From positions 1-63,538 of the forward strand of contig JAMONP010000102.1 of NCBI GenBank assembly GCA_027065695.1: DNA of 63,538 nucleotides, given 5' to 3'. The first letter of the stretch is position 1; every line of letters begins with the position of its first letter. This document shows positions 1 to 63,538 of this stretch, one piece after another. The stretch comes from Desulfuromonadales bacterium (GTDB taxonomy: Bacteria; Desulfobacterota; Desulfuromonadia; Desulfuromonadales; BM103). Both the position numbers and the translations under genes were made by a program. The notes below the pieces were generated by a model. The model searched no databases. It had not been told where the DNA came from and saw nothing but the letters and a program-made list of their open reading frames with translations.

Positions 1-232
1 AGCTGTTCAGGCGTTGCGACAAAAGCTCAAAGTTCAAGGGATTAATGATAGCTGGATCCATCTGCGAGAGACCTTGTCGGTACAGCAAAGAGTCACCGCC
101 ACCTTCAAGCAGCGCGATGGTCGTACCCTACATGTTCGCAAGGCAACGGTTGCAGAGCCGAAGCTCAAGAAACTTTATGAGGCTTTGGGGGCGTGTATGT
201 CTCCAGGAGGTGTCAAAAAGCTGGTCAATTAA
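1..232 (+). CDS. IS transposase C-terminus (partial, IS1634/IS4-like)
   Basis: The reading frame is open from the window edge to a TAA at 230-232, giving about 76 C-terminal residues. The stretch LSVQQRVTATFKQRDGRTLH followed by VRKAT, and the ending LGACMSPGGVKKL, resemble the C-terminal end of IS1634-type DDE transposases as I remember them. The catalytic DDE core lies outside the window, so activity cannot be judged. No clear terminal inverted repeat was found downstream, so the right end of the element is undefined. The family call comes from recognition of the tail alone. Confidence 0.6.
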   Translation, partial: AVQALRQKLKVQGINDSWIHLRETLSVQQRVTATFKQRDGRTLHVRKATVAEPKLKKLYEALGACMSPGGVKKLVN

Positions 233-635
233 CATGTGTGGTTGCTAATGTAGTGCCATACGGTCGTTTTCTAAGCGGCAAGACACCGTTTTTGTTGAAT
301 ATTTTTTTCTGTATGTTAAACGTGGGTTAAGATTCTCAACGCCGTAAACGAGCAACAGTTGATCGTGTTTTTCTCATAAATCACGATTTATAAGAAGATT
401 AATCTCTGGCATGTAGGCTTACTATAAATCCTGTTGCAACTCATTCTTACATTACCTAAGGATATTTAGTATGTGGGGGGCACAGGACAAAACCAGACAT
501 TGCCTGTCTGATCAAGCCCCGGTTACTATAGATTAAAAACTGTGACAGCCTTACAACTCCTGATGCTCATCTAACCTGCATAACACTTACAATCCAGCTT
601 AGTCGCCTTTAGGATCAGGGGGTTCTCGTGCCGCG
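233..635. other. Gene-free spacer after the transposase
   Basis: I see no convincing gene here. It is AT-rich between about 280 and 440. A small hairpin CAGACA-TTGCC-TGTCTG lies at 494-510, and a short palindrome TAAATCACGATTTA near 378. The right end of the IS element must lie in this stretch or just before it, but I could not place it. No clear terminator was found for the minus-strand DUF2007 gene that ends at 636. Confidence 0.4.
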
Positions 636-953
636 TCACGCGTCCCGTTTTTGTTCACACTGCCAACAAGCACCAAATTGCCCTTCCAAAACTTCCCCAC
701 ACGACGAACAAGTCCAAGAAGCGGCATTTTCCTCATTCTTGAGCCAGTTATCGAGCAGCATCCTCGCCCGTGGCCAGACTTCATCGTCAACCACCCAGAG
801 TTCAGGAGAACATTCGAGAAAGGGGATCTCACCAAGAGCGGCAAAGAGTTGTTCGTTGCGAATCAGACAAGCCACACCTTCGCGCGCCAGTAGTTCTTGC
901 AACAAACCGGCTTCGGCGCGATCGGCTAAAGTAAACGTGTGTAGCTTCTTCAT
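636..953 (-). CDS. DUF2007-type putative signal-transducing protein with zinc-ribbon tail
   Basis: This is a 105-residue protein. Its first 70 residues match the DUF2007 pattern: an N-terminal strand, then a helix (ADRAEAGLLQELLAREGV), then a short-range ferredoxin-like fold that includes VVDDEVWPRARMLL. The tail carries CSSC and CWQC, a likely zinc ribbon. The family is annotated as putative signal transducing, but its biochemical role is not established. It starts 15 bases after the RNase D stop on the same strand, so the two are probably co-transcribed. No strong Shine-Dalgarno sequence is visible before the ATG. Confidence 0.7.
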   Translation of the reverse strand: MKKLHTFTLADRAEAGLLQELLAREGVACLIRNEQLFAALGEIPFLECSPELWVVDDEVWPRARMLLDNWLKNEENAASWTCSSCGEVLEGQFGACWQCEQKRDA

Positions 954-968
954 AAGCTGCGGAGGAGC

Positions 969-2090
969 TCAGGCCAAGACGCCCAGCAAGCCCTCACCTA
1001 ACACCTCTTTCTGCCAGTTTTTCAAACCGGCAACTTCACTAAGATCAGAGGTGGACTGCGGCTTGGCCGAGGCCAGGGCCTCAAGAGCCGCATTATTGAT
1101 CAGCACTCCGGGGTCCAGAGCGTATTCAGCGGCCGCTTGCTGCCGCCACTTTTTAAGGGCTTTAACCTGGCCTTCAAAATCCGGATCCTTTGTCCGTCGC
1201 GGCTGACGCGGGAATTGTGGCAACTCGGCCTCAGGTATATTCAGGCCCTCGCGAACAGCGTTTAGCAGCGTGCGACCATGTCTTTCAACTAGGCGCGGCG
1301 TCAGGTTTTGTATGCCGCGCAAGTCGCCAGGGAATTTTGGCATCCGCTGAGCAATTTCCATGACAGGACCATTACCCAGGATTTTGTAAACCGGCCGGTT
1401 GAGTCGGGCACCTTCCTGCTCACGCCACTGCAGCAGCTTTTCCAGAACACCGCGCTCACGGCGAGAAAGGAGGCCTGCACCCTTGAAGCGCAGGCAGAGA
1501 GGTCCGTCGATTTCAGCGAAGCGCACCTCCTCCATCAAGGTAAACTCTTCCGCAGCCCAACTCATGCGTCCCAATGCCTCTAAACGCTCTTCGAAGATGG
1601 CCACCAGCTGGTGCAGATGGCAGGTATCCTCGGCTGCATAGCTGACCATCTCGACCGGCAGGGGGCGCTGCGACCAGTCGGCACGCTGGTATTTTTTGTT
1701 GAGTTCCACGCTAAAATACTTGCGTAGCAGATCGGCCAGACCGACACGATCCTCACCTAGCAGCTGAGCACAAATCATGGTATCGAAAAGACCATGTACG
1801 CTCAGGTTAAAATCACGGTTCAAACTGCGCATATCGTAATCTGCCGCGTGGAATATTTTACGAATAGCAGGGTTGGTAAAGACCGCTTGAAGGGGGCTGA
1901 GATCTGTTGCTGCCAGCGGATCAATCAGCACAGTCCGCTGCAGCGTCGAGATCTGAATCAGGCAGACCTTCTCCTGGTAGTTGTGCATCGAGTCGGCCTC
2001 CAGATCAACAGCAATGGTAGTCTCAGAGGTAAGCTGCCCGGCCAGTTCGGCGACCTGGGCATTCGTCGTCAGAATTTCAATCTCATCCAT
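969..2090 (-). CDS. rnd: Ribonuclease D
   Basis: This 373-residue protein has the DEDD 3'-5' exonuclease fold. Motif I is AVDLEADSMHNY near residue 28, the middle motif is IFHAADYDMRSL, and the DEDDy motif is VSYAAEDTCHLHQL. An HRDC-like helical domain follows (LQWREQEGARLNRPVYKIL). The length equals that of classical RNase D, which trims the 3' ends of tRNA precursors and other stable RNAs using two metal ions. The gene is followed by the DUF2007 gene and preceded by a long repeat-filled spacer that must contain its promoter. Confidence 0.9.
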   Translation of the reverse strand: MDEIEILTTNAQVAELAGQLTSETTIAVDLEADSMHNYQEKVCLIQISTLQRTVLIDPLAATDLSPLQAVFTNPAIRKIFHAADYDMRSLNRDFNLSVHGLFDTMICAQLLGEDRVGLADLLRKYFSVELNKKYQRADWSQRPLPVEMVSYAAEDTCHLHQLVAIFEERLEALGRMSWAAEEFTLMEEVRFAEIDGPLCLRFKGAGLLSRRERGVLEKLLQWREQEGARLNRPVYKILGNGPVMEIAQRMPKFPGDLRGIQNLTPRLVERHGRTLLNAVREGLNIPEAELPQFPRQPRRTKDPDFEGQVKALKKWRQQAAAEYALDPGVLINNAALEALASAKPQSTSDLSEVAGLKNWQKEVLGEGLLGVLA

Positions 2091-2138
2091 TTATCATTCG
2101 CTTTCTTTTTTATTGATGATTCAGCGCTATTTATAAAC

Positions 2139-2159
2139 TGTCATTCACGAGGGTGTAAT
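2139..2159 (+). repeat. Half copy of a TGTCATTC-type palindromic repeat
   Basis: TGTCATTCACGAGGGTGTAA matches the left arm of the complete palindromic element at 20068-20143 with one mismatch. The similarity continues about 15-20 bases upstream (ATTCAGCG...). The right arm is absent here. Confidence 0.6.
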
Positions 2160-2169
2160 AATTACAAGC

Positions 2170-2250
2170 AAGACCGACGGGTCGCGTCCCGACAGACGCC
2201 TTACTTTTTACAACGCCAAAAAAGTATGCAAAAAGGCTTTTCTCCTGCGG
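2170..2250 (+). repeat. Degenerate GC-rich repeat, copy 1
   Basis: The block AAGACCGACGGGTC...CCGACAG...ACGCCAAAAAAGTATGC aligns, with many differences, to the reverse complement of 2711-2793. It resembles the widespread 'AAAGAAAGTAACCAAAG' intergenic repeat found in many proteobacteria. Function unknown. Confidence 0.5.
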
Positions 2251-2547
2251 AGGGCACTTCTTTCTCCAGTGGTCGGTGTTTTGTTCTGCTGTAAGGTTGA
2301 TGAGTACTTGAGTACTGCGTGGCAGCGAAGACCAATCCCTGCTTTTTTGAACCTACAAACTAAAGGTGAGTGCTAATCCTTATAGCTTGTGCCTGACTTG
2401 CAACCCTCCTGCCTGTCGCTACAACAGCCCCAGCACCATGCAACAATCAGCACAAAAGCTCAGCAGCAAAAACAAAACAGCATGCAACCTTATTCATCAA
2501 GAGCCGTTACTGGTTTACGCACCGACAATACTGAGCAAGAAATACCT

Positions 2548-2709
2548 GGAGCCTGTCCGACAATTAAGGATCGAAGCGAAAGCCCAGACGTTTGAGTACA
2601 GATTTTAGCTCGTTTGAGATTAATAGCCATAGCTATTGGTCGAAAAGGAGCTGAAATATGGGCCAAACAGCTGGGTTTGCAGCCGGTCATGGATTGTCGG
2701 ACAGGCTCC
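2548..2709 (+). mobile_element. MITE-like element, copy 1 (162 bp)
   Basis: The ends are perfect 17-base inverted repeats, GGAGCCTGTCCGACAAT at 2548-2564 and its complement at 2693-2709. The interior is about 90% identical, in opposite orientation, to the 161-bp element at 15148-15308. It carries no transposase. Being small, bounded by inverted repeats and multicopy fits a non-autonomous element moved by an IS elsewhere in the genome. An interior mini-ORF is conserved between copies only as far as the DNA is. Confidence 0.75.
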
Positions 2710-2710
2710 T

Positions 2711-2793
2711 AACGCCGCGCAAAGCGTTCTTTGGTTACTTTCTTTGGCTTTGGAAAGAAAGTTACCCGGCTGTCGGCCGGGACCGACGGTCTT
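2711..2793 (-). repeat. Degenerate GC-rich repeat, copy 2 (inverted)
   Basis: The block TTTGGTTACTTTCTTTGGCT...GGACCGACGGTCTT is a diverged inverted copy of 2170-2250. It starts one base after the MITE-like element ends, so the MITE may have inserted beside or into it. Confidence 0.5.
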
Positions 2794-2835
2794 GATTTTG
2801 GAGTTTTTCGCGCCACGCGCCACGAACCCTCAATC

Positions 2836-5256
2836 CTATACCATCTCCTGCAGATAATTAAAGAACGATCTTCCCGGCAAGGCCTCATCCTGCTCAAAAG
2901 CCGCCAGCACATGCCGCCCCTCGGCAGAAGTCGGTCCCAGATGAGCCAGATCAACCACAAAACGGTTGCAGCCCATTTGCCGCAATTCATCCAGATGGCC
3001 AATCAGAGAGAAGTCCTTCTCGGGACGAATGACTGTGAGCCCGGCACGATTATCTATTCGGTAAGACTCGTCACGATCGGAAACCAGCGGATGCTCAGGC
3101 TTGACGCCTCGTAACGGAATACGCGAGGTCATCATCGGCAGATTGGCGTAGACAGTGACTGCCAGCGGCAGACCGGTCTCACGGTTAAGAACAGCGGCCA
3201 TATTGTCGCGGTCATCCTCGACATAAAGAGTCGCGGCCGCAAGCCCCAGATCGCGCCAGGCACAGGCCGCCTGACTATTGGTGGTAAAGAGGCGGTAGCC
3301 ACTCTGCAAAAACAAACCTTCACAGCCGGTAAACAACAACAGCTGGCTGATATTCTGCAAACGAAAATGACGGAATCCAGACTCGATCAAACGGTTTACT
3401 TCCGTCTGAAACTCCGGCCAGTCTTTATCAAAAATTGCCAGGGGCAGGTCCCAAAGAATCTGTTTCTGGATCTTGCTGGGTTTATAAATCTCGGTGGGCT
3501 GCCGAAGCTTGCTGGTCGCTCGACTGCCTGCCTTGATTTTGCTGCAGGCACCTGGGCTAAGTGGCAAGATCAGCTCATCAACTCCACCTTGTTTGAGCAG
3601 GGAGAGATCGTGCAGATTACCGAGCACCACGGCGACATGAGGCGTGTCAACCGGTGACATCCCGGCCGGAACCAGATCGGCCATGGCCTGGCGCCGGTGA
3701 GCAGTGCGTGCCTCATGCTGACAGTCCTCCAGAAGGCCAGCCAGTTCCTGGTAAAACTCCCGGCGGATGGCGTTGAGGCGGCTGAGCGGTAAAACCACGG
3801 CTGGCAGCGGCCCACACTCAAGAGATCCCAAGGTGAGTGGCAACTGACCAGTTTTGCCAAAAACCTTGGCCAGCACCTCATGCGATAATGGCCGATCCTT
3901 GGCGGGGAACGACTCAACCGTATAGTGGTGCGCAAGTGACAGACCATGACAGGCCGCACTCAGTTCGATCCGCTCAGGCGTCGGCATAAACACAGAGAGA
4001 TCGACCACCGCCTCTCCGGGGGTGACGCTCTCGAGACGCTTGCGGCAGGCAGACTGACTCAGGTTAAAGGCCTTGCCCGAAGACACCTTGTAGACACGGT
4101 CACCGGCGCGAAAGGCCTTGCCGGGAGGACAACCGACAGCAACCCGCTCACCCCCGTTGACCCGATTAACGGCTTTCCCGGCAAGACGCAGGTCACGAAT
4201 CGTAAACGCCGTACCCGGCTTGTCAGTAGCGGGCTGAATGCGCAGGCGATCCCCCAGATGCACCGGGTCACGGGGAAGAAAAGAGAGCAAACCACCCTGG
4301 CAATGCTCAACACTGCCGATCAGCCGTCCGGTTGCACCATGCACACCGGGGTTGACCATGTCAGCAGGGTTATTGCCCGGCAGAAAACCACGGGTCGGCA
4401 AGCGACCGAACGATTCCTTGAGCAACTCTTTGGCGGTGCCGATTGCCGCCGCACGCTCTCGCTCCGAAGTATCGAGAACCGTACGGTAGGCCTGAACAAC
4501 GTTGGCTACATATTCAGCACTCTTCATGCGCCCTTCGATCTTGAAGCTCATGATCCCCGCTGCGGCAAGTTCCGGCAGCAAGTCGATTGCTGAGAGGTCG
4601 TTAGGCGAAAAATAGTAACCGTCTTTACCCTTATGATGATAACGCCGGCGGCAGGGCTGGGCGCAGCGGCCACGGTTGCCGCTCATACCACCGAGCCAGG
4701 AGGAAAAGCTACACTGGCCGGAGAAGGAGAAACAGTGGGCGCCATGAACAAAGTGTTCGAGATCAAGGCTCGTTGCGCGCTTGATCGCCGCAATTTCCGC
4801 TAAAGTCAGCTCGCGGGCAAGCACGGCACGGGAAAACCCAAGGCGCTCCGCCATCTGTACTCCGGCGGCATTATGAATGGTCAGCTGCGTCGAAGCATGC
4901 AGCTCAAGGCCTGGGAAGTGGCGCTTGGCCAACCGCCAGACTCCCATATCCTGGAGGATCACCGCATCAATGCCGATGGCCTCAACCGCAGCCAGCACAT
5001 CAATCAGATGCGAGAGTTCTTTCTCTTTAACCAGCGTGTTGAGAGTCAGAAAGACTTTGCGCTGGCGCGCGTGCGCATAGCCGACCATGCGCTCCAGCTC
5101 ATCGCGATTGACATTTTTGGCCTTGGCCCGGGCGGAGAATTCCTTGAGGCCCACGTAAACTGCATCAGCGCCAAACTCCATGGCCGCAAAAAAGGCTTCG
5201 AGGCTACCGGCAGGGGCAAGGAGTTCCGGTTTTGGTTGTGAGTGGGTGTGCGTCAT
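2836..5256 (-). CDS. U32-family peptidase-like protein with DUF3656 domain (RlhA-like)
   Basis: This 806-residue protein begins with PELLAPAGSLEAFFAAMEFG, the canonical start of U32 proteins. The family signature region contains HGAHCFSFSGQCSFSSW and NRGRCAQPCRRRY, whose cysteines are the conserved set thought to bind an Fe-S cluster. The long C-terminal half matches the DUF3656 architecture of large U32 members. The E. coli relative RlhA (YdcP) hydroxylates C2501 of 23S rRNA, and other relatives (UbiU/V, TrhP) act in oxygen-independent hydroxylation. A tRNA or rRNA hydroxylation role is therefore more likely than proteolysis, but the exact substrate is not shown by the sequence. The gene stands alone on the minus strand. 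Confidence 0.85.
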   Translation of the reverse strand: MTHTHSQPKPELLAPAGSLEAFFAAMEFGADAVYVGLKEFSARAKAKNVNRDELERMVGYAHARQRKVFLTLNTLVKEKELSHLIDVLAAVEAIGIDAVILQDMGVWRLAKRHFPGLELHASTQLTIHNAAGVQMAERLGFSRAVLARELTLAEIAAIKRATSLDLEHFVHGAHCFSFSGQCSFSSWLGGMSGNRGRCAQPCRRRYHHKGKDGYYFSPNDLSAIDLLPELAAAGIMSFKIEGRMKSAEYVANVVQAYRTVLDTSERERAAAIGTAKELLKESFGRLPTRGFLPGNNPADMVNPGVHGATGRLIGSVEHCQGGLLSFLPRDPVHLGDRLRIQPATDKPGTAFTIRDLRLAGKAVNRVNGGERVAVGCPPGKAFRAGDRVYKVSSGKAFNLSQSACRKRLESVTPGEAVVDLSVFMPTPERIELSAACHGLSLAHHYTVESFPAKDRPLSHEVLAKVFGKTGQLPLTLGSLECGPLPAVVLPLSRLNAIRREFYQELAGLLEDCQHEARTAHRRQAMADLVPAGMSPVDTPHVAVVLGNLHDLSLLKQGGVDELILPLSPGACSKIKAGSRATSKLRQPTEIYKPSKIQKQILWDLPLAIFDKDWPEFQTEVNRLIESGFRHFRLQNISQLLLFTGCEGLFLQSGYRLFTTNSQAACAWRDLGLAAATLYVEDDRDNMAAVLNRETGLPLAVTVYANLPMMTSRIPLRGVKPEHPLVSDRDESYRIDNRAGLTVIRPEKDFSLIGHLDELRQMGCNRFVVDLAHLGPTSAEGRHVLAAFEQDEALPGRSFFNYLQEMV

Positions 5257-5388
5257 AACTACTTGCTTAATCGAAAGAAAAAGCCAGGGGAACCCCAGCC
5301 CGATGGATATTAGGTCACTCTAGCATGTCAACCTGCGGACTGGCAAGTTACATACAGTCTATGGACAAGGCTAACTTGAGACACTGCC

Positions 5389-6018
5389 CTACTGCCAGCG
5401 CTCACCGTTCCAGGCACACATGGTGAAATGTCCCGGCCGGGTGCCGGTAATGGCCAGGGTCTGCTCACCATCCCTCAGGTAAACAGCTCCGGGCCCCATA
5501 ACGCTGAAGCCGTGTTGGTCGAACTTGAGGCACGGCCTATCATCGCACGGTGCGTAGACAGGACTGGAGAAAGATATGGCACTCCCCGGCGGACTGTTGG
5601 CATTACTGCAGGCTCGGCGATCAATGCCTGGCACCCAGCCGAAGGAGACTCCGGGCGGCAGACTTTTCTGCCAAAGACGATCAGCTTCACCAGCCTCCGT
5701 GGCACCATCGCCGTTGCGATCCTGCCAGCTATAAGCCGCATAGCTCTGCGCATCTGGGTCAAAAACCAGAAAAGTCCGCTGCATAACCAGGGTGCCGTTG
5801 CTCATGGACATGCTAGCGGATCTCTCGGCACGGCCCTGTACCACCTTGAGATCTTCGAGTAATTGATGCCCGGCGCGCTTGAGTTGCCAGGAGCGGACAA
5901 AATGACTGCCACCCCAGGTCGCCGCGCAGGTCATGATACCAATCAAAGCCATCACCATGAGCAGTTCAAGCAAGGTAAAACCACAAGAATTGTGACCTCC
6001 TTCTGGTGCTGTCTCCAT
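5389..6018 (-). CDS. FimT/FimU-type (GspH) type IV minor prepilin
   Basis: This is a 209-residue protein counted from the ATG at 6018. The class III prepilin signal is CGFTLLELLMVMALIGIMT: cleavage after G, then F, with Glu at +5 and a hydrophobic helix. The rest is a GspH-like globular domain with several cysteines. I chose the ATG at 6018 because it overlaps the upstream stop as TAATG and has GGAGA 8 bases before it; a GTG at 6033 is possible. It is the last gene of the minor-pilin operon. Such proteins help to prime or cap the type IV pilus, and their position after pilY1 is unusual. Confidence 0.8.
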   Translation of the reverse strand: METAPEGGHNSCGFTLLELLMVMALIGIMTCAATWGGSHFVRSWQLKRAGHQLLEDLKVVQGRAERSASMSMSNGTLVMQRTFLVFDPDAQSYAAYSWQDRNGDGATEAGEADRLWQKSLPPGVSFGWVPGIDRRACSNANSPPGSAISFSSPVYAPCDDRPCLKFDQHGFSVMGPGAVYLRDGEQTLAITGTRPGHFTMCAWNGERWQ

Positions 6019-7805
6019 TAGCGATGTCTCCACGACAAAATCCTGACCGAGCCGAGCTCGCCAAGCGGCTCTGTCAAGCGACTGGCAGTGCCGAACTGGG
6101 TCACTTCACCAGTCAGGGCTACCGAGACAGCCACACCCGGCTCAGCCACAACTCGCCCAACGGTAGCAGCGTCAGCATTGCGGCTGATTTCTTCCTCGCC
6201 GGTCTTGTTGAGCGCCACGATCCGTCCAGAAGTCGGCTGTTCACCTGCTCGGGCCAGGGAAAGATAATCGATTGCTGTCGCAAAGATCAGGTTGCCTGAA
6301 GCATCGAGGGTGGGTGTCTCCCAGAGCTTTTCTCCTGCTGCCAGCGGATAGCTCCAGCGCAAACGCCTACCCTCAAGCTGGATCTCTACTGCGTAAACAG
6401 CATATTGAGTATTATCAGTAGCATGCTCAACACCACCGGTGCCAAAGATCGCCAAGCGCTTGTGAACAGCTATGCCAGCACCAATTGGTTCTGCAGCGCC
6501 CCCCGGAACCTCGTAAACTGGTGCATCGCCATAGGCATGACCATCTTCAAGCGCAAGCGCCCATAACTGCCCGACCAGATCACCAAAAACCAGCGTGTCT
6601 CTCCTGCCATCGCCATCGAGGTCCATCAGTGCTGGAACCGCCGGTGTGGCTTCGGCCACGGGCCCTGACGTTGCATAGGCAGAAGTGAACTGCCAAAGAC
6701 CCTGCCCGCTCTGCAACTCCAGGGCGAGAGCATGAATACCGTTAAGACCCGTTCCGTCGGCATAATCTGCGGTAAGAAAGATACAGTTTAATGCAGCAGA
6801 TGCACCACCACAGGCATCGACGACGACACCACGAGTTCGACCGACACCCTCCCCCGGCAGGAGTTTTTCCCAAAGCAGCTCAGGCTGGTAAGGGTCGGTG
6901 ATATCCATGACAAAAATGCAGCTACGTCGGCTCTGCACGATGGTACCGGTCGCCACTAGCAGAGTGTGCCAGTTGTGTCGACCATCACCATCTAAATCGA
7001 GGAACAGCTCCCTGACCACCGGTGAACCATCGAGATGCACAGCAATCTCACCGAGCAAATCACCCAGAGGCTGATCCTTGAGATGTGGCAGAAAGCTACC
7101 GGGCAGGTACGCCCAGAGCTCTGTGCCGCCAGCAGAGTCATCGATCAGGTGATGATCGGCGTCAGCATCCCAGCGGCCAACAAAAAAAGCATGCAGCATG
7201 CCATCCTCTGCGCCCACATAGAGTACGCAGTCACGTTGACCCGCCTCTGCACTGACCAAACTGCGACCGACCAACACCGGGGAAGAACGGCTGATACTCC
7301 AGAGCCGCTGCGGATCATCGACCGAGCCAGCAAGCTGATCCGGCAAACCGCCACGGCGGCCACGCACGCTGTGCAGCAACATCTCTGCTTCTGCTGGCGA
7401 AGCAACGCCCAACAGAGGTTGTAATCGTGCCGCTTGGCTGGCCGTCAGGGGAAACTGTCCCCCGACAAGGTTGGTGAAAATGCTACGGTAGAGGTTGCCG
7501 CGCTGAATTATGGCAGGCGGGTCGCTGCTTGCCAGCCCCCCCGGCTCGCCACCAATCCCAGCAAGTGGCATACGCTCGGCAGCATCCCAGAGTGTGACTG
7601 GAAAGGTATCGACAAGATCTATGGCCCGCAGGTGACCGCGATGCCCGGGATAGACCGAACTGGCGACATAGAGGACGCCGTCGGCAAGCACCGGAGAGGT
7701 TGTTACATACTCCTGCAGCAGATCACTCGCCAGCGCCGGACAACTGCCCGTCAACCAGAAGCAAAAGCAGATCAATAAATGGACACGATAGCGATATAAT
7801 TTCAT
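6018..7805 (-). CDS. Short PilY1-like beta-propeller protein
   Basis: This 595-residue protein has a Sec signal peptide (MKLYRYRVHLLICFCFWLTG then CPALA). The body reads as a PilY1 C-terminal beta-propeller: VLYVGAEDGMLHAF, AYLPGSFLPHL, HTLLVATG, and the Asp-rich loops DLDGDGRHN and DLDGDGRRD, which look like calcium-binding sites. The usual N-terminal 400-700 residues (von Willebrand A or adhesin-like region) of full-length PilY1 are missing, so this is either a natural short form or one trimmed at the N-terminus. GGAAGGGGGAA lies just before the ATG. PilY1 works with minor pilins at the pilus tip in adhesion and pilus extension. Confidence 0.8.
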   Translation of the reverse strand: MKLYRYRVHLLICFCFWLTGSCPALASDLLQEYVTTSPVLADGVLYVASSVYPGHRGHLRAIDLVDTFPVTLWDAAERMPLAGIGGEPGGLASSDPPAIIQRGNLYRSIFTNLVGGQFPLTASQAARLQPLLGVASPAEAEMLLHSVRGRRGGLPDQLAGSVDDPQRLWSISRSSPVLVGRSLVSAEAGQRDCVLYVGAEDGMLHAFFVGRWDADADHHLIDDSAGGTELWAYLPGSFLPHLKDQPLGDLLGEIAVHLDGSPVVRELFLDLDGDGRHNWHTLLVATGTIVQSRRSCIFVMDITDPYQPELLWEKLLPGEGVGRTRGVVVDACGGASAALNCIFLTADYADGTGLNGIHALALELQSGQGLWQFTSAYATSGPVAEATPAVPALMDLDGDGRRDTLVFGDLVGQLWALALEDGHAYGDAPVYEVPGGAAEPIGAGIAVHKRLAIFGTGGVEHATDNTQYAVYAVEIQLEGRRLRWSYPLAAGEKLWETPTLDASGNLIFATAIDYLSLARAGEQPTSGRIVALNKTGEEEISRNADAATVGRVVAEPGVAVSVALTGEVTQFGTASRLTEPLGELGSVRILSWRHR

Positions 7806-7893
7806 TTCCCCCTTCCTCCCCAGAGATTTATACGCTCCCCAAAGCGATTCATACCCCCCAGGCGACTCATCAATTCACTGCTGTAACTTGCAT

Positions 7894-8424
7894 TCAATCG
7901 GCTATACCATAGATGCTGACCGGCTCATCGGACAGATGGCTCTGGCTGCCACCTGAACCTGCTGCCGGGCCATATCCAGCAGTTGCCGAGATATCGAAAC
8001 CACAGAGACTTTCAACCATCGCTTCTGCTCCTCGAAGGCCCCGGGCACGCGCCAGCACAAAGATTTTGAGATCGTTATCCTTGCCTGCATCACCGTCACC
8101 GTCCGGGTTGTCACGCAGGTAAATTTCTACGGCCAAGCCATTGACCTCTGTTACCCAGGCGGGTACCGCCGGGTAGGTCTGGAGTGTATCGACCGTCAGA
8201 TAGGTCTGCCAGCCACCTGAACCGGCATAATTGGCGGCCAATTGTTGCCGCGCCGCCTCTATGCCTGCCTGTGCCGCCCAGAAAACCTGCTCACGGATGG
8301 CCGCATTGGCTCCCTGACGAGTCGACTGCCAGACCTTTTCGGTGAAGATATAGGCCATGGACAACAGTACTGTCAGAATCAGCACGACACTGACCAGCGC
8401 CATTCCCCGTTCATTGCAAACCAT
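7894..8424 (-). CDS. PilX-like minor prepilin / pilus assembly protein
   Basis: This 176-residue protein starts with NERGMALVSVVLILTVLLSM, a PilX-type N-terminus (G-M-A-L-V in place of G-F-T-L-x-E) followed by a membrane helix. The region QVFWAAQAGIEAARQQL is typical of PilX/PulK-type minor pilins. It overlaps pilW by 14 bases (8411-8424), so translation is probably coupled. The Asp-rich DNPDGDGDAGKDND stretch could bind calcium. It is expected to join the tip complex with PilV, PilW and PilY1. Confidence 0.75.
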   Translation of the reverse strand: MVCNERGMALVSVVLILTVLLSMAYIFTEKVWQSTRQGANAAIREQVFWAAQAGIEAARQQLAANYAGSGGWQTYLTVDTLQTYPAVPAWVTEVNGLAVEIYLRDNPDGDGDAGKDNDLKIFVLARARGLRGAEAMVESLCGFDISATAGYGPAAGSGGSQSHLSDEPVSIYGIAD

Positions 8425-9346
8425 TATTTTTCACCTCAACCAGCTGCGAGACCAGAGTGCGCCGATAGTGATCCCTGAACGGACCGTAGACCCGATTAGC
8501 CAGCGTATAAATGGTCTCGCTGATATAACTTTGATCAGCACGCAAATCCCTGACCAGCAGACTGATACGCACACCACGAATATCCTGTGGACTTGCTGGC
8601 TGATTGACCAGAGCCCCGTCGGCAAGCAGGTATTCAAATTGCAACCCATCCACGGCGTTGTCCAGAATAGCGCGGCTGGTGAAATCGTCCCGACGCAAAC
8701 GTTTGCTGCCGGAGAAAGGATCAAGAAGATAGGCGTAGGCACGCACACCGAGAACCTCGGTACCGATGGGGACATTTTCAAGCAGGGGCTGATTCAGTTG
8801 CACAGTCAGGTCGGCAAGCTGTACGGTATAACAAAGAGGGTGACTTGCGAACACCAGGTGGTTAATCGCTTCGGGCGTCGGTTGCAGTTCACGCGTTGAT
8901 CCCGGGCTGCGATTGGGACGTCGATTCAACGTCAACCAGAAATCTCCGGAAAGCCCCGGCTGCACCAGGCGTAACGGCGGAGCGAAGGAAATCGCCTTGA
9001 CGATTGTCAGGCGGTCATCCCCGGCGGTAATATCATCGGGCAGAAGCGAGAAGGACATGGACTCCAGCGGATCGCCAGCCAAGCTGTCATGAACCAGGGA
9101 GAGGGGTGAGCCCCCCGCCGTTTGCGGCTTTGGACCCTGCAGAAAGGCAGCATCGCGGATATCACTGGCCAGGAAACGAATCAGTCGCCCAGCCCGATCC
9201 TGCAGATCGTTACGACTGATTTCGGTCAGAATACGCGACTGAAAACTGACCACCAGCTGCAGGATCATACCACCGACCAGAGAGGCGATGAGCATGGCAA
9301 CCAGCAGCTCAACCAGGGTTACACCAGCGCAGGGAAACCTTTTCAT
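8411..9346 (-). CDS. PilW-like minor prepilin
   Basis: This 311-residue protein has the prepilin motif AGVTLVELLVAMLIASLVGG with Glu at the +5 position. The length and late conserved region (GVRISLLVRDLRADQSY, ANRVYGPFRDHYRR) match PilW-family proteins. The residue before the cleavage site is Gly, but the +1 residue is Val instead of Phe; both are tolerated by PilD. It overlaps the pilV stop by 4 bases (9343-9346) and the pilX start downstream. Role: priming of the pilus tip complex at the inner membrane. Confidence 0.8.
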   Translation of the reverse strand: MKRFPCAGVTLVELLVAMLIASLVGGMILQLVVSFQSRILTEISRNDLQDRAGRLIRFLASDIRDAAFLQGPKPQTAGGSPLSLVHDSLAGDPLESMSFSLLPDDITAGDDRLTIVKAISFAPPLRLVQPGLSGDFWLTLNRRPNRSPGSTRELQPTPEAINHLVFASHPLCYTVQLADLTVQLNQPLLENVPIGTEVLGVRAYAYLLDPFSGSKRLRRDDFTSRAILDNAVDGLQFEYLLADGALVNQPASPQDIRGVRISLLVRDLRADQSYISETIYTLANRVYGPFRDHYRRTLVSQLVEVKNNGLQ

Positions 9347-9720
9347 GGCGCGGAACGAATAGTCTGCAACTGATAGCGCTGGCCGCGCCCCTGCTTCTGC
9401 CAGCGAGCCGACACAGTAACCCGGCTTTGCCCAGCTTGCGGCTGGTCTATTTCGACTTGCTTTAAAAGCTCAATATCTCCCGCCAAAAACGACTCATTAG
9501 ACACCGTCATCAGCTGGCCATAGTCAACCACCTGCAGTTGTGCCATCTCCTTTCCAGCCAGACGCCATGCCTGCGCACGCAGACGATTATCATGATTGAC
9601 CCTTATGCCATTAATTAACAGTGGCAAAAGCCCCAGACTGACCACCATGAAAATCAACAGTGATACCATGACCTCAACCAGCGTAAAACCCTTGTCTCCT
9701 CTTCCATGATTTGTTGACAT
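9343..9720 (-). CDS. PilV-like minor prepilin
   Basis: This is a 125-residue protein. The prepilin signal is KGFTLVEVMVSLLIFMVVSL, with the FTLxE box and membrane helix. I chose the ATG at 9720, although the frame is open further upstream, because GGAGG lies 5 bases before it and the leader (MSTNHGRGDKG) then has a normal prepilin length. The short globular domain ends with RWQKQGRGQRYQLQT. It follows radC by 50 bases in the same direction and heads the minor-pilin set. Confidence 0.8.
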   Translation of the reverse strand: MSTNHGRGDKGFTLVEVMVSLLIFMVVSLGLLPLLINGIRVNHDNRLRAQAWRLAGKEMAQLQVVDYGQLMTVSNESFLAGDIELLKQVEIDQPQAGQSRVTVSARWQKQGRGQRYQLQTIRSAP

Positions 9721-9770
9721 TTCCCCTCCAGAGAAAATAGATAAAAAATTGCAGCCAGGCCACACTGGCT

Positions 9771-10457
9771 TCATTCAAACAGGCCCTGATCGGCCAGACT
9801 TACATAGCGGCCGCTACCGATAATGATATGGTCGAGCACACGCACGCCCATCAAGGCACCGGCATCACGCAAACGCGTGGTTAATTCCAGGTCCTCGCGA
9901 CTGGGTTCCGGATCGCCGGACGGATGATTGTGCACAAAGAGAACCGCCGCCGCTGACTCGCGAATCACCGGCTGAAAAACTTCCCGGGGATGGACAATGC
10001 TGGCGTTTAGGCTGCCTTCGGAAATCTGGATTTCTCGCAGGACACGATTTTTGCTGTCGAGCAGCAGAGAGATGAAGACCTCTTTTTTACGATCACGGAG
10101 GCGTTCGTGGAAATGGATAAAGACTTCCCGGGAGCTGGTAAAACGATTTCCGGGTGAGAGCGGCGTGGCAACAAAACGGCGCGCCAGTTCACCAAGGGCC
10201 AGAATTTCAGCTGCCTTAGCCGGACCAATGCCGGGCAACTGACAGAGTTCGGCAGCGGCGGCCGATGCCATGACGCGCAGAGAACCGAAACGGCTCAGCA
10301 ACTGACGGGCGAGATCGAGCGCACTGCAGCCACTTTGGGCATGACCGGTACGTAGAATCAACGCCAGTAATTCCGTATCACTGAGTGTTGCTGAACCTGT
10401 AGATAGAAGCTTTTCCCGTGGCCGGTCGGCCTCGGGCCAGTCCTTGATGCAGGACAT
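9771..10457 (-). CDS. radC: RadC-family JAB-domain DNA repair protein
   Basis: This 228-residue protein has two regions. A helix-hairpin-helix region (LCQLPGIGPAKAAEILALGE) is followed by a JAB/MPN metalloprotease-like domain with the motif FVHNHPSGDPEPSREDLELT. The HxHPSGD...D pattern supplies the metal-binding residues. RadC is conserved in bacteria, but its long-claimed role in recombination repair is disputed. It is the first gene of the minus-strand run leading into the minor pilins. The ATG at 10457 is preceded by GGAGGGG (reverse strand), a strong ribosome-binding site. Confidence 0.85.
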   Translation of the reverse strand: MSCIKDWPEADRPREKLLSTGSATLSDTELLALILRTGHAQSGCSALDLARQLLSRFGSLRVMASAAAAELCQLPGIGPAKAAEILALGELARRFVATPLSPGNRFTSSREVFIHFHERLRDRKKEVFISLLLDSKNRVLREIQISEGSLNASIVHPREVFQPVIRESAAAVLFVHNHPSGDPEPSREDLELTTRLRDAGALMGVRVLDHIIIGSGRYVSLADQGLFE

Positions 10458-10480
10458 TACCCCCTCCTTAATTTTAGCAA

Positions 10481-10510
10481 ATCAAATAAAATCAAATAAA
10501 ATCAAATAAA
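10481..10510 (+). repeat. Tandem repeat, 10-bp unit x3
   Basis: Three perfect copies of ATCAAATAAA lie in the radC-def spacer. They directly adjoin a second tandem array of 8-bp units. Confidence 0.9.
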
Positions 10511-10512
10511 AA

Positions 10513-10552
10513 CAGAAAAACAGAAAAACAGAAAAACAGAAAAACAGAAAAA
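10513..10552 (+). repeat. Tandem repeat, 8-bp unit x5
   Basis: Five perfect copies of CAGAAAAA. The array lies between the divergent radC and def genes, near the expected radC promoter. It could vary in length by slippage. Confidence 0.9.
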
Positions 10553-10612
10553 CAATAATACTCTAAAAAGCTCATTATGCAAGATTGATTTTATCGGTAA
10601 CGCAAGCGATGG

Positions 10613-10642
10613 TTGACTTGCAGTGAAATCCGCATCTATCAT
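10613..10642 (+). promoter_or_regulatory. Probable promoter of def-fmt-rsmB
   Basis: TTGACT at 10613-10618, an 18-base spacer, then TATCAT at 10637-10642, ahead of def. This is close to the sigma-70 consensus. Predicted from sequence only. Confidence 0.5.
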
Positions 10643-10688
10643 TGAGCTGTCAGGAATTTACAGAACCAGCACATCGTAAGGAACAGTT

Positions 10689-11210
10689 ATGGCTTTACTC
10701 AAGATCCGACACTATCCCGACCCGGTCCTGAAAAATGTGGCGGCACCGGTCACGGCCTTTGATGAAACCCTGCGCCAGCTGGCGCACGATATGGCAGAGA
10801 CTATGTATGCTGCACCTGGCGTCGGCCTGGCGGCACCTCAGGTCGGCATTAGCAAACGCCTGACCGTGATCGATTGCTCCTCCCGGGAAGAAGAGGAGGC
10901 CAGACTGCTGGTTCTGATCAATCCGGAAATCATTGATCGCGAAGGAGAAAGCTGTGAAGAGGAGGGCTGCCTTTCGGTGCCGGAATACTATGCCAAGGTC
11001 AGCCGCAGCGCCAAAGTCAAAGTTCGTTTCCAGGGTCTGGACGGGCAAACTCACACCATCGAGGCGCAAGGGCTGACAGCGATTGCCTGCCAGCACGAGA
11101 TCGATCACCTCGACGGCATCCTCTTTGTTGACCATCTCTCACCGCTCAAGCGCAGCATTTTTCGCAAAAAGTGGAAGAAAATCCAGGAACATATGACGGA
11201 GCAAATGTAA
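10689..11210 (+). CDS. def: Peptide deformylase
   Basis: This 173-residue protein contains all three deformylase motifs: GVGLAAPQVG (motif 1, near residue 43), EGCLSVPEYY (motif 2, with the metal-binding Cys) and QHEIDHLDGILFVD (motif 3, HExxH). It removes the formyl group from the N-terminal Met of nascent proteins, using Fe2+ in vivo. AAGGAACAGTT before the ATG provides the ribosome-binding site. Its stop overlaps the fmt start (TAATG), so the enzyme that adds formyl and the one that removes it are translationally coupled. Confidence 0.97.
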   Translation: MALLKIRHYPDPVLKNVAAPVTAFDETLRQLAHDMAETMYAAPGVGLAAPQVGISKRLTVIDCSSREEEEARLLVLINPEIIDREGESCEEEGCLSVPEYYAKVSRSAKVKVRFQGLDGQTHTIEAQGLTAIACQHEIDHLDGILFVDHLSPLKRSIFRKKWKKIQEHMTEQM

Positions 11211-12151
11211 TGCAGCCACAGGAATTACGAACCGTTTTCATGGGAACCCCAGACTTTGCCCTGCAGACTCTGCAGGGCTTAATTGATGCTGGCTGCAATC
11301 TGGTTGGTGTTTACACCCAACCAGACCGGCCCAAAGGCCGCGGTAAACAGTTGGCGGCACCACCAGTCAAGACGCTGGCCTTGAAGCATGACATCCCCGT
11401 CTATCAGCCACTCAAATTGCGTCAGCCGGAAACGGTCGCAGAGTTGAAAGATCTGGCCCCCGACCTGATCATCGTGGTTGCTTATGGTCAGATTCTGCCA
11501 AAGAGCGTGCTCGACATCCCCCGCCACGGCTGTATCAATGTACATGCCTCACTGCTCCCCAAATACCGTGGCGCGGCACCGATCAACAAGGCGATCATCG
11601 ATGGCGAGACCGAAACCGGTATCACCACCATGTACATGGATGTTGGCCTCGATACCGGTGACATGCTGGTCAAAAAGAGCCTGTCGATTGGTCCACAGGA
11701 AACTGCGGGCGAGCTGCATGATCGTCTGGCAAGTCTTGGCCGCGAAACCATGGCAGAAACACTGCAGCAACTCTGTGCGGGTACTTTGCAAAGAGAAGTA
11801 CAGGCCGACGATCAGAGTACTTACGCCTCGATGATGAAAAAAACGGACGGTCGTATCGACTGGACACGCTCGGCCAAAGAGATTCACAACCATGTGCGCG
11901 GGCTTGAGCCCTGGCCGGGAGCCTACACGACCATCAACGGTGAACTACTCAAATTGGCAGGAACCCGTCCAGAAGAAGCGTACACCGGAGAGCCAGGCAG
12001 CATCGTCTCGGCCGACAAGAATGGCGTGCGTATTGCCTGCGGCAGCGGAACACTACTCGTAGAACAGCTGCAACTCGCTGGCCGCAAACGCTTGGCTGCA
12101 GGAGATTTTCTGCGCGGCTGTCCACTTGAACCGGGGACACTTCTAGAGTGA
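11210..12151 (+). CDS. fmt: Methionyl-tRNA formyltransferase
   Basis: This 313-residue protein carries RTVFMGTPDFALQTL at the start. The formyl-transfer core includes NVHASLLPKYRGAAPINKAI, with Asn-His and SLLPKYRG, and then TGITTMYMDVGLDTGD. The C-terminal domain binds initiator tRNA. I chose the ATG at 11210 because it overlaps the def stop and gives the family's usual length; the frame is open 39 bases further upstream. The product transfers formyl from 10-formyl-THF to Met-tRNAfMet. Confidence 0.97.
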   Translation: MQPQELRTVFMGTPDFALQTLQGLIDAGCNLVGVYTQPDRPKGRGKQLAAPPVKTLALKHDIPVYQPLKLRQPETVAELKDLAPDLIIVVAYGQILPKSVLDIPRHGCINVHASLLPKYRGAAPINKAIIDGETETGITTMYMDVGLDTGDMLVKKSLSIGPQETAGELHDRLASLGRETMAETLQQLCAGTLQREVQADDQSTYASMMKKTDGRIDWTRSAKEIHNHVRGLEPWPGAYTTINGELLKLAGTRPEEAYTGEPGSIVSADKNGVRIACGSGTLLVEQLQLAGRKRLAAGDFLRGCPLEPGTLLE

Positions 12152-13506
12152 GAGATCCAAAACCAGAGGATGCTCGCTACGGAGCATTCAATATCCTGCA
12201 ACGCGTTGAGCAGGGCGGTTATGCTGATCGCTTGCTTGACAGTTATCTCAACCGCCATCCGACTATGGATACGCGAGAACGGGGTCTGTTGACTGAACTG
12301 GTTTACGGTATTTTACGCCTGCGTGGCCGACTCGATTTTGCACTTTCCCTTTTCAGTCGTCAGAAGTTGCAACGCCTTGAAGCCGACGCCCTGCTTCTGC
12401 TACGCCTCGGTGCCTACCAGTTACTAGAACTCGACCGCATCCCGCCCCATGCGGCAGTACATGCCACTGTCGAACTGGCCCACCAAGTCGGTATGGGCCG
12501 GATCTCAGGGCTGGTAAACGGTACCCTGCGCACTCTGCAGCGTGAACGCGACACCATCGCCTGGCCGACACCGGACAACCTCCGCGCGTATCTTCAGCAT
12601 GTCTGCAGCCTGCCGAACTGGCTGGCCAAAGAGTTGCTGCGCCAGTTTCCCAATATCGAATCCCAGGCCTTGGCGGAAGCCCTGACCGAAGCAGCTCCGC
12701 AGACATTGCGGGTCAACACTCTGAAGACAGATCGCGAGTCCCTGCTCGCGGCACTGGCAGAGGCTGGCCATCTCGCCCGACCCTGTCGTTATCTTTCTGA
12801 AGGGGTTATTCTCGAGAAACGTGCCGCTCAAATACTACCCGGAGATCGAGACGGCTGGTACCAGGTTCAGGACGAAGCGAGCATGTTAATCGCGCACCTG
12901 CTCGATACCCAACCGGGAGAAAAAGTCCTTGACGCTTGTGCGGCACCTGGCGGCAAAACCACCCACATCGCCGCTTTAACTAACAATCAAGCTCATATCC
13001 TGGCACTTGACAAGCACTCCCGACGAGTCGAGTTGATCAATCAGGGTGCCGAGCGACTTGGTTGCCAGGGGATTGAGACCCACACCTGGGATCTCACTGA
13101 GGTACCCGGCTTTCTTGAGCACGAGAGTTTTGACCGCATCCTCGTCGATGCACCCTGTAGTGGTCTCGGCGTCTTGCGTCGCAACCCGGAAAGTCGCTGG
13201 AGTCGACAACCGGCCGACATCAAAGAGTTGGCGGCACTGCAACAGACGATTCTCGGGCAAACAGCGCCCCTGCTGCGTCCTGGCGGCCACCTGCTCTACT
13301 CGGTCTGCACCTTCACTACGGCAGAGACGGATATTGTAGTCAAAAAATTTCTGTCCAGCCATCCTGATTTTGTACAGGAAGACCTTCGAACCCTCCTGCC
13401 GACAGAGTGGACCGAACTGACGACCGACACCGGCAGTGTGCGTACCCTGCCGCATCATCATAACGGTATGGATGCTTTCTTCGCGGTGAGATTTGTAAAA
13501 AACTGA
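12148..13506 (+). CDS. rsmB: 16S rRNA m5C967 methyltransferase (RsmB/Sun)
   Basis: This 452-residue protein starts at GTG 12148, overlapping the fmt stop by 4 bases (GTGA). The N-terminal NusB-like RNA-binding domain (residues about 1-140) is followed by a SAM-dependent Rossmann domain: VLDACAAPGGKTTHIA (motif I), then ILVDAPCSGLGVLRRNPE with the PC catalytic loop, and a late CTFTTAETD region with the second Cys. Length and domain order match RsmB, which methylates C967 of 16S rRNA. It is the third gene of the def operon. Confidence 0.95.
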   Translation: MRDPKPEDARYGAFNILQRVEQGGYADRLLDSYLNRHPTMDTRERGLLTELVYGILRLRGRLDFALSLFSRQKLQRLEADALLLLRLGAYQLLELDRIPPHAAVHATVELAHQVGMGRISGLVNGTLRTLQRERDTIAWPTPDNLRAYLQHVCSLPNWLAKELLRQFPNIESQALAEALTEAAPQTLRVNTLKTDRESLLAALAEAGHLARPCRYLSEGVILEKRAAQILPGDRDGWYQVQDEASMLIAHLLDTQPGEKVLDACAAPGGKTTHIAALTNNQAHILALDKHSRRVELINQGAERLGCQGIETHTWDLTEVPGFLEHESFDRILVDAPCSGLGVLRRNPESRWSRQPADIKELAALQQTILGQTAPLLRPGGHLLYSVCTFTTAETDIVVKKFLSSHPDFVQEDLRTLLPTEWTELTTDTGSVRTLPHHHNGMDAFFAVRFVKN

Positions 13507-13805
13507 TTTTCACTCTGGGAGGCTGTCAGGCTGCTAGTGTCCCGTGCGGTTAATCGTGACGTATAATTCTGAGACATTTTGGTTGCTGTCAAGGCGTGCT
13601 GATGAAGGCCTAGCGTGCGTTAAGCCAAAGAGGCGCAACGCAGACAGCGGGCAAAAGGGCCATAATTAAAGGATAGGATTAGCCGCACGGGACACTAGTC
13701 AAATCATTCTACAATAGGTTATAAAGGTTCCGTCCTTGTCTTTTTCTTCGTGTCCTTCGTGATCTTAGTGGTCATTATTGGGCTTGCTATCGACCGGAGT
13801 TGCAT
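13507..13805. other. Spacer between rsmB and rpe
   Basis: This spacer of about 300 bases is half filled by the MITE-like element at 13534-13698. The remainder contains the phrase CTTCGTGTCCTTCGTGATC, a low-information sequence often seen between genes. No gene and no clear terminator were found. The rpe ribosome-binding site GGAG is at 13796-13799. Confidence 0.5.
13534..13698 (+). mobile_element. Second MITE-like element (165 bp)
   Basis: The ends are inverted repeats over 21 bases with one mismatch, beginning CTAGTGTCCCGTGCGG at 13534 and ending with the complement at 13698. The interior has no gene. It is unrelated in sequence to the 162-bp elements at 2548 and 15148. The terminal CTAG is itself palindromic, so it could be part of the repeat or a target duplication. 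No second copy was seen in this window. Confidence 0.65.
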
Positions 13806-14477
13806 ATGATCAAAATTGCCCCATCAATCCTTTCCGCCGATTTTTCCCGTCTGGGTGAAGACATCCAGGCCGTTGACCGTGCTGGTGCCGATTACATCCA
13901 CGTCGATGTCATGGACGGTCATTTCGTGCCGAACATCACCATCGGCCCACTGGTGGTCGCCGCCTTGCGCAAGGTGACTGCAAAGCCACTCGACGTACAC
14001 CTGATGATCGAAAACCCTGATCTTTATATCGGTGAATTTGCCGAAGCCGGTGCCGATATCATCACTGTTCACCAGGAAGCAGTACCTCACCTGCACCGTA
14101 CAGTACAGCTGATCAAGAGCCTTGGCAAAAAAGCTGGCGTCTCTCTCAACCCGGCCACGCCGGTAGAAACGCTTGACGTCATTCTGGACGAGCTGGACCT
14201 GGTCCTGGTCATGTCGGTCAACCCTGGTTTCGGTGGCCAGGCTTTTATCTCCTCGGCCCTCGACAAAATCAGCGCTCTGCGCCAACGCATCACACAACGC
14301 GGCCTCACCACCGAGGTTGAAGTCGATGGCGGCGTCAAGATTGACAATATCCGCCAAATCGTCGCCGCAGGCGCTGATGTTCTGGTGGCCGGCAGTGCCG
14401 TTTTCAACACAGATGACTATACCGCAACCATCTCGGCCTTGCGGGAGAATGCGGTTAACAACCGCCCTAGGCAATAG
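13806..14477 (+). CDS. rpe: Ribulose-phosphate 3-epimerase
   Basis: This 223-residue TIM-barrel protein has the family signatures [33 protein letters not shown] (metal-binding His-Asp), DVHLMIENP, and [14 protein letters not shown], followed by VDGGVK and the phosphate-binding VAGSAVF. I chose the ATG at 13806 because GGAG lies 6 bases upstream; a TTG at 13800 also keeps the frame. It interconverts ribulose-5-phosphate and xylulose-5-phosphate in the pentose phosphate pathway. A MITE-like element lies in its upstream spacer. Confidence 0.97.
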
Positions 14478-14515
14478 TAAACAAATTCTGGCAGATCTAT
14501 AGAAAGGAAAATCCA

Positions 14516-14950
14516 GTGATTTTTAATTATTGCAAGAGGTTATGTTGTCTAGTGCTGATCCTGATGCTGGCTGCATGCGCAGTTCAGCAGAAGCTTGAAT
14601 TCAACCAGGTAACTGATCTTGGCGAGGCGAGTCGAGATGATTTCATGAAATCCCTGCGCTGGAAACGCTTCAAAATCGCCGCCAGCCTCATAACGCCCGA
14701 ACATCGTCAGGATTTCATGACGACCTTCGGACCGCTGAGGGACATTAACATCACCGACGTCAGGCTCGCCCATCTGCAGCCGGACGCAGATGGGCGGCGT
14801 TTCGAAACGACCATCGAAATGGATTACTACCTGCTGCCATCGGTGACAGTAAAAACCTTCAGTTTCGACCAGACCTGGGTATATTCCGACGGAGACGGGT
14901 CAACACCGAAGGGCTTCTTCATTACCACTCCTTTTCCTGAGTTTCCCTGA
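14516..14950 (+). CDS. Small lipoprotein of unknown function
   Basis: This 144-residue protein starts at GTG 14516, with AGAAAGGAAA as ribosome-binding site. The N-terminus has a lipoprotein signal: basic KR, a hydrophobic run, then the lipobox LAAC at about residues 18-21. The mature part is soluble with no family that I recognise. It lies 38 bases after rpe on the same strand and may be co-transcribed with it. Location is probably the outer or inner membrane, facing the periplasm. Confidence 0.65.
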   Translation: MIFNYCKRLCCLVLILMLAACAVQQKLEFNQVTDLGEASRDDFMKSLRWKRFKIAASLITPEHRQDFMTTFGPLRDINITDVRLAHLQPDADGRRFETTIEMDYYLLPSVTVKTFSFDQTWVYSDGDGSTPKGFFITTPFPEFP

Positions 14951-15071
14951 GGCCTTTTTTGATTTCGCATAATCCTGGGGCCAACGGCAAAAACAGCTTA
15001 AGGACTCTCCGCCAAAGCCCTGACGACAGCAGTAGTCAAGACTCAATTTTCCCTTGATTTCCCCGGTATCC

Positions 15072-15100
15072 TTGTGGTATTTAGCTGCATACTGTATACA
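15072..15100 (+). promoter_or_regulatory. Probable sfrBA promoter
   Basis: TTGTGG at 15072-15077, a 17-base spacer, and TATACA at 15095-15100. The -10 lies inside a palindrome resembling the GntR operator at 48108-48126. If used, the transcript would carry the MITE-like element in its 5' leader. Confidence 0.45.
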
Positions 15101-15102
15101 AT
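15084..15102. promoter_or_regulatory. GntR-like palindrome over the sfrBA -10
   Basis: GCTGCATACTGTATACAAT matches the perfect 19-bp operator of the GntR/FCD gene at 48108 in 15 of 19 positions, including the core ATACTGTATACA. Its position over TATACA suggests repression. This is a prediction from two matching sites. Confidence 0.45.
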
Positions 15103-15147
15103 CTGTGAGAAGAATAAAGGATTAAGACACTTACTGCGACAACGATA

Positions 15148-15308
15148 GGAGCCTATCCGACAATCCATGATCGGCTGCAAGCCCAGCTGTTTGGCCCATA
15201 TTTCAGCTCCTTTTCGACCAATAGCTATGGCTATTACTCTCAAACGAGCCAAAATCTGTTCTCAAACTTCTGGATTTTCGCTTCGACACTTATTGTCGGA
15301 CAAGCTCC
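15148..15308 (-). mobile_element. MITE-like element, copy 2 (161 bp)
   Basis: This copy is about 90% identical to the reverse complement of 2548-2709. The ends are GGAGCCTATCCGACAAT at 15148 and ATTGTCGGACAAGCTCC at 15292-15308. TA flanks both sides. It sits between the probable sfr promoter and the sfrB start. Confidence 0.75.
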
Positions 15309-15311
15309 TAG

Positions 15312-15329
15312 GCGCTCAGGCGCTTTTTT
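15312..15329 (+). terminator. Short hairpin with T-run in the sfr leader
   Basis: GCGC-TCAG-GCGC followed by six T. The stem is only 4 bp, so termination strength is doubtful. It could be an attenuator-like remnant. Confidence 0.3.
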
Positions 15330-15377
15330 ATTGTGGTCTTTGTGTGTCGAAAAACTGACCGAAATGGGAGGTTCAAC

Positions 15378-17327
15378 TTGGCTGAAATGATTTTTTCCAG
15401 CTGGGGCGGCAAGGTGGTCGACAACCGGCAGGGTGGTGAGCCGGAAGCAGCGGCCTTCAAGCTGCCGGCAAATTATCTTGAAGAAGGCAGCGTAGGTGCC
15501 TTCATGGGCTGGGACGGAGTCATCGTCCTGGATAAAGATGTCGACATAGTCACCATGGCCGCTGAGTATATGAAGCGTGTCCAGGAGAAGTACTGTTGTG
15601 CCAAATGCACCCCCGGTAAACGTGGCACACGGGTTATGATGGACACCCTGGCACGCATAACTGCCGGACATGGCGATGAAAACGATCTGGACACTCTGAT
15701 CGAGATGGGCGATTTGCTTGAAAACTGCAAATGCACCCTCTGCATGACGGCCGCAAAACCGGTTCTCGATACTGTCAAATATTTTCGTGATGACTATCTG
15801 GCCTATCTGCGCGGAGAACGTAAAAGCAAGCGGGCCAAGGCTTATCGTGACAAGCTGACAGCTCCCTGCATGGATCGCTGTCCGGCACACATTGATATCC
15901 CCGCCTATATTGAGGAAATCAAGGACTACCGCCACGATGAGTCGCTCGGTACGATTCGCCGCAACATGCCGATCCCGGCTGTCTGCGGTCGCGTCTGTCC
16001 GCATCCCTGTGAAACAGCCTGTCGCCGCGCTCTGATCGATGAACCGGTCAGCATCATGGTGCTTAAACGAGTGGCCTCCGATCATGAGTTGCTGCATGTG
16101 CAGGAACCACCGATGAAGCCGAAAAAACCGACCGGTAAGAAAGTCATGGTTGTTGGTGCTGGCCCGGCTGGTTTAACCTGCGCCTACTATCTGGCATTGG
16201 ATGGCCATAAAGTTAAAATTATCGATATGCTTTCCGAGCCTGGCGGCACGGTTGCTGTAGGTATTCCCGATTTCCGTATGGCGCGACCACTGTTGCAACG
16301 TGAAGCGGACATCATCACTGCGCTCGGTATCGAGATCGAATACGGTGTCAAACTCGGTCGCGATGTCTCCCTGCGTGAACTCAAAGAACAATACGACGCG
16401 GTCTTCCTAGGCACCGGCGCTTTCAAATCGAAGCCGATGGGTGTTGAAGGAGAAGACATGGGCTATAATGGCTTCTCGGAAGGCGGTATCCACTACTTGC
16501 GTAAAGTAGCTCTTAACGAAGGCATGGTCACACCCAAACGTGTCATCGTCGTCGGCGGCGGCAACACGGCCATCGACTGTGTACGTGTTGCTTTGCGCGA
16601 AGGCTGCGAAGATTCTATTCTGATCTACCGTCGGACGCGTAAAGAAATGCCAGCTGAGTACTACGAGGTTGATGACGCTGAAGAAGAGAATGTTCAGTTC
16701 GAGTTCCTGCGCAACCCGACCCGCCTGATTGTCGAAGACAACACGGTGGTCGGTGTCGAAGTTATCAAGATGGAACTCGGCGAACCTGATGATTCAGGCC
16801 GTCGCCGTCCGGTGGCAGTTCCCGGCAGCGAATACATCATCCCTTGCGACATGGTTATACCGGCTATCGGCCAGGATCCCGACCTCAGTTATCTAGAGGA
16901 CGGTGATTACGGTATCGAACAAACCCGCTGGAACAGCATCGTTACCAAAGGCGGCACCATGATGACCGACAACGAAGGAGTCTTCGCTGGAGGTGATTGT
17001 GAATACGGTGCCATGACCGTAGTACTTGCGGTCGGTCACGGCAAACGAGCAGCCAGCGCGATGCACCGTTACCTTATGGAAGGTAAAGCCTATCTCAATG
17101 AAAACGAGGCTATGGAGGATATTGTCAACCGTCTTGGCGTATTCGACAAGGAAGAGAACCTTGGCATCATCGGCGGCCTGCATCGTGAGCATCAGCCCAA
17201 GATAAACGGGGCTGAACGCGCCGAAAACTACGATGAGATCGAGCTGGCTATGCCGGAAAGTCAGGCTGTCAGGGAAGCCGAACGTTGCTTGCGCTGTTAC
17301 CGCGTTGCCATGCTGGCGGTCTGCTAA
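15378..17327 (+). CDS. sfrB: SfrB-like NADPH-Fe(III) oxidoreductase beta subunit (NuoF-GltD fusion type)
   Basis: This 649-residue protein starts at TTG 15378, chosen because GGGAGG lies 6 bases before it (an ATG at 15387 is the alternative). The N-terminal third has the NuoF-like 4Fe-4S segment YCCAKCTPGKRG and CKCTLCM. A GltD-like part follows: the Cys-rich MDRCPAHIDIPAYI and CGRVCPHPCETACRRAL, then FAD-binding VMVVGAGPAGLTCAYYLA and NAD(P)-binding VIVVGGGNTAIDCVRV. The ending VFAGGDCEYGAMTVVLAVGHGK closes the flavoprotein. This is the architecture of SfrB of Geobacter sulfurreducens, a cytoplasmic NADPH oxidase paired with SfrA. The in vivo role (Fe(III) reduction or NADPH re-oxidation during acetate growth) is not settled by sequence. 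Confidence 0.85.
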   Translation: MAEMIFSSWGGKVVDNRQGGEPEAAAFKLPANYLEEGSVGAFMGWDGVIVLDKDVDIVTMAAEYMKRVQEKYCCAKCTPGKRGTRVMMDTLARITAGHGDENDLDTLIEMGDLLENCKCTLCMTAAKPVLDTVKYFRDDYLAYLRGERKSKRAKAYRDKLTAPCMDRCPAHIDIPAYIEEIKDYRHDESLGTIRRNMPIPAVCGRVCPHPCETACRRALIDEPVSIMVLKRVASDHELLHVQEPPMKPKKPTGKKVMVVGAGPAGLTCAYYLALDGHKVKIIDMLSEPGGTVAVGIPDFRMARPLLQREADIITALGIEIEYGVKLGRDVSLRELKEQYDAVFLGTGAFKSKPMGVEGEDMGYNGFSEGGIHYLRKVALNEGMVTPKRVIVVGGGNTAIDCVRVALREGCEDSILIYRRTRKEMPAEYYEVDDAEEENVQFEFLRNPTRLIVEDNTVVGVEVIKMELGEPDDSGRRRPVAVPGSEYIIPCDMVIPAIGQDPDLSYLEDGDYGIEQTRWNSIVTKGGTMMTDNEGVFAGGDCEYGAMTVVLAVGHGKRAASAMHRYLMEGKAYLNENEAMEDIVNRLGVFDKEENLGIIGGLHREHQPKINGAERAENYDEIELAMPESQAVREAERCLRCYRVAMLAVC

Positions 17328-17363
17328 GCAGGACACGGACCTTACAAAACAAATGCCAATGCT

Positions 17364-17373
17364 TTGTATACAA
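17364..17373. promoter_or_regulatory. GTATAC palindrome between sfrB and sfrA
   Basis: TTGTATACAA is a perfect 10-bp palindrome of the GntR/FCD type. It is short, so chance is possible. It lies inside an operon and upstream of the sfrA ribosome-binding site. Confidence 0.25.
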
Positions 17374-17409
17374 GTAGCGGCGAACACTTACATAATAAGG
17401 GCAGATTCG

Positions 17410-19962
17410 ATGATCAACCTTAAAATCGACGGCAAAGATGTCCAGATTGCCTCGGGAGCAACCATTCTCGATGCGGCGGAAGCAGTCGCCATCAAGATCC
17501 CAACCCTCTGTTACCTGAAAAAGGTTTCCCCGACCGGCGCCTGCCGCATCTGTGCAGTGGAGGTCGAAGGCGCGGACAAGACCATGACCGCCTGCAACAC
17601 CCGGGCGATTGATGGTATGGTCATTACGACTCAATCGGCAAGACTGACTAAAATCCGGCGGCAGATTGTCGAACTTCTGTTGGTCAATCATCCCCTTGAC
17701 TGCCCGGTTTGCGATGCTGGCGGTGAATGTGATCTGCAGGATATCTGCTATTCACATGATGTCGTTCGACAGCCTTTCGGTGCCGACGATGTCAATGCAG
17801 AAACCATTGATAACTGGCCTCTGATTCAACAGGTGCCCAATCGCTGCATCATGTGCGAGAAGTGCGTTAAGACCTGTCATGAAACTATCGGCTCCAGTGC
17901 CCTGTTCGTCAGTGACAAAGGTGACAAGGCCTTTATCGACAAAGACCTCGACAAGTGCGAGTTCTGCGGCAACTGTATCCAGGTCTGCCCAACCGGTACC
18001 ATGATTTCAAAGCCCTTCAAGTTTAAGGCTCGTCCCTGGGAACTACGCAAGACCCCTTCCGTTTGTACCCTCTGTTCAGCCCAGTGCCAGGTCGACATGC
18101 ACAGCAAGCAGGGCAAGATTCTGCGCGTGACTTCAGAGGACGGCACCACGGTTAATGACGGCAATCTCTGCGTTGGCGGATTTTTCGGTCATGACTACCT
18201 GAACAGCAATCAACGCCTGAAAACACCTTTGCTTGACCAGCGAGAGAGTTCCTGGGATGTCGCTATAGATAAGGTCGTTGCTGAATTCTCTCGCCTGCGA
18301 GATGAACAGGGCGGACGGACAATTGCCGGCCTGGCCTCGCCGCACTTGACCAACGAGGAGAACTATCTTTTCCAAAAACTCTTCCGCGTCGGGCTTAACA
18401 GCAACAACATCGATTCAGAAGCCCGGTTCAGCAGTCTGCGTGCTATCAAGGTACTGCATGAACAGCTCAACCTGAGCGGTGCCAGCAATCACCTGGATCG
18501 TATCGGTCAAGCGGAAGCCGTCCTGGTCTTTGGCGCCGATCTGCGCTCCGAATCTCCGGCGCTTAACTGGCAAGTACAACTTGCCGCCCGTAAAAATGAT
18601 ACCCGTCTGATCGTCGTCAACCAGCGCCAGGTCAAGCTGGTCAGACAGGCGGAAAGCTTCCTACAGTATCGTGCCGGCAGCGAAGCCTACCTGGCCGGAG
18701 CCCTGGCCAAACTACTGGTCGATAAAGGCCAGGCAAACCATGATTTTCTCAACCGTTTCGTCGGCAACCACGACGAACTGGAAGCCTATCTGAAGAACCT
18801 TGATCTCGATGCAGCCTGTGCTGCAACCGGTGTCAGCCGTGAGTCACTGGAAGAAGCCGCCGATCATCTTGGCCAGGCAGCTTCGGTGGCAATTATCTTT
18901 GGCAACGATATCATGGGCTCGGCTCATGCTGAAGCAGCTGTCGCTGCCCTGGCTAATCTGGCCCTGGTCAGTGGTGCCCTGGATGGCGATCGTGGTGGCT
19001 TATACCCGGTCGTTGCCAAAGGCAACACCCTGGGGCTTATCGATGCAGGGGTTGCTCCTGAGCTTCTGCCCGGCCTGCAGGACTACACCGCCAGCAAGGA
19101 GAGGTTCGCCTCTTCATGGCATACCACTCTGCCTGAGGGCGGCACCGACGCCGCAGGTATTCTGGCCGGAATCGAACAGGGTACCATTCATGCTCTTTTC
19201 CTCGCGGGCACCAATCCGCTGGTCGGTTTCCCGGACAGCGGCCGTTGGCGCAAAGCACTACAGAAACTCGACTTCTTAGTGGTTCAAGACATTCTCAGCA
19301 GCGATTTGACCCGTATGGCAACGGTTGTCCTGCCAGGAGCCGCTTCCGCCGAAAAACGCGGCAGCGTGACGGCACTTGACCAGCGCGTCAACAAGTTGAG
19401 AATCGCTGTGGCACCTCCCGGTGAAGCACGCCCCGATCTCGCCATTTTGAGTGATCTCTTTGCGCGCCTGACCGGCAAACCGGAACCGAGCGAAGGTGCC
19501 ATCCGTCAGGAGATGATGGATCTCTGCGGTAACTATGCTGAGGTCTGCCAGAACCTTGATCAGCGTAACTTCTGCTGGAAACAGGCCTATGCACCTGCGG
19601 AGGGTGGTTTGCTAGCAGCGACGCCGGAATTGACATCCCCGCAAGCAGCTGATCTGCAACTGCTGATTGGCAAGTGCCCCTTCCAGTTTGGTACCACAAC
19701 TACTTATTCAGCAGCCAACAACGAACTGGCTCCGGCAGGCCTTATCATTGTCAACCCTGAAGATGCTGCCAAACTCGGCGTTGTTGATGGTGGCAGGCTC
19801 AAGGTCACCGGCCCAGCAGGATCGGCCAGCGGCAAAGTGATGATACACACGATGGTTCCAGCTGGGCTCCTGGCTGCAGCTAACAACTTCGCTGACATGA
19901 ATATTCAACAGATTGTTCCAGGCAGCAGTAACTGCGTTGCCGTTACTGCCACCAAAACCTGA
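17410..19962 (+). CDS. sfrA: SfrA-like NADPH-Fe(III) oxidoreductase alpha subunit (NuoG/molybdopterin oxidoreductase type)
   Basis: This 850-residue protein starts at ATG 17410; the frame is open further upstream into sfrB, but AAGGG just upstream of this ATG is a good ribosome-binding site. The N-terminus is a 2Fe-2S ferredoxin (CYLKKVSPTGACRICAVEVEG, then CNTR), followed by a NuoG-like His-Cys cluster (HPLDCPVCDAGGECDLQD). Two 4Fe-4S motifs come next (CIMCEKCVKTCH, CEFCGNCIQVCPTG), then a molybdopterin-oxidoreductase domain starting with CTLCSAQC. The C-terminal molybdopterin-dinucleotide domain ends the protein. The arrangement matches SfrA of Geobacter. It pairs with SfrB directly upstream and probably passes electrons from NADPH to an unidentified acceptor. 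Confidence 0.85.
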   Translation: MINLKIDGKDVQIASGATILDAAEAVAIKIPTLCYLKKVSPTGACRICAVEVEGADKTMTACNTRAIDGMVITTQSARLTKIRRQIVELLLVNHPLDCPVCDAGGECDLQDICYSHDVVRQPFGADDVNAETIDNWPLIQQVPNRCIMCEKCVKTCHETIGSSALFVSDKGDKAFIDKDLDKCEFCGNCIQVCPTGTMISKPFKFKARPWELRKTPSVCTLCSAQCQVDMHSKQGKILRVTSEDGTTVNDGNLCVGGFFGHDYLNSNQRLKTPLLDQRESSWDVAIDKVVAEFSRLRDEQGGRTIAGLASPHLTNEENYLFQKLFRVGLNSNNIDSEARFSSLRAIKVLHEQLNLSGASNHLDRIGQAEAVLVFGADLRSESPALNWQVQLAARKNDTRLIVVNQRQVKLVRQAESFLQYRAGSEAYLAGALAKLLVDKGQANHDFLNRFVGNHDELEAYLKNLDLDAACAATGVSRESLEEAADHLGQAASVAIIFGNDIMGSAHAEAAVAALANLALVSGALDGDRGGLYPVVAKGNTLGLIDAGVAPELLPGLQDYTASKERFASSWHTTLPEGGTDAAGILAGIEQGTIHALFLAGTNPLVGFPDSGRWRKALQKLDFLVVQDILSSDLTRMATVVLPGAASAEKRGSVTALDQRVNKLRIAVAPPGEARPDLAILSDLFARLTGKPEPSEGAIRQEMMDLCGNYAEVCQNLDQRNFCWKQAYAPAEGGLLAATPELTSPQAADLQLLIGKCPFQFGTTTTYSAANNELAPAGLIIVNPEDAAKLGVVDGGRLKVTGPAGSASGKVMIHTMVPAGLLAAANNFADMNIQQIVPGSSNCVAVTATKT

Positions 19963-20003
19963 GCCTCAGGGGTCTAACAGACTCCTGGCAAGTCATACAA
20001 CAC

Positions 20004-20032
20004 AAGGACCTCTCTTTTATTGGGAGGTCCTT
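20004..20032 (+). terminator. Terminator after sfrA
   Basis: AAGGACCTC and GAGGTCCTT form a 9-bp stem around an 11-base loop, with TTTGTC following. It lies 41 bases after the sfrA stop. The T-run is short. Confidence 0.7.
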
Positions 20033-20067
20033 TGTCGTATAGCTGTTGCTATTCAGCGATTAAAGAT

Positions 20068-20143
20068 TGTCATTCCCGAGGGTGTAATCGGGAATCCAGA
20101 CCTTAAAAGCATGGATCCCCGATAAAACCATTCGAGGATGACA
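20068..20143 (+). repeat. Palindromic TGTCATTC/GATGACA intergenic repeat
   Basis: The left arm is TGTCATTCCCGAGGGTGTAA and the right arm ends CATTCGAGGATGACA. Inside, ATCGGGAATCC pairs with GGATCCCCGAT. This 76-bp unit is the classic structure of widespread intergenic repeats ('TGTCATTCCCG...GGGAATGACA'). A half copy lies at 2139-2159. Confidence 0.7.
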
Positions 20144-20189
20144 GACATTTTACCAATAGTTCAGATTGTGCTGAATAGTTACGTATAGC

Positions 20190-20885
20190 TCAACCTTTTT
20201 CTACACGAGCTTGTATCCAATTCCAGTAAACCAGGGTTGTCCAGAATCGCTCAATCCACCAGGATAAGGCTTCCTTCGTAGCATCCTGTGATGCCACTAT
20301 TGTGCTGACACCCTTGTCATCGACGTATTTGTCAATTGTAGCAATAAGAGGCTCTTTCGTATTGGCGTCACTGAAAAACAATTCCAACCGGGCACGACCG
20401 ACGGTTGAATCTTTGTTCGCAACTATTTTTGATACAGTTGGAATCTCGGGACTGACAGGCAATGAACCTCCTGGCTGAGCAAAGAACGGCTTGGGTTTTT
20501 CGATGTTGGTCAAGACGCTACTCAAGCGCAGGGTGTTTTCTGTCGGGATATCAACTAGCTTAAACCACAGACCAAACTTATTCTTTATTTCTTTAGCCAC
20601 GTGCCGGGATATTTCCAGAAGTTGCTTATCATTAAGATCGCTGGCTGTGTCCTTATCAACCACCACCCATATCTGACCAATAATTAGACTGTCATACTTC
20701 GATAAGATTGTTTTGAGTGATGCCTCATCATAGATTTTTTTTGTTGACCAGACCAGGTCAACACCATCCTCAGGGCCTCGATTGAACTCTTCGAAGGAAG
20801 TAAACATCGCAGTGGGTTTTTGTGCAATGAAACCAGCACAGAGAATAAAGATGAGCGACAATAAAACTAAATAACCAACCTTCAT
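20190..20885 (-). CDS. Secreted protein, probably DUF3313-like
   Basis: This is a 231-residue protein from the ATG at 20885, which AGGAG precedes by 7 bases. The signal peptide is MKVGYLVLLSLIFILCAGFI. The C-containing end of the signal (ILCAGF) is a weak lipobox candidate. The mature part includes ISRHVAKEIKNKFG, and the phrase VGRARLELFFSDANTKEPLIATID resembles the DUF3313 pattern of lipoproteins, where a similar GRARVE...D.TGE segment occurs. Function unknown. It is a lone gene on the minus strand. Confidence 0.5.
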   Translation of the reverse strand: MKVGYLVLLSLIFILCAGFIAQKPTAMFTSFEEFNRGPEDGVDLVWSTKKIYDEASLKTILSKYDSLIIGQIWVVVDKDTASDLNDKQLLEISRHVAKEIKNKFGLWFKLVDIPTENTLRLSSVLTNIEKPKPFFAQPGGSLPVSPEIPTVSKIVANKDSTVGRARLELFFSDANTKEPLIATIDKYVDDKGVSTIVASQDATKEALSWWIERFWTTLVYWNWIQARVEKG

Positions 20886-21122
20886 ACAACAACTCCTAAC
20901 AGCATCCAAAGCCTTTGCCTGTCAGTTCCCTAACTATTGGGGTGCTTACAACTCTAACAAGGGTTGAACGTTAAAGAAACTGTAAAGATATTGGCCGAAC
21001 ATATAATAGACGCTTCTTGCCTGTTCCTCTTTTTTATTCTTCAGCCTTTACGCTCATTGCACCTTTGCGTTACATTTATCAGGAGATCATCCACAGAGAC
21101 TAATGACAACCTGGAGAAGAAT

Positions 21123-21443
21123 ATGACCATTAAATCCTTCGATTACCGTGACAAGATCAGTTACAGTGACGAAAAGGCCAGCAAAGTGATCCTAACCGAA
21201 GACGCCCATGCTCGCACCACACTCTGGTGTCTCAAACCCGGCCAGCACATTCACCCTCATGTGCATACTGGCGACCACGTCTGGATCGTTCTGGAAGGTG
21301 AGGGGCTTTTCCTCAGTGACGAACAAGAGAAACTGCCCGTCTATCCGGGAACAATACTTTCTGCTCCTGCCGGTATTTCCCACGGCATCGACAATACCGG
21401 CAAAGCAGGACTGGTCTTTGCCAGTATCTCCGCAGGCTTTTAG
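21123..21443 (+). CDS. Small cupin-domain protein
   Basis: This is a 106-residue protein from the ATG at 21123, chosen for GGAGAAG 6 bases upstream; the frame continues upstream but without a ribosome-binding site. The single-domain cupin has motif 1 PGQHIHPHVHTGDHVWIVLEGEG, with His-His-Asp metal ligands, and motif 2 PAGISHGIDN. The substrate is not evident. It lies 65 bases before the small UGA-containing ORF on the same strand and might be transcribed with it. Confidence 0.85.
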   Translation: MTIKSFDYRDKISYSDEKASKVILTEDAHARTTLWCLKPGQHIHPHVHTGDHVWIVLEGEGLFLSDEQEKLPVYPGTILSAPAGISHGIDNTGKAGLVFASISAGF

Positions 21444-21508
21444 AATAGATCTTGTGTTTCCCTTATCGTTCCTATATATTGAAACTTAGATATATTTGAG
21501 AGGATAAT

Positions 21509-21661
21509 ATGAAGTCCCTACTGATTTTTATCGGCGTTATTGCCGTATGGTACATTCTCAATCGCTGGATACTGCCACGCTTCGGAGTTGAGACCTGACT
21601 CTCAGGCACCTGCGAACTCCCCGTGCGGGAGGATGAAGAGACCAAAAAGATAGAAAAATAA
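21509..21661 (+). CDS. Candidate 50-residue selenoprotein with one membrane helix (in-frame UGA)
   Basis: An ATG at 21509 with GAGAGG upstream opens a 29-codon frame ending at TGA 21596-21598. It encodes a single membrane helix (MKSLLIFIGVIAVWYILNRW) followed by ILPRFGVET. The frame continues in register past the TGA for 20 codons (LSGTCELPVREDEETKKIEK) to a TAA at 21659-21661. A perfect 11-bp terminator begins 22 bases later, so the second part looks like real gene. A 5-bp hairpin (CTCCC-CGTGC-GGGAG, 21617-21631) starts 18 bases after the TGA, with G as second base of the loop, as in bacterial SECIS elements. Reading TGA as selenocysteine would give a U-x4-C pair just outside the membrane. 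Alternatives are a nonsense mutation, or a real 29-residue peptide. Confidence 0.45.
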
Positions 21662-21683
21662 GCACTTGTTGCGACAAAAAATG

Positions 21684-21714
21684 AACGCCTCGGCCCATAA
21701 GCCGAGGCGTTTTT
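21684..21714. terminator. Bidirectional terminator
   Basis: AACGCCTCGGC pairs with GCCGAGGCGTT (11 bp) around CCATAA. It is followed by TTTT on the plus strand and by CATTTTTTG on the minus strand. It serves the plus-strand candidate selenoprotein and the minus-strand zinc-ribbon gene. Confidence 0.85.
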
Positions 21715-21752
21715 GCATCATGTGCTTTTGCTACAGGGATGCCGACAAGCTG

Positions 21753-22082
21753 CTAACGCAGGCTGGTCGCACAGCGTGGGCAGGTAAACATACTGGTGGA
21801 AGGAACCTTGTGGCCGCAAGTAGGACAATTGAACCAGTAGCGACAATATTTACATTGGGGATCGGAAAGACCCTGCTTCTTTTTACACTTGGGACACTTG
21901 CGATACATCTTACGGTTGGTGATGTAATCTTCAAAGATCAGGCTGCATTTTGCACAGACTTTGGCATCACGACGATGATTGGGAGCCTCACAGCGCGGAG
22001 CCGGACAGACAAACACCGTATGACAGGAATCACACCAGTTCTTACCGCGAGTCATCTCTCTACAAACCGGACACTTTTCCAT
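21753..22082 (-). CDS. Multi-zinc-ribbon protein
   Basis: This 109-residue protein is almost all zinc-binding pairs: CPVC, CDSC, CPAPRC, CAKC, CPKC, CKYC, CPTC and CPRC. That is 16 cysteines, enough for about four zinc ribbons, joined by basic segments (KCPKCKKKQ). There is no enzyme motif. Such proteins may bind nucleic acid or hold protein partners, but I cannot name a family. It stands between rubrerythrin and a convergent terminator. Confidence 0.6.
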   Translation of the reverse strand: MEKCPVCREMTRGKNWCDSCHTVFVCPAPRCEAPNHRRDAKVCAKCSLIFEDYITNRKMYRKCPKCKKKQGLSDPQCKYCRYWFNCPTCGHKVPSTSMFTCPRCATSLR

Positions 22083-22195
22083 CAGAACACCTCAATGGCA
22101 AACTTAAAATGAGAGGGCGCATTATCAACCGGAACGATACCTCTCTTCGTAAGATAATCATTTCTCAGTAAAATTACCAGCCTGAGTTTACAACT

Positions 22196-22226
22196 AAAAA
22201 GCCAGACCTCCAAGGCCCGGCTTTTT
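22196..22226 (-). terminator. Terminator after rubrerythrin
   Basis: AAAAAGCC and GGCTTTTT form an 8-bp outer stem around a 15-base interior. Read on the minus strand it ends in TTTTT. It lies 23 bases beyond the rubrerythrin stop. Confidence 0.7.
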
Positions 22227-22248
22227 TATGATTGCAGCAGGAGGAAGA

Positions 22249-22758
22249 TCAGTCGACCTTGAAGAATGCCACCGGCCCAGCCTGACAGACAGAGCAGGGA
22301 CCGTGCGGTTCCCCTTCTACAGTGTTACCGCAAACTTTGCAAACATAGTAATCAACATCCTGATTACTGCCAAGGTTATCAAGAGCCGTCTGGTAAAGCT
22401 CTGCATGAACTTTCTCAACCGTGTTGGCCAAGGAGAAGCTGCGCAGGGCTGCATCAAAACCTTCGCTACCAGCCTCTTCGATCATCTGCGGGTACATGCT
22501 GGTAAATTCAAAGGTCTCGCCATCGACGGCTTCCTGTAGGTTTTCCGCCGTATCTTTGATCCCACCCAAGGCCCGCAAATGGGCGTGGGCATGCACTGTT
22601 TCTGCAGCGGCAGCGGCACGAAACAGTTTGGCAACCTGCTTATGTCCTTCAGCATCAGCTTTGTTGGCAAAAGCCAGGTACTTGCGGTTGGCCTGGGATT
22701 CTCCAGCAAACGCCTCCAGCAGGTTGTTTTCAGTTTTACTTCCCTTCAATTCAGTCAT
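22249..22758 (-). CDS. rbr: Rubrerythrin
   Basis: This is a 169-residue protein from the ATG at 22758, chosen for AGGAGAGAATT upstream; the frame is open 27 codons further. The N-terminal ferritin-like four-helix domain has the di-iron ligands in AFAGESQANRKYL, ETVHAHAHL and NTVEKVHAELYQ. The C-terminal rubredoxin-like domain has CKVCGNTVEGEPHGPCSVC. Rubrerythrin reduces hydrogen peroxide in anaerobes using electrons from NAD(P)H through rubredoxin. A strong promoter and a perfect palindrome precede it. Confidence 0.95.
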   Translation of the reverse strand: MTELKGSKTENNLLEAFAGESQANRKYLAFANKADAEGHKQVAKLFRAAAAAETVHAHAHLRALGGIKDTAENLQEAVDGETFEFTSMYPQMIEEAGSEGFDAALRSFSLANTVEKVHAELYQTALDNLGSNQDVDYYVCKVCGNTVEGEPHGPCSVCQAGPVAFFKVD

Positions 22759-22780
22759 AATTCTCTCCTTAGTTATGAAA

Positions 22781-22795
22781 ATGTTTGACAAACAT
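22781..22795. promoter_or_regulatory. Palindromic operator candidate in the rubrerythrin leader
   Basis: ATGTTTGACAAACAT is a perfect 15-bp palindrome (7+1+7). It lies between the predicted -10 and the rubrerythrin start codon, a few bases past the predicted transcription start. The regulator is unknown. Confidence 0.5.
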
Positions 22796-22807
22796 AAAAG
22801 CAGATCA

Positions 22808-22835
22808 ATATTATCGGTCTGGTTGATCATGTCAA
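22808..22835 (-). promoter_or_regulatory. Probable rubrerythrin promoter
   Basis: On the minus strand TTGACA (22830-22835), a 16-base spacer, and TAATAT (22808-22813), close to the sigma-70 consensus. Confidence 0.55.
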
Positions 22836-22877
22836 CCACACATGAACTCTTTTCTGCTGTTTACCAGGAGCAACCAA

Positions 22878-23336
22878 TTGTCTATCTACCATGTCGAAAA
22901 ATCAGAGTTACCTGTTGTTGTCTTTCAGGCCGACGGTTCTATAATGAAAGGTGTCGTCTTCTTAAGCGCCAGCGCCTACAGCCACATCGGGCAGCAAACC
23001 CTGCTCGATCTTATGAAGGAACCGGGAGACTTCTTCCCTTTTCGTAGTGAAACAGATGCTTTCTGTGTAACCAACAAGCAGACAATCACGCATATCCGCT
23101 TCGATCCACCCGAAGAGGCAAGCGTTTATGAATCACTTGGGGCTCGTGAAGATGTAGATATCAAGTTTGCTGGCGGCGAACAACTTTCTGGTACAATTAC
23201 TATTGAGATGCCGGAGGGCCGAAACCGGCTTTTTGATTTTGTTAACGCGATGGACGGGTTTTTTCTACTGCAAAATCAGGAGGCATACTTCCTGGTCAAT
23301 ATGTCGCAGATCCGCGATGTCAGTCCACAGCGCTGA
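22878..23336 (+). CDS. Unknown protein with an internal duplication
   Basis: This is a 152-residue protein. I chose TTG 22878 since AGGAG lies 7 bases upstream; an ATG 36 bases upstream keeps the frame but lacks a ribosome-binding site. The sequence looks like two related halves. Half one has VVVFQADGSIMKGVVFL and DFFPFRSETDAFCVTNKQTI; half two has VDIKFAGGEQLSGTITI and DGFFLLQNQEAYFLVNMSQI. Each half has a strand-turn-strand with a central G, then a D-F-F strand and a terminal 'VN-x-x-I'. There is no signal peptide. I do not recognise the family. It is transcribed divergently from rubrerythrin across a short promoter region. Confidence 0.6.
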   Translation: MSIYHVEKSELPVVVFQADGSIMKGVVFLSASAYSHIGQQTLLDLMKEPGDFFPFRSETDAFCVTNKQTITHIRFDPPEEASVYESLGAREDVDIKFAGGEQLSGTITIEMPEGRNRLFDFVNAMDGFFLLQNQEAYFLVNMSQIRDVSPQR

Positions 23337-23521
23337 TTCAAGAGAATACAAAGGGTATAGAACCGCCGGAAGGAGAAACTTCTGCCAGCTGTTTTATGTA
23401 ACACCTTCTGAAAGTAACAACCTATAGCGGTACATCACCAGAAGAAGTTCTTCTGTGTCATGTCCATATCGACACATGATCTTAATGCCCATAATCGGGA
23501 CTTAATAACCATAATCACATT

Positions 23522-24475
23522 TTATCCAGGCAACCTATAGCCCAATTTACTGGCAAGAGGATCGACGGCCTGTCGCAAACGATTCAGCTCTCGCGGTGCA
23601 ACAGGAGCATTACCCATTGCCGATAGGATAGAGGGCTTAGAAATCTTCTTCTTTAAAACATCCTCACGAATCTGAATACCAAGGAAGTCTTCGATCCTTT
23701 TCAGTATTTTGCCACCCTCGCAGAGTTCTTCATAACTCAAGAGAAGGCTTTGCACTTTACAATGACCGTCTAGGTACCCATTCAGTAAGCTTGCCCATTT
23801 CTTACCAAACTGTTTTGCTGTATAGACCGGCTTGTCCGGCCACCTCGTGTACCAATGGTTTCCCTTGTATGACTTATAGGCTTCGTATGGGTTTCTGTAG
23901 AGGAAAATAAACCTTGCCTCGGGAAAAAGCCATTGCAGATAAATAGCATGCTGCATGTTGAGACGAACCTCTTTAATCCCCCAGCGCTTGTACCCTTGGT
24001 CTGTTGCTGGAGATTCAAATAATGACTGAAAAAATGCAACGTGAGCTTGCAGTAAATATCGAGCATCCGGATAAAGGTTGGCAATCCAGGCATCGCTCAG
24101 GTCTTGCTTCTTGAAGGTAGCTGCGTCCCGGAACCAGATCGGATCGGGAGATTCCCGAGTGATGCCCCTGAGTGGTCGAGACAATTGCTCAATCATTTGG
24201 TTCTGGGAGTAGGGTTCACCCCAGACCATAAACTCACCGGAAGACATCAACAGCCGCTGCAACAGGGTCGACCCCGATCTCCATCCTGCTGCCAATATGA
24301 ACACAGGGTTTGACGTGCAATTGTTCTCTATGTCAGGCCACCTGTCGTGAAAGGCCGAAATTGCATCTTCCAGTTCAGGTTGCCGGCCTGAAGCCTTGTG
24401 AGCCATATAAAAACTATTCAGACTGCCGAGATGAGCCTCAAACAGGAGCTGCCAGATTTTTGCAACCAATGTCAT
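23522..24475 (-). CDS. Sulfotransferase-family protein
   Basis: This 317-residue protein carries the 5'-phosphosulfate loop ILAAGWRSGSTLLQRLL (near residue 60) and the 3'-phosphate region RFIFLYRNPYEAYKSYKGN. Both bind PAPS in sulfotransferases. The remaining sequence suits the Sulfotransfer_3 group. It is the last gene of the accessory operon. Its target could be the glycan or peptide made by the neighbouring genes, but the acceptor is not evident. It begins 50 bases after the 66-aa gene. Confidence 0.8.
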   Translation of the reverse strand: MTLVAKIWQLLFEAHLGSLNSFYMAHKASGRQPELEDAISAFHDRWPDIENNCTSNPVFILAAGWRSGSTLLQRLLMSSGEFMVWGEPYSQNQMIEQLSRPLRGITRESPDPIWFRDAATFKKQDLSDAWIANLYPDARYLLQAHVAFFQSLFESPATDQGYKRWGIKEVRLNMQHAIYLQWLFPEARFIFLYRNPYEAYKSYKGNHWYTRWPDKPVYTAKQFGKKWASLLNGYLDGHCKVQSLLLSYEELCEGGKILKRIEDFLGIQIREDVLKKKISKPSILSAMGNAPVAPRELNRLRQAVDPLASKLGYRLPG

Positions 24476-24525
24476 ATATCACCAGGGTCATTAACCTTCA
24501 TAGGTTGGACGGCCAGACCAGAAAA

Positions 24526-24726
24526 TCACGCGTTGATTTTAAACATCAGGTTTCTATGCTCGATAAAAGTTCCCAAGCCTTTTTCAGGCTTTACAAACTG
24601 GAGAATCTTTTCAAGCTCATGTGTCTTGATGAAGTCAGTTAGCCTGCTCCCCTGCACCAGGGACATCCATGGCAAATCACCCAATTCCTGCTTGATCATT
24701 GCCGGACTTAATCGACGATTGCTCAT
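24526..24726 (-). CDS. 66-residue unknown protein in the HprK/PqqD operon
   Basis: This is a 66-residue protein from the ATG at 24726, with AGGA about 6 bases upstream; an ATG at 24741 would add five residues but lacks a ribosome-binding site. The sequence begins MSNRRLSPAMIKQEL and ends IEHRNLMFKINA, with no signal peptide, membrane helix or motif I know. It lies between the nucleotidyltransferase and the sulfotransferase in a tightly packed operon. It could be a precursor peptide, an accessory subunit, or the remnant of a larger gene. Confidence 0.5.
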   Translation of the reverse strand: MSNRRLSPAMIKQELGDLPWMSLVQGSRLTDFIKTHELEKILQFVKPEKGLGTFIEHRNLMFKINA

Positions 24727-24743
24727 AGCGGATCCTGACATAA

Positions 24744-25889
24744 TCAATTGCTGAAGCGTTTAAATCCTTGCCGGATAGCGTAACCATACATCTCGTAGAG
24801 GCTGGTTTTTTTGGCAGTATGTTGCATAACTTTGAGGAAAGTTGCGAAGCCACCCGGTACATTTTCACGGCTGATCCAATGACGATAGGTCTGATACAGC
24901 AAACGAAACTCCATACCAAGGCCACGCTTGCTGAGAGGGGCGTTCTGAGCCCGGAGCATAAACTTCTCAATATTGTCGTGCGGGAGGCTCCGGAGTTTTT
25001 GCAGGCAATCTGCCGGAACAGAGATGGCAAAGGACTCATGGAGATAGGTCAGGGCGTCCCTCAAGGCGAGACCCAGAGCACGACTTTGCGATTCTCGAAC
25101 CAGAAGATCCCAATCCAGGCGCTCACCAGTTGCACGGATGATGGTCACAGCGTCAGCAACCCACCGGATGGGAGGGATTTCATTCCAGGCTGCTCCATGC
25201 CCGCAGATATGCAGCAGATGGTCAGCTGGCGACAAGGTCAGGGTTCGTAAATTATTATAAGTGAAGGGCTCCGCCCTGTCCCAAAGGCCTTGATCACAAT
25301 GTTGTGAGGCACAGGTTGGGAAAAGGTGCCAGTGGACATCAATCTCGCGCTGATCACTGTCGCGAAAGCCATGACTGGTGGCAAAGGAAAGATAAGAGTC
25401 ACTCAGGTCATCAAAACTCGGGAAGTAGATCGGTTGCCATCGGTTTTCTCGAAGCAAGCGCAGGGCCTTGTCACGATCCCCCGGCGAGATCAGGATATCG
25501 AAGTCACTCATGGGGCGTAAACCGAGATCACCGTAATAAAGCAGACTCAACGGGGCACCCTTGAGCACCAGAGTGCGTATTCCATCCGCCGCAAATATCT
25601 GCAGCAAACGTGTCATATGGTGGAACAACACCTGGTTACGTACCCAGAAGTGGCGGTGGACCCCCTTGAGTTTGGCAAGGCATGGATCGTCTATCTGCAA
25701 CTCGTTCAGCTTCTTGCTGAGCAGTGGTAGCAGGCGAAACGAGCCCTGGTCGAGATTGTCAATATCGGCATGTTTCCATTTCTCCCAGGCCTCACGAGCA
25801 GCATCAGCCTCGAGCAAACAGGCTTCAAGCAGATTTTGTTGATCAGGGCTCGGCCAGTAGCCGGAAGATTTATTTTCAGCATTAAACAT
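24744..25889 (-). CDS. Nucleotidyltransferase-family protein (PF14907 type)
   Basis: This is a 381-residue protein from the ATG at 25889; the longer frame overlaps the upstream glycosyltransferase and is rejected. The core GIRTLVLKGAPLSLLYYGD then LRPMSDFDILI is the family's nucleotidyltransferase motif, with the D-x-D pair in SDFDI. Late segments DVHWHLF and LLHICGHGAAW are also family-typical. Relatives act as tailoring enzymes in some peptide clusters (for example lasso-peptide clusters with HprK-like kinases) and occur in HPr-rel-A loci. It lies 5 bases after a GT2 stop. Confidence 0.8.
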   Translation of the reverse strand: MFNAENKSSGYWPSPDQQNLLEACLLEADAAREAWEKWKHADIDNLDQGSFRLLPLLSKKLNELQIDDPCLAKLKGVHRHFWVRNQVLFHHMTRLLQIFAADGIRTLVLKGAPLSLLYYGDLGLRPMSDFDILISPGDRDKALRLLRENRWQPIYFPSFDDLSDSYLSFATSHGFRDSDQREIDVHWHLFPTCASQHCDQGLWDRAEPFTYNNLRTLTLSPADHLLHICGHGAAWNEIPPIRWVADAVTIIRATGERLDWDLLVRESQSRALGLALRDALTYLHESFAISVPADCLQKLRSLPHDNIEKFMLRAQNAPLSKRGLGMEFRLLYQTYRHWISRENVPGGFATFLKVMQHTAKKTSLYEMYGYAIRQGFKRFSN

Positions 25890-25894
25890 GAAGA

Positions 25895-26608
25895 TCAGAC
25901 TCTCTTCTGTTGACGCCGCCGATCCAGCAAACGTTTCATGACGCGGGCGTATTCGCTGCGACTTTCCGCCGCAGTGCGTCCCATGTTGGTTGCATGAATC
26001 CGCCTGAGGTAAACAACCTCCGGCAACATGCACATTTTCAGGCCGGCATCAATGGCTCGTGCATGCCATTCCAGGCATTCACCCATACGGATAGACGGAT
26101 CGTAAAGACCTGCCTTGAGAAAAGATTCTCGTTTAACCAGTCGACTACCAGCCAGATATGCCGGCATCGGTTTCTCCGGCAGTTTCAGCTTCGATCTTTC
26201 AGTTTCATCTAGTGATTGGCAGTAAAATTGCGTGGCATGACCAAAGACCATATCCAGTTCGGGTTTCTTGACAAAAGCTGCCAACTGCATTTCAAGCTTA
26301 TTCGCGACCCAGAGGTCGTCGTGATCAAGAAACGCCAGGTATTCACCACTGGAGGCCTGTATGCCTGTGTTCCGTGCCGTTGCTGCGCCTGAATTGCCTT
26401 GCCGAAGACTGGTTATGCTCGAGCCGTAAGACTCGACCAGATCAACGGTCTTATCCGTTGATCCGTCGTCGACGACAATAACTTCAGCGGGCTGGTACGT
26501 CTGGCTGGAGATGCTATCCAGAGCTTCTATGATATACCTTTCCCCGTTGTAGACAGGAAGGATAACACTGACTGCAACTTGCGGAAGTTGTACCGTGCTA
26601 TCGGTCAT
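25895..26608 (-). CDS. Glycosyltransferase family 2 (copy C)
   Basis: This 237-residue GT-A fold protein shows VSVILPVYNGERYIIEALDS, the nucleotide-sugar motif EVIVVDDGSTDKT, and the metal-binding DHDDLW in YLAFLDHDDLW. It lacks a membrane segment. It overlaps the preceding GT2 by 4 bases (ATGA), so it is translationally coupled. It is very similar in layout to the two GT2 genes before it; they may be paralogues from local duplication. The sugar and acceptor are unknown. Confidence 0.85.
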   Translation of the reverse strand: MTDSTVQLPQVAVSVILPVYNGERYIIEALDSISSQTYQPAEVIVVDDGSTDKTVDLVESYGSSITSLRQGNSGAATARNTGIQASSGEYLAFLDHDDLWVANKLEMQLAAFVKKPELDMVFGHATQFYCQSLDETERSKLKLPEKPMPAYLAGSRLVKRESFLKAGLYDPSIRMGECLEWHARAIDAGLKMCMLPEVVYLRRIHATNMGRTAAESRSEYARVMKRLLDRRRQQKRV

Positions 26609-27297
26609 GAGGCCTGCCGCTTTCGCTTGATGGAGGCTCGCAGCAGTTGGGTAATTTCTTTATGACAAACTTCGACCTGCTGAGACTCATTTTCTGCATG
26701 TACCCGCTTGTGCAACAGGATCTCCGCCAGAGTCTCCAGGGTGATCCCGAGGTCTTTTGCCCGACTGAGCCAGTCCGTGTCACTGCCGCAGCGGAAGGAT
26801 TCGTCAAACATGCCAACTTGTGAAAAAGCGTTTTTACGAACCAGCCAGACACCGGGGACAAATGACGGGTGGGGCTTGCTGAGCATTTCCGGCTTAAGCC
26901 ACCCCGGCCGGCTTGACCCAGGCTCAAGAAACATCTCCTCATGGGCAAGCACCATGTCCAGATCCGGTCGTTCCTGCAGATATGCCACCTGCCGGGTCAG
27001 TTTGTCGGCTGTCCACCGGTCATCCTGATCAATAAACGCCAACAGGCCACCATTAGCATACTGCAGCCCTGTGTTCCTGGCATTCGCAACGCCTTGATTT
27101 TCCTGTTGAATCAACTTGATTTTGGAAAACGGGGCCAGCTTTTCCACGGTCGAATCGGTCGAACCGTCGTCAACAACAATCAGCTCGATAGACTGATAGG
27201 TCTGCTGCAGAACACTTTCAACCGCTTGTCGGACGTAGCGCTCGCCATTATATGTCGGCATGATAACCGACACCATCGCCTGACTGGTTGTTTCCAT
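26605..27297 (-). CDS. Glycosyltransferase family 2 (copy B)
   Basis: This 230-residue protein has VSVIMPTYNGERYVRQAVES, IELIVVDDGSTDSTV and the catalytic IDQDDRW. It is a soluble GT-A fold enzyme. Compared with copies A and C it shares most positions in the first 110 residues but diverges in the acceptor-side half, suggesting different acceptors. It starts 16 bases after copy A and overlaps copy C by 4 bases. Confidence 0.85.
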   Translation of the reverse strand: METTSQAMVSVIMPTYNGERYVRQAVESVLQQTYQSIELIVVDDGSTDSTVEKLAPFSKIKLIQQENQGVANARNTGLQYANGGLLAFIDQDDRWTADKLTRQVAYLQERPDLDMVLAHEEMFLEPGSSRPGWLKPEMLSKPHPSFVPGVWLVRKNAFSQVGMFDESFRCGSDTDWLSRAKDLGITLETLAEILLHKRVHAENESQQVEVCHKEITQLLRASIKRKRQAS

Positions 27298-27313
27298 GGT
27301 CTATAGCTCCTGT

Positions 27314-28024
27314 TCAGTGGTCATGGCTTCGGGAGGCCTTTCGTTTCCGATCGATAGCCATCTTCATGACGTGCAGCATGTTCAGCTCCTGAGGACTGCG
27401 GTTAGCCGTGACATTGGCTCCATGGCGGCGATGATATTGCGTGACCTGTTTGATGACCTGCATGCTGACGCCGAGTTCACGTGCCCGCAAAAGCCAATCG
27501 ACATCTTCACTGAAACGCAGGGTCGGGTCAAGGAGTCCAACCCGCTCAAACACACTGCGTCTATAGAGTGTGCCGCCGAGATTGGCAAACAGAAACGGTT
27601 TGCCAACCGGTTCGAATCGATGTCGCTCCGTGTCTTTTTCTGTTTGCTCAAGAACCTGGGTCAGACCTTTAACGATCTCCAGATCGGGACGATCGACAAA
27701 GCACAGTAATTGATGGTTCAGTTGTCCGGGAGACCAGAGATCGTCCGCATCGAGAAAACCAATAATGTCATGAGTTGCCAATTGCAAGCCCCGGTTCCTT
27801 GCCGCCGCCGGGCCTTGGTTCTCCTGGTAGACATAGTGGGTCCGGTTTGACCCGATCGCCCTGACAAGCGCACCTGTGTCATCTGTCGAACCATCGTCAA
27901 CAACCAGGATTTCATCCGGCTGCGCCCCCTGATTCAAAAGGCTTTCGATTGCTTCAGCAAGAAAGTGTCCCGAGTTGTAGCTGGGGATAATCATGCTTAC
28001 GGCGTTGTCAGCAGGACGGATCAT
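27314..28024 (-). CDS. Glycosyltransferase family 2 (copy A)
   Basis: This 236-residue protein has VSMIIPSYNSGHFLAEAIES, EILVVDDGSTDDTGA and GFLDADDLW. It begins at ATG 28024, overlapping the kinase stop by 4 bases (ATGA). Together with copies B and C it forms a run of three tandem GT2 genes directly downstream of the HprK-related kinase. Confidence 0.85.
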   Translation of the reverse strand: MIRPADNAVSMIIPSYNSGHFLAEAIESLLNQGAQPDEILVVDDGSTDDTGALVRAIGSNRTHYVYQENQGPAAARNRGLQLATHDIIGFLDADDLWSPGQLNHQLLCFVDRPDLEIVKGLTQVLEQTEKDTERHRFEPVGKPFLFANLGGTLYRRSVFERVGLLDPTLRFSEDVDWLLRARELGVSMQVIKQVTQYHRRHGANVTANRSPQELNMLHVMKMAIDRKRKASRSHDH

Positions 28025-29085
28025 CGTTGTTGCTCACTCAGGAACCGTCTGATTGCAGCAGTGACACCGTGCAGGTCTGTGCCCAAGTTCAACTGGTAAC
28101 AGGGAATCTGCCGAAGCAGTTTCGCCATTACAGCAAAACCCTCATGGCCTGCTCCACACAACTGAAACAGGGAGCTCGGTGCCAGTGCGCGCATGGCTAC
28201 GGCAGAAGAAATCGGCTCCAGGGAGGTATCGACAAGCCCGGTCACGCGTGGTAGGAAAACCCCCTTCAGAGGAAAACCTGACGTCAGCTTATCTGGCACT
28301 TGTTCATGGAGAAAAACCAGAGCCTTCTCTTCAATCCGCGCCGAAGGCAGTGCAAATAATCTGCCGAGCGCAGGAAACCTCTCCAGGTTGTCGGGGTTGA
28401 GCTTTGCTGAATTGTAAAGGCTGTGGACAAAAGGCTCCGGTTCTACTTCCAACAGGCAGTAGTCATCTCCGGCATAGAGCAGATCCGAATCAAGACAGGC
28501 AAGAGCGGTCGTTGATTTCCCTGAACCACCCTTGCCAACCAGCAGGATTCCACCTTCAGGATAACCGACAGCAGCAGCGTGGACAAGTTGCCGCTGTTGT
28601 CCTGAAAACCACCAGTTCAGCAGAGCCAGCAAGGGCGCACCTGATTCCCATATAGCAAGAGTGGCGGCATCCCGAACCCAGAAAACCCCCTTTCCCATCT
28701 GCCGATCCAGCATGTTGAGGACACCGGAACCGAGGAAATAGGCCGTACGAATACGATCATCATTGTAGCCACGAACCTCGCCACGCTCGACGCAATCTTC
28801 CAGACGCCAGGGCGGAGGGGGCATAGGCTGGCCGGTTGATACACTGTCCCAGAAGGCAATGGACAGATCAGGCTGTACCGGCTCCTTAGCCACCTGCAGA
28901 TGATGAAGTGCCGGGAGGATTTGCCTTGCCAGGGACTCCCCGGCAAACTTCAATGAAAACAGGTTCCCGGCAACATAAAAATCATGCTCAATCTGCCTGC
29001 CAACCTTCTGGCAGGCACCAGTATAGACGTTTTCCAGCTGCCAAAAAAATTCAGCAGGGGTGTTGTCAGTAGATGTTTGCTTCAC
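28021..29085 (-). CDS. HprK-related kinase (HPr-rel-A type)
   Basis: This 354-residue protein starts at GTG 29085. The Walker A loop is GILLVGKGGSGKSTTAL (near residue 175) and a Walker-B-like YAGDDYCLLE follows, as in HPr kinase/phosphorylase-like proteins. The N-terminal part has no HPr-kinase sensory domain. In HPr-rel-A loci such kinases sit next to a PqqD protein, as here (8-base gap). In lasso-peptide clusters related kinases phosphorylate a Ser on the precursor peptide; whether this one phosphorylates a protein, a peptide or a small molecule is unknown. Confidence 0.8.
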   Translation of the reverse strand: MKQTSTDNTPAEFFWQLENVYTGACQKVGRQIEHDFYVAGNLFSLKFAGESLARQILPALHHLQVAKEPVQPDLSIAFWDSVSTGQPMPPPPWRLEDCVERGEVRGYNDDRIRTAYFLGSGVLNMLDRQMGKGVFWVRDAATLAIWESGAPLLALLNWWFSGQQRQLVHAAAVGYPEGGILLVGKGGSGKSTTALACLDSDLLYAGDDYCLLEVEPEPFVHSLYNSAKLNPDNLERFPALGRLFALPSARIEEKALVFLHEQVPDKLTSGFPLKGVFLPRVTGLVDTSLEPISSAVAMRALAPSSLFQLCGAGHEGFAVMAKLLRQIPCYQLNLGTDLHGVTAAIRRFLSEQQR

Positions 29086-29093
29086 GCTGGCCC

Positions 29094-29555
29094 CTACTTG
29101 TGAGGATTGTCACCACCCATGGGGTGGGGCCAGCCACTTTCATCGACCTCGTGGATCGGGTCGAGCAGCAAAAGATCCTGCATATCAGTGAACTTCTCCA
29201 GTTCCGGCGCAACAAACGATAGTTTCCCTTTCGCATCTCCCTCAACGAAAGCAGGACCTTCTGAGTCATGGGGGGGAGACGACCCTGTCCGCACCAGATC
29301 TTCGTTGGACAATTCATCCAAAAAGTCTCTAACCGCCGGTTCCAAACCGGTCATATCTCCTACCAGACGGGCACGCAGGAAGCAGCACAGAGCCTCCAGA
29401 CTACACCCTGCTTCAACGCAATCCCAGATCATACCGCCAACAGGATTGAAGGCATAATAACAACCTGTTTCCAGGTTCACCACGACCATTTCATCATCAA
29501 AATTTTCATGGACAATATTGGGGCCGGACACACTGAAATAATTCTCTGTACTCAT
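29094..29555 (-). CDS. PqqD-family protein with conserved-looking C-terminal tail
   Basis: This is a 153-residue protein from the ATG at 29555, with GAGGTG just upstream; a GTG at 29561 also keeps the frame. Residues about 10-90 are a PqqD-like winged-helix domain: DEMVVVNLETGCYYAFNPVGGMIWDCV. PqqD domains bind leader peptides of ribosomally made peptides. The extra tail (about residues 112-153) contains PELEKFTDMQDLLLLDPIHE and then GWPHP, a dense motif I associate with HPr-rel-A PqqD proteins. The tail could be a substrate or core peptide carried by its own recognition domain. This is inference. Confidence 0.8.
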   Translation of the reverse strand: MSTENYFSVSGPNIVHENFDDEMVVVNLETGCYYAFNPVGGMIWDCVEAGCSLEALCCFLRARLVGDMTGLEPAVRDFLDELSNEDLVRTGSSPPHDSEGPAFVEGDAKGKLSFVAPELEKFTDMQDLLLLDPIHEVDESGWPHPMGGDNPHK

Positions 29556-29606
29556 TTTCACCTCATATCTGAAAAATACTGTTGCGAGTAAAAACCTGGC
29601 CAGCGA

Positions 29607-30671
29607 CTAATACGGCTCGCGCAACGCTTTAATCTGCCTGGCTCCTATCTCAAGGGGTAGATATTCCAACCCCATTTTATGTTTAAAAATTTGCGGCCAG
29701 ACCTCATCTGCCTGCTGATTGCTCCCATGACGGTCAAACAATTCCTGTAACAGGTCAATGAACGTTTGTCGATGCTGATTTATCTTGTCAATGACTCTCT
29801 GCCGAATCACTTCGGGTGGAATGTTGCGACTTAACATTTCTGCAACTCCAGAGCTTACAGCCTCAGGGTTGTCCTCAACGATAAGGGCATAATCATCCTC
29901 AAAAAAGACATCTCGCCCCCCTTTGCTTAACGTTGACACCACCGGCAACCCACAGAGTAAATACTGGATGCTGGCGTACATGGCACCTTCAACAGCTGAC
30001 AAACAGAGCCCTAGCCTCGACTGAGTTAAAACTTTGACAACCTCATTGTTTGATAAAAAACTGAAATCATCACTAAGAGGATCATTCAACCAACAGGCGT
30101 GGGCCAAAACCTGCCGCACTCGTTTTGCGTATCCTGCGTTGAAAAGAACAGGGTGGCGAAATGAAATCAGGGAGAGGTTGTCGATGCCCACGGCTAATTC
30201 ATGGCGTTTATATGGCGCTATGTTGGCATCATAAACAGCATCATAAAGCTTATCAACGCTAGAATCCGGCTGGAATATTTTCTCGTCAACCCAGCAGTTG
30301 TGGTTACAGAAAACGGCCTCAAGCCCGGCGCCTTTGAACAATTCTAATTCCCTGACAGAGTTACACAGATATATATAGTTGTGATGCGGAAAACTTCTGT
30401 TTTTACGCTGTTCGAATTTCATTACTGCTCTGATCGACTTCGCAGTCTCCCGGCTACCCCAGAGGTTAAACAGGAAATAGCCTGGCGTATCACCGACAGC
30501 CTCGTGTAAAGGTGTCAGATCACGATCATGAAGAGCAAGCAAAAGAATTGCCGGGGAGCCGTTTAGTACCCGAAAAAACGCGCTCCCTTGCTCACCAGCA
30601 TTGTGAAACCGATGTTTGACAAGGGCCTGAGTCAGGAGAAGATAATATTGAATTTTTTCTCGAAAATTCAC
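29607..30671 (-). CDS. Glycosyltransferase, GT-B fold (family 1/4-like)
   Basis: This 354-residue protein starts at GTG 30671 and overlaps the upstream GT2 by 4 bases. The C-terminal half has the GT-B pattern: LGLCLSAVEGAMYASIQYLL, then CGLPVVSTLSKGGRDVF with the glycosyl-nucleotide-binding region, and a DNPEAVSSGV helix. The N-terminal half is less typical. No membrane segment is visible. The donor sugar is unknown. It directly precedes the PqqD gene (about 50-base gap). Confidence 0.7.
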   Translation of the reverse strand: MNFREKIQYYLLLTQALVKHRFHNAGEQGSAFFRVLNGSPAILLLALHDRDLTPLHEAVGDTPGYFLFNLWGSRETAKSIRAVMKFEQRKNRSFPHHNYIYLCNSVRELELFKGAGLEAVFCNHNCWVDEKIFQPDSSVDKLYDAVYDANIAPYKRHELAVGIDNLSLISFRHPVLFNAGYAKRVRQVLAHACWLNDPLSDDFSFLSNNEVVKVLTQSRLGLCLSAVEGAMYASIQYLLCGLPVVSTLSKGGRDVFFEDDYALIVEDNPEAVSSGVAEMLSRNIPPEVIRQRVIDKINQHRQTFIDLLQELFDRHGSNQQADEVWPQIFKHKMGLEYLPLEIGARQIKALREPY

Positions 30672-31609
30672 TTAAAAATCGTCCTTTGCCAGGAAGCTAT
30701 GGCCTCTGCCTGCCGATAGCCGAGCAGAAAAGACATGACCCGCATCTTCACTGTTGATGGGGGGACAAAATGCGGCTCAAGACGTTTGATCCGAGCATAT
30801 ATCTTTTCAAAAAAATCCCGCTCTACATCATAAAAATATGTCGCTTCCCAGAAATACGCCTTTAGAATGGCGCGTTTCCTCACCTTCGTCAAAGTACCAT
30901 GTTCTCGCCAGTGATCTTCGATTTCACTGAGATTAAGAAAATGGTCCTTTGTAAAAGCTGTCCTGTCTCGTTTTGAAAAGCTCTCCGGATATTCACGGTA
31001 TTGCGCCAGAACCTCGGGGATATGAACAAATTTGGCCCGGGAGAATGCCATATCCATCATATATCGGCTATCTTCACATGTTTTAAGGTGGGTCTTCCAG
31101 CCACCGATATTGTCATGATTTTTGCGTGAATAAAGCAGGCAGACCGGCGGACACCAGAACCCTGCAGAAATCGCTGCCTCTACGTCTGGACTGACGTCCT
31201 CGATGGACCGGCAGACCATTTCGCCCTCGACATCAACATGCAACCTTTGCCAGTTACAGTAGGCGACGTCAGCTCCTGTTTCTTCAAGCACTGCAACCTT
31301 GCGGCCCAGACTCTCCGGCAGAAGCAGGTCATCACTGTCGAGGTATTGCAGGTATATGCCGCGGGCATGTGTGGTTCCCAGGTTACGAGCGGCGCTTACT
31401 CCCCGGTTTTCGGTGACGTAAAACCGAATTTGTTCCGGATACCTCTCACCGTACTCGGCGAGGATGTCCTGCGTACCGTCATCTGACCCATCATTAATCG
31501 CGATGATTTCCCAGTCTGTATAGGTTTGCTGCAACACACTATCGAGCGTCTGACGCAGGAAGCGCTCGGAATTGTAGCAAGGGATAATGACAGTTATGAC
31601 TGGATTCAT
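30668..31609 (-). CDS. Glycosyltransferase family 2 (first gene of operon)
   Basis: This 313-residue protein has VITVIIPCYNSERFLRQTLD, EIIAINDGSDDGT and the DxD motif YLDSDDLLL. It is longer than the three tandem GT2 copies, with a C-terminal helical tail (RAILKAYFWEATYFY). It is the most upstream gene of the accessory operon; the 102 bases before it, after the uvrA stop, should hold the operon promoter unless it is read through from uvrA. No clear promoter or terminator was seen there. Confidence 0.85.
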   Translation of the reverse strand: MNPVITVIIPCYNSERFLRQTLDSVLQQTYTDWEIIAINDGSDDGTQDILAEYGERYPEQIRFYVTENRGVSAARNLGTTHARGIYLQYLDSDDLLLPESLGRKVAVLEETGADVAYCNWQRLHVDVEGEMVCRSIEDVSPDVEAAISAGFWCPPVCLLYSRKNHDNIGGWKTHLKTCEDSRYMMDMAFSRAKFVHIPEVLAQYREYPESFSKRDRTAFTKDHFLNLSEIEDHWREHGTLTKVRKRAILKAYFWEATYFYDVERDFFEKIYARIKRLEPHFVPPSTVKMRVMSFLLGYRQAEAIASWQRTIFK

Positions 31610-31711
31610 GGCTGTGTATGATGAGTTCTAGGGAAGCCGACTACGTTGTACAGCTGACTCCGGGAGAGTCTATCAGACTTGACGGACCTTGAAAGCTTAA
31701 ATGTAGTTTTT

Positions 31712-34525
31712 TCAAAGATTCAGGTAAGAGCGCAGATAGCGCCCCGTGTAGGACTTTGCACAACGGGCAACCTCTTCCGGGGTCCCGCAGACGATGACCT
31801 CCCCACCCCGACTGCCACCCTCGGGACCAAGATCGATAAGATGATCAGCGGTCTTGATGACATCCAGGTTATGTTCAATAATTACCACGCTATTGCCCGA
31901 TTCGACCAAACGCTGCAAGACACTCAGCAAACGGTTGATATCGTCGAAATGCAATCCGGTAGTCGGTTCATCGAGAATATAGATGGTCCGACCGGTGGAG
32001 CGTTTGCTGAGCTCTTTGGCCAGCTTAACGCGCTGCGCCTCGCCGCCGGAAAGAGTGGTGGCACTCTGCCCCAGCTTGATATAGCCCAGACCGACGGCAC
32101 GCAAGGTTTCCAGCTTGCGCTTGATGCGCGGGATGTTTGCCAGAAACTCCACGGCCTGGTTGGCAGTCATATCGAGCACGTCCGCGATCGTCTTGCCCTT
32201 GTACTTGACCTGCAGGGTCTCCCGGTTGTAGCGAGCGCCGTGGCACGCTTCGCACTGGATATAGACATCGGGCAAGAAGTGCATCTCAATCCGCAAGATA
32301 CCGTCCCCCTGGCATGCCTCGCAACGACCACCTTTGACATTGAAAGAGAAACGTCCCGGCTTGTAACCACGCATCTTCGCCTCTGGCAAGCGGGCGAACA
32401 GGTCGCGGATATCGGTAAAGAGACCGGAATAGGTGGCCGGGTTGGAGCGCGGTGTGCGTCCGATCGGCGACTGATCGATATCGATGACCTTATCAAGCAA
32501 TTCGAGACCCTCGATGGTATCGACCGCTCCTGCCCGTTCCCTGGAACGATAGAGCCGTTGGGCCAGAGCCTTGTGCAAGGTGTCGAGCACCAGGGAGGAT
32601 TTCCCGGAACCAGAGACACCGGTGACACAGGTCATGACACCCAGGGGAATATCAACATTGATCGCTTTGAGGTTGTTGGCCGTAGCTCCTTTGATGCTCA
32701 GCTGCCCGGTAGCCTTGCGTCGCACCTTCGGCAGCGGAATCATCAGGCGACCGGCGAGATAATCACCGGTCAGAGAGTCGGCATGGTTCAGGATGTCATT
32801 AGGGGTGCCCTGTGCAACCACCCAGCCACCGTGACGGCCGGCGCGCGGCCCCATGTCGATCACATGGTCTGCCTCAAGAATGGTTTCTTCATCGTGTTCA
32901 ACCACCAGCACGGTGTTGCCCAGATCACGCAGACGCTTCAAGGTCTCCAGCAAGCGCCGGTTGTCTCGCTGATGCAGCCCGATGGAGGGTTCGTCGAGAA
33001 TATAGAGGACTCCGACCAGCGACGAACCAATTTGGGTTGCCAGACGAATGCGCTGGCTCTCACCACCGGAGAGTGTCCCGGAGGTTCGATCAAGGGTCAG
33101 GTAATCAAGGCCGACATTGACCAGAAAGGAGAGTCGCTCGCACACCTCTTTAAGAATCCGTCGGGCGATTTCTGCTTCCTTGGGGGGCAATTCGATCCGG
33201 GCAAAAAAAGCTTCTGCATCCATGACACTCAGTGAGCAAATCTCCTGGATATTGCGACCGGCCACCCGTACACAAAGCGTTTCCGGCTTGAGACGCGCGC
33301 CCTTACAGCTCGGACAGGGCATGATATTCATGAATTGTTCGAGTTTCTCACGGGTCGCATCGGAATCAGTTTCACGCAGGCGTCGCTCAAGGTTCGGGAT
33401 CACCCCTTCAAAGGGCTTGTTATAGAAATGTCGGCGAGTTGCCTGATCGTAGAAGAACTGTACCTCCTCTTTGCCCGAACCGTGCAGGAGAATCTGCCGC
33501 ACACGCTCCGGCAACTCGGCAAAAGGTGTGCGGATATCGAACTTATAAAAATCCGCCAGCGCTTCCAGAATCTGTTGGTAGTAATAACCGGTTCGGGTCG
33601 ACCATGGCGCTATCGCCCCTTCCCGTAGCGACAACTGGTAATTGGGGATAACTTGTTCTGGATCGAAATACATGCGTGTGCCCAAACCGGAACAATCAGG
33701 ACAGGCACCGTACGGATTGTTGAAGGAGAACATGCGCGGTGTCATTTCCGAAATGGAGATGCCGCACTCCACACAAGCATGCCACTCAGAGAACAGGTGG
33801 CTCTCACCGCCAATCACATCGACCTGCACCAGGCCTTCACCGAGACGCAAGGCGGTCTCCAAAGAATCCGCCAGGCGACTGGCAATACCATCCTTAACTA
33901 CCAGGCGGTCGACAACCACTTCGATGGTATGCTGTTTATTTTTGTCGAGGGCGATTTCTTCACCCAGTTCGTACATTTCGTCATCGATACGCACACGCAC
34001 AAAGCCATCGGCCTGCAGCTGACGCAACTCCTTGCGATATTCCCCTTTACGCCCCCTGACCAACGGTGCCAATAACAACAGTCGGCTCTTTTCCGGCAGA
34101 GCAAGAACACGTTCGACCATCTGTTCAACTGTCTGCGAGGCAATCTGCTTACCACATGAAGGGCAATGCACCACGCCGACCCTGGCAAAGAGCAGACGCA
34201 AATAATCGTAGATCTCGGTGACTGTACCTACGGTTGAACGCGGATTTTTTGAGGTGGATTTTTGCTCGATTGAGATGGCCGGACTCAAACCCTCAATACT
34301 CTCAACATCAGGCTTGTCCATCTGTTCAAGAAACTGCCGGGCATAAGCCGAAAGGCTCTCAACGTAACGGCGCTGACCCTCGGCATAGATAGTATCAAAA
34401 GCCAGCGTGCTCTTACCGGAACCGGAAACCCCGGTGATTACAACCAGCTGATCACGAGGAATTTCAACATCGATATTTTTCAGATTATGCTCGCAAGCAC
34501 CTTTGATGATTATTTTATCTACCAT
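31712..34525 (-). CDS. uvrA: UvrA, excinuclease ABC subunit A
   Basis: This 937-residue protein has two ABC ATPase modules. The first Walker A is [17 protein letters not shown] and the second [17 protein letters not shown]; both signature motifs ([30 protein letters not shown]) are present. Zinc fingers include CPSCGKQ and CEACQGDG. It recognises bulky DNA lesions and loads UvrB in nucleotide excision repair. The length is normal and all motifs are intact. It lies 86 bases after pdxA on the same strand. Confidence 0.98.
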
Positions 34526-34611
34526 AGTGTTTTTTTATCGACCAGGTGGTTTATGAGTGTCGTTTCTTCTGTTTAGGACAAATCGGGACGCGAAGGTCAA
34601 AAGCGCCTGCT

Positions 34612-35655
34612 TTATAGCCTTTGATTTCCTCGTCCCTGCTTCTCTCTTCCCTGTTTTTCTGCCATCTCATCAGCCATCCTAACCGCAGCAACCAGACTGG
34701 CCGAACTGGCCCGTCCCGTCCCGGCCAGATCATAAGCTGTGCCGTGATCAACAGAGGTACGCACTATCGGCAGACCCAGGGTGACGTTGACGCCGTCATC
34801 AAAATGCAGCAGCTTCAGCGGAATCAGCCCCTGATCATGATACATGCAGATCACCGCATCATATTGTCCATGTGAGGCAAACCAGAAGAGGGTGTCCGCA
34901 CTATGCGGGCCGCTAGCGTCAAGCCCCTCGGATCGGGCCGCCTCGATAGCCGGGGCGATGTGACGCTTCTCTTCGTCACCAAACATACCACCTTCACCGG
35001 CATGGGGGTTGAGAGCCAGAACAGCCAGGCGCGGATGTTCCAGCCCAAACTGTTGTTGCAAGGACGTCGATACGATGCGCATGGTTGCCAGGATGCGTTC
35101 AGCGGTTAATTGCTCTGGCACCTCACGCAAGGCACAGTGGGTGGTCACCAGGCAAACCCGCAAGCGTTTACCAGCCAGCATCATGACGACCTCGTCAACC
35201 TGGCAGCGCTCCGCCAGGAGTTCCGTGTGTCCGGGAAAATCCGTCCCGGCGACTCGCATCGCCTGCTTGTTGATCGGCGCGGTCACCATGCCGGCGGCGT
35301 CACCGTTGATACAAGCATCGCAGGCCCAGGAGATATAATCAGCCATGGCACGCCCGGAGGATATCTCCGGCTGGCCATATTTCTGTTGGTCAAGGTCCAA
35401 TTGAGAAAGCATACGAACGGGCAAAATGTAGTCACCGATAAACATTTCATCGGATGCGAGCAACAGCTTAGAACCAGATTGCAGGCGAGTAGCAAAGCCA
35501 CATACCGCTGCAGCACGCTGCAGCACGGCAAGATCGCCTGCAATAACCAAAGGTCGATGAGTTTCTGCAAAGGCCCCGGCGCAGAGAGCCTGGATAATGA
35601 TTTCCGGGCCGACACCAGTTGGATCGCCCATCGTTATAATAAGTGGTTTTGTCAT
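34612..35655 (-). CDS. pdxA: 4-hydroxythreonine-4-phosphate dehydrogenase
   Basis: This 347-residue protein starts MTKPLIITMGDPTGVGPEII, the PdxA signature. It also has PGHTELLAERC (metal-binding His), LNPHAGEGGMFGDEE, HSADTLFW, and MYHDQGLIPLKL with another metal-binding His. It oxidises and decarboxylates 4-phospho-hydroxy-L-threonine with NAD in vitamin B6 synthesis. The C-terminus carries a short basic tail (EKQGREKQGRGNQRL) that is probably dispensable. Confidence 0.95.
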   Translation of the reverse strand: MTKPLIITMGDPTGVGPEIIIQALCAGAFAETHRPLVIAGDLAVLQRAAAVCGFATRLQSGSKLLLASDEMFIGDYILPVRMLSQLDLDQQKYGQPEISSGRAMADYISWACDACINGDAAGMVTAPINKQAMRVAGTDFPGHTELLAERCQVDEVVMMLAGKRLRVCLVTTHCALREVPEQLTAERILATMRIVSTSLQQQFGLEHPRLAVLALNPHAGEGGMFGDEEKRHIAPAIEAARSEGLDASGPHSADTLFWFASHGQYDAVICMYHDQGLIPLKLLHFDDGVNVTLGLPIVRTSVDHGTAYDLAGTGRASSASLVAAVRMADEMAEKQGREKQGRGNQRL

Positions 35656-35832
35656 AGCACCCTCAGGAGACTGTCGGAAAATCCGGGAGTTTCACAGTAT
35701 AACCCAAGCCTGAAACGGTCCTCAACCTGATTTGTGCTTTAAAACTCGGAGCAATGCTGGGAAAGCTGTTTTCAATCCGTGCAGAAGCAGTTATACTTTG
35801 CGAACTTATTATGCGGCATGGGAGAGAATGTT

Positions 35833-36189
35833 ATGAGTGACGATATGTTCGAGCGCCGCCAGACGGAGCGCCGTTACGCCCTGAACTTTCTTGATTACGA
35901 GGTTATTTCTGACACCGGCGGCGTTCTTGGCCGCGGCTTGGCTCGCACTCTTAATGTTAGTGAAGCCGGGTTACGTCTGGAAGCTGGCCCGTTCTTTGAG
36001 CCGGGACAGAAGCTGCGTCTCACTCTCGGCCTCAACAACGACCTAGTTCAAGTCAACGGTCGAGTGGTCAATTCTCAACCGGAGAATGAGGATCTCTGTA
36101 CCAGCGGCGTCATGTTCCTTGAGTTTAATCAAGCTGACCGCCTCACCTACCAGAGACATTTCGAAGCTTTGAAAAGCTTAACTGCATAG
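35833..36189 (+). CDS. PilZ-domain protein
   Basis: This is a 118-residue protein from the ATG at 35833; GGAGAG 6 bases upstream decides the start. It has the PilZ motif RRQTERRYAL (RxxxR-type) and LNVSEAGLRL (D/NxSxxG-type), both of which contact cyclic di-GMP. It is a single-domain PilZ, so it probably acts as a c-di-GMP adaptor. It lies alone, divergent from pdxA, and is followed by a terminator. Confidence 0.85.
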   Translation: MSDDMFERRQTERRYALNFLDYEVISDTGGVLGRGLARTLNVSEAGLRLEAGPFFEPGQKLRLTLGLNNDLVQVNGRVVNSQPENEDLCTSGVMFLEFNQADRLTYQRHFEALKSLTA

Positions 36190-36213
36190 TAGGCGGCCAG
36201 ACAAACAGAAAAT

Positions 36214-36240
36214 CCCGCCAACTGATGCCGGCGGGCTTTA
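36214..36240. terminator. Terminator after the PilZ gene
   Basis: CCCGCC and GGCGGG form a 6-bp stem with a 10-base loop, followed by CTTTATTG on the plus strand and preceded by AAAAT, so it could act in both directions. Confidence 0.6.
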
Positions 36241-36287
36241 TTGTCTTTATTTCAAAAAGATCAGGCTATACCTTCAGGACAAAGTGC

Positions 36288-37235
36288 TTATAGGCGAACA
36301 TCAATAAAAGCCTTAACTTTAAGTGCCCGTGTCCATTCCTTGATGCGAGCATCGGTCTTTTGATCCAGAATCAGCTGATGGATTTCAAATTTAACGGCAC
36401 CAAACTGTCGCAGACCACCAGGAAATCGATCATCAACCCGCAAAACATGGACTCCGCCAGCAACAGCCACGGGCTCACTGAAACTTCCTGTCTCAACCCC
36501 ATTTATCGCCTCGACAAATTCCGGAACCAGCTCACCATAAAGAAAACGACCCAGCTCTCCGCCCGTGGCACCATACGTTTTATTGTAACTGGCTGCTACC
36601 TGGACCAACTCTTCGCCCTGTCGCAAACGGCTCAAGGCTTCACCGGCAACCTTGAGAATCTGTTGACGTTCCTGACCTGACGCTTTTTCTGACACAGGAA
36701 AGGTGATGGCGCTTAGCTGAACCTCAGGAGCCAAACGATAATCATCCAGATGAGCTCGGTAATATTCCACAACTTCCCGCTCAGGAACATCAACCTGACT
36801 ACGCACCTCTTCGCCGATCAGTTTATAGCGCAGGATCTGCTTGCGCAGATTATCGAGATAGGCATCAAACTCCAGCCCCTGATCCAAAACCGCCTCCTTA
36901 AGCTCCTCACGGGTCAGCTTGTTTTGCTGCTGGACATCGAGTAAAGCAGTTTCAACCTCCTCATCGGAAACATTCAGATTGAGCGCCTTGATGCGCTGCT
37001 GAACCAACGTCTCCTCGATCATGCGGGAGAGCAGTTCCTGGCGCAGAGCACCCAGCTGCGCGGGAGATGGCTGCCGTTCATTTTTAGCCAGCTTTGCTTG
37101 TAACTTCTGGTCAAGTTGATGGGTTGTGATGATGTCCTTATTGACAACCGCTGCTATGCGGCTGACAACAACAGCAGAAGCAGAACTTAAACCGATACTG
37201 CATAACAATAAGAGCGCAATTCCGAAACGTTTCAT
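36288..37235 (-). CDS. SurA-like periplasmic peptidyl-prolyl isomerase
   Basis: This 315-residue protein has a signal peptide (MKRFGIALLLLCSIGLSSASA). The SurA N-terminal chaperone domain begins RIAAVVNKDIITTHQLDQKL. A parvulin-type domain lies at about 175-280, with LRQGEELVQVAASYNKT, GGELGRFLYGELVPEF and GSFSEPVAVAGGVHVLRVDD. It is shorter than E. coli SurA, with one parvulin domain. It starts 25 bases after the PpiC-like lipoprotein stop; the two may be co-transcribed and handle outer-membrane protein folding. Confidence 0.85.
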   Translation of the reverse strand: MKRFGIALLLLCSIGLSSASAVVVSRIAAVVNKDIITTHQLDQKLQAKLAKNERQPSPAQLGALRQELLSRMIEETLVQQRIKALNLNVSDEEVETALLDVQQQNKLTREELKEAVLDQGLEFDAYLDNLRKQILRYKLIGEEVRSQVDVPEREVVEYYRAHLDDYRLAPEVQLSAITFPVSEKASGQERQQILKVAGEALSRLRQGEELVQVAASYNKTYGATGGELGRFLYGELVPEFVEAINGVETGSFSEPVAVAGGVHVLRVDDRFPGGLRQFGAVKFEIHQLILDQKTDARIKEWTRALKVKAFIDVRL

Positions 37236-37259
37236 GGTATTTTCTTTCTTTTTAATGAG

Positions 37260-38210
37260 TTATTTCTTGCCGTTTTCTTCAAATTGAGCCCAGTCCACAG
37301 CGATCACAGCACGGGCCCGCATATCCTGTAGCCACCTCAGGTAAACCTCTTCTTTTTTTTGGCTCTCCAGAACAGACCGTATCTCTTCTGTTGCTTCCTT
37401 TTTGCTGAGACGCTTAGCCTTGCGTTTTTCCTCAACCAGGAAAATATGATAACCGTACTCGCTCTTAACAAGATCGCTCAAACGGTTGACCGGTAAATCA
37501 AAAACAATTTCGTCGAATTCCAGCGGCATTTCACCTCGGGCAAAAAAACCGAGATCACCACCCTGCTGAGAGTCCGGTGACAGGGAATATTTCATAGCAA
37601 CTTCCGCGAAAGGCTGCCCTTGCCGCAACAGATCCAAAGCCTCCTGACCTTCTGCTTCTTCAGCCACAACAATCTGCCGGGCTCTTACTTGGGCAGGACG
37701 ATCAAATTGACCACGATTGGCCTTGAAGTAGGCATTCACCTCATCGTCTGAGATTGATACCCTGGAAAAAACGGCCTGATCAAGGAGCTTCTCCATGATC
37801 AGACTTTCCTTGAGTTCATCCCTCCAGGACTGCAGGGTCACCCCCCGCTCATGAAGCATTGTTTCGAAGCTGGTCCCAGGATAATCCTGGCGATATCCTT
37901 GCAGTGCTGTCTCAACATCCGCAGCGGTAAGGGAAATACTTAGTCGTCTGGCCTCACCATGGATCAACTCGCGATCTATCAACTGAACCAGGAAGGATCG
38001 CTGCAGTTCCTCGCGTTCTATCCCGCTTAAATGCTGGTCTTTTTGCAGGCTTTTTTCAAATGCAGCCTGAAATTCGGCCTTGCTAATCTTCTGATCATTG
38101 ACCTGGATCAGTGGCACAGCTTTTTCAACAACCGGCTCGGAGCTGCATCCGACCAAGACGCCAAGTAAGCATAAAAAGATAGACAGTATTCGCAAAGAGT
38201 ATATGTGCAT
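37260..38210 (-). CDS. Lipoprotein parvulin-type peptidyl-prolyl isomerase
   Basis: This is a 316-residue protein from the ATG at 38210; the longer frame would put extra residues before the signal peptide. The signal MHIYSLRILSIFLCLLGVLV ends in the lipobox LVGC. The SurA-type N-domain reads VNDQKISKAEFQAAFEKS. The parvulin domain has RQGQPFAEVAMKYSLSPDS, GGDLGFFARGEMPLEFDEIV, and YGYHIFLVEEK. It is anchored as a lipoprotein, unlike the soluble SurA-like neighbour, so the two may act at different places in the periplasm. It lies 56 bases after mfd on the same strand. Confidence 0.85.
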   Translation of the reverse strand: MHIYSLRILSIFLCLLGVLVGCSSEPVVEKAVPLIQVNDQKISKAEFQAAFEKSLQKDQHLSGIEREELQRSFLVQLIDRELIHGEARRLSISLTAADVETALQGYRQDYPGTSFETMLHERGVTLQSWRDELKESLIMEKLLDQAVFSRVSISDDEVNAYFKANRGQFDRPAQVRARQIVVAEEAEGQEALDLLRQGQPFAEVAMKYSLSPDSQQGGDLGFFARGEMPLEFDEIVFDLPVNRLSDLVKSEYGYHIFLVEEKRKAKRLSKKEATEEIRSVLESQKKEEVYLRWLQDMRARAVIAVDWAQFEENGKK

Positions 38211-38265
38211 GATGTTGTGTAGATCAGTTAATTTCAGATAGTCCAAACCAGATGCCATCAAACTA

Positions 38266-41200
38266 TCATAGCAGGCAAAATGCTTGCAATTCCTTTTTAG
38301 CGATGGCCAGAACCTCTGCCCCAGGCAATCGACCAAGGCGGATACTCAGACGGAAATCCGGGCTGAAAGAATACTTCTTTTTGTCTTGCAGAAGTACCAG
38401 AATCTTCTCTGGCGCGACTCGGGTGTTGGCCGGAAAAGCAAAAACCAGGTTATGGCCGTCAAACTCGGCCAATTCGACATACAGCTGTTTCATGAGCACC
38501 CGTAGCTTCATGACATCAAGCAGCAGTTCCGCCGCCGCTGGCAACTCACCGTAGCGGTCGCGCAGCTCATCACCTGTCTGGTAAATTTCCACGTCATCAC
38601 GGGCAGACGCCAGCTTGCGATAAAGCACCAGGCGCTGATTGGGGTCATTGACATATTTTTCCGGCAGGAAGGCTGACAGACCTAGACGTACTTCAGGATC
38701 AATGCGCTCCTCACGGCTCTGTCCCTGCAGTTCCTGAATCGTTTCTTCAAGAAGTTCAGTGTACATTTCAAAACCGATGGCAGCCAGCGGACCGGCCTGC
38801 CTGGCACCCAGCAGGTCCCCGGCACCACGGAGTTCAAGATCATGGCGGGCAATGCGAAAACCGGCCCCCAGCTCCGCCTGTTCCTGCAGGACCTTGAGTC
38901 GCTCACGTGCATCTTTGGTCAAAACGCCCTCGCTGGGAATCAGCAGGTAAGCATAAGCACGCTGATGGGACCGCCCGACCCGACCACGCAACTGATAGAG
39001 CTGCGCCAGACCAAAGCAGTCAGCCCGGTTTATAATCATGGTGTTGGCCGTGGAGATATCAATGCCGTTTTCAATGATCGTCGAGCAAACCAGCAGGTTG
39101 GTGCGCCCGTCAATGAAGTCAAGCATGACCTCTTCCAGTTCTTTTCCAGGCATCTGGCCATGGCCGACACCGACCTTGGCCTGAGGGACCAGCTGCCGTA
39201 GGAAGTCGGCCATAGCATCGATCGACTGCACCCGGTTGTGGACAAAGTAGACCTGCCCACCGCGACGCAGTTCACGTAGAATCGCATCGCGGATCAAATC
39301 GTCGTCAAAGCGGGTGACATAGGTTCGAATTGCCTGGCGATCTACAGGTGGCGTATCAATGATCGAGAGATCGCGCAGACCGGCCAGGCTCAAATGCAAA
39401 GTGCGCGGGATCGGTGTGGCCGTCAAGGTCAGCACATCGACTTCGGCCCGCATCTTTTTCAACCGCTCTTTGTGAGTCACACCGAAGCGCTGTTCTTCAT
39501 CGATAATGATCAAACCAAGGCTCTTAAAGCGCAGGTCACGCTGCAACAAGCGATGGGTACCAATCAGGATATCTACCTGGCCAGCCGCTGTGCGCTGGAG
39601 GATCCTTTTTTGCTCGGCGGGTGTGCGAAAACGTGACAACATTTCGACAACAACCGGATAGTCGGCAAACCGCTGCCGGAAAGTTTCCAGGTGCTGGCGG
39701 GCCAGTACCGTGGTCGGCACCAGGACTGCAACTTGACGGCTATCGAGTACTGCTTTGAATGCGGCTCGTATGGCAACTTCAGTTTTACCGTAACCGACAT
39801 CACCACAGATCAGCCGATCAACCGGGCGCTCTGAGGTCATGTCATCAAGTACGGATTCAATTGCCTCAAGCTGATCAGGCGTCTCTTCATAGGAGAAGGC
39901 GGCCTCAAACTCACGGAAGAGTTGATCCGGCGGCGAATATTTGAAACCCTTTGCCATCTGTCGGCGTGCCTGAACCTGCAAGAGCTCGCGCGCCAGCTCC
40001 TCGATCGTCGCCCGGGCCCGCAGTTTGGCCTTTTCCCAAGCACCGCTACCCATTTTGTCAAGTCGCGGGGTACCACCATCCGCCAAGTGCTTCTGAACCT
40101 TTTCGATACGTTCCACCGGCAGGTAAAGGCGATCCTCTCCGGCATATTCAAGGTGGATAAAATCCCCTTCGACGGCACCGGTCTGCAAATGAACCAGACC
40201 GAGGTAACGGCCAATACCATAATCGGCGTGCACAACCAAGTCAGCAATTTTTAAATCTGCTAGAGATGATTCGAAGACCCGTTGCCGACGACGTACTCTA
40301 CGGTGACTACGTGGCCCGAAGATTTCATCGTCACAGATAACAACCAGCTTTTCATCAACAACTCTGAAACCACTGTCCAGCGTACCGGTGGTCACGGTCA
40401 GACCAGCTGGAAATTTCCTGCCCGGCTTGAGCTCTGGCACCCAGCTAACTGGCAGCTCACTCGGAGCCAACAGATCAAGCAAACGTTCTGCCTGGCCACG
40501 CTGATGACAAACCACAAGGATACTCCAGTTATCGCTCAGCCACCCACGTAGTCGCTCCACCAGAGGAGCCAGACTACCATCATGGGCCACATGGTCCGGA
40601 CGCAGGTCAGCATTGCCTATTACGGGCACACGGTAGACAGGATAATCCTCATCAAGCTGATACACCTCCAGTGACGCCAGATCGATGCGCGCGCCTTGCC
40701 CCATATGGACTTCCAACTCCTGACTATCAAGATAAAAGTCACTCGCCAGCACAAACGGCTCATCGTTGTGCGTCGCCCGCTCTTCCCCGCAGCGCACCGC
40801 TTCGGCGAACGCATCAGCAGCACCAGTGATTGCAGGAGGATCAAGCAACAGCCAGCAGAATCGGTCCAGATAGTCAAAGAAAGTGTCAAGCGCGGCATAA
40901 TTTAGAGGCAGGAGATTTTCTCGGCCGGGGCTGAGTAAACCCTCGCGAATTTCAGCGAGGATCGCTTCACGTTGGACTCGTGGGATTTCCAGATCGTCGC
41001 AGCGCGCCTTAAAACGGTGAGTAAAGGTCTCCAGGTGACTGCCAGCCAGGATCATTTCCCGGGCTGGAGCAAGCTCAAGTTGTACCAGGTGCTGATCAGT
41101 AGAACGCTGGCTGGCGGAATCGAAGCTGCGAATATCCTCCAGTTCGTCACCGAAAAACGCCAGGCGTACCGGTTGTTCCAGCATTGGCGGGAAAAGATCC

Positions 41201-41740
41201 ACCAGATCACCGCGCACGGCAAAGCTGCCACGGTCTTCAACCAGAGTAACACGCTGATAACCGAGCGAAGCTAACCCCCGTAGCAGAACCTCCCGCGATA
41301 TATCACTGCCGACTTCGAGTTGCAGCTGTAAAGAATTGAGCACACTGCGAGGGAGAACCTTCTGCTGCAGGGCCTTGACGGTGGTCACGACAGCCTTGCC
41401 ACGACCATTAGCAAGAGCCGCCAAGGTGGCCAGTCGGGTCGCTTCAATTTCAGGGTGAGGACTGAGCGGAGCGTAGGGTTCAGTTTCCCAGTGCGGGAAG
41501 AAAAGAATATCGGCCTGGTGGCCATGGAAAAAGCTCAAGGCCCGATGAAAATGCTGGGCTTCAACCTGATCGGAGGCCACTATCAACAAACATTCAGCAT
41601 GCTTGTTGCCAGCCAGCAACCCGGCAGTAAACCAGGCATCGCTACTACCGTTAAGGCCGAGAATCTCGCTACGCCCGAAAAACCCTGATGCGAACGGATG
41701 CAGGACTCCCGACAAAGAGTAATGTTGAATGCGGGGTTCT

Positions 41741-41748
<8 letters not shown>
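38266..41748 (-). CDS. mfd: Transcription-repair coupling factor
   Basis: This 1160-residue protein has the full Mfd order. The N-terminus is a UvrB-like part. The RNA-polymerase-interacting domain begins [16 protein letters not shown]. The RecG-like helicase motor includes Walker [18 protein letters not shown], the DEEQ box [16 protein letters not shown], then [13 protein letters not shown] and the LRGRVGRS motif. The C-terminal TRCF domain follows. It removes stalled RNA polymerase and recruits UvrA. Its start overlaps the nadA stop by 8 bases. Confidence 0.98.
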
Positions 41749-42655
<907 letters not shown>

Positions 42656-42742
42656 GATACAACCTTTTTACTCTTGAAATATTGCCGTATCCTAGAGTAA
42701 AAACCTTGCTATGTCAAATGCTTATACCTGTCTAGGGGCCTC

Positions 42743-42771
42743 TTGACAGGGACTCTTTTTGTCGGTATTCT
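42743..42771 (+). promoter_or_regulatory. Probable promoter of tatB-tatC
   Basis: TTGACA at 42743-42748, a 17-base spacer, and TATTCT at 42766-42771. The -35 is perfect. It lies 45 bases before the first tat ATG. Confidence 0.6.
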
Positions 42772-42815
42772 CAGCACACTTGAAGGTTTCTTAACTCTGC
42801 TTAGGGTAACTACAT

Positions 42816-43190
42816 ATGTTTGGTATCGGCTTTCCTGAACTTCTTCTGATAATGGCGATCGCCCTGATCGTCCTCGGCCCTAAACGCCTTCCAGATATTG
42901 CTCGCGCCTTGGGTCGCGGCTTGTCTGAATTCAAAAAAGCCACCGACGAAATGAAGCAAACGTTTACGGAAGAAACCCACAATTACGATCTCAAACGACC
43001 ACTGGGATCACCGGGGAAGCTCACACCGCCCGGCACCGAACTCGACCCCTATCCGGCGGAGGCCAATCCTGTCGAAGCAGAAGTAGCTTCGGATGACACC
43101 TCCACAACTCCTGATGACACCTTCACAACTAAAGGAACCACTGAAGAAGAGGGCGTAACTGCCGAGTCAAAGGTCAACCCGGATGAGTGA
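42816..43190 (+). CDS. tatB: TatB-like twin-arginine translocase subunit
   Basis: This 124-residue protein starts [20 protein letters not shown], the TatB-style N-terminus with the F-G-x-G-F-x-E pattern. The [19 protein letters not shown] amphipathic helix follows, then an acidic, low-complexity tail rich in T, E, D and P. Length is between TatA and TatB; the sequence alone cannot exclude a TatA role. It overlaps tatC by 8 bases, so a TatBC-type complex for folded-protein export is likely. Confidence 0.8.
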
Positions 43191-43950
43191 AGACCGGATG
43201 CCGTTGATCTCTCATCTTGAGGAACTGCGGCGCAAGCTGATTATTTCCGCGGTCTCCTGGCTGGTGGCCTTTCTGGCCTGCTACAGCTATGCTGAGCAGT
43301 TGTTTGCCCTGATCGCCGAGCCTGTGCGTCTAGCGTTGCCGGAAGGGACTTCGCTGGTCTTTATCACCGCCACGGAACCCTTCTTCACTTACCTGAAAAT
43401 CGCGGCCCTGGCAGGCCTGCTTATTGCTTTACCGGTCATCTTCTGGCAGATCTGGTCATTTGTCGCACCAGGGCTCTACAAGAAAGAAAAACGTTACGTC
43501 ATTCCTTTTGTAATGGCCAGTACCCTCTGTTTTGCCTCAGGAACCTTTTTCGGCTTCAGCTTTGTCTTCCCCATGGTTTTCAAAGTGCTCATTGAGTTCG
43601 GTACCGGCGGCGGTGAACTCAGTGCGATGCTCTCCATGGGCTCATACCTGTCGCTCTCCAGCAAGCTTCTGCTCGCCTTCGGCCTGGTTTTCGAGCTGCC
43701 AGTAGTGATCTTTTTCCTGGCACGCCTGGGAATTGTCGATCACAAGATGCTGGCGCGGAACCGCAAGTTCGCCCTTCTGGCCGCCTTCCTGATTGGTGCC
43801 ATGCTCACCCCCCCGGATGTGTTCTCACAAGCAGCCCTCGCTATACCTTTTATTGTCCTCTACGAAGTCGGTATCATAGTTGCCCGACTGTTCGGCAAAC
43901 GTCGTGAGCCTGTTGAGGATGAAGAAGAACCTGCAGAAAAACAGCCCTGA
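43183..43950 (+). CDS. tatC: Sec-independent protein translocase TatC
   Basis: This 255-residue protein has the TatC pattern: [20 protein letters not shown], then [20 protein letters not shown] with the FxxxxK segment, [20 protein letters not shown] and [12 protein letters not shown]. Six membrane helices are predicted. The C-terminus is acidic and extended ([10 protein letters not shown]). TatC recognises the twin-arginine signal. It starts within the end of tatB. Confidence 0.95.
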
Positions 43951-43975
43951 CAACGACACCGACCCTGGCTGGCAG

Positions 43976-44470
43976 TGATATGGCGTCCAACAGCAACCAA
44001 ATGGCAGATCTCGGCAAGATTGTCACCCGGGCATTTCTGAAACCAGTATCGGTGCAGTAACCATACACAAGATCAAACGTGGGGATGAATTCACCCCAAT
44101 CAATGAGGACACGACTCTGCAACTAGGCGACAAGGTCTCCTTTGTCGGCGCTCAGAACCTGTTGATCCTGGCACCAGAAAATCTTGAATCGGAGATCGTC
44201 GATCCTGACCTGTTGACCTTCGCACTGGGGATAGCCGCAGGCATTGTCATCGGTAGTTATTCAATTAACGTTATGGGGGGCAGCGCCGGTGGCCTGCTGT
44301 CTGTCGGCCTGGTGATCGGCTTCCTGCGCTCGATTCACCCGACCTTTGGCCGCATGCCGAGCGCTGCGCGCTACGTGCTCATGGAACTCGGCATGCTCTT
44401 CTTCATGAGCGCCATAGGTCTCAAAGCCGGCCACGGCATAGTTGCGGGAAGCCTGATCCTGCTTATATAG
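43976..44470 (+). pseudogene. Broken AspT/YidE-type antiporter fragment
   Basis: From about 44033 the frame reads ISETSIGAVTIHKIKRGDEF, then QLGDKVSFVGAQNL, a TrkA-C (RCK_C)-like domain. It then runs into ESEIVDPDLLTFALGIAAGI and further helices of the aspartate:alanine exchanger (AspT/YidE) duplication domain. It ends abruptly at 44470 after one domain. A likely frameshift lies near 44030, where the upstream frame reads KIVTRAF. The 5' and 3' parts of the gene are missing. It is a decayed transporter between tatC and the DsbA-like gene. Confidence 0.7.
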
Positions 44471-44514
44471 CTCTATCTTACAGGGGTTGCGCCAACACAT
44501 TAACTTAAACCAAT

Positions 44515-44549
44515 AAGGCGGATCCAGGGTTTCCTCCTGGATCCGCCTT
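44515..44549. terminator. Long hairpin between antiporter remnant and DsbA-like gene
   Basis: A 14-bp perfect stem, AAGGCGGATCCAGG and its complement, with a 7-base loop. The T-run on either side is poor, so it may act as an mRNA stabiliser or weak terminator for the convergent genes. Confidence 0.55.
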
Positions 44550-44574
44550 AAATTTGATAAACAGCCGCCCGTTT

Positions 44575-45420
44575 TTACTTGGCAGCCTTCTGCAATTCAG
44601 AATCGATCATCTGCTTAAAACCTCTGAAGCTATGGTCTTTAAGCTGCCTGCCATTTATAAAGACAGCTGGTGTGCCACGGACACCGGCCTGGTTACCAAG
44701 CTGCATATCAGCAGCAACTTCCTGCGGCAAGGCCGGGTCTGCCAGATCTTTATCAAAACGCACCATATCGATCCCGACACTTTCGGCCAACTCCCGAATC
44801 AAAGCATCGTTGAGTTTATTGTAATTGGCAAACAACTTGTCGTGCAACGGCCAGAACTTGCCCTGATTACGCGCAGCAATGCTGGCAATTGCTGCCGCTT
44901 TAGCAAACTTGTGCATATTTAAAGGGAAATGTTTGAACACCACCCTAACCTGCTGCGGATAAGCGGCCACCACCTTATCCATAGTCGGCGCCAAACGGGC
45001 ACAGTAGGGACACTGGAAATCGTCGAAGAGGGTGATAGTGACCGGGGCATTTTCAGGACCTTTGACCGCCGCATTGTTCACCGGCAGTACCTGCACATAT
45101 GAAAGATCCATAAACTGCAGCTCATTGCTCTTTGTGTTGCCAAGATAGAGCCTTTGCCCGTCCGGTGAGACCTCAAGAGAGGTCACCTCGGCACCAACAT
45201 CAATGCGTTCCTGTTGCTGGCCATCGGCAGAAAAAATCTGCACTTCACCCCCTTCGAGCAGAACAAACAGACGACCGTCACCCACACTCTGTGCGATAGC
45301 TAGCGGTGCCTTGCCCAAGGGTTGACTCTTGACCAGGGTTTTTTCCAGTTCTGCATAAGCCGGGCTGATCATTAAGACCATTCCGAGCAACAAGACAACA
45401 ATACGACATGCTCCAGTCAT
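44575..45420 (-). CDS. DsbA/DsbC-family thioredoxin-fold protein with propeller-like N-terminus
   Basis: This 281-residue protein has a signal peptide ending PAYA (about residue 23). Residues 35-105 look like two or three blades of a beta-propeller (LEVSPDGQRLYLGNTKSNEL). The C-terminal thioredoxin fold starts PVTITLFDDFQCPYCARLAP with a CPYC active site and ends GTPAVFING with the cis-Pro. The fold is that of DsbA-like thioredoxin_4 proteins. It probably works as a periplasmic disulfide oxidoreductase. The propeller-like fusion partner is unusual. Confidence 0.75.
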   Translation of the reverse strand: MTGACRIVVLLLGMVLMISPAYAELEKTLVKSQPLGKAPLAIAQSVGDGRLFVLLEGGEVQIFSADGQQQERIDVGAEVTSLEVSPDGQRLYLGNTKSNELQFMDLSYVQVLPVNNAAVKGPENAPVTITLFDDFQCPYCARLAPTMDKVVAAYPQQVRVVFKHFPLNMHKFAKAAAIASIAARNQGKFWPLHDKLFANYNKLNDALIRELAESVGIDMVRFDKDLADPALPQEVAADMQLGNQAGVRGTPAVFINGRQLKDHSFRGFKQMIDSELQKAAK

Positions 45421-45549
45421 TATACTTACCCTCTCTCTTTAGAGTTGAAAGACACTTGCCTATAATCACTCACCAACCGACACCTTGTCAATCTCATCCC
45501 ATGACAATCCTTGACTTTCCTCCTCGGCAACGGCATAACTTGGATCGCC

Positions 45550-46476
45550 ATGTTGACTCCAGCACTCGCCATAAAGAATCTCTCTAAAGACTACGACGGC
45601 ACCCGGGCCGTCGATGATATCTCGTTTACGATTGAACCTGGAGAGATTTTCGGTCTGCTAGGTCCCAACGGTGCTGGCAAGAGCACAGCAATCAACATGA
45701 TCGCTGGAGTCACTCGCATCGACAGCGGTTCGATCGAGATCTTCGGTTTTGACAACCAGCGCGACTATCGCACTACCCGACGTTTGGTCGGTGTTATGCA
45801 CCAGGAAATCGTTATCGACAACTTCTTCACCATTGATCAGGCCCTGCGTTTTCATTCGGGCTATTATGGGGTTCGCGACGACGCAAGCTGGCGCCAACAA
45901 TTAATTGATCGCCTCGGCCTCAAGCCACACCTGCACAAGGTTATGATCAAATTATCAGGTGGCATGAAACGGCGCTTTATGATCGCCAAAGCCCTGATTC
46001 ATAAACCCAAACTTCTGATCCTCGATGAACCGACCGCCGGAGTTGATGTGGAACTACGCCATACTCTCTGGGATTTTGTGCGTGAGATCAACCAGCAGGG
46101 CACAACTCTGCTGCTGACCACTCATTATCTGGAAGAAGCCGAGCAGATGTGTGATCGCATCGCCATCATGAACCACGGCAAGCTGATCGCTCTCGCAGCG
46201 ACAAGCACACTATTGCAAGAGCTTGGCACGCGCAGCATCATGGTTCATCTGCAGATACCCATCCCAAAAGTGCCAGATAACCTTTGCTGTAAAGTGGCAG
46301 AGCTTGATGCCACGGGGACTACTCTACAATTGGTTTTGTCGGCTAACCAGTCAACCGGTGAGCTACTGAAACAACTCTATGATCTTGGACTACCCATAAC
46401 CGACATTGAACCCAGAAAAGCCAGTCTCGAAGAGATTTTTTTGCAGATGACTCAAGCGGGCAGGGACGAACCATGA
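45550..46476 (+). CDS. ABC-2-type exporter ATPase (YadG-like)
   Basis: This is a 308-residue protein; I chose the ATG at 45550 (MLTPALAIKNLSKDYDG), where the ATPase homology begins, although an ATG 39 bases earlier keeps the frame. Walker A is GLLGPNGAGKSTAINMIAG, the signature is LSGGMKRRFMIAKAL, and Walker B is LLILDEPTAGVD followed by the H-loop LLTTHYLEEAEQ. It pairs with the permease whose start it overlaps by 4 bases. The cargo of this two-component transporter is unknown. Confidence 0.9.
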   Translation: MLTPALAIKNLSKDYDGTRAVDDISFTIEPGEIFGLLGPNGAGKSTAINMIAGVTRIDSGSIEIFGFDNQRDYRTTRRLVGVMHQEIVIDNFFTIDQALRFHSGYYGVRDDASWRQQLIDRLGLKPHLHKVMIKLSGGMKRRFMIAKALIHKPKLLILDEPTAGVDVELRHTLWDFVREINQQGTTLLLTTHYLEEAEQMCDRIAIMNHGKLIALAATSTLLQELGTRSIMVHLQIPIPKVPDNLCCKVAELDATGTTLQLVLSANQSTGELLKQLYDLGLPITDIEPRKASLEEIFLQMTQAGRDEP

Positions 46477-47261
46477 ACCAACACCAGGAACCACCATTTG
46501 TAGCCTGGCTACCCTTCTATACCCTGCTACAGAAAGAAATTCGCCGTTTTTTACGGGTCGCCTCGCAGACTCTGGTGACTCCGGTCATTACCGCTTCACT
46601 CTATCTTTTTATTTTTGGAGCGACTCTGGGCGAGCGCATCAGCGTCCTTGAGGGTTTCAGCTATGCCCAGTTTGTTATCCCCGGATTGATACTGATGGGA
46701 GTCATTAACAACTCCTTTGCCAACGTCGCATCATCTCTTTTCATGTCGCGTTATCTCGGCAATATTGTCGACCTGCTGGTCACGCCAGTTACTCCGGCCC
46801 AGTTCATCATGGCTTATACTTTGGCCGCCATGTTGCGTGGCCTGGCTGTCGGCCTGGTTGTCTGGCTGATCTCCTGCCTTTTTGCCACGCTACCATGGGC
46901 GCACCCTTTTGCCGCCATCGGCATGGCCTGCCTGGCCAGCTTCCTCTTCGCCCAGTTCGGCATTATCGCGGCAATTCACGCCAACACGTTTGATTCCCTG
47001 TCGATGTACACCAACTTCATCATCCTGCCACTGATTTATCTCGGTGGGGTTTTTTACCCAATCTCCATCCTGCCGCCACTCTGGGCCAAGCTGTCGCATC
47101 TCAACCCACTCTTCTACTTAATTGACGGCTTCCGCTATGCTCTGCTTGGAGTCGGTGATCTTTCTTTTCTCGTCTCCTTCGGCACGGTTACTGTTATGGC
47201 TCTGGTCCTCTTCTGCTGGGCCGCCAGCTTGATAGCCCGCAGCTATCGTTTGCGCAATTGA
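46473..47261 (+). CDS. ABC-2-type permease (YadH-like)
   Basis: This 262-residue protein has about six membrane helices and the conserved FVIPGLILMGVINNSFANVA and LGGVFYPISILPPLWA segments typical of ABC-2 permeases such as YadH. It overlaps the ATPase gene by 4 bases, so the two are translationally coupled. The substrate cannot be read from the sequence. A terminator follows at 47301. Confidence 0.9.
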   Translation: MNQHQEPPFVAWLPFYTLLQKEIRRFLRVASQTLVTPVITASLYLFIFGATLGERISVLEGFSYAQFVIPGLILMGVINNSFANVASSLFMSRYLGNIVDLLVTPVTPAQFIMAYTLAAMLRGLAVGLVVWLISCLFATLPWAHPFAAIGMACLASFLFAQFGIIAAIHANTFDSLSMYTNFIILPLIYLGGVFYPISILPPLWAKLSHLNPLFYLIDGFRYALLGVGDLSFLVSFGTVTVMALVLFCWAASLIARSYRLRN

Positions 47262-47300
47262 ATCACGATAGTCTGCCCAACATTTAGAGCTTAAACAGAA

Positions 47301-47338
47301 AAAGGCCTGGCCCATCCTTGAGGACGAGCTAGGCCTTT
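47301..47338. terminator. Terminator after the ABC-2 genes
   Basis: AAAGGCCT and AGGCCTTT form an 8-bp outer stem, with further pairing TCCT/AGGA inside. TCTATC follows. It lies between the convergent permease and GntR genes and may serve both. Confidence 0.6.
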
Positions 47339-47368
47339 CTATCTCTACGGAGACAATAGACGGTTTAT

Positions 47369-48076
47369 TTACTCAACCCACGACACATCGTCGGTTGTCT
47401 CACTATCTGCCTGATCAGACTGCATCATGCTCTGGATCAGCACCTCGGCACCAATCGTTGCCGCATGCCGTACTAAACCATCAGCGCTATCGCCATCATG
47501 TTTTTTGAAGGCCTGGATCATGTTGCGATGTTCCTCCACAGAGCCCTCCATCCGGCCCGGCTGTGAGAGCGATGCCAAGCGCAGACGTTTGAATTTCATG
47601 ACCAGTTGATTGATCATCTCGTAAAGTTTCTCGTTACCGGCTGCCTTGATAAAAACTTCATGAAATTCATTGTGCACACGGAAGAATTTCTTCACGTCAC
47701 CTTCGTCTGCCATCTTCTGCAAGCGCTCGTTGATCGATTCAAGCCGTTCGATATCTTTATCGGTGAGCTTTTCTGCGGCCATCTTTGCAGCAAACCCTTC
47801 GAGGATAATTTTAATCGCGTAAAACTCCTCAATATCCCGTTCAGACAATGAGGCAACCACAGCTCCTTTACGCGGGACTACCTGCAAATAACCTTCAGAT
47901 TCCAGCTGTCGGAACGCTTCACGGATCGGCGTGCGACTGATACCGAAACGCTCTGCCAGATCTGGTTCAGAAACACGTTCGCCCGGCTTCAAGGTCCCTT
48001 TCAGGATAGCATCCCGAATCGTTTCAAGGATTTTTTCTCGTAACGTCTGGTGTCTTTCAATTGGTTTTCTTCGCAC
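47369..48076 (-). CDS. GntR-family transcriptional regulator, FCD subfamily
   Basis: This 235-residue protein has a GntR winged helix (LKPGERVSEPDLAERFGISR with TPIREAFRQLESEGYL) and an FCD all-helical effector domain (EFYAIKIILEGFAAKMAAE, HNEFHEVFIKAAGN with the metal-binding His, EEHRNMIQAF). FCD regulators usually sense carboxylic acids. Directly upstream is a perfect 19-bp palindrome, so it probably represses itself. A related palindrome overlaps the sfrBA promoter. Confidence 0.9.
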   Translation of the reverse strand: MRRKPIERHQTLREKILETIRDAILKGTLKPGERVSEPDLAERFGISRTPIREAFRQLESEGYLQVVPRKGAVVASLSERDIEEFYAIKIILEGFAAKMAAEKLTDKDIERLESINERLQKMADEGDVKKFFRVHNEFHEVFIKAAGNEKLYEMINQLVMKFKRLRLASLSQPGRMEGSVEEHRNMIQAFKKHDGDSADGLVRHAATIGAEVLIQSMMQSDQADSETTDDVSWVE

Positions 48077-48107
48077 AGGGAAACTCCGTTTTATTAGGGT
48101 CCGGCAA

Positions 48108-48126
48108 AGTGTATACTGTATACACT
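48108..48126. promoter_or_regulatory. Perfect 19-bp GntR/FCD operator
   Basis: AGTGTATACTGTATACACT is a perfect 9+1+9 palindrome. It contains two GTATAC cores, the element found in many FCD operators. It lies 32 bases upstream of the GntR start codon. Confidence 0.75.
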
Positions 48127-48135
48127 GAAAGTCAA
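48108..48135 (-). promoter_or_regulatory. GntR gene promoter
   Basis: On the minus strand TTGACT (48130-48135), a 16-base spacer, and TACACT (48108-48113). The operator overlaps it completely, as expected for autorepression. Confidence 0.45.
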
Positions 48136-48232
48136 GTCCTTTCTGGCTACGAGCTTAAGCTAAGCCACTTAACTGCTTGCCTTTTAGAGAGACCCTGATT
48201 ATCATCAATCCAGACCAATTAAAGGATAATTC

Positions 48233-49240
48233 ATGAGCTCCGTTCGTCATCTACGCATCTCTATCGTCTTGCTTGTTGCAATCATTGCTATCGGCACGTT
48301 CGGCTACAGCTTTATCGAGGGATGGTCTGTCTTCGATGCGCTCTACATGACCATTATTACCCTGTCTACCGTTGGCTTTAAGGCCGTCCACAATATGTCC
48401 TCCGAGGGCAAACTATTCACTATTTTCCTGATCATCAGTGGAACCGGTATGATCGCTTATACTCTAAGCAGCCTTCTCCAGTTCACACTCGAGGGCCAGC
48501 TTCGTAAAATACTTGGGAGGAAGAAATTGGAAAGCCGCATCAACAAACTCAACAATCATTACATTATTTGTGGTTTCGGTCGTATCGGCCATTTGATCTG
48601 CCGTGAATTCCAGGCTCGTCCGCTACCTTTTGTGGTTGTGGAAAAGGACCCGCAGCTGATTGATCGCATTAACCGCGAAGGCTATATGTACGTCGACGGC
48701 GATGCGACTGATGACGAAACTCTACAGGCGGCCGGTATTGACGTTGCTAAGGGCCTGATAACCGCGGTCACCTCCGACACGGACAATGTCTATATCACCT
48801 TGACGGCCCGAGGCCTCAACCCGAAACTTTTTATCCTCGCCAGATCCGGCGAAGAGGGCTCAGAGAAAAAACTGATGCGAGCGGGAGCCAGCAAGGTCAT
48901 TTCTCCCTATACGATAGGTGCAAACCGCATGGCTCAGGCAATTCTGCGTCCATCAGTAGTAGATTTTATTGAAATTGCTACGGCAAGTGAGAACCTTGAG
49001 CTACAGATAGAGGAGATCGTTATATCCGCCGGTTCTGTGTTAACCGGCAAGTCACTGGTTAATTCAGGCATCAGGCAGAGCATGGGAATTATCATCGTCG
49101 GTATCAAGCAGGTTGATGGCCACATGATTTTCAATCCACCGCCCGATAAGGTTATTGAGCCCAATTCGATCCTGATTACCCTGGGTGAACAACTGGCCAT
49201 AACCCAACTGGAAAAACTAGCGGCAGGTTATCAACCATGA
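48233..49240 (+). CDS. RCK-type potassium channel (MthK/Kch-like)
   Basis: This 335-residue protein has two membrane helices (residues 7-28 and about 65-85) with a pore segment between them. The selectivity filter reads TLSTVGFKAV instead of the usual TVGYG, with Lys where Gly or Asp is common. An RCK_N domain (HYIICGFGRIGHLICREF) and a TrkA-C domain (SVLTGKSLVNSGIRQSMGII) follow. The architecture matches single-gene potassium channels of MthK type. It overlaps the next gene by 4 bases. The altered filter makes ion selectivity uncertain. Confidence 0.85.
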   Translation: MSSVRHLRISIVLLVAIIAIGTFGYSFIEGWSVFDALYMTIITLSTVGFKAVHNMSSEGKLFTIFLIISGTGMIAYTLSSLLQFTLEGQLRKILGRKKLESRINKLNNHYIICGFGRIGHLICREFQARPLPFVVVEKDPQLIDRINREGYMYVDGDATDDETLQAAGIDVAKGLITAVTSDTDNVYITLTARGLNPKLFILARSGEEGSEKKLMRAGASKVISPYTIGANRMAQAILRPSVVDFIEIATASENLELQIEEIVISAGSVLTGKSLVNSGIRQSMGIIIVGIKQVDGHMIFNPPPDKVIEPNSILITLGEQLAITQLEKLAAGYQP

Positions 49241-50010
49241 AACAACTTTGTCTGGGTGGCCGCATTCCATGGACAGAGATTGAGAACTATCTCGAGAGTG
49301 CCCTTAATCTTGATCTGGCCCCGGAAATTGCCATAACGGGGCCGGAACTGGACTCCATGGACGAAACCCTTCTGGATCAAATTGCGCAGATACTTAAACA
49401 AAACGAGATTAGACCAACTGTTCATGCGCCCTTTTTCGATCTCAATCCAGGTGCTCTTGATCCTCTTATTCGTCAGGTGACTCTGCAACGTCTCAGCCAA
49501 ACCTTATCTGTGGCTAACCGCCTCAATGCACACCTTATGGTCATACATCCAGGTATTGATAAATGGCGCTATCCGAATCTTGACCTTGCATGGCTGAAGC
49601 TGGCAAAAGGGTTTTTTCCGCCTCTTATAGAACAGGCAGCAACTTGCGATTGTCGTCTGGTAATCGAGAATATCTACGAAGAGATGCCTGATACGTTGAT
49701 ACGTCTGGTGGACGGGATTGATTCAGAATGGTTCGGTCACTGCTTTGATATCGGACATTGGCATTTGTTCGGAAAACAACCAATGTCAGAATGGCTGGAG
49801 GCGATCAGTCCTCGCCTTTTTCATCTGCATCTGCATGATAATCATGGTCGTGCTGACGAGCATCTGCCGGTTGGTGAAGGGACCATTGATTTTACGCCTC
49901 TGCAAACGATGCTGAGTAAGAGGTCGTCTTTTCCAAGCATAACACTTGAGGCACACAGCGTTGAGCATCTGCAGCAATCTTTGCAGAAGACCATAGAATT
50001 GCTCGGCTAA
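49237..50010 (+). CDS. Xylose-isomerase-like TIM-barrel (AP-endonuclease-2 family) protein
   Basis: This 257-residue protein has the metal-ligand series of the family: HAPFFDLNPGALD, MVIHPGIDKW, LVIENIYEE, GHCFDIGHWHLFG, HLHLHDNHGRADEH and TLEAHS. These supply the His and Glu ligands of the divalent metal site. It is likely an isomerase or epimerase of sugars, or an endonuclease IV-type fold with another substrate; sequence does not decide. It is coupled to the potassium-channel gene. Confidence 0.8.
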   Translation: MKQLCLGGRIPWTEIENYLESALNLDLAPEIAITGPELDSMDETLLDQIAQILKQNEIRPTVHAPFFDLNPGALDPLIRQVTLQRLSQTLSVANRLNAHLMVIHPGIDKWRYPNLDLAWLKLAKGFFPPLIEQAATCDCRLVIENIYEEMPDTLIRLVDGIDSEWFGHCFDIGHWHLFGKQPMSEWLEAISPRLFHLHLHDNHGRADEHLPVGEGTIDFTPLQTMLSKRSSFPSITLEAHSVEHLQQSLQKTIELLG

Positions 50011-50012
50011 AA

Positions 50013-50040
50013 AAAGGGCGACTCACATGAGCCGCCCTTT
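50013..50040. terminator. Bidirectional terminator at the atp operon end
   Basis: AAAGGGCG and CGCCCTTT form 8 bp, with inner CTC/GAG pairing. T-rich on the plus side (AACTTTCTTTG) and TTTTT on the minus side. It lies between the isomerase-like gene and atpC. Confidence 0.8.
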
Positions 50041-50071
50041 AACTTTCTTTGTTTATGTCCGAAGGTACCAA

Positions 50072-50485
50072 TCAGTGCGACTTCTCACTCGCCACCTGGA
50101 CACGAATCATGGCTCGCGCCAAAGCAGCTTCCATAATCTTGAAGTCCTTGTCTTCATTGGACAGGGTTTTAAGAGCTTCTTCCGCTCGACTGAGGGCTTC
50201 TTTGGCACGTTCCACGTCGATCTGGTCAGCGGGCTCAGCCGTTTCGACCAGCACGGTCATAACGTCATCTTCAACTTCCACATAACCCCAGTTCACAGCA
50301 ACATGAAACGTTTTGCCGTCCTGTTTGTAGCTCAGGTCACCAACTTTTAGTGTAGTCAACAGGGAAGTATGGTCGGGAAGCACACAGAACTCACCGACGC
50401 TACCGGGTGCGGTGACTTCATCAACCTCTTCCGACAACACACGCTTGTAAGGTGTGACCAGTTCCAGTTTAATCTTTTCTGCCAT
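50072..50485 (-). CDS. atpC: ATP synthase F1 epsilon subunit
   Basis: This 137-residue protein has an N-terminal beta-sandwich (IKLELVTPYKRVLSEEVDEV, PGSVGEFCVLPDHTSLLTTL) and a C-terminal helical hairpin (AKEALSRAEEALKTL). The second domain inhibits ATP hydrolysis in bacteria. It is the last gene of the atp operon, 34 bases after atpD. Confidence 0.96.
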   Translation of the reverse strand: MAEKIKLELVTPYKRVLSEEVDEVTAPGSVGEFCVLPDHTSLLTTLKVGDLSYKQDGKTFHVAVNWGYVEVEDDVMTVLVETAEPADQIDVERAKEALSRAEEALKTLSNEDKDFKIMEAALARAMIRVQVASEKSH

Positions 50486-50519
50486 GCCTGTTTATTCCTT
50501 ATAAGCTGGAAGCTTCTGA

Positions 50520-52864
<2,345 letters not shown>

Positions 52865-52889
52865 CTGTCCTTACCCGGTCGTTGCGTTA

Positions 52890-54950
<2,061 letters not shown>

Positions 54951-54954
<4 letters not shown>

Positions 54955-55544
54955 TGGAGTTCTCCCACTTTCTGCATATATTCATCGACCAGACGTTGCT
55001 GGTCTGTAGCAGAGACCTGCTTTTTCAACATAACCTCTGCAAGTTCCACGGCCAGTCGGGCCGCTTCCTCTCGTAATTCTGCGCGGGCATTGGTAACCAT
55101 ACTGGAAGCCTTACTCTCTGCTTCCTGCTCTATTTTAACGGCCATCTCTTTGGCCGCAATCAGAATCTTTTCACGTTCCAGTTCACCTTCACGGCGAATA
55201 GACGTGGTAATCTTTTCGATCTCCTCCGTTGCTTTTGCCAGCTTTTCGCTATATTCACGATACTTGGCTTCGGCAGCCTGTTTAGCGGCCTCAGCCTCGG
55301 CAAGAGTTTTCTTGATCCCTTCTCTGCGCTCTTTCAGGCCCTTGCGAATTGGTTTGTTCAAGAAATAGGCAAGCAAGCCGACCATCAATGCAAAGTTGAA
55401 GCAGCGATAGAGAAAGTCTTTAAGGAGCACGCCACTCTCAGCATGGCCACCCTCGCCGGAAGCAAAAGTGGCTATCGGCATCAATACGATAAAGATCAAG
55501 AGGCAAAGTGTGGACAGATTACGCTGCATTGCAGATCGCTTCAT
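54951..55544 (-). CDS. atpF: ATP synthase F0 b subunit
   Basis: This 197-residue protein has an N-terminal hydrophobic segment (NLSTLCLLIFIVLMPIATFA, possibly a cleavable signal), a membrane helix (FALMVGLLAYFLNKPI), and a long charged coiled coil. It dimerises in the peripheral stalk with the b' subunit encoded just upstream. The genes overlap by one base at 55544. Confidence 0.93.
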
Positions 55545-55969
55545 CAGACCACCCTCCCCAGAACCTTGCCGGCAATTTCTTTGGCCAGAGCTTCGGTTTC
55601 ATTACGCAGGGACTGTCGGGCGGTGTTGGCTTCTGCCTGAATCTGCTCCTTGATGCTATGCAGTTTCCCTGCAGAGGCCTGTTTCGCCTCGCCAAGAATG
55701 CGGGCCTCTTCTTCCTGTGCCGTTTTACGCAGGGCCGCGCGTTCTTGTCCGCCCTCTTGACGCGCCTCTTGAAGCTGTGCCTCGTAGCGGGCAATTTGTG
55801 CCTGCACCTGCTCGTCAATATCCAGCACCTTGGCTTGAGAACTTTCAATGGTTTCCTTGCGTGCCTGCAAAGCAGCCCGCAAGGGTTTGAAAAGCAGCGC
55901 GTTGAGCACTGCCATCAGAATCATAAAGTTGGCAAACTGCAGGAACAGTGTCCAATTAACCTCGATCAC
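55544..55969 (-). CDS. atpX: ATP synthase F0 b' subunit
   Basis: This 141-residue protein has one N-terminal membrane helix (FLQFANFMILMAVLNALLF) followed by a coiled coil (LQARKETIESSQAKVLDIDE). A second, diverged b subunit is typical of Desulfuromonadales, photosynthetic bacteria and cyanobacteria. It opens the operon; subunits a and c are not in this window. Confidence 0.9.
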   Translation of the reverse strand: MIEVNWTLFLQFANFMILMAVLNALLFKPLRAALQARKETIESSQAKVLDIDEQVQAQIARYEAQLQEARQEGGQERAALRKTAQEEEARILGEAKQASAGKLHSIKEQIQAEANTARQSLRNETEALAKEIAGKVLGRVV

Positions 55970-56250
55970 CGTCTTACCTCATTTAGTTCGTGCCACAGGG
56001 GACATCGGAATATTGTAGAAGACTTATTTTTGAAGAGTCTTAAAGTTAATACTTCGCCCTTGGGAGCAAAGCACGAGAGGACTATCATGGCGCACCAATC
56101 ATGTCAAGATTCTTTTTAAAGAAACCGTATTTCAAAAGAGTCACTCGATTCAGACTGGCCCATAGCACCCATAGTACTCCCTCGGCGACAGACTAGTTCC
56201 CCGGTGGAAAGACCTGGTGTTCACCCGAGAACCTGATTGATCTCACTTAC
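55970..56250. other. Spacer before the atp operon
   Basis: This 281-base spacer holds no gene. A -35-like TTGACA and a 17-base spacer to TAGTCC (minus strand, 56079-56107) may be the atp promoter, but the -10 is poor. No terminator for the bactofilin gene is obvious. Confidence 0.4.
56079..56107 (-). promoter_or_regulatory. Possible atp operon promoter
   Basis: On the minus strand TTGACA at 56102-56107, 17 bases, TAGTCC at 56079-56084. The -35 is perfect, but the -10 matches the consensus poorly. Confidence 0.3.
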
Positions 56251-56667
56251 TTACTTGGTCCCAACGTCTACAGGCTTGGTACCTGAAGCCTTTTCGCCAA
56301 GATTCATTGTGATTGTACCGTTCAGGGTGACACCGTCCTCAATAGACAGGGCCGGTGTCTCAATTGAACCGTCAACCTGAGCCGGAGCCCGTAACTCAAC
56401 ACGTGATTTAGCCTTGATGTTGCCCTTGAAGCGACCACTCAAGATCAACGTGCCAACCTCCACATCAGCCTGAAGGTCAGCACTCTCCCCGACAATCAGA
56501 GTGTCTTGAGATGTCACTTCACCACGAAAAGCGCCATCCAGGCGAACAATCTCATTGAATACCAACTTGCCTTCAAACTGGCTGCCAGGACCAAGAAAAG
56601 CCTTGATTTCACTCTTTTCAATCGGAGTTTCTTTACGCATCGGTTGTTTTTCCTTCTTATTAAACAT
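56251..56667 (-). CDS. Bactofilin-family cytoskeletal protein
   Basis: This 138-residue protein has the polymer-forming beta-helix of bactofilins: FLGPGSQFEGKLVFNEIVRL, then DGAFRGEVTSQDTLIVGESA, and short repeats that keep a valine or isoleucine every two residues. The N-terminus is basic (MFNKKEKQPMRKE) and might bind membrane. It lies 62 bases after parB. Bactofilins in related bacteria can position ParA/B or the cell pole; the adjacency suggests that link here. Confidence 0.9.
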   Translation of the reverse strand: MFNKKEKQPMRKETPIEKSEIKAFLGPGSQFEGKLVFNEIVRLDGAFRGEVTSQDTLIVGESADLQADVEVGTLILSGRFKGNIKAKSRVELRAPAQVDGSIETPALSIEDGVTLNGTITMNLGEKASGTKPVDVGTK

Positions 56668-56729
56668 GAATTACGTTCCTGTTTGTCTACAATAAGTACT
56701 ATAACCGCCCGGTAATAAAAGGTTTTTTG

Positions 56730-57587
56730 TTAACGCCCCTCAAAAAGTTCTAACAAACGCTCAAACTCTTCCGGGGAGTAATAACTGATTTCTATTTTGC
56801 CACCCCTGCCACCACGAGCTTGAGGTTTAATATTCACCTTAGTGCCGAGACAACGCTGCAAACGAGCAGCCAGATCTACTAATTCAGGATCAATCCGGTT
56901 TTTGCGGGGTGCTGTCTCGCCTTGGTCACTCTTGAGCTTCTTGACCAAAGCTTCGGTCTGACGCACGGAAAACTGCTTCTTGACAACCTGGTCGCGGGCA
57001 CCCTTGATCCTTGTCGCACTCTCCAGCGCCAACAAAGCTCGAGCATGGCCCATAGTGAGTTGACCAGAGACCACATCCTGCTGAATGGACTCTGGCAAAC
57101 GCAAAAGCCGCAAAACATTGGCAACTGTCGGCCGCTCACGACCAACCCGCCGGGCGACTTCGTCCTGAGAGAGATCAAAATTATTCATCAGGTGACGATA
57201 AGCCTCAGCCTCCTCGATCGGATTCAGGTCTTCGCGTTGGATATTTTCGATCAGAGCCATCTCCAGAGCCCAATCCTCAGAGACATCCTGAATAATGACC
57301 GGAATTTCCTTCAAGCCAGCCTTCTGTGCCGCTCGCCAGCGCCGTTCGCCAGCAATAATCTGGTAATGGTCGCCCGTGTGACGCACAACCAAAGGCTGAA
57401 TCACGCCCTTTTCACGTATCGACGCAACCAGTTCCGCCATCTTGGCGTCATTAAAGGTTTTGCGTGGTTGCTGGTGATGCGGCTTGAGATCTTCGACCGG
57501 ACAGACGAAATACTTATGCCGACCATCCTGAGAGGCAGAGGTCAGCAGGGCACCAATACCCTTACCTAGTGCGGGACGCTTAGACAT
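56730..57587 (-). CDS. parB: Chromosome-partitioning protein ParB
   Basis: This 285-residue protein has RPALGKGIGALL at the N-terminus, the CTPase/ParB domain motifs QPLVVRHTGDHYQIIAGERR and LIENIQREDLNPIEEAEAY, and an HTH (LSQDEVARRVGRERPTVANV). The C-terminal dimerisation helix ends EEFERLLELFEGR. It loads at parS, two copies of which lie at 61050 and 61098. It starts 5 bases after parA. Confidence 0.97.
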   Translation of the reverse strand: MSKRPALGKGIGALLTSASQDGRHKYFVCPVEDLKPHHQQPRKTFNDAKMAELVASIREKGVIQPLVVRHTGDHYQIIAGERRWRAAQKAGLKEIPVIIQDVSEDWALEMALIENIQREDLNPIEEAEAYRHLMNNFDLSQDEVARRVGRERPTVANVLRLLRLPESIQQDVVSGQLTMGHARALLALESATRIKGARDQVVKKQFSVRQTEALVKKLKSDQGETAPRKNRIDPELVDLAARLQRCLGTKVNIKPQARGGRGGKIEISYYSPEEFERLLELFEGR

Positions 57588-57592
57588 TCTTA

Positions 57593-58357
57593 TTATGACT
57601 CCATACGAATGATTTCACTCGCTAAATCCAGATAAGCCTTGGCCCCCCGTGAGGAAATATCGTAAAGCAGGGCTGGCAGTCCGTGGCTGGGCGCTTCAGA
57701 GAGGCGCACGTTGCGAGGAATCATCGTTTCAAAAACCTGGGTGGAGAAATGCTTGCGAATCTCATCACTGACCTGATGGGACAGGTTGTTACGGGCATCA
57801 AACATTGTCAGTAGAATCCCGCGGATAGTCAGACCGGGATTTAACTCCCGTTGAATCAGACGCACCGTGTTGATCAATTGACTCAACCCTTCCATGGCAT
57901 AAAACTCGCACTGCAGAGGTATCAGGACACTGTCCGCAGCGGTCAGGGCGTTAATAGTCAAGAGACCAAGAGAAGGTGGACAGTCGATCAAGATGTAATC
58001 GTAATCTTCGGCGACCTCAGACAGGGCTGTTTTTAACTTGTTTTCCCGAGCCAGAGCTGAGATCAGTTCCACCTCGGCACCAATCAGGTCGGGGTTGGCA
58101 GGCAGTAGATGAAGAGGACCCAGACCCGTACTTTGGCGCAGCACATCAATCGGCACAGCGCCAATAAGCGCATGATAAACCGTCTGCTCCATACTATGCG
58201 GATCAACACCGACACCACTTGTGGCATTGGCCTGGGGATCGAGATCAACCAATAGGGTGCGCTTTTCAGCAACGGCCAGGGATGCCGCAAGATTCACCGC
58301 TGTCGTGGTTTTACCGACGCCGCCTTTTTGATTGGCAATGGCAATTATCTGGGCCAT
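57593..58357 (-). CDS. parA: Chromosome-partitioning ATPase ParA (Soj)
   Basis: This 254-residue protein has the deviant Walker A IANQKGGVGKTTTAVNLAA, LVDLDPQANATSG (Walker A'), and IDCPPSLGLLTINAL (Walker B). It belongs to the chromosomal ParA type. It segregates origins with ParB. The region between it and rsmG has a small hairpin ACCAC-TATAT-GTGGT near 58480. Confidence 0.97.
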   Translation of the reverse strand: MAQIIAIANQKGGVGKTTTAVNLAASLAVAEKRTLLVDLDPQANATSGVGVDPHSMEQTVYHALIGAVPIDVLRQSTGLGPLHLLPANPDLIGAEVELISALARENKLKTALSEVAEDYDYILIDCPPSLGLLTINALTAADSVLIPLQCEFYAMEGLSQLINTVRLIQRELNPGLTIRGILLTMFDARNNLSHQVSDEIRKHFSTQVFETMIPRNVRLSEAPSHGLPALLYDISSRGAKAYLDLASEIIRMES

Positions 58358-58506
58358 GCCTCAACCCTCCTCATATGTGCAATTTTTAAGTCGCTCAGAC
58401 TAACATAAGCACCTGGATCTGAAAAGGAAATTTGCCTGGAAGAGGACTAACCACCAGATATTGATCCACTATCAAAAGCAACCACTATATGTGGTGTGAA
58501 TATACT

Positions 58507-59163
58507 TTAGTGAGTAAACTTATCCTGGCAGCGGGTCAATTCAACCAGACAGCGCTCGGCTCCGCTAAGGGGTAGGTTTAAGCTATGCAATGTAGCAGTC
58601 CAACCTTCTTGTCTCAGGAAATCATGCTGTTCGGAAAGCTCATCGTACCCTTCGGGTCCCTTCATGGCAATCAAACGGCCACCTGGAGTCAGAAACGACT
58701 CAGCCAGAACGACCAGCTCACCCAGAGGACAAAGAGCTCGTGCCGTGACCAGATCAAAACTGGCTCGGTAAGTTTGCTGTTTTTCCAAATCTTCCACACG
58801 CTCGTGAAGAGTTGTAATGCCTTCCAGCCTAAGTCTTCGTATAATATGGCGCTGAAAATCAATCTTTTTACCGACCGCGTCAACAGAGACAACCTCAAGG
58901 TCCGGACAAGTGATCTTAAGAGGCAAAGAGGGAAACCCGGCACCAGAACCTATGTCAAGGAAGCGCGTCGCTTGCCTGGCAAAGGGTAGTAAAGTTAAAG
59001 AATCAACCAGATGCTTTTCCAGCACCTCATTACGATCAGTAATTGCGGTTAAATTGCGGCGGCGGTTCCAGCGCAAAAGTTCATCGACCAACCGTTCCAG
59101 CAGAAGAATGTCTTGTGGAGTGATTTTCAAGTCAAGCGTACGCAAAAGCTCTGTCAACGCCAA
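58507..59163 (-). CDS. rsmG: 16S rRNA m7G527 methyltransferase
   Basis: This 218-residue protein starts at TTG 59163, with GGAGG 5 bases upstream. It contains the SAM motif FLDIGSGAGFPSLPLKI, the RNLTAI segment, and RASFDLVTARALCPLGELV. It methylates G527 of 16S rRNA. It follows mnmG by 11 bases, as in many bacteria. Confidence 0.95.
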   Translation of the reverse strand: MALTELLRTLDLKITPQDILLLERLVDELLRWNRRRNLTAITDRNEVLEKHLVDSLTLLPFARQATRFLDIGSGAGFPSLPLKITCPDLEVVSVDAVGKKIDFQRHIIRRLRLEGITTLHERVEDLEKQQTYRASFDLVTARALCPLGELVVLAESFLTPGGRLIAMKGPEGYDELSEQHDFLRQEGWTATLHSLNLPLSGAERCLVELTRCQDKFTH

Positions 59164-59174
59164 GACAACCTCCG

Positions 59175-61022
59175 TTAACGCCGAAGAAAAACCGTCAAAA
59201 TAGCAATCGCAGCAGGAGTCACACCGGGGATCCTGCCAGCCTGGCCAATGGTGCGAGGCACCACCCTCTTGAGCTTTTCCCGGACCTCGGCAGAAAAACC
59301 ATTGATAGCATCGTAATCAAAATCGACCGGTATCTCCATAGATTCCAGGCGGCGGAAGCGCTCAACCTGTTCTCGTTGACGGCGAATATATCCTGCATAC
59401 TTAACCTCGGTTTCCAACTCGCTGCGGACCTCCTGAGAAAATGAAGTCAGCTCCACATCGAGGAAATCAAGATCACCTATGCCGATTTCCGGCCGGCGCA
59501 GCAACTCTTCAAGTGATGCACCATTTTTCAAATTCTGTAGACCCAGGCGAGCTAAAGCATTGTAATTACCTGGAGAAATTCGTTTGGTCTGTAAACAGTG
59601 CTTGCCGCGCTCCAAATTAGACAACTTGCTTGTAAACCCTTGCCATCGCTCATCTGTCAACAAACCGACCTCTCGTCCGAGCGGGCTGAGTCGCTGATCG
59701 GCATTATCTTCGCGCAACAACAGGCGATATTCAGCGCGAGAGGTAAACATCCTGTAAGGTTCCTTGGCTCCCAGGCTCACCAGGTCATCTATGAGTACGC
59801 CAAGATATGCCTGGTCACGACCTATTACCACTGGCTTGCGCTTCTTAACCTGTAGGGCCGCATTGATGCCAGCCAGTAATCCCTGGCCTGCAGCCTCCTC
59901 GTATCCTGACGTGCCGTTGATCTGACCAGCATGATAAAGACCACGCAGCAACTTAGTTTCAAGGCTTGGCAGCAACTGAATCGGATCAACATAATCATAT
60001 TCAATCGCGTAACCCGGTCGCATAATCTCAACCCGTTCAAGCCCCTTCATGGTTCTCAGGTAAGCCAGCTGCACATCTACGGGCAACGAGGTAGACACAC
60101 CGTTCGGATAAACCTCGCCGCTGGTCAGGCCTTCAGGCTCTAAAAAGACCTGATGATGGTCCTTCTCAGGGAATCGCACCACCTTATCCTCAATTGACGG
60201 ACAATAACGTGGGCCTACACCTTCTATAATACCGGAGTAAAGAGGAGAGCGATCCAAACCTTGCCGAATCACCTCGTGAGTACGCTCATTGGTATAGGTA
60301 ATATGACAAGCGACTTGCGGACGATCGATACTCAGCGTATCAGCGGAAAAAGGCTTGGGACAGAGATCGCCCGGCTGCTCTTCCAGTTTGGAAAAATCAA
60401 TCGTTGCCGCATCCAGACGAGGAGGAGTCCCGGTTTTCAGACGACCAACAGAAAAACCAAGGGTTCGTAACTGGTCAGTAAGCCCTTCAGATGGGGGCTC
60501 TCCGGCGCGACCACCAGGATAGTGACACAAACCGACATGTATGAGTCCACGCATGAAAGTTCCGGTTGTGAGAATAACAGCTGGCGCCATAAAACGCAGC
60601 CCATCTCGCGTCTCCACTCCAACAACCCGCCCCCCCTCAACAACCAGACTGACAACCTGAGCCTGCTTAAGGTCAAGCCCCGACTGATCCTCAATGACCC
60701 GCTTCATGCGAGCCCGATAAAGATCACGGTCAGCCTGAGCCCTTGAAGCCCTTACTGCCGGGCCCTTCTTGGTATTAAGAACACGGAACTGTATGCCTGT
60801 AGCGTCGATGTTACGCGCCATCTCACCACCTAAAGCATCGATCTCACGCACTAGATGCCCCTTGGCCAACCCTCCGATTGCCGGGTTGCACGACATCTGG
60901 GCAACAGCATCAAGGTTAAGCGTCAGAAGCAAAGCACGGCACCCCATACGGGCTACCGCCAACGCCGCCTCACAACCGGCATGACCGGCACCGACCACGA
61001 TAACCTTATAACCTTCCACCAC
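59175..61022 (-). CDS. mnmG: tRNA uridine-5-carboxymethylaminomethyl modification enzyme MnmG
   Basis: This 615-residue protein begins at GTG 61022. FAD-binding VIVVGAGHAGCEAALAVARMG, QMSCNPAIGGLAKGHLVREI, and the C-terminal MnmE-interacting helical region are present. With MnmE it makes cmnm5U at position 34 of tRNAs. Length is normal. It is preceded by two parS sites. Confidence 0.97.
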   Translation of the reverse strand: MVEGYKVIVVGAGHAGCEAALAVARMGCRALLLTLNLDAVAQMSCNPAIGGLAKGHLVREIDALGGEMARNIDATGIQFRVLNTKKGPAVRASRAQADRDLYRARMKRVIEDQSGLDLKQAQVVSLVVEGGRVVGVETRDGLRFMAPAVILTTGTFMRGLIHVGLCHYPGGRAGEPPSEGLTDQLRTLGFSVGRLKTGTPPRLDAATIDFSKLEEQPGDLCPKPFSADTLSIDRPQVACHITYTNERTHEVIRQGLDRSPLYSGIIEGVGPRYCPSIEDKVVRFPEKDHHQVFLEPEGLTSGEVYPNGVSTSLPVDVQLAYLRTMKGLERVEIMRPGYAIEYDYVDPIQLLPSLETKLLRGLYHAGQINGTSGYEEAAGQGLLAGINAALQVKKRKPVVIGRDQAYLGVLIDDLVSLGAKEPYRMFTSRAEYRLLLREDNADQRLSPLGREVGLLTDERWQGFTSKLSNLERGKHCLQTKRISPGNYNALARLGLQNLKNGASLEELLRRPEIGIGDLDFLDVELTSFSQEVRSELETEVKYAGYIRRQREQVERFRRLESMEIPVDFDYDAINGFSAEVREKLKRVVPRTIGQAGRIPGVTPAAIAILTVFLRR

Positions 61023-61049
61023 AAGAACCTCTTACGTAACTATTACCAT

Positions 61050-61065
61050 TGTTTCACGTGGAACA
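61050..61065. promoter_or_regulatory. parS: parS site 1
   Basis: TGTTTCACGTGGAACA differs from the consensus parS TGTTTCACGTGAAACA at one base. It lies in the mnmE-mnmG spacer, about 3 kb from parA/parB, the normal origin-proximal place. Confidence 0.9.
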
Positions 61066-61097
61066 ATCAACCACAGAACCATCAGGCGACCAATGAA

Positions 61098-61113
61098 AGT
61101 TTCACGTGGAACA
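61098..61113. promoter_or_regulatory. parS: parS site 2
   Basis: AGTTTCACGTGGAACA differs from the consensus at two bases. The two sites are 48 bases apart centre to centre, in the same spacer, so ParB may nucleate on both. Confidence 0.85.
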
Positions 61114-61118
61114 ATTAA

Positions 61119-62489
61119 CTATTTACCAACACAGAATTGGCTGAAAATCTGGTCAAGGATTTCGTCTGGCGTGGTTTCCCCGGTAATCAAGCCGAGTGCC
61201 GATAAAGCCTCACGCAGATCTGTCGCCAGGCACTCCAGGGGGGCTAGCTCTGTAGCTGACACCATAAGCTGTTTAAGTGCTGCACCGGCGAGCAACAAAG
61301 CCTCTCGGTGACGACGCTCTGTAACCACAACGCCCTCACTACCGGAAGAAATAATGTCACTTTCAAAAAACTCAAGTATAGCCGCAGATAAATCGTCGAG
61401 ACCAAGCTTATATTTGGCGGAGACCGCAACCTGACAGGGGAATCCCGCTAAAAGCTTAAGTTCACAACTTTGTGCCTGATCGCTTTTGTTGACAACCACC
61501 AGCGTTCTATCGGGCTGGCATAACTCCAGTGCAAGCATGTCCTGATCGGTCAAAGGACATGAGCCATCAACCACCATCAAAACCAGATCGGCAGCAGTGG
61601 CTTTTTCCCGCGCGCGGCGGACACCTTCCTGTTCGACCGGATCATCAGTGTCCCGAACTCCAGCCGCATCAACCAGACGCACCGGGAAGCCGGCCAGAAC
61701 CAGTTGTTCTTCCAGAGTATCACGGGTGGTACCGGCCAGCTCGTTAACAATGGCCCTAGATTCACCAAGAATGGCGTTCATCAAAGAGCTTTTACCAACA
61801 TTGGGTCGTCCGAGAATTAAAACATTAACCCCCTCACGCAAGACACGACCAACATCAAAGCTACCTGCCAGAACCTCTAGCTGCAGGGATATCTGTTGAA
61901 GTGGAGCAAGCAGGTGGGGAAGATCCAAGGTACCGACTTCATCGTCAGGAAAATCAATATGAGCCTCAAGAAGAGCCAGGGACTGTTTAAGTTGGGCGGA
62001 AAACTTATAAATCTCACTGGAAAGATGACCATCAAGCTGGTCCAGAGCAACCCGGCTGGCACGCTCTGAACGCGCCCTGATCACTTCAATAACGGCTTCG
62101 GCCTGTGCCAGATCAAGACGGCCATTCAGAAAGGCGCGCTGAGTAAACTCTCCAGGCCCGGCCATGCGCGCACCAACGTTCAGAAAAAGATCAAGAACGC
62201 TACGCAATATCTGCAAGCCACCATGACAGTGAACCTCAACCACATCCTCGCCAGTATATGATCTAGGCGAACGCATAATCACAGCCAGGACATTGTCAAC
62301 CCGCTCCTCGTTAGGGGTTAACAATCGTCCAAGATAGAGTTTATGCGACTCCATTGTATTGACGTTCACTTTGCCACGAAAAACGGCACCAAGGAAATCA
62401 ACAGCCTGCGGGCCGGATAGACGTATAATACCGACACCTCCCTCACCGGGCGGTGTTGCTGGGGCAACAATTGTATCAAGCATCAACAT
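61119..62489 (-). CDS. mnmE: tRNA modification GTPase MnmE (TrmE)
   Basis: This 456-residue protein has an N-terminal THF-binding domain (IIRLSGPQAVDFLGAVFRGK), a G domain with P-loop LGRPNVGKSSLMN, switch II DAAGVRD, and NKSD, and the C-terminal CxGK signature (FCVGK). The start could be 62489 or 62483, because two ATG codons are 6 bases apart. It pairs with MnmG. No jag gene lies between it and yidC, unlike Geobacter. Confidence 0.96.
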   Translation of the reverse strand: MLMLDTIVAPATPPGEGGVGIIRLSGPQAVDFLGAVFRGKVNVNTMESHKLYLGRLLTPNEERVDNVLAVIMRSPRSYTGEDVVEVHCHGGLQILRSVLDLFLNVGARMAGPGEFTQRAFLNGRLDLAQAEAVIEVIRARSERASRVALDQLDGHLSSEIYKFSAQLKQSLALLEAHIDFPDDEVGTLDLPHLLAPLQQISLQLEVLAGSFDVGRVLREGVNVLILGRPNVGKSSLMNAILGESRAIVNELAGTTRDTLEEQLVLAGFPVRLVDAAGVRDTDDPVEQEGVRRAREKATAADLVLMVVDGSCPLTDQDMLALELCQPDRTLVVVNKSDQAQSCELKLLAGFPCQVAVSAKYKLGLDDLSAAILEFFESDIISSGSEGVVVTERRHREALLLAGAALKQLMVSATELAPLECLATDLREALSALGLITGETTPDEILDQIFSQFCVGK

Positions 62490-62516
62490 CAGGCAGGAAT
62501 AGTTTTAGATTAATAA

Positions 62517-63538
62517 TTAAGCAGCCTTACGGTGAATGAAATATTGCTGTAAAATTGTCAAAAGATTATTTACCAGCCAGTAAATAACCAATCCTGACGG
62601 GAAGTTCAGGAACATGAACGTGAAAATGATCGGCATCATCATGAAGATCTTGGCCTGCATCGGGTCTGCAGTCGTCGGCGTCATTTTCTGCTGCACAAAC
62701 ATACTCGCCCCCATCAGAAGGGGAGTGATGTAATAGGGATCCTTGGCAGAGAGATCCGTCAACCAGAAAGCAAAATCTGCATGCCGCAGAGCGATAGAGC
62801 CAAGCAAAACCTTGTAGAGAGCAAAGAAAACCGGGATCTGCACCAGCATCGGCAGACAGCCACCGAGCGGGTTGACACTATGGGTCTTATAAAGCGCCAT
62901 CATCTCTTTGTTTAAGCGTTCTTTGTCGTTTTTGAACCTCTCGCGCAACTTCGCCATCTCCGGCTGAAGCTTTTGCATCGACTTCATCGATGAGTAGCTC
63001 TTATGAGTCAAGGGCCAGAAAATGAGCTTAATCAAGACTGTCAGAAGAATAATGGCGACACCATAGTTCTTAAAATAGCCATAGAAGAAGGTCAGAACCG
63101 TAAAGAGTGGTTGGGCCAAAAGATTGAAAAAACCAAACTCTACGACTTTGTCCAGTTGATGTCCAGCGGCTTTGAGCAGGGCGGGTTCTTTCGGGCCAAT
63201 ATAGACAAGGTAGTCCAATTTGCGCCGTTCACCTCCCTGCAGGGTAAAAGATGGCGACTCTAATAGGTTTTCTATCGCATCTCCTTTACGCACAAGCTCA
63301 GTTCTTTCTGCAACTTGCGCACCCGGCACCACAACAGAGAGGAAATACTTGGTCTGGAAAGAGGTCCAGACGACATCCTGACTATATGCTACAGAACCAT
63401 CTTTAAGGTCGTCAACATCAACCTCTTCTATCTCACCTTTTACCAGAGAGGCCGGACCGGAAAAGGAGTAACTATCCCCTTTGAGAGAATCATCCCAGCG
63501 TTGCACCAAGGCGTAATTAACGGAGCCGCGCAAAACTG
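62517..63538 (-). CDS. yidC: Membrane protein insertase YidC (partial, C-terminal part)
   Basis: About 340 residues of the C-terminal part are present, running off the window edge. The second half of the periplasmic domain is followed by the core: YGVAIILLTVLIKLIFWPLT, then KMQKLQPEMAKLRERFKNDKE-type sequence, NPLGGCLPMLVQIPVFFALY, and FPSGLVIYWLVNNLLTILQQ. All five conserved core helices are visible. The N-terminal signal and first part are outside. It inserts membrane proteins with or without SecYEG. Confidence 0.95.
   Translation of the reverse strand, partial: VLRGSVNYALVQRWDDSLKGDSYSFSGPASLVKGEIEEVDVDDLKDGSVAYSQDVVWTSFQTKYFLSVVVPGAQVAERTELVRKGDAIENLLESPSFTLQGGERRKLDYLVYIGPKEPALLKAAGHQLDKVVEFGFFNLLAQPLFTVLTFFYGYFKNYGVAIILLTVLIKLIFWPLTHKSYSSMKSMQKLQPEMAKLRERFKNDKERLNKEMMALYKTHSVNPLGGCLPMLVQIPVFFALYKVLLGSIALRHADFAFWLTDLSAKDPYYITPLLMGASMFVQQKMTPTTADPMQAKIFMMMPIIFTFMFLNFPSGLVIYWLVNNLLTILQQYFIHRKAA

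Follow-up and report, generated by a model that had tools for sequence, protein, structure and literature searches.

We propose that the locus at the centre of this work encodes a very small selenoprotein, in which an internal UGA is read as selenocysteine (Sec), and that it belongs to a conserved family. We consider this reading very likely; no protein or expression data are available. The computation supports the family, the conservation of the UGA, a SECIS-type element downstream of it and a link to selA. Sec insertion itself, the topology and a redox role are inferred only. The family as a whole is likely to consist of Sec-obligate microproteins, mostly of ~50 residues, that are ancient or widely transferred across several phyla, with no Cys form found. 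The gene is carried by many anaerobes.

The features of the locus are collected in Table 1, with positions counted in the window, i.e., the whole 63,538-nucleotide stretch of DNA that was analysed. A sequence-only reading had described a 29-codon membrane-helix ORF that ends at a TGA and stays open for 20 more codons, a 5-bp hairpin 18 nt past the UGA with G as second loop base, and a perfect 11-bp terminator 22 bases past the final stop; all of this held on the sequence. Of the 79 members found in the order, 70 have GGAG, GAGG or AGGA no more than 20 nt away from the chosen start.

Table 1. Features of the locus, in window positions
Feature	Positions	Strand	Basis and remarks
Ribosome binding site GAGAGGA	21498-21504	+	5′ of ATG; sequence
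Proposed selenoprotein CDS	21509-21661	+	50 residues with UGA as Sec, MKSLLIFIGVIAVWYILNRWILPRFGVET-U-LSGTCELPVREDEETKKIEK; ATG 21509, 29 codons, TGA, 20 codons (LSGTCELPVREDEETKKIEK), TAA 21659-21661; homologues
Predicted single membrane helix, residues 2-24	21512-21580	+	AlphaFold2; charge favours N-out, C-in
Putative Sec UGA codon, residue 30	21596-21598	+	TGA in all copies read
Putative partner Cys35	21611-21613	+	Near-invariant
bSECIS-type apical hairpin CUCCC-CGUGC-GGGAG	21617-21631	+	Nt 19-33 downstream of TGA; overlaps LPVRE codons; conserved, compensatory change
Intrinsic terminator, probably bidirectional	21684-21711		Perfect 11-bp stem; shared with convergent ORF 21753-22082; sequence

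Taken alone, the locus does not rise above chance, neither for its 20-codon extension nor for its hairpin. By simple arithmetic, (61/64)^20, about 38% of random frames are open over 20 codons, and single-sequence folds downstream of the UGA were not significant against shuffles (z = -0.21 and -0.13). A longer fold reached z = -4.0 and is not used as evidence since the stretch includes the terminator. The case beyond chance rests on comparison with homologues. An Rfam scan of 1401 bases gave six matches, all under the gathering score, and, judged by eye, no other ORF extended past a UGA, be it in the window or in 20 loci of the same genome, resembled a known selenoprotein. The convergent ORF (21753-22082, minus strand) is zinc-ribbon-like and has a weak, sub-cut-off NCBIfam match to a rubrerythrin-like domain; beyond it lies an ORF (22249-22839, minus strand) that we take to be rubrerythrin-like.

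Homologues and the UGA position

The 50-residue query was searched against 98 genomes, comprising its own and those of relatives up to the order. Matches at E <= 1 were found in 82 of them, and 79 of the 98 (own genome included) matched at E <= 3.1e-7 with a TGA inside; three genomes with E of 0.08-0.14 were counted as lacking the gene. Each of the 79 members was inspected, and the TGA stands at the same place in all of them, with Cys at +5 from Sec in 78 and at +4 in the remaining one. A profile search of the phylum matched 173 of 395 genomes at E <= 0.01. Of these matches, 164 (173 minus 9) lie outside the order; the weakest were not covered, and the 81 copies that we read all carry TGA at the aligned position. 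Some of these copies have Y, F, V, I or H in place of W20, and in some the Cys stands six or more residues past Sec. Finally, a species-wide scan of 84,980 genomes, using a peptide pattern that left out the UGA codon, returned 197 stretches, 191 of them relatives. Among the 80 of these 191 loci that were read, TGA is present in all and Cys at +5 in 79. The order members and the scan loci are partly overlapping sets.

In none of the copies read (79 in the order, 81 in the phylum, 80 from the scan) is the Sec position occupied by Cys, TAA or TAG. An aligned Cys or UGA in homologues had been expected in the sequence-only reading: the UGA is aligned in every copy read, and the Cys form was not found. 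The Cys hits of a loose motif scan (4/174) were rejected as unrelated frames and do not represent Cys homologues.

By their deposited labels, the scan loci come from Planctomycetota (with Rhodopirellula, Singulisphaera and Isosphaeraceae), Acidobacteria, Spirochaetes, Syntrophobacteraceae, Desulfarculales and one Verrucomicrobiia MAG; the occurrence in Verrucomicrobia is this single low-coverage MAG (L171). Malonomonas, Desulfuromusa and Geothermobacter also carry the gene according to the scan. A copy labelled Chloroflexi (L189:4001-4141) shares 98.6% DNA identity over 141 bases with one from Desulfuromonadaceae (L190:2776-2916). The record is therefore probably mis-binned, and we do not claim an occurrence in Chloroflexi. 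A plasmid search gave no match, and 14 pattern stretches in viral contigs included no relative.

Some distant members differ in the spacing between Sec and Cys (e.g., L260 and L266). In one copy, from Candidatus Polarisedimenticola (L196:4001-4165), the UGA is kept within UMAAPHEV and no Cys follows within 12 residues past Sec, so the second Cys may be dispensable in some members. Genomes of one genus (g66) have two or three matches each (L242, L252 and L259 in G114, G188 and G152; also G217 and G244), which are possible paralogues.

In a 55-sequence alignment of the order, W20, P23, G26, residue 30 and C35 are invariant. W20, P23 and G26 are likewise invariant in the second alignment, which is partly by construction because the motif scan accepted only stretches with W20, P23 and a small amino acid at position 26. 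Downstream of the UGA, the reading frame and the motif (the Cys, LPVR[KE] and variants) are kept down to 33% identity with the window protein. This supports the claim that the post-UGA part is gene-like and not spacer; homologues that ended at the UGA without downstream conservation would have refuted it, and instead the TGA and the tail are both conserved.

The reading as a single-pass protein of ~50 residues with a U-x4-C pair is likewise supported, Sec insertion and topology remaining inferences. AlphaFold2, run on a diverse alignment, predicts one helix (residues 2-24; mean pLDDT 75, pTM 0.43) and a low-confidence tail without fold or secondary structure; no thioredoxin-like fold is predicted, and there are no sequence relatives in the PDB at E <= 1. 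Over the 55 sequences, the net charge averages -0.67 ahead of the hydrophobic stretch and +1.98 over the 10 residues that begin two positions before W20, around the C-terminal end of that stretch. Positive charge tends to mark the inner side of membrane proteins (the positive-inside rule), and on this basis we infer that Sec lies near the membrane on the cytoplasmic side. No constant gene neighbour was found, the largest neighbour group being present in 34 of 168 loci. A group of 10 loci (e.g., L263) has, upstream on the same strand, what we take to be an FmdB-like zinc-ribbon ORF.

The RNA element downstream of the UGA

Most order members present a hairpin at a constant place past the UGA. 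We scored it within the limits published for bSECIS elements, namely a loop 16-37 nt after the UGA and G within the first two loop positions (PMC13188914). Scoring covered motif-captured members only, and 8 of 170 were dropped for N, truncated or duplicate downstream sequence. In the 162 distinct members that remained, the best simple hairpin averages -7.55 kcal/mol, against a mean of -2.15 (sd 0.20) kcal/mol in 60 codon resamplings that preserve the protein. A value of -7.5 kcal/mol or lower is reached by 84 of the 162 members, against a mean of 10.4 and a maximum of 16 in the resampled sets, and the loop starts 23 or 24 nt past the UGA in 93. The other 78 stay above -7.5 kcal/mol with this simple hairpin scorer, and no hairpin is seen in 5. 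With these proportions, a bSECIS stem-loop in the published geometry is present downstream of the family's UGA.

The helix is also marked by compensatory change. The protein motif C-x-[LP]P[VG] picks 65 of the 162 members, and in 63 of the 65 the wobble base of the Leu codon complements the base of the Glu/Lys codon. Between the third base of codon 7 and the first base of codon 11 (Glu, Lys, one Asp), both counted from the UGA onwards, the combinations are C-G in 25, T-A in 38, C-A in 1 and T-G in 1, with a Fisher p = 1e-15 that is uncorrected for relatedness. After removal of one exact duplicate (n=64), the corresponding pair at columns 24/34 (U-A/C-G) shows a change on both sides in 25 sequences. 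Over the helix, cells with both sides changed number 45 against 18.5 in shuffles, and the covariation score is 0.224 against 0.116, neither value being attained in any of 500 shuffles. Further pair types number 7 against 5.4 (14/500 as high). The number of pairs with a double change, 3, shows no excess over the shuffled mean of 3.0. The innermost pair is unpaired in 39 of the 64 and the outermost in 16. Sliding the register by -1 gives a covariation of 0.249 against 0.224, but only 65.8% of cells are paired against 85.7% in register. RNAalifold recovers five pairs of the same helix, two of them with compensatory change, and its covariation term is just -0.4 kcal/mol. The hairpin described as SECIS-like in the sequence-only reading is thus supported as a bSECIS-type hairpin, conserved at the predicted spacing.

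Within the window's own family (19 genomes), synonymous divergence (pS) falls from 0.61 before the UGA to 0.33 after it, as expected for an RNA element embedded in coding sequence. Over the same boundary pN/pS rises from 0.24 to 0.63, which indicates that, when set against the constrained synonymous sites, the protein sequence of the tail is conserved less strictly.

Genes for selenocysteine use

The presence of the small gene follows selA. In the order, 76 of the 79 genomes with the gene have a selA match, as do 9 of the 19 without it (p = 1.4e-6). Counting only matches over the curated cut-off, under which those of G066 and G095 fall, the figures are 74/79 and 9/19 (p = 1.2e-5). By hand tally, the phylum has selA in 165 of 173 genomes with the gene and in 189 of 222 without it (p = 8e-4). 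A further 25 genomes were reached through their loci, and 18 of these carry labels of other phyla, counting the doubtful Chloroflexi record; selA is present in 24 of the 25. The gene is present without a selA match in eight phylum genomes and three order genomes.

Four related genomes, rated 99-100% complete (G042, G055, G077 and G089), have neither selA nor the small gene, and relatives of the same family keep both. In these four, Sec use and the gene could have been lost together.

The window's own genome has tRNA-Sec (selC), adjoining a YedF gene (TIGR03527, 201 bits against a cut-off of 110). In its assembly, made of 108 contigs and rated 99.95% complete, no match over cut-off was found for selA, selB or selD, and the selAB region of a relative, used as DNA query against this genome, gave two short, uninformative matches. 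A genome without selB or selC would have spoken against the sequence-only reading, and this point is half answered, with selC present and selB not found. In 4/4 same-genus genomes examined (L299, L300, L302 and L303), selA, selB and a SelD ORF (TIGR00476, 347-355 bits) are contiguous. Since the three genes form one cluster in relatives, a single assembly gap or a single recent deletion would explain their absence. Both are possible, and we are not able to decide between them.

Interpretation and relation to known selenoproteins

We hypothesize that the UGA would be decoded by SelB and tRNA-Sec, directed by the downstream hairpin, and that the product would consist of one membrane helix at the N-terminus with a short tail after it. 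Sec30 and the near-invariant Cys35 would then lie at the surface of the membrane, probably facing the cytoplasm. The pairing of an invariant Sec with a near-invariant Cys at +5 suggests, by inference, a selenenyl-sulfide redox pair, which most likely would cycle between the selenol/thiol and selenenyl-sulfide states. The protein may relay electrons or thiols while tethered to the membrane, and it could be a small subunit, or a partner, of a membrane redox enzyme, none of which has been identified. Alternatively, the Sec/Cys pair could bind a metal or metalloid, or relay selenium or sulfur, instead of undergoing redox chemistry. The tail is short, charged and without predicted fold, and there is no constant gene neighbour, which leaves room for such a role; we consider it unlikely, with no direct evidence either way.

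Other explanations concern the UGA itself. It could be an ordinary stop, closing a 29-residue membrane peptide, with the downstream conservation being that of an RNA leader or regulatory hairpin. A 29-codon ORF is by itself a plausible small membrane protein, selA, selB and selD are missing from its own assembly, and the single-sequence folds are not significant. However, such a stop would permit TAA or TAG, yet TGA is never replaced in the copies read; the downstream frame and protein motif are kept at large divergence; and the gene's presence follows selA. We therefore regard a plain stop as very unlikely. The same degree of doubt applies to selenium-free read-through, whether by a near-cognate tRNA (e.g., Trp), local recoding or a code change. 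A hairpin 3′ of a stop can promote read-through in other systems, and this speaks for the possibility. Against it, 19 of the 79 order members themselves end in TGA, as do other ORFs in the window, so that there is no general code change; moreover, the element fits the published bSECIS limits (PMC13188914), the Cys at +5 is near-invariant and, again, the gene follows selA.

It is also conceivable that the family is a selenoprotein elsewhere and that the strain of the window recently lost its Sec machinery, its copy now ending at the UGA. The absence of selA, selB and selD from a nearly complete assembly is in favour of this, as are the four related genomes without gene and selA. We consider such a loss unlikely: tRNA-Sec, YedF, the reading frame, the second Cys and the hairpin are all intact, and for genes that form one cluster in the same genus, one gap among 108 contigs suffices. 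The reading of the locus as a selenoprotein gene remains the one we prefer.

The U-x4-C layout had not been matched to a named family, and this held, there being no meaningful match in Pfam or NCBIfam. Pfam gave weak matches only, 10.7 bits against a cut-off of 25 for the window protein (Arabinose_trans) and weak hits in 18 of 55 members (best E = 0.011). With NCBIfam release 20.0 (hmmscan), ATP synthase B' was weakly matched in 8 of 55 members at E <= 1 (best E 0.019) and in 3 of 64 at E <= 0.1; ATP synthase B-type and one MFS model were the sole NCBIfam matches, and we do not regard them as meaningful. A 2026 table of 119 bacterial selenoprotein families and subfamilies (PMC13188914, Table 1) contains, by name or motif, no single-helix entry of ~50 residues with U-x4-C, some of its entries being given without motif. 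No description of the small family was found in the open-access literature searched, supplements being outside the scope. Other selenoproteins are given for three Geobacter species and Desulfuromonas acetoxidans (PMC1794560), and 13 known and 0 new selenoprotein genes are listed for Desulfuromonas soudanensis WTL (PMC12013277). It is likely, then, that this is an undescribed selenoprotein family.

All known selenoproteins now seem to have Cys homologues, and the method of the same study may miss those that do not (PMC12013277). The absence of a Cys homologue leaves a usual supporting sign unmet, but it is not a requirement for a selenoprotein. Being present in 173 of 395 sampled phylum genomes, the family could rank among the commoner selenoproteins of these bacteria. 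That no Cys form has turned up so far suggests that selenoproteome counts are too low where they depend on homology to Cys forms and on long ORFs. It also makes the family well suited for asking why some proteins cannot replace selenium, and the protein is small enough for direct chemical study.

Among described bacterial families, TsoA (LULAxC, NF045695) and TsoC (NEPxGxxU, NF045708) have short Sec motifs that look superficially alike as strings in that table. They differ from the PxxGxxTU-x4-C of the small family in having U-x3-C and PxGxxU, respectively, and their models are absent from the NCBIfam scans of 55 and 64 members. In eukaryotes, SELENOK and SELENOS are small proteins that cross the membrane once and have their Sec in a short flexible tail, an arrangement that the small family would share. 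Both are longer, have Sec close to the C-terminus and a SECIS in the 3′ UTR, and no sequence relation to them has been shown. Compared with bSECIS-decoded selenoproteins in general, the small family differs in that no Cys homologue was found for it, and it shares with them the UGA followed by a stem-loop at 16-37 nt with G in the first two loop positions, the closeness of Sec to a Cys and the co-occurrence with selA.
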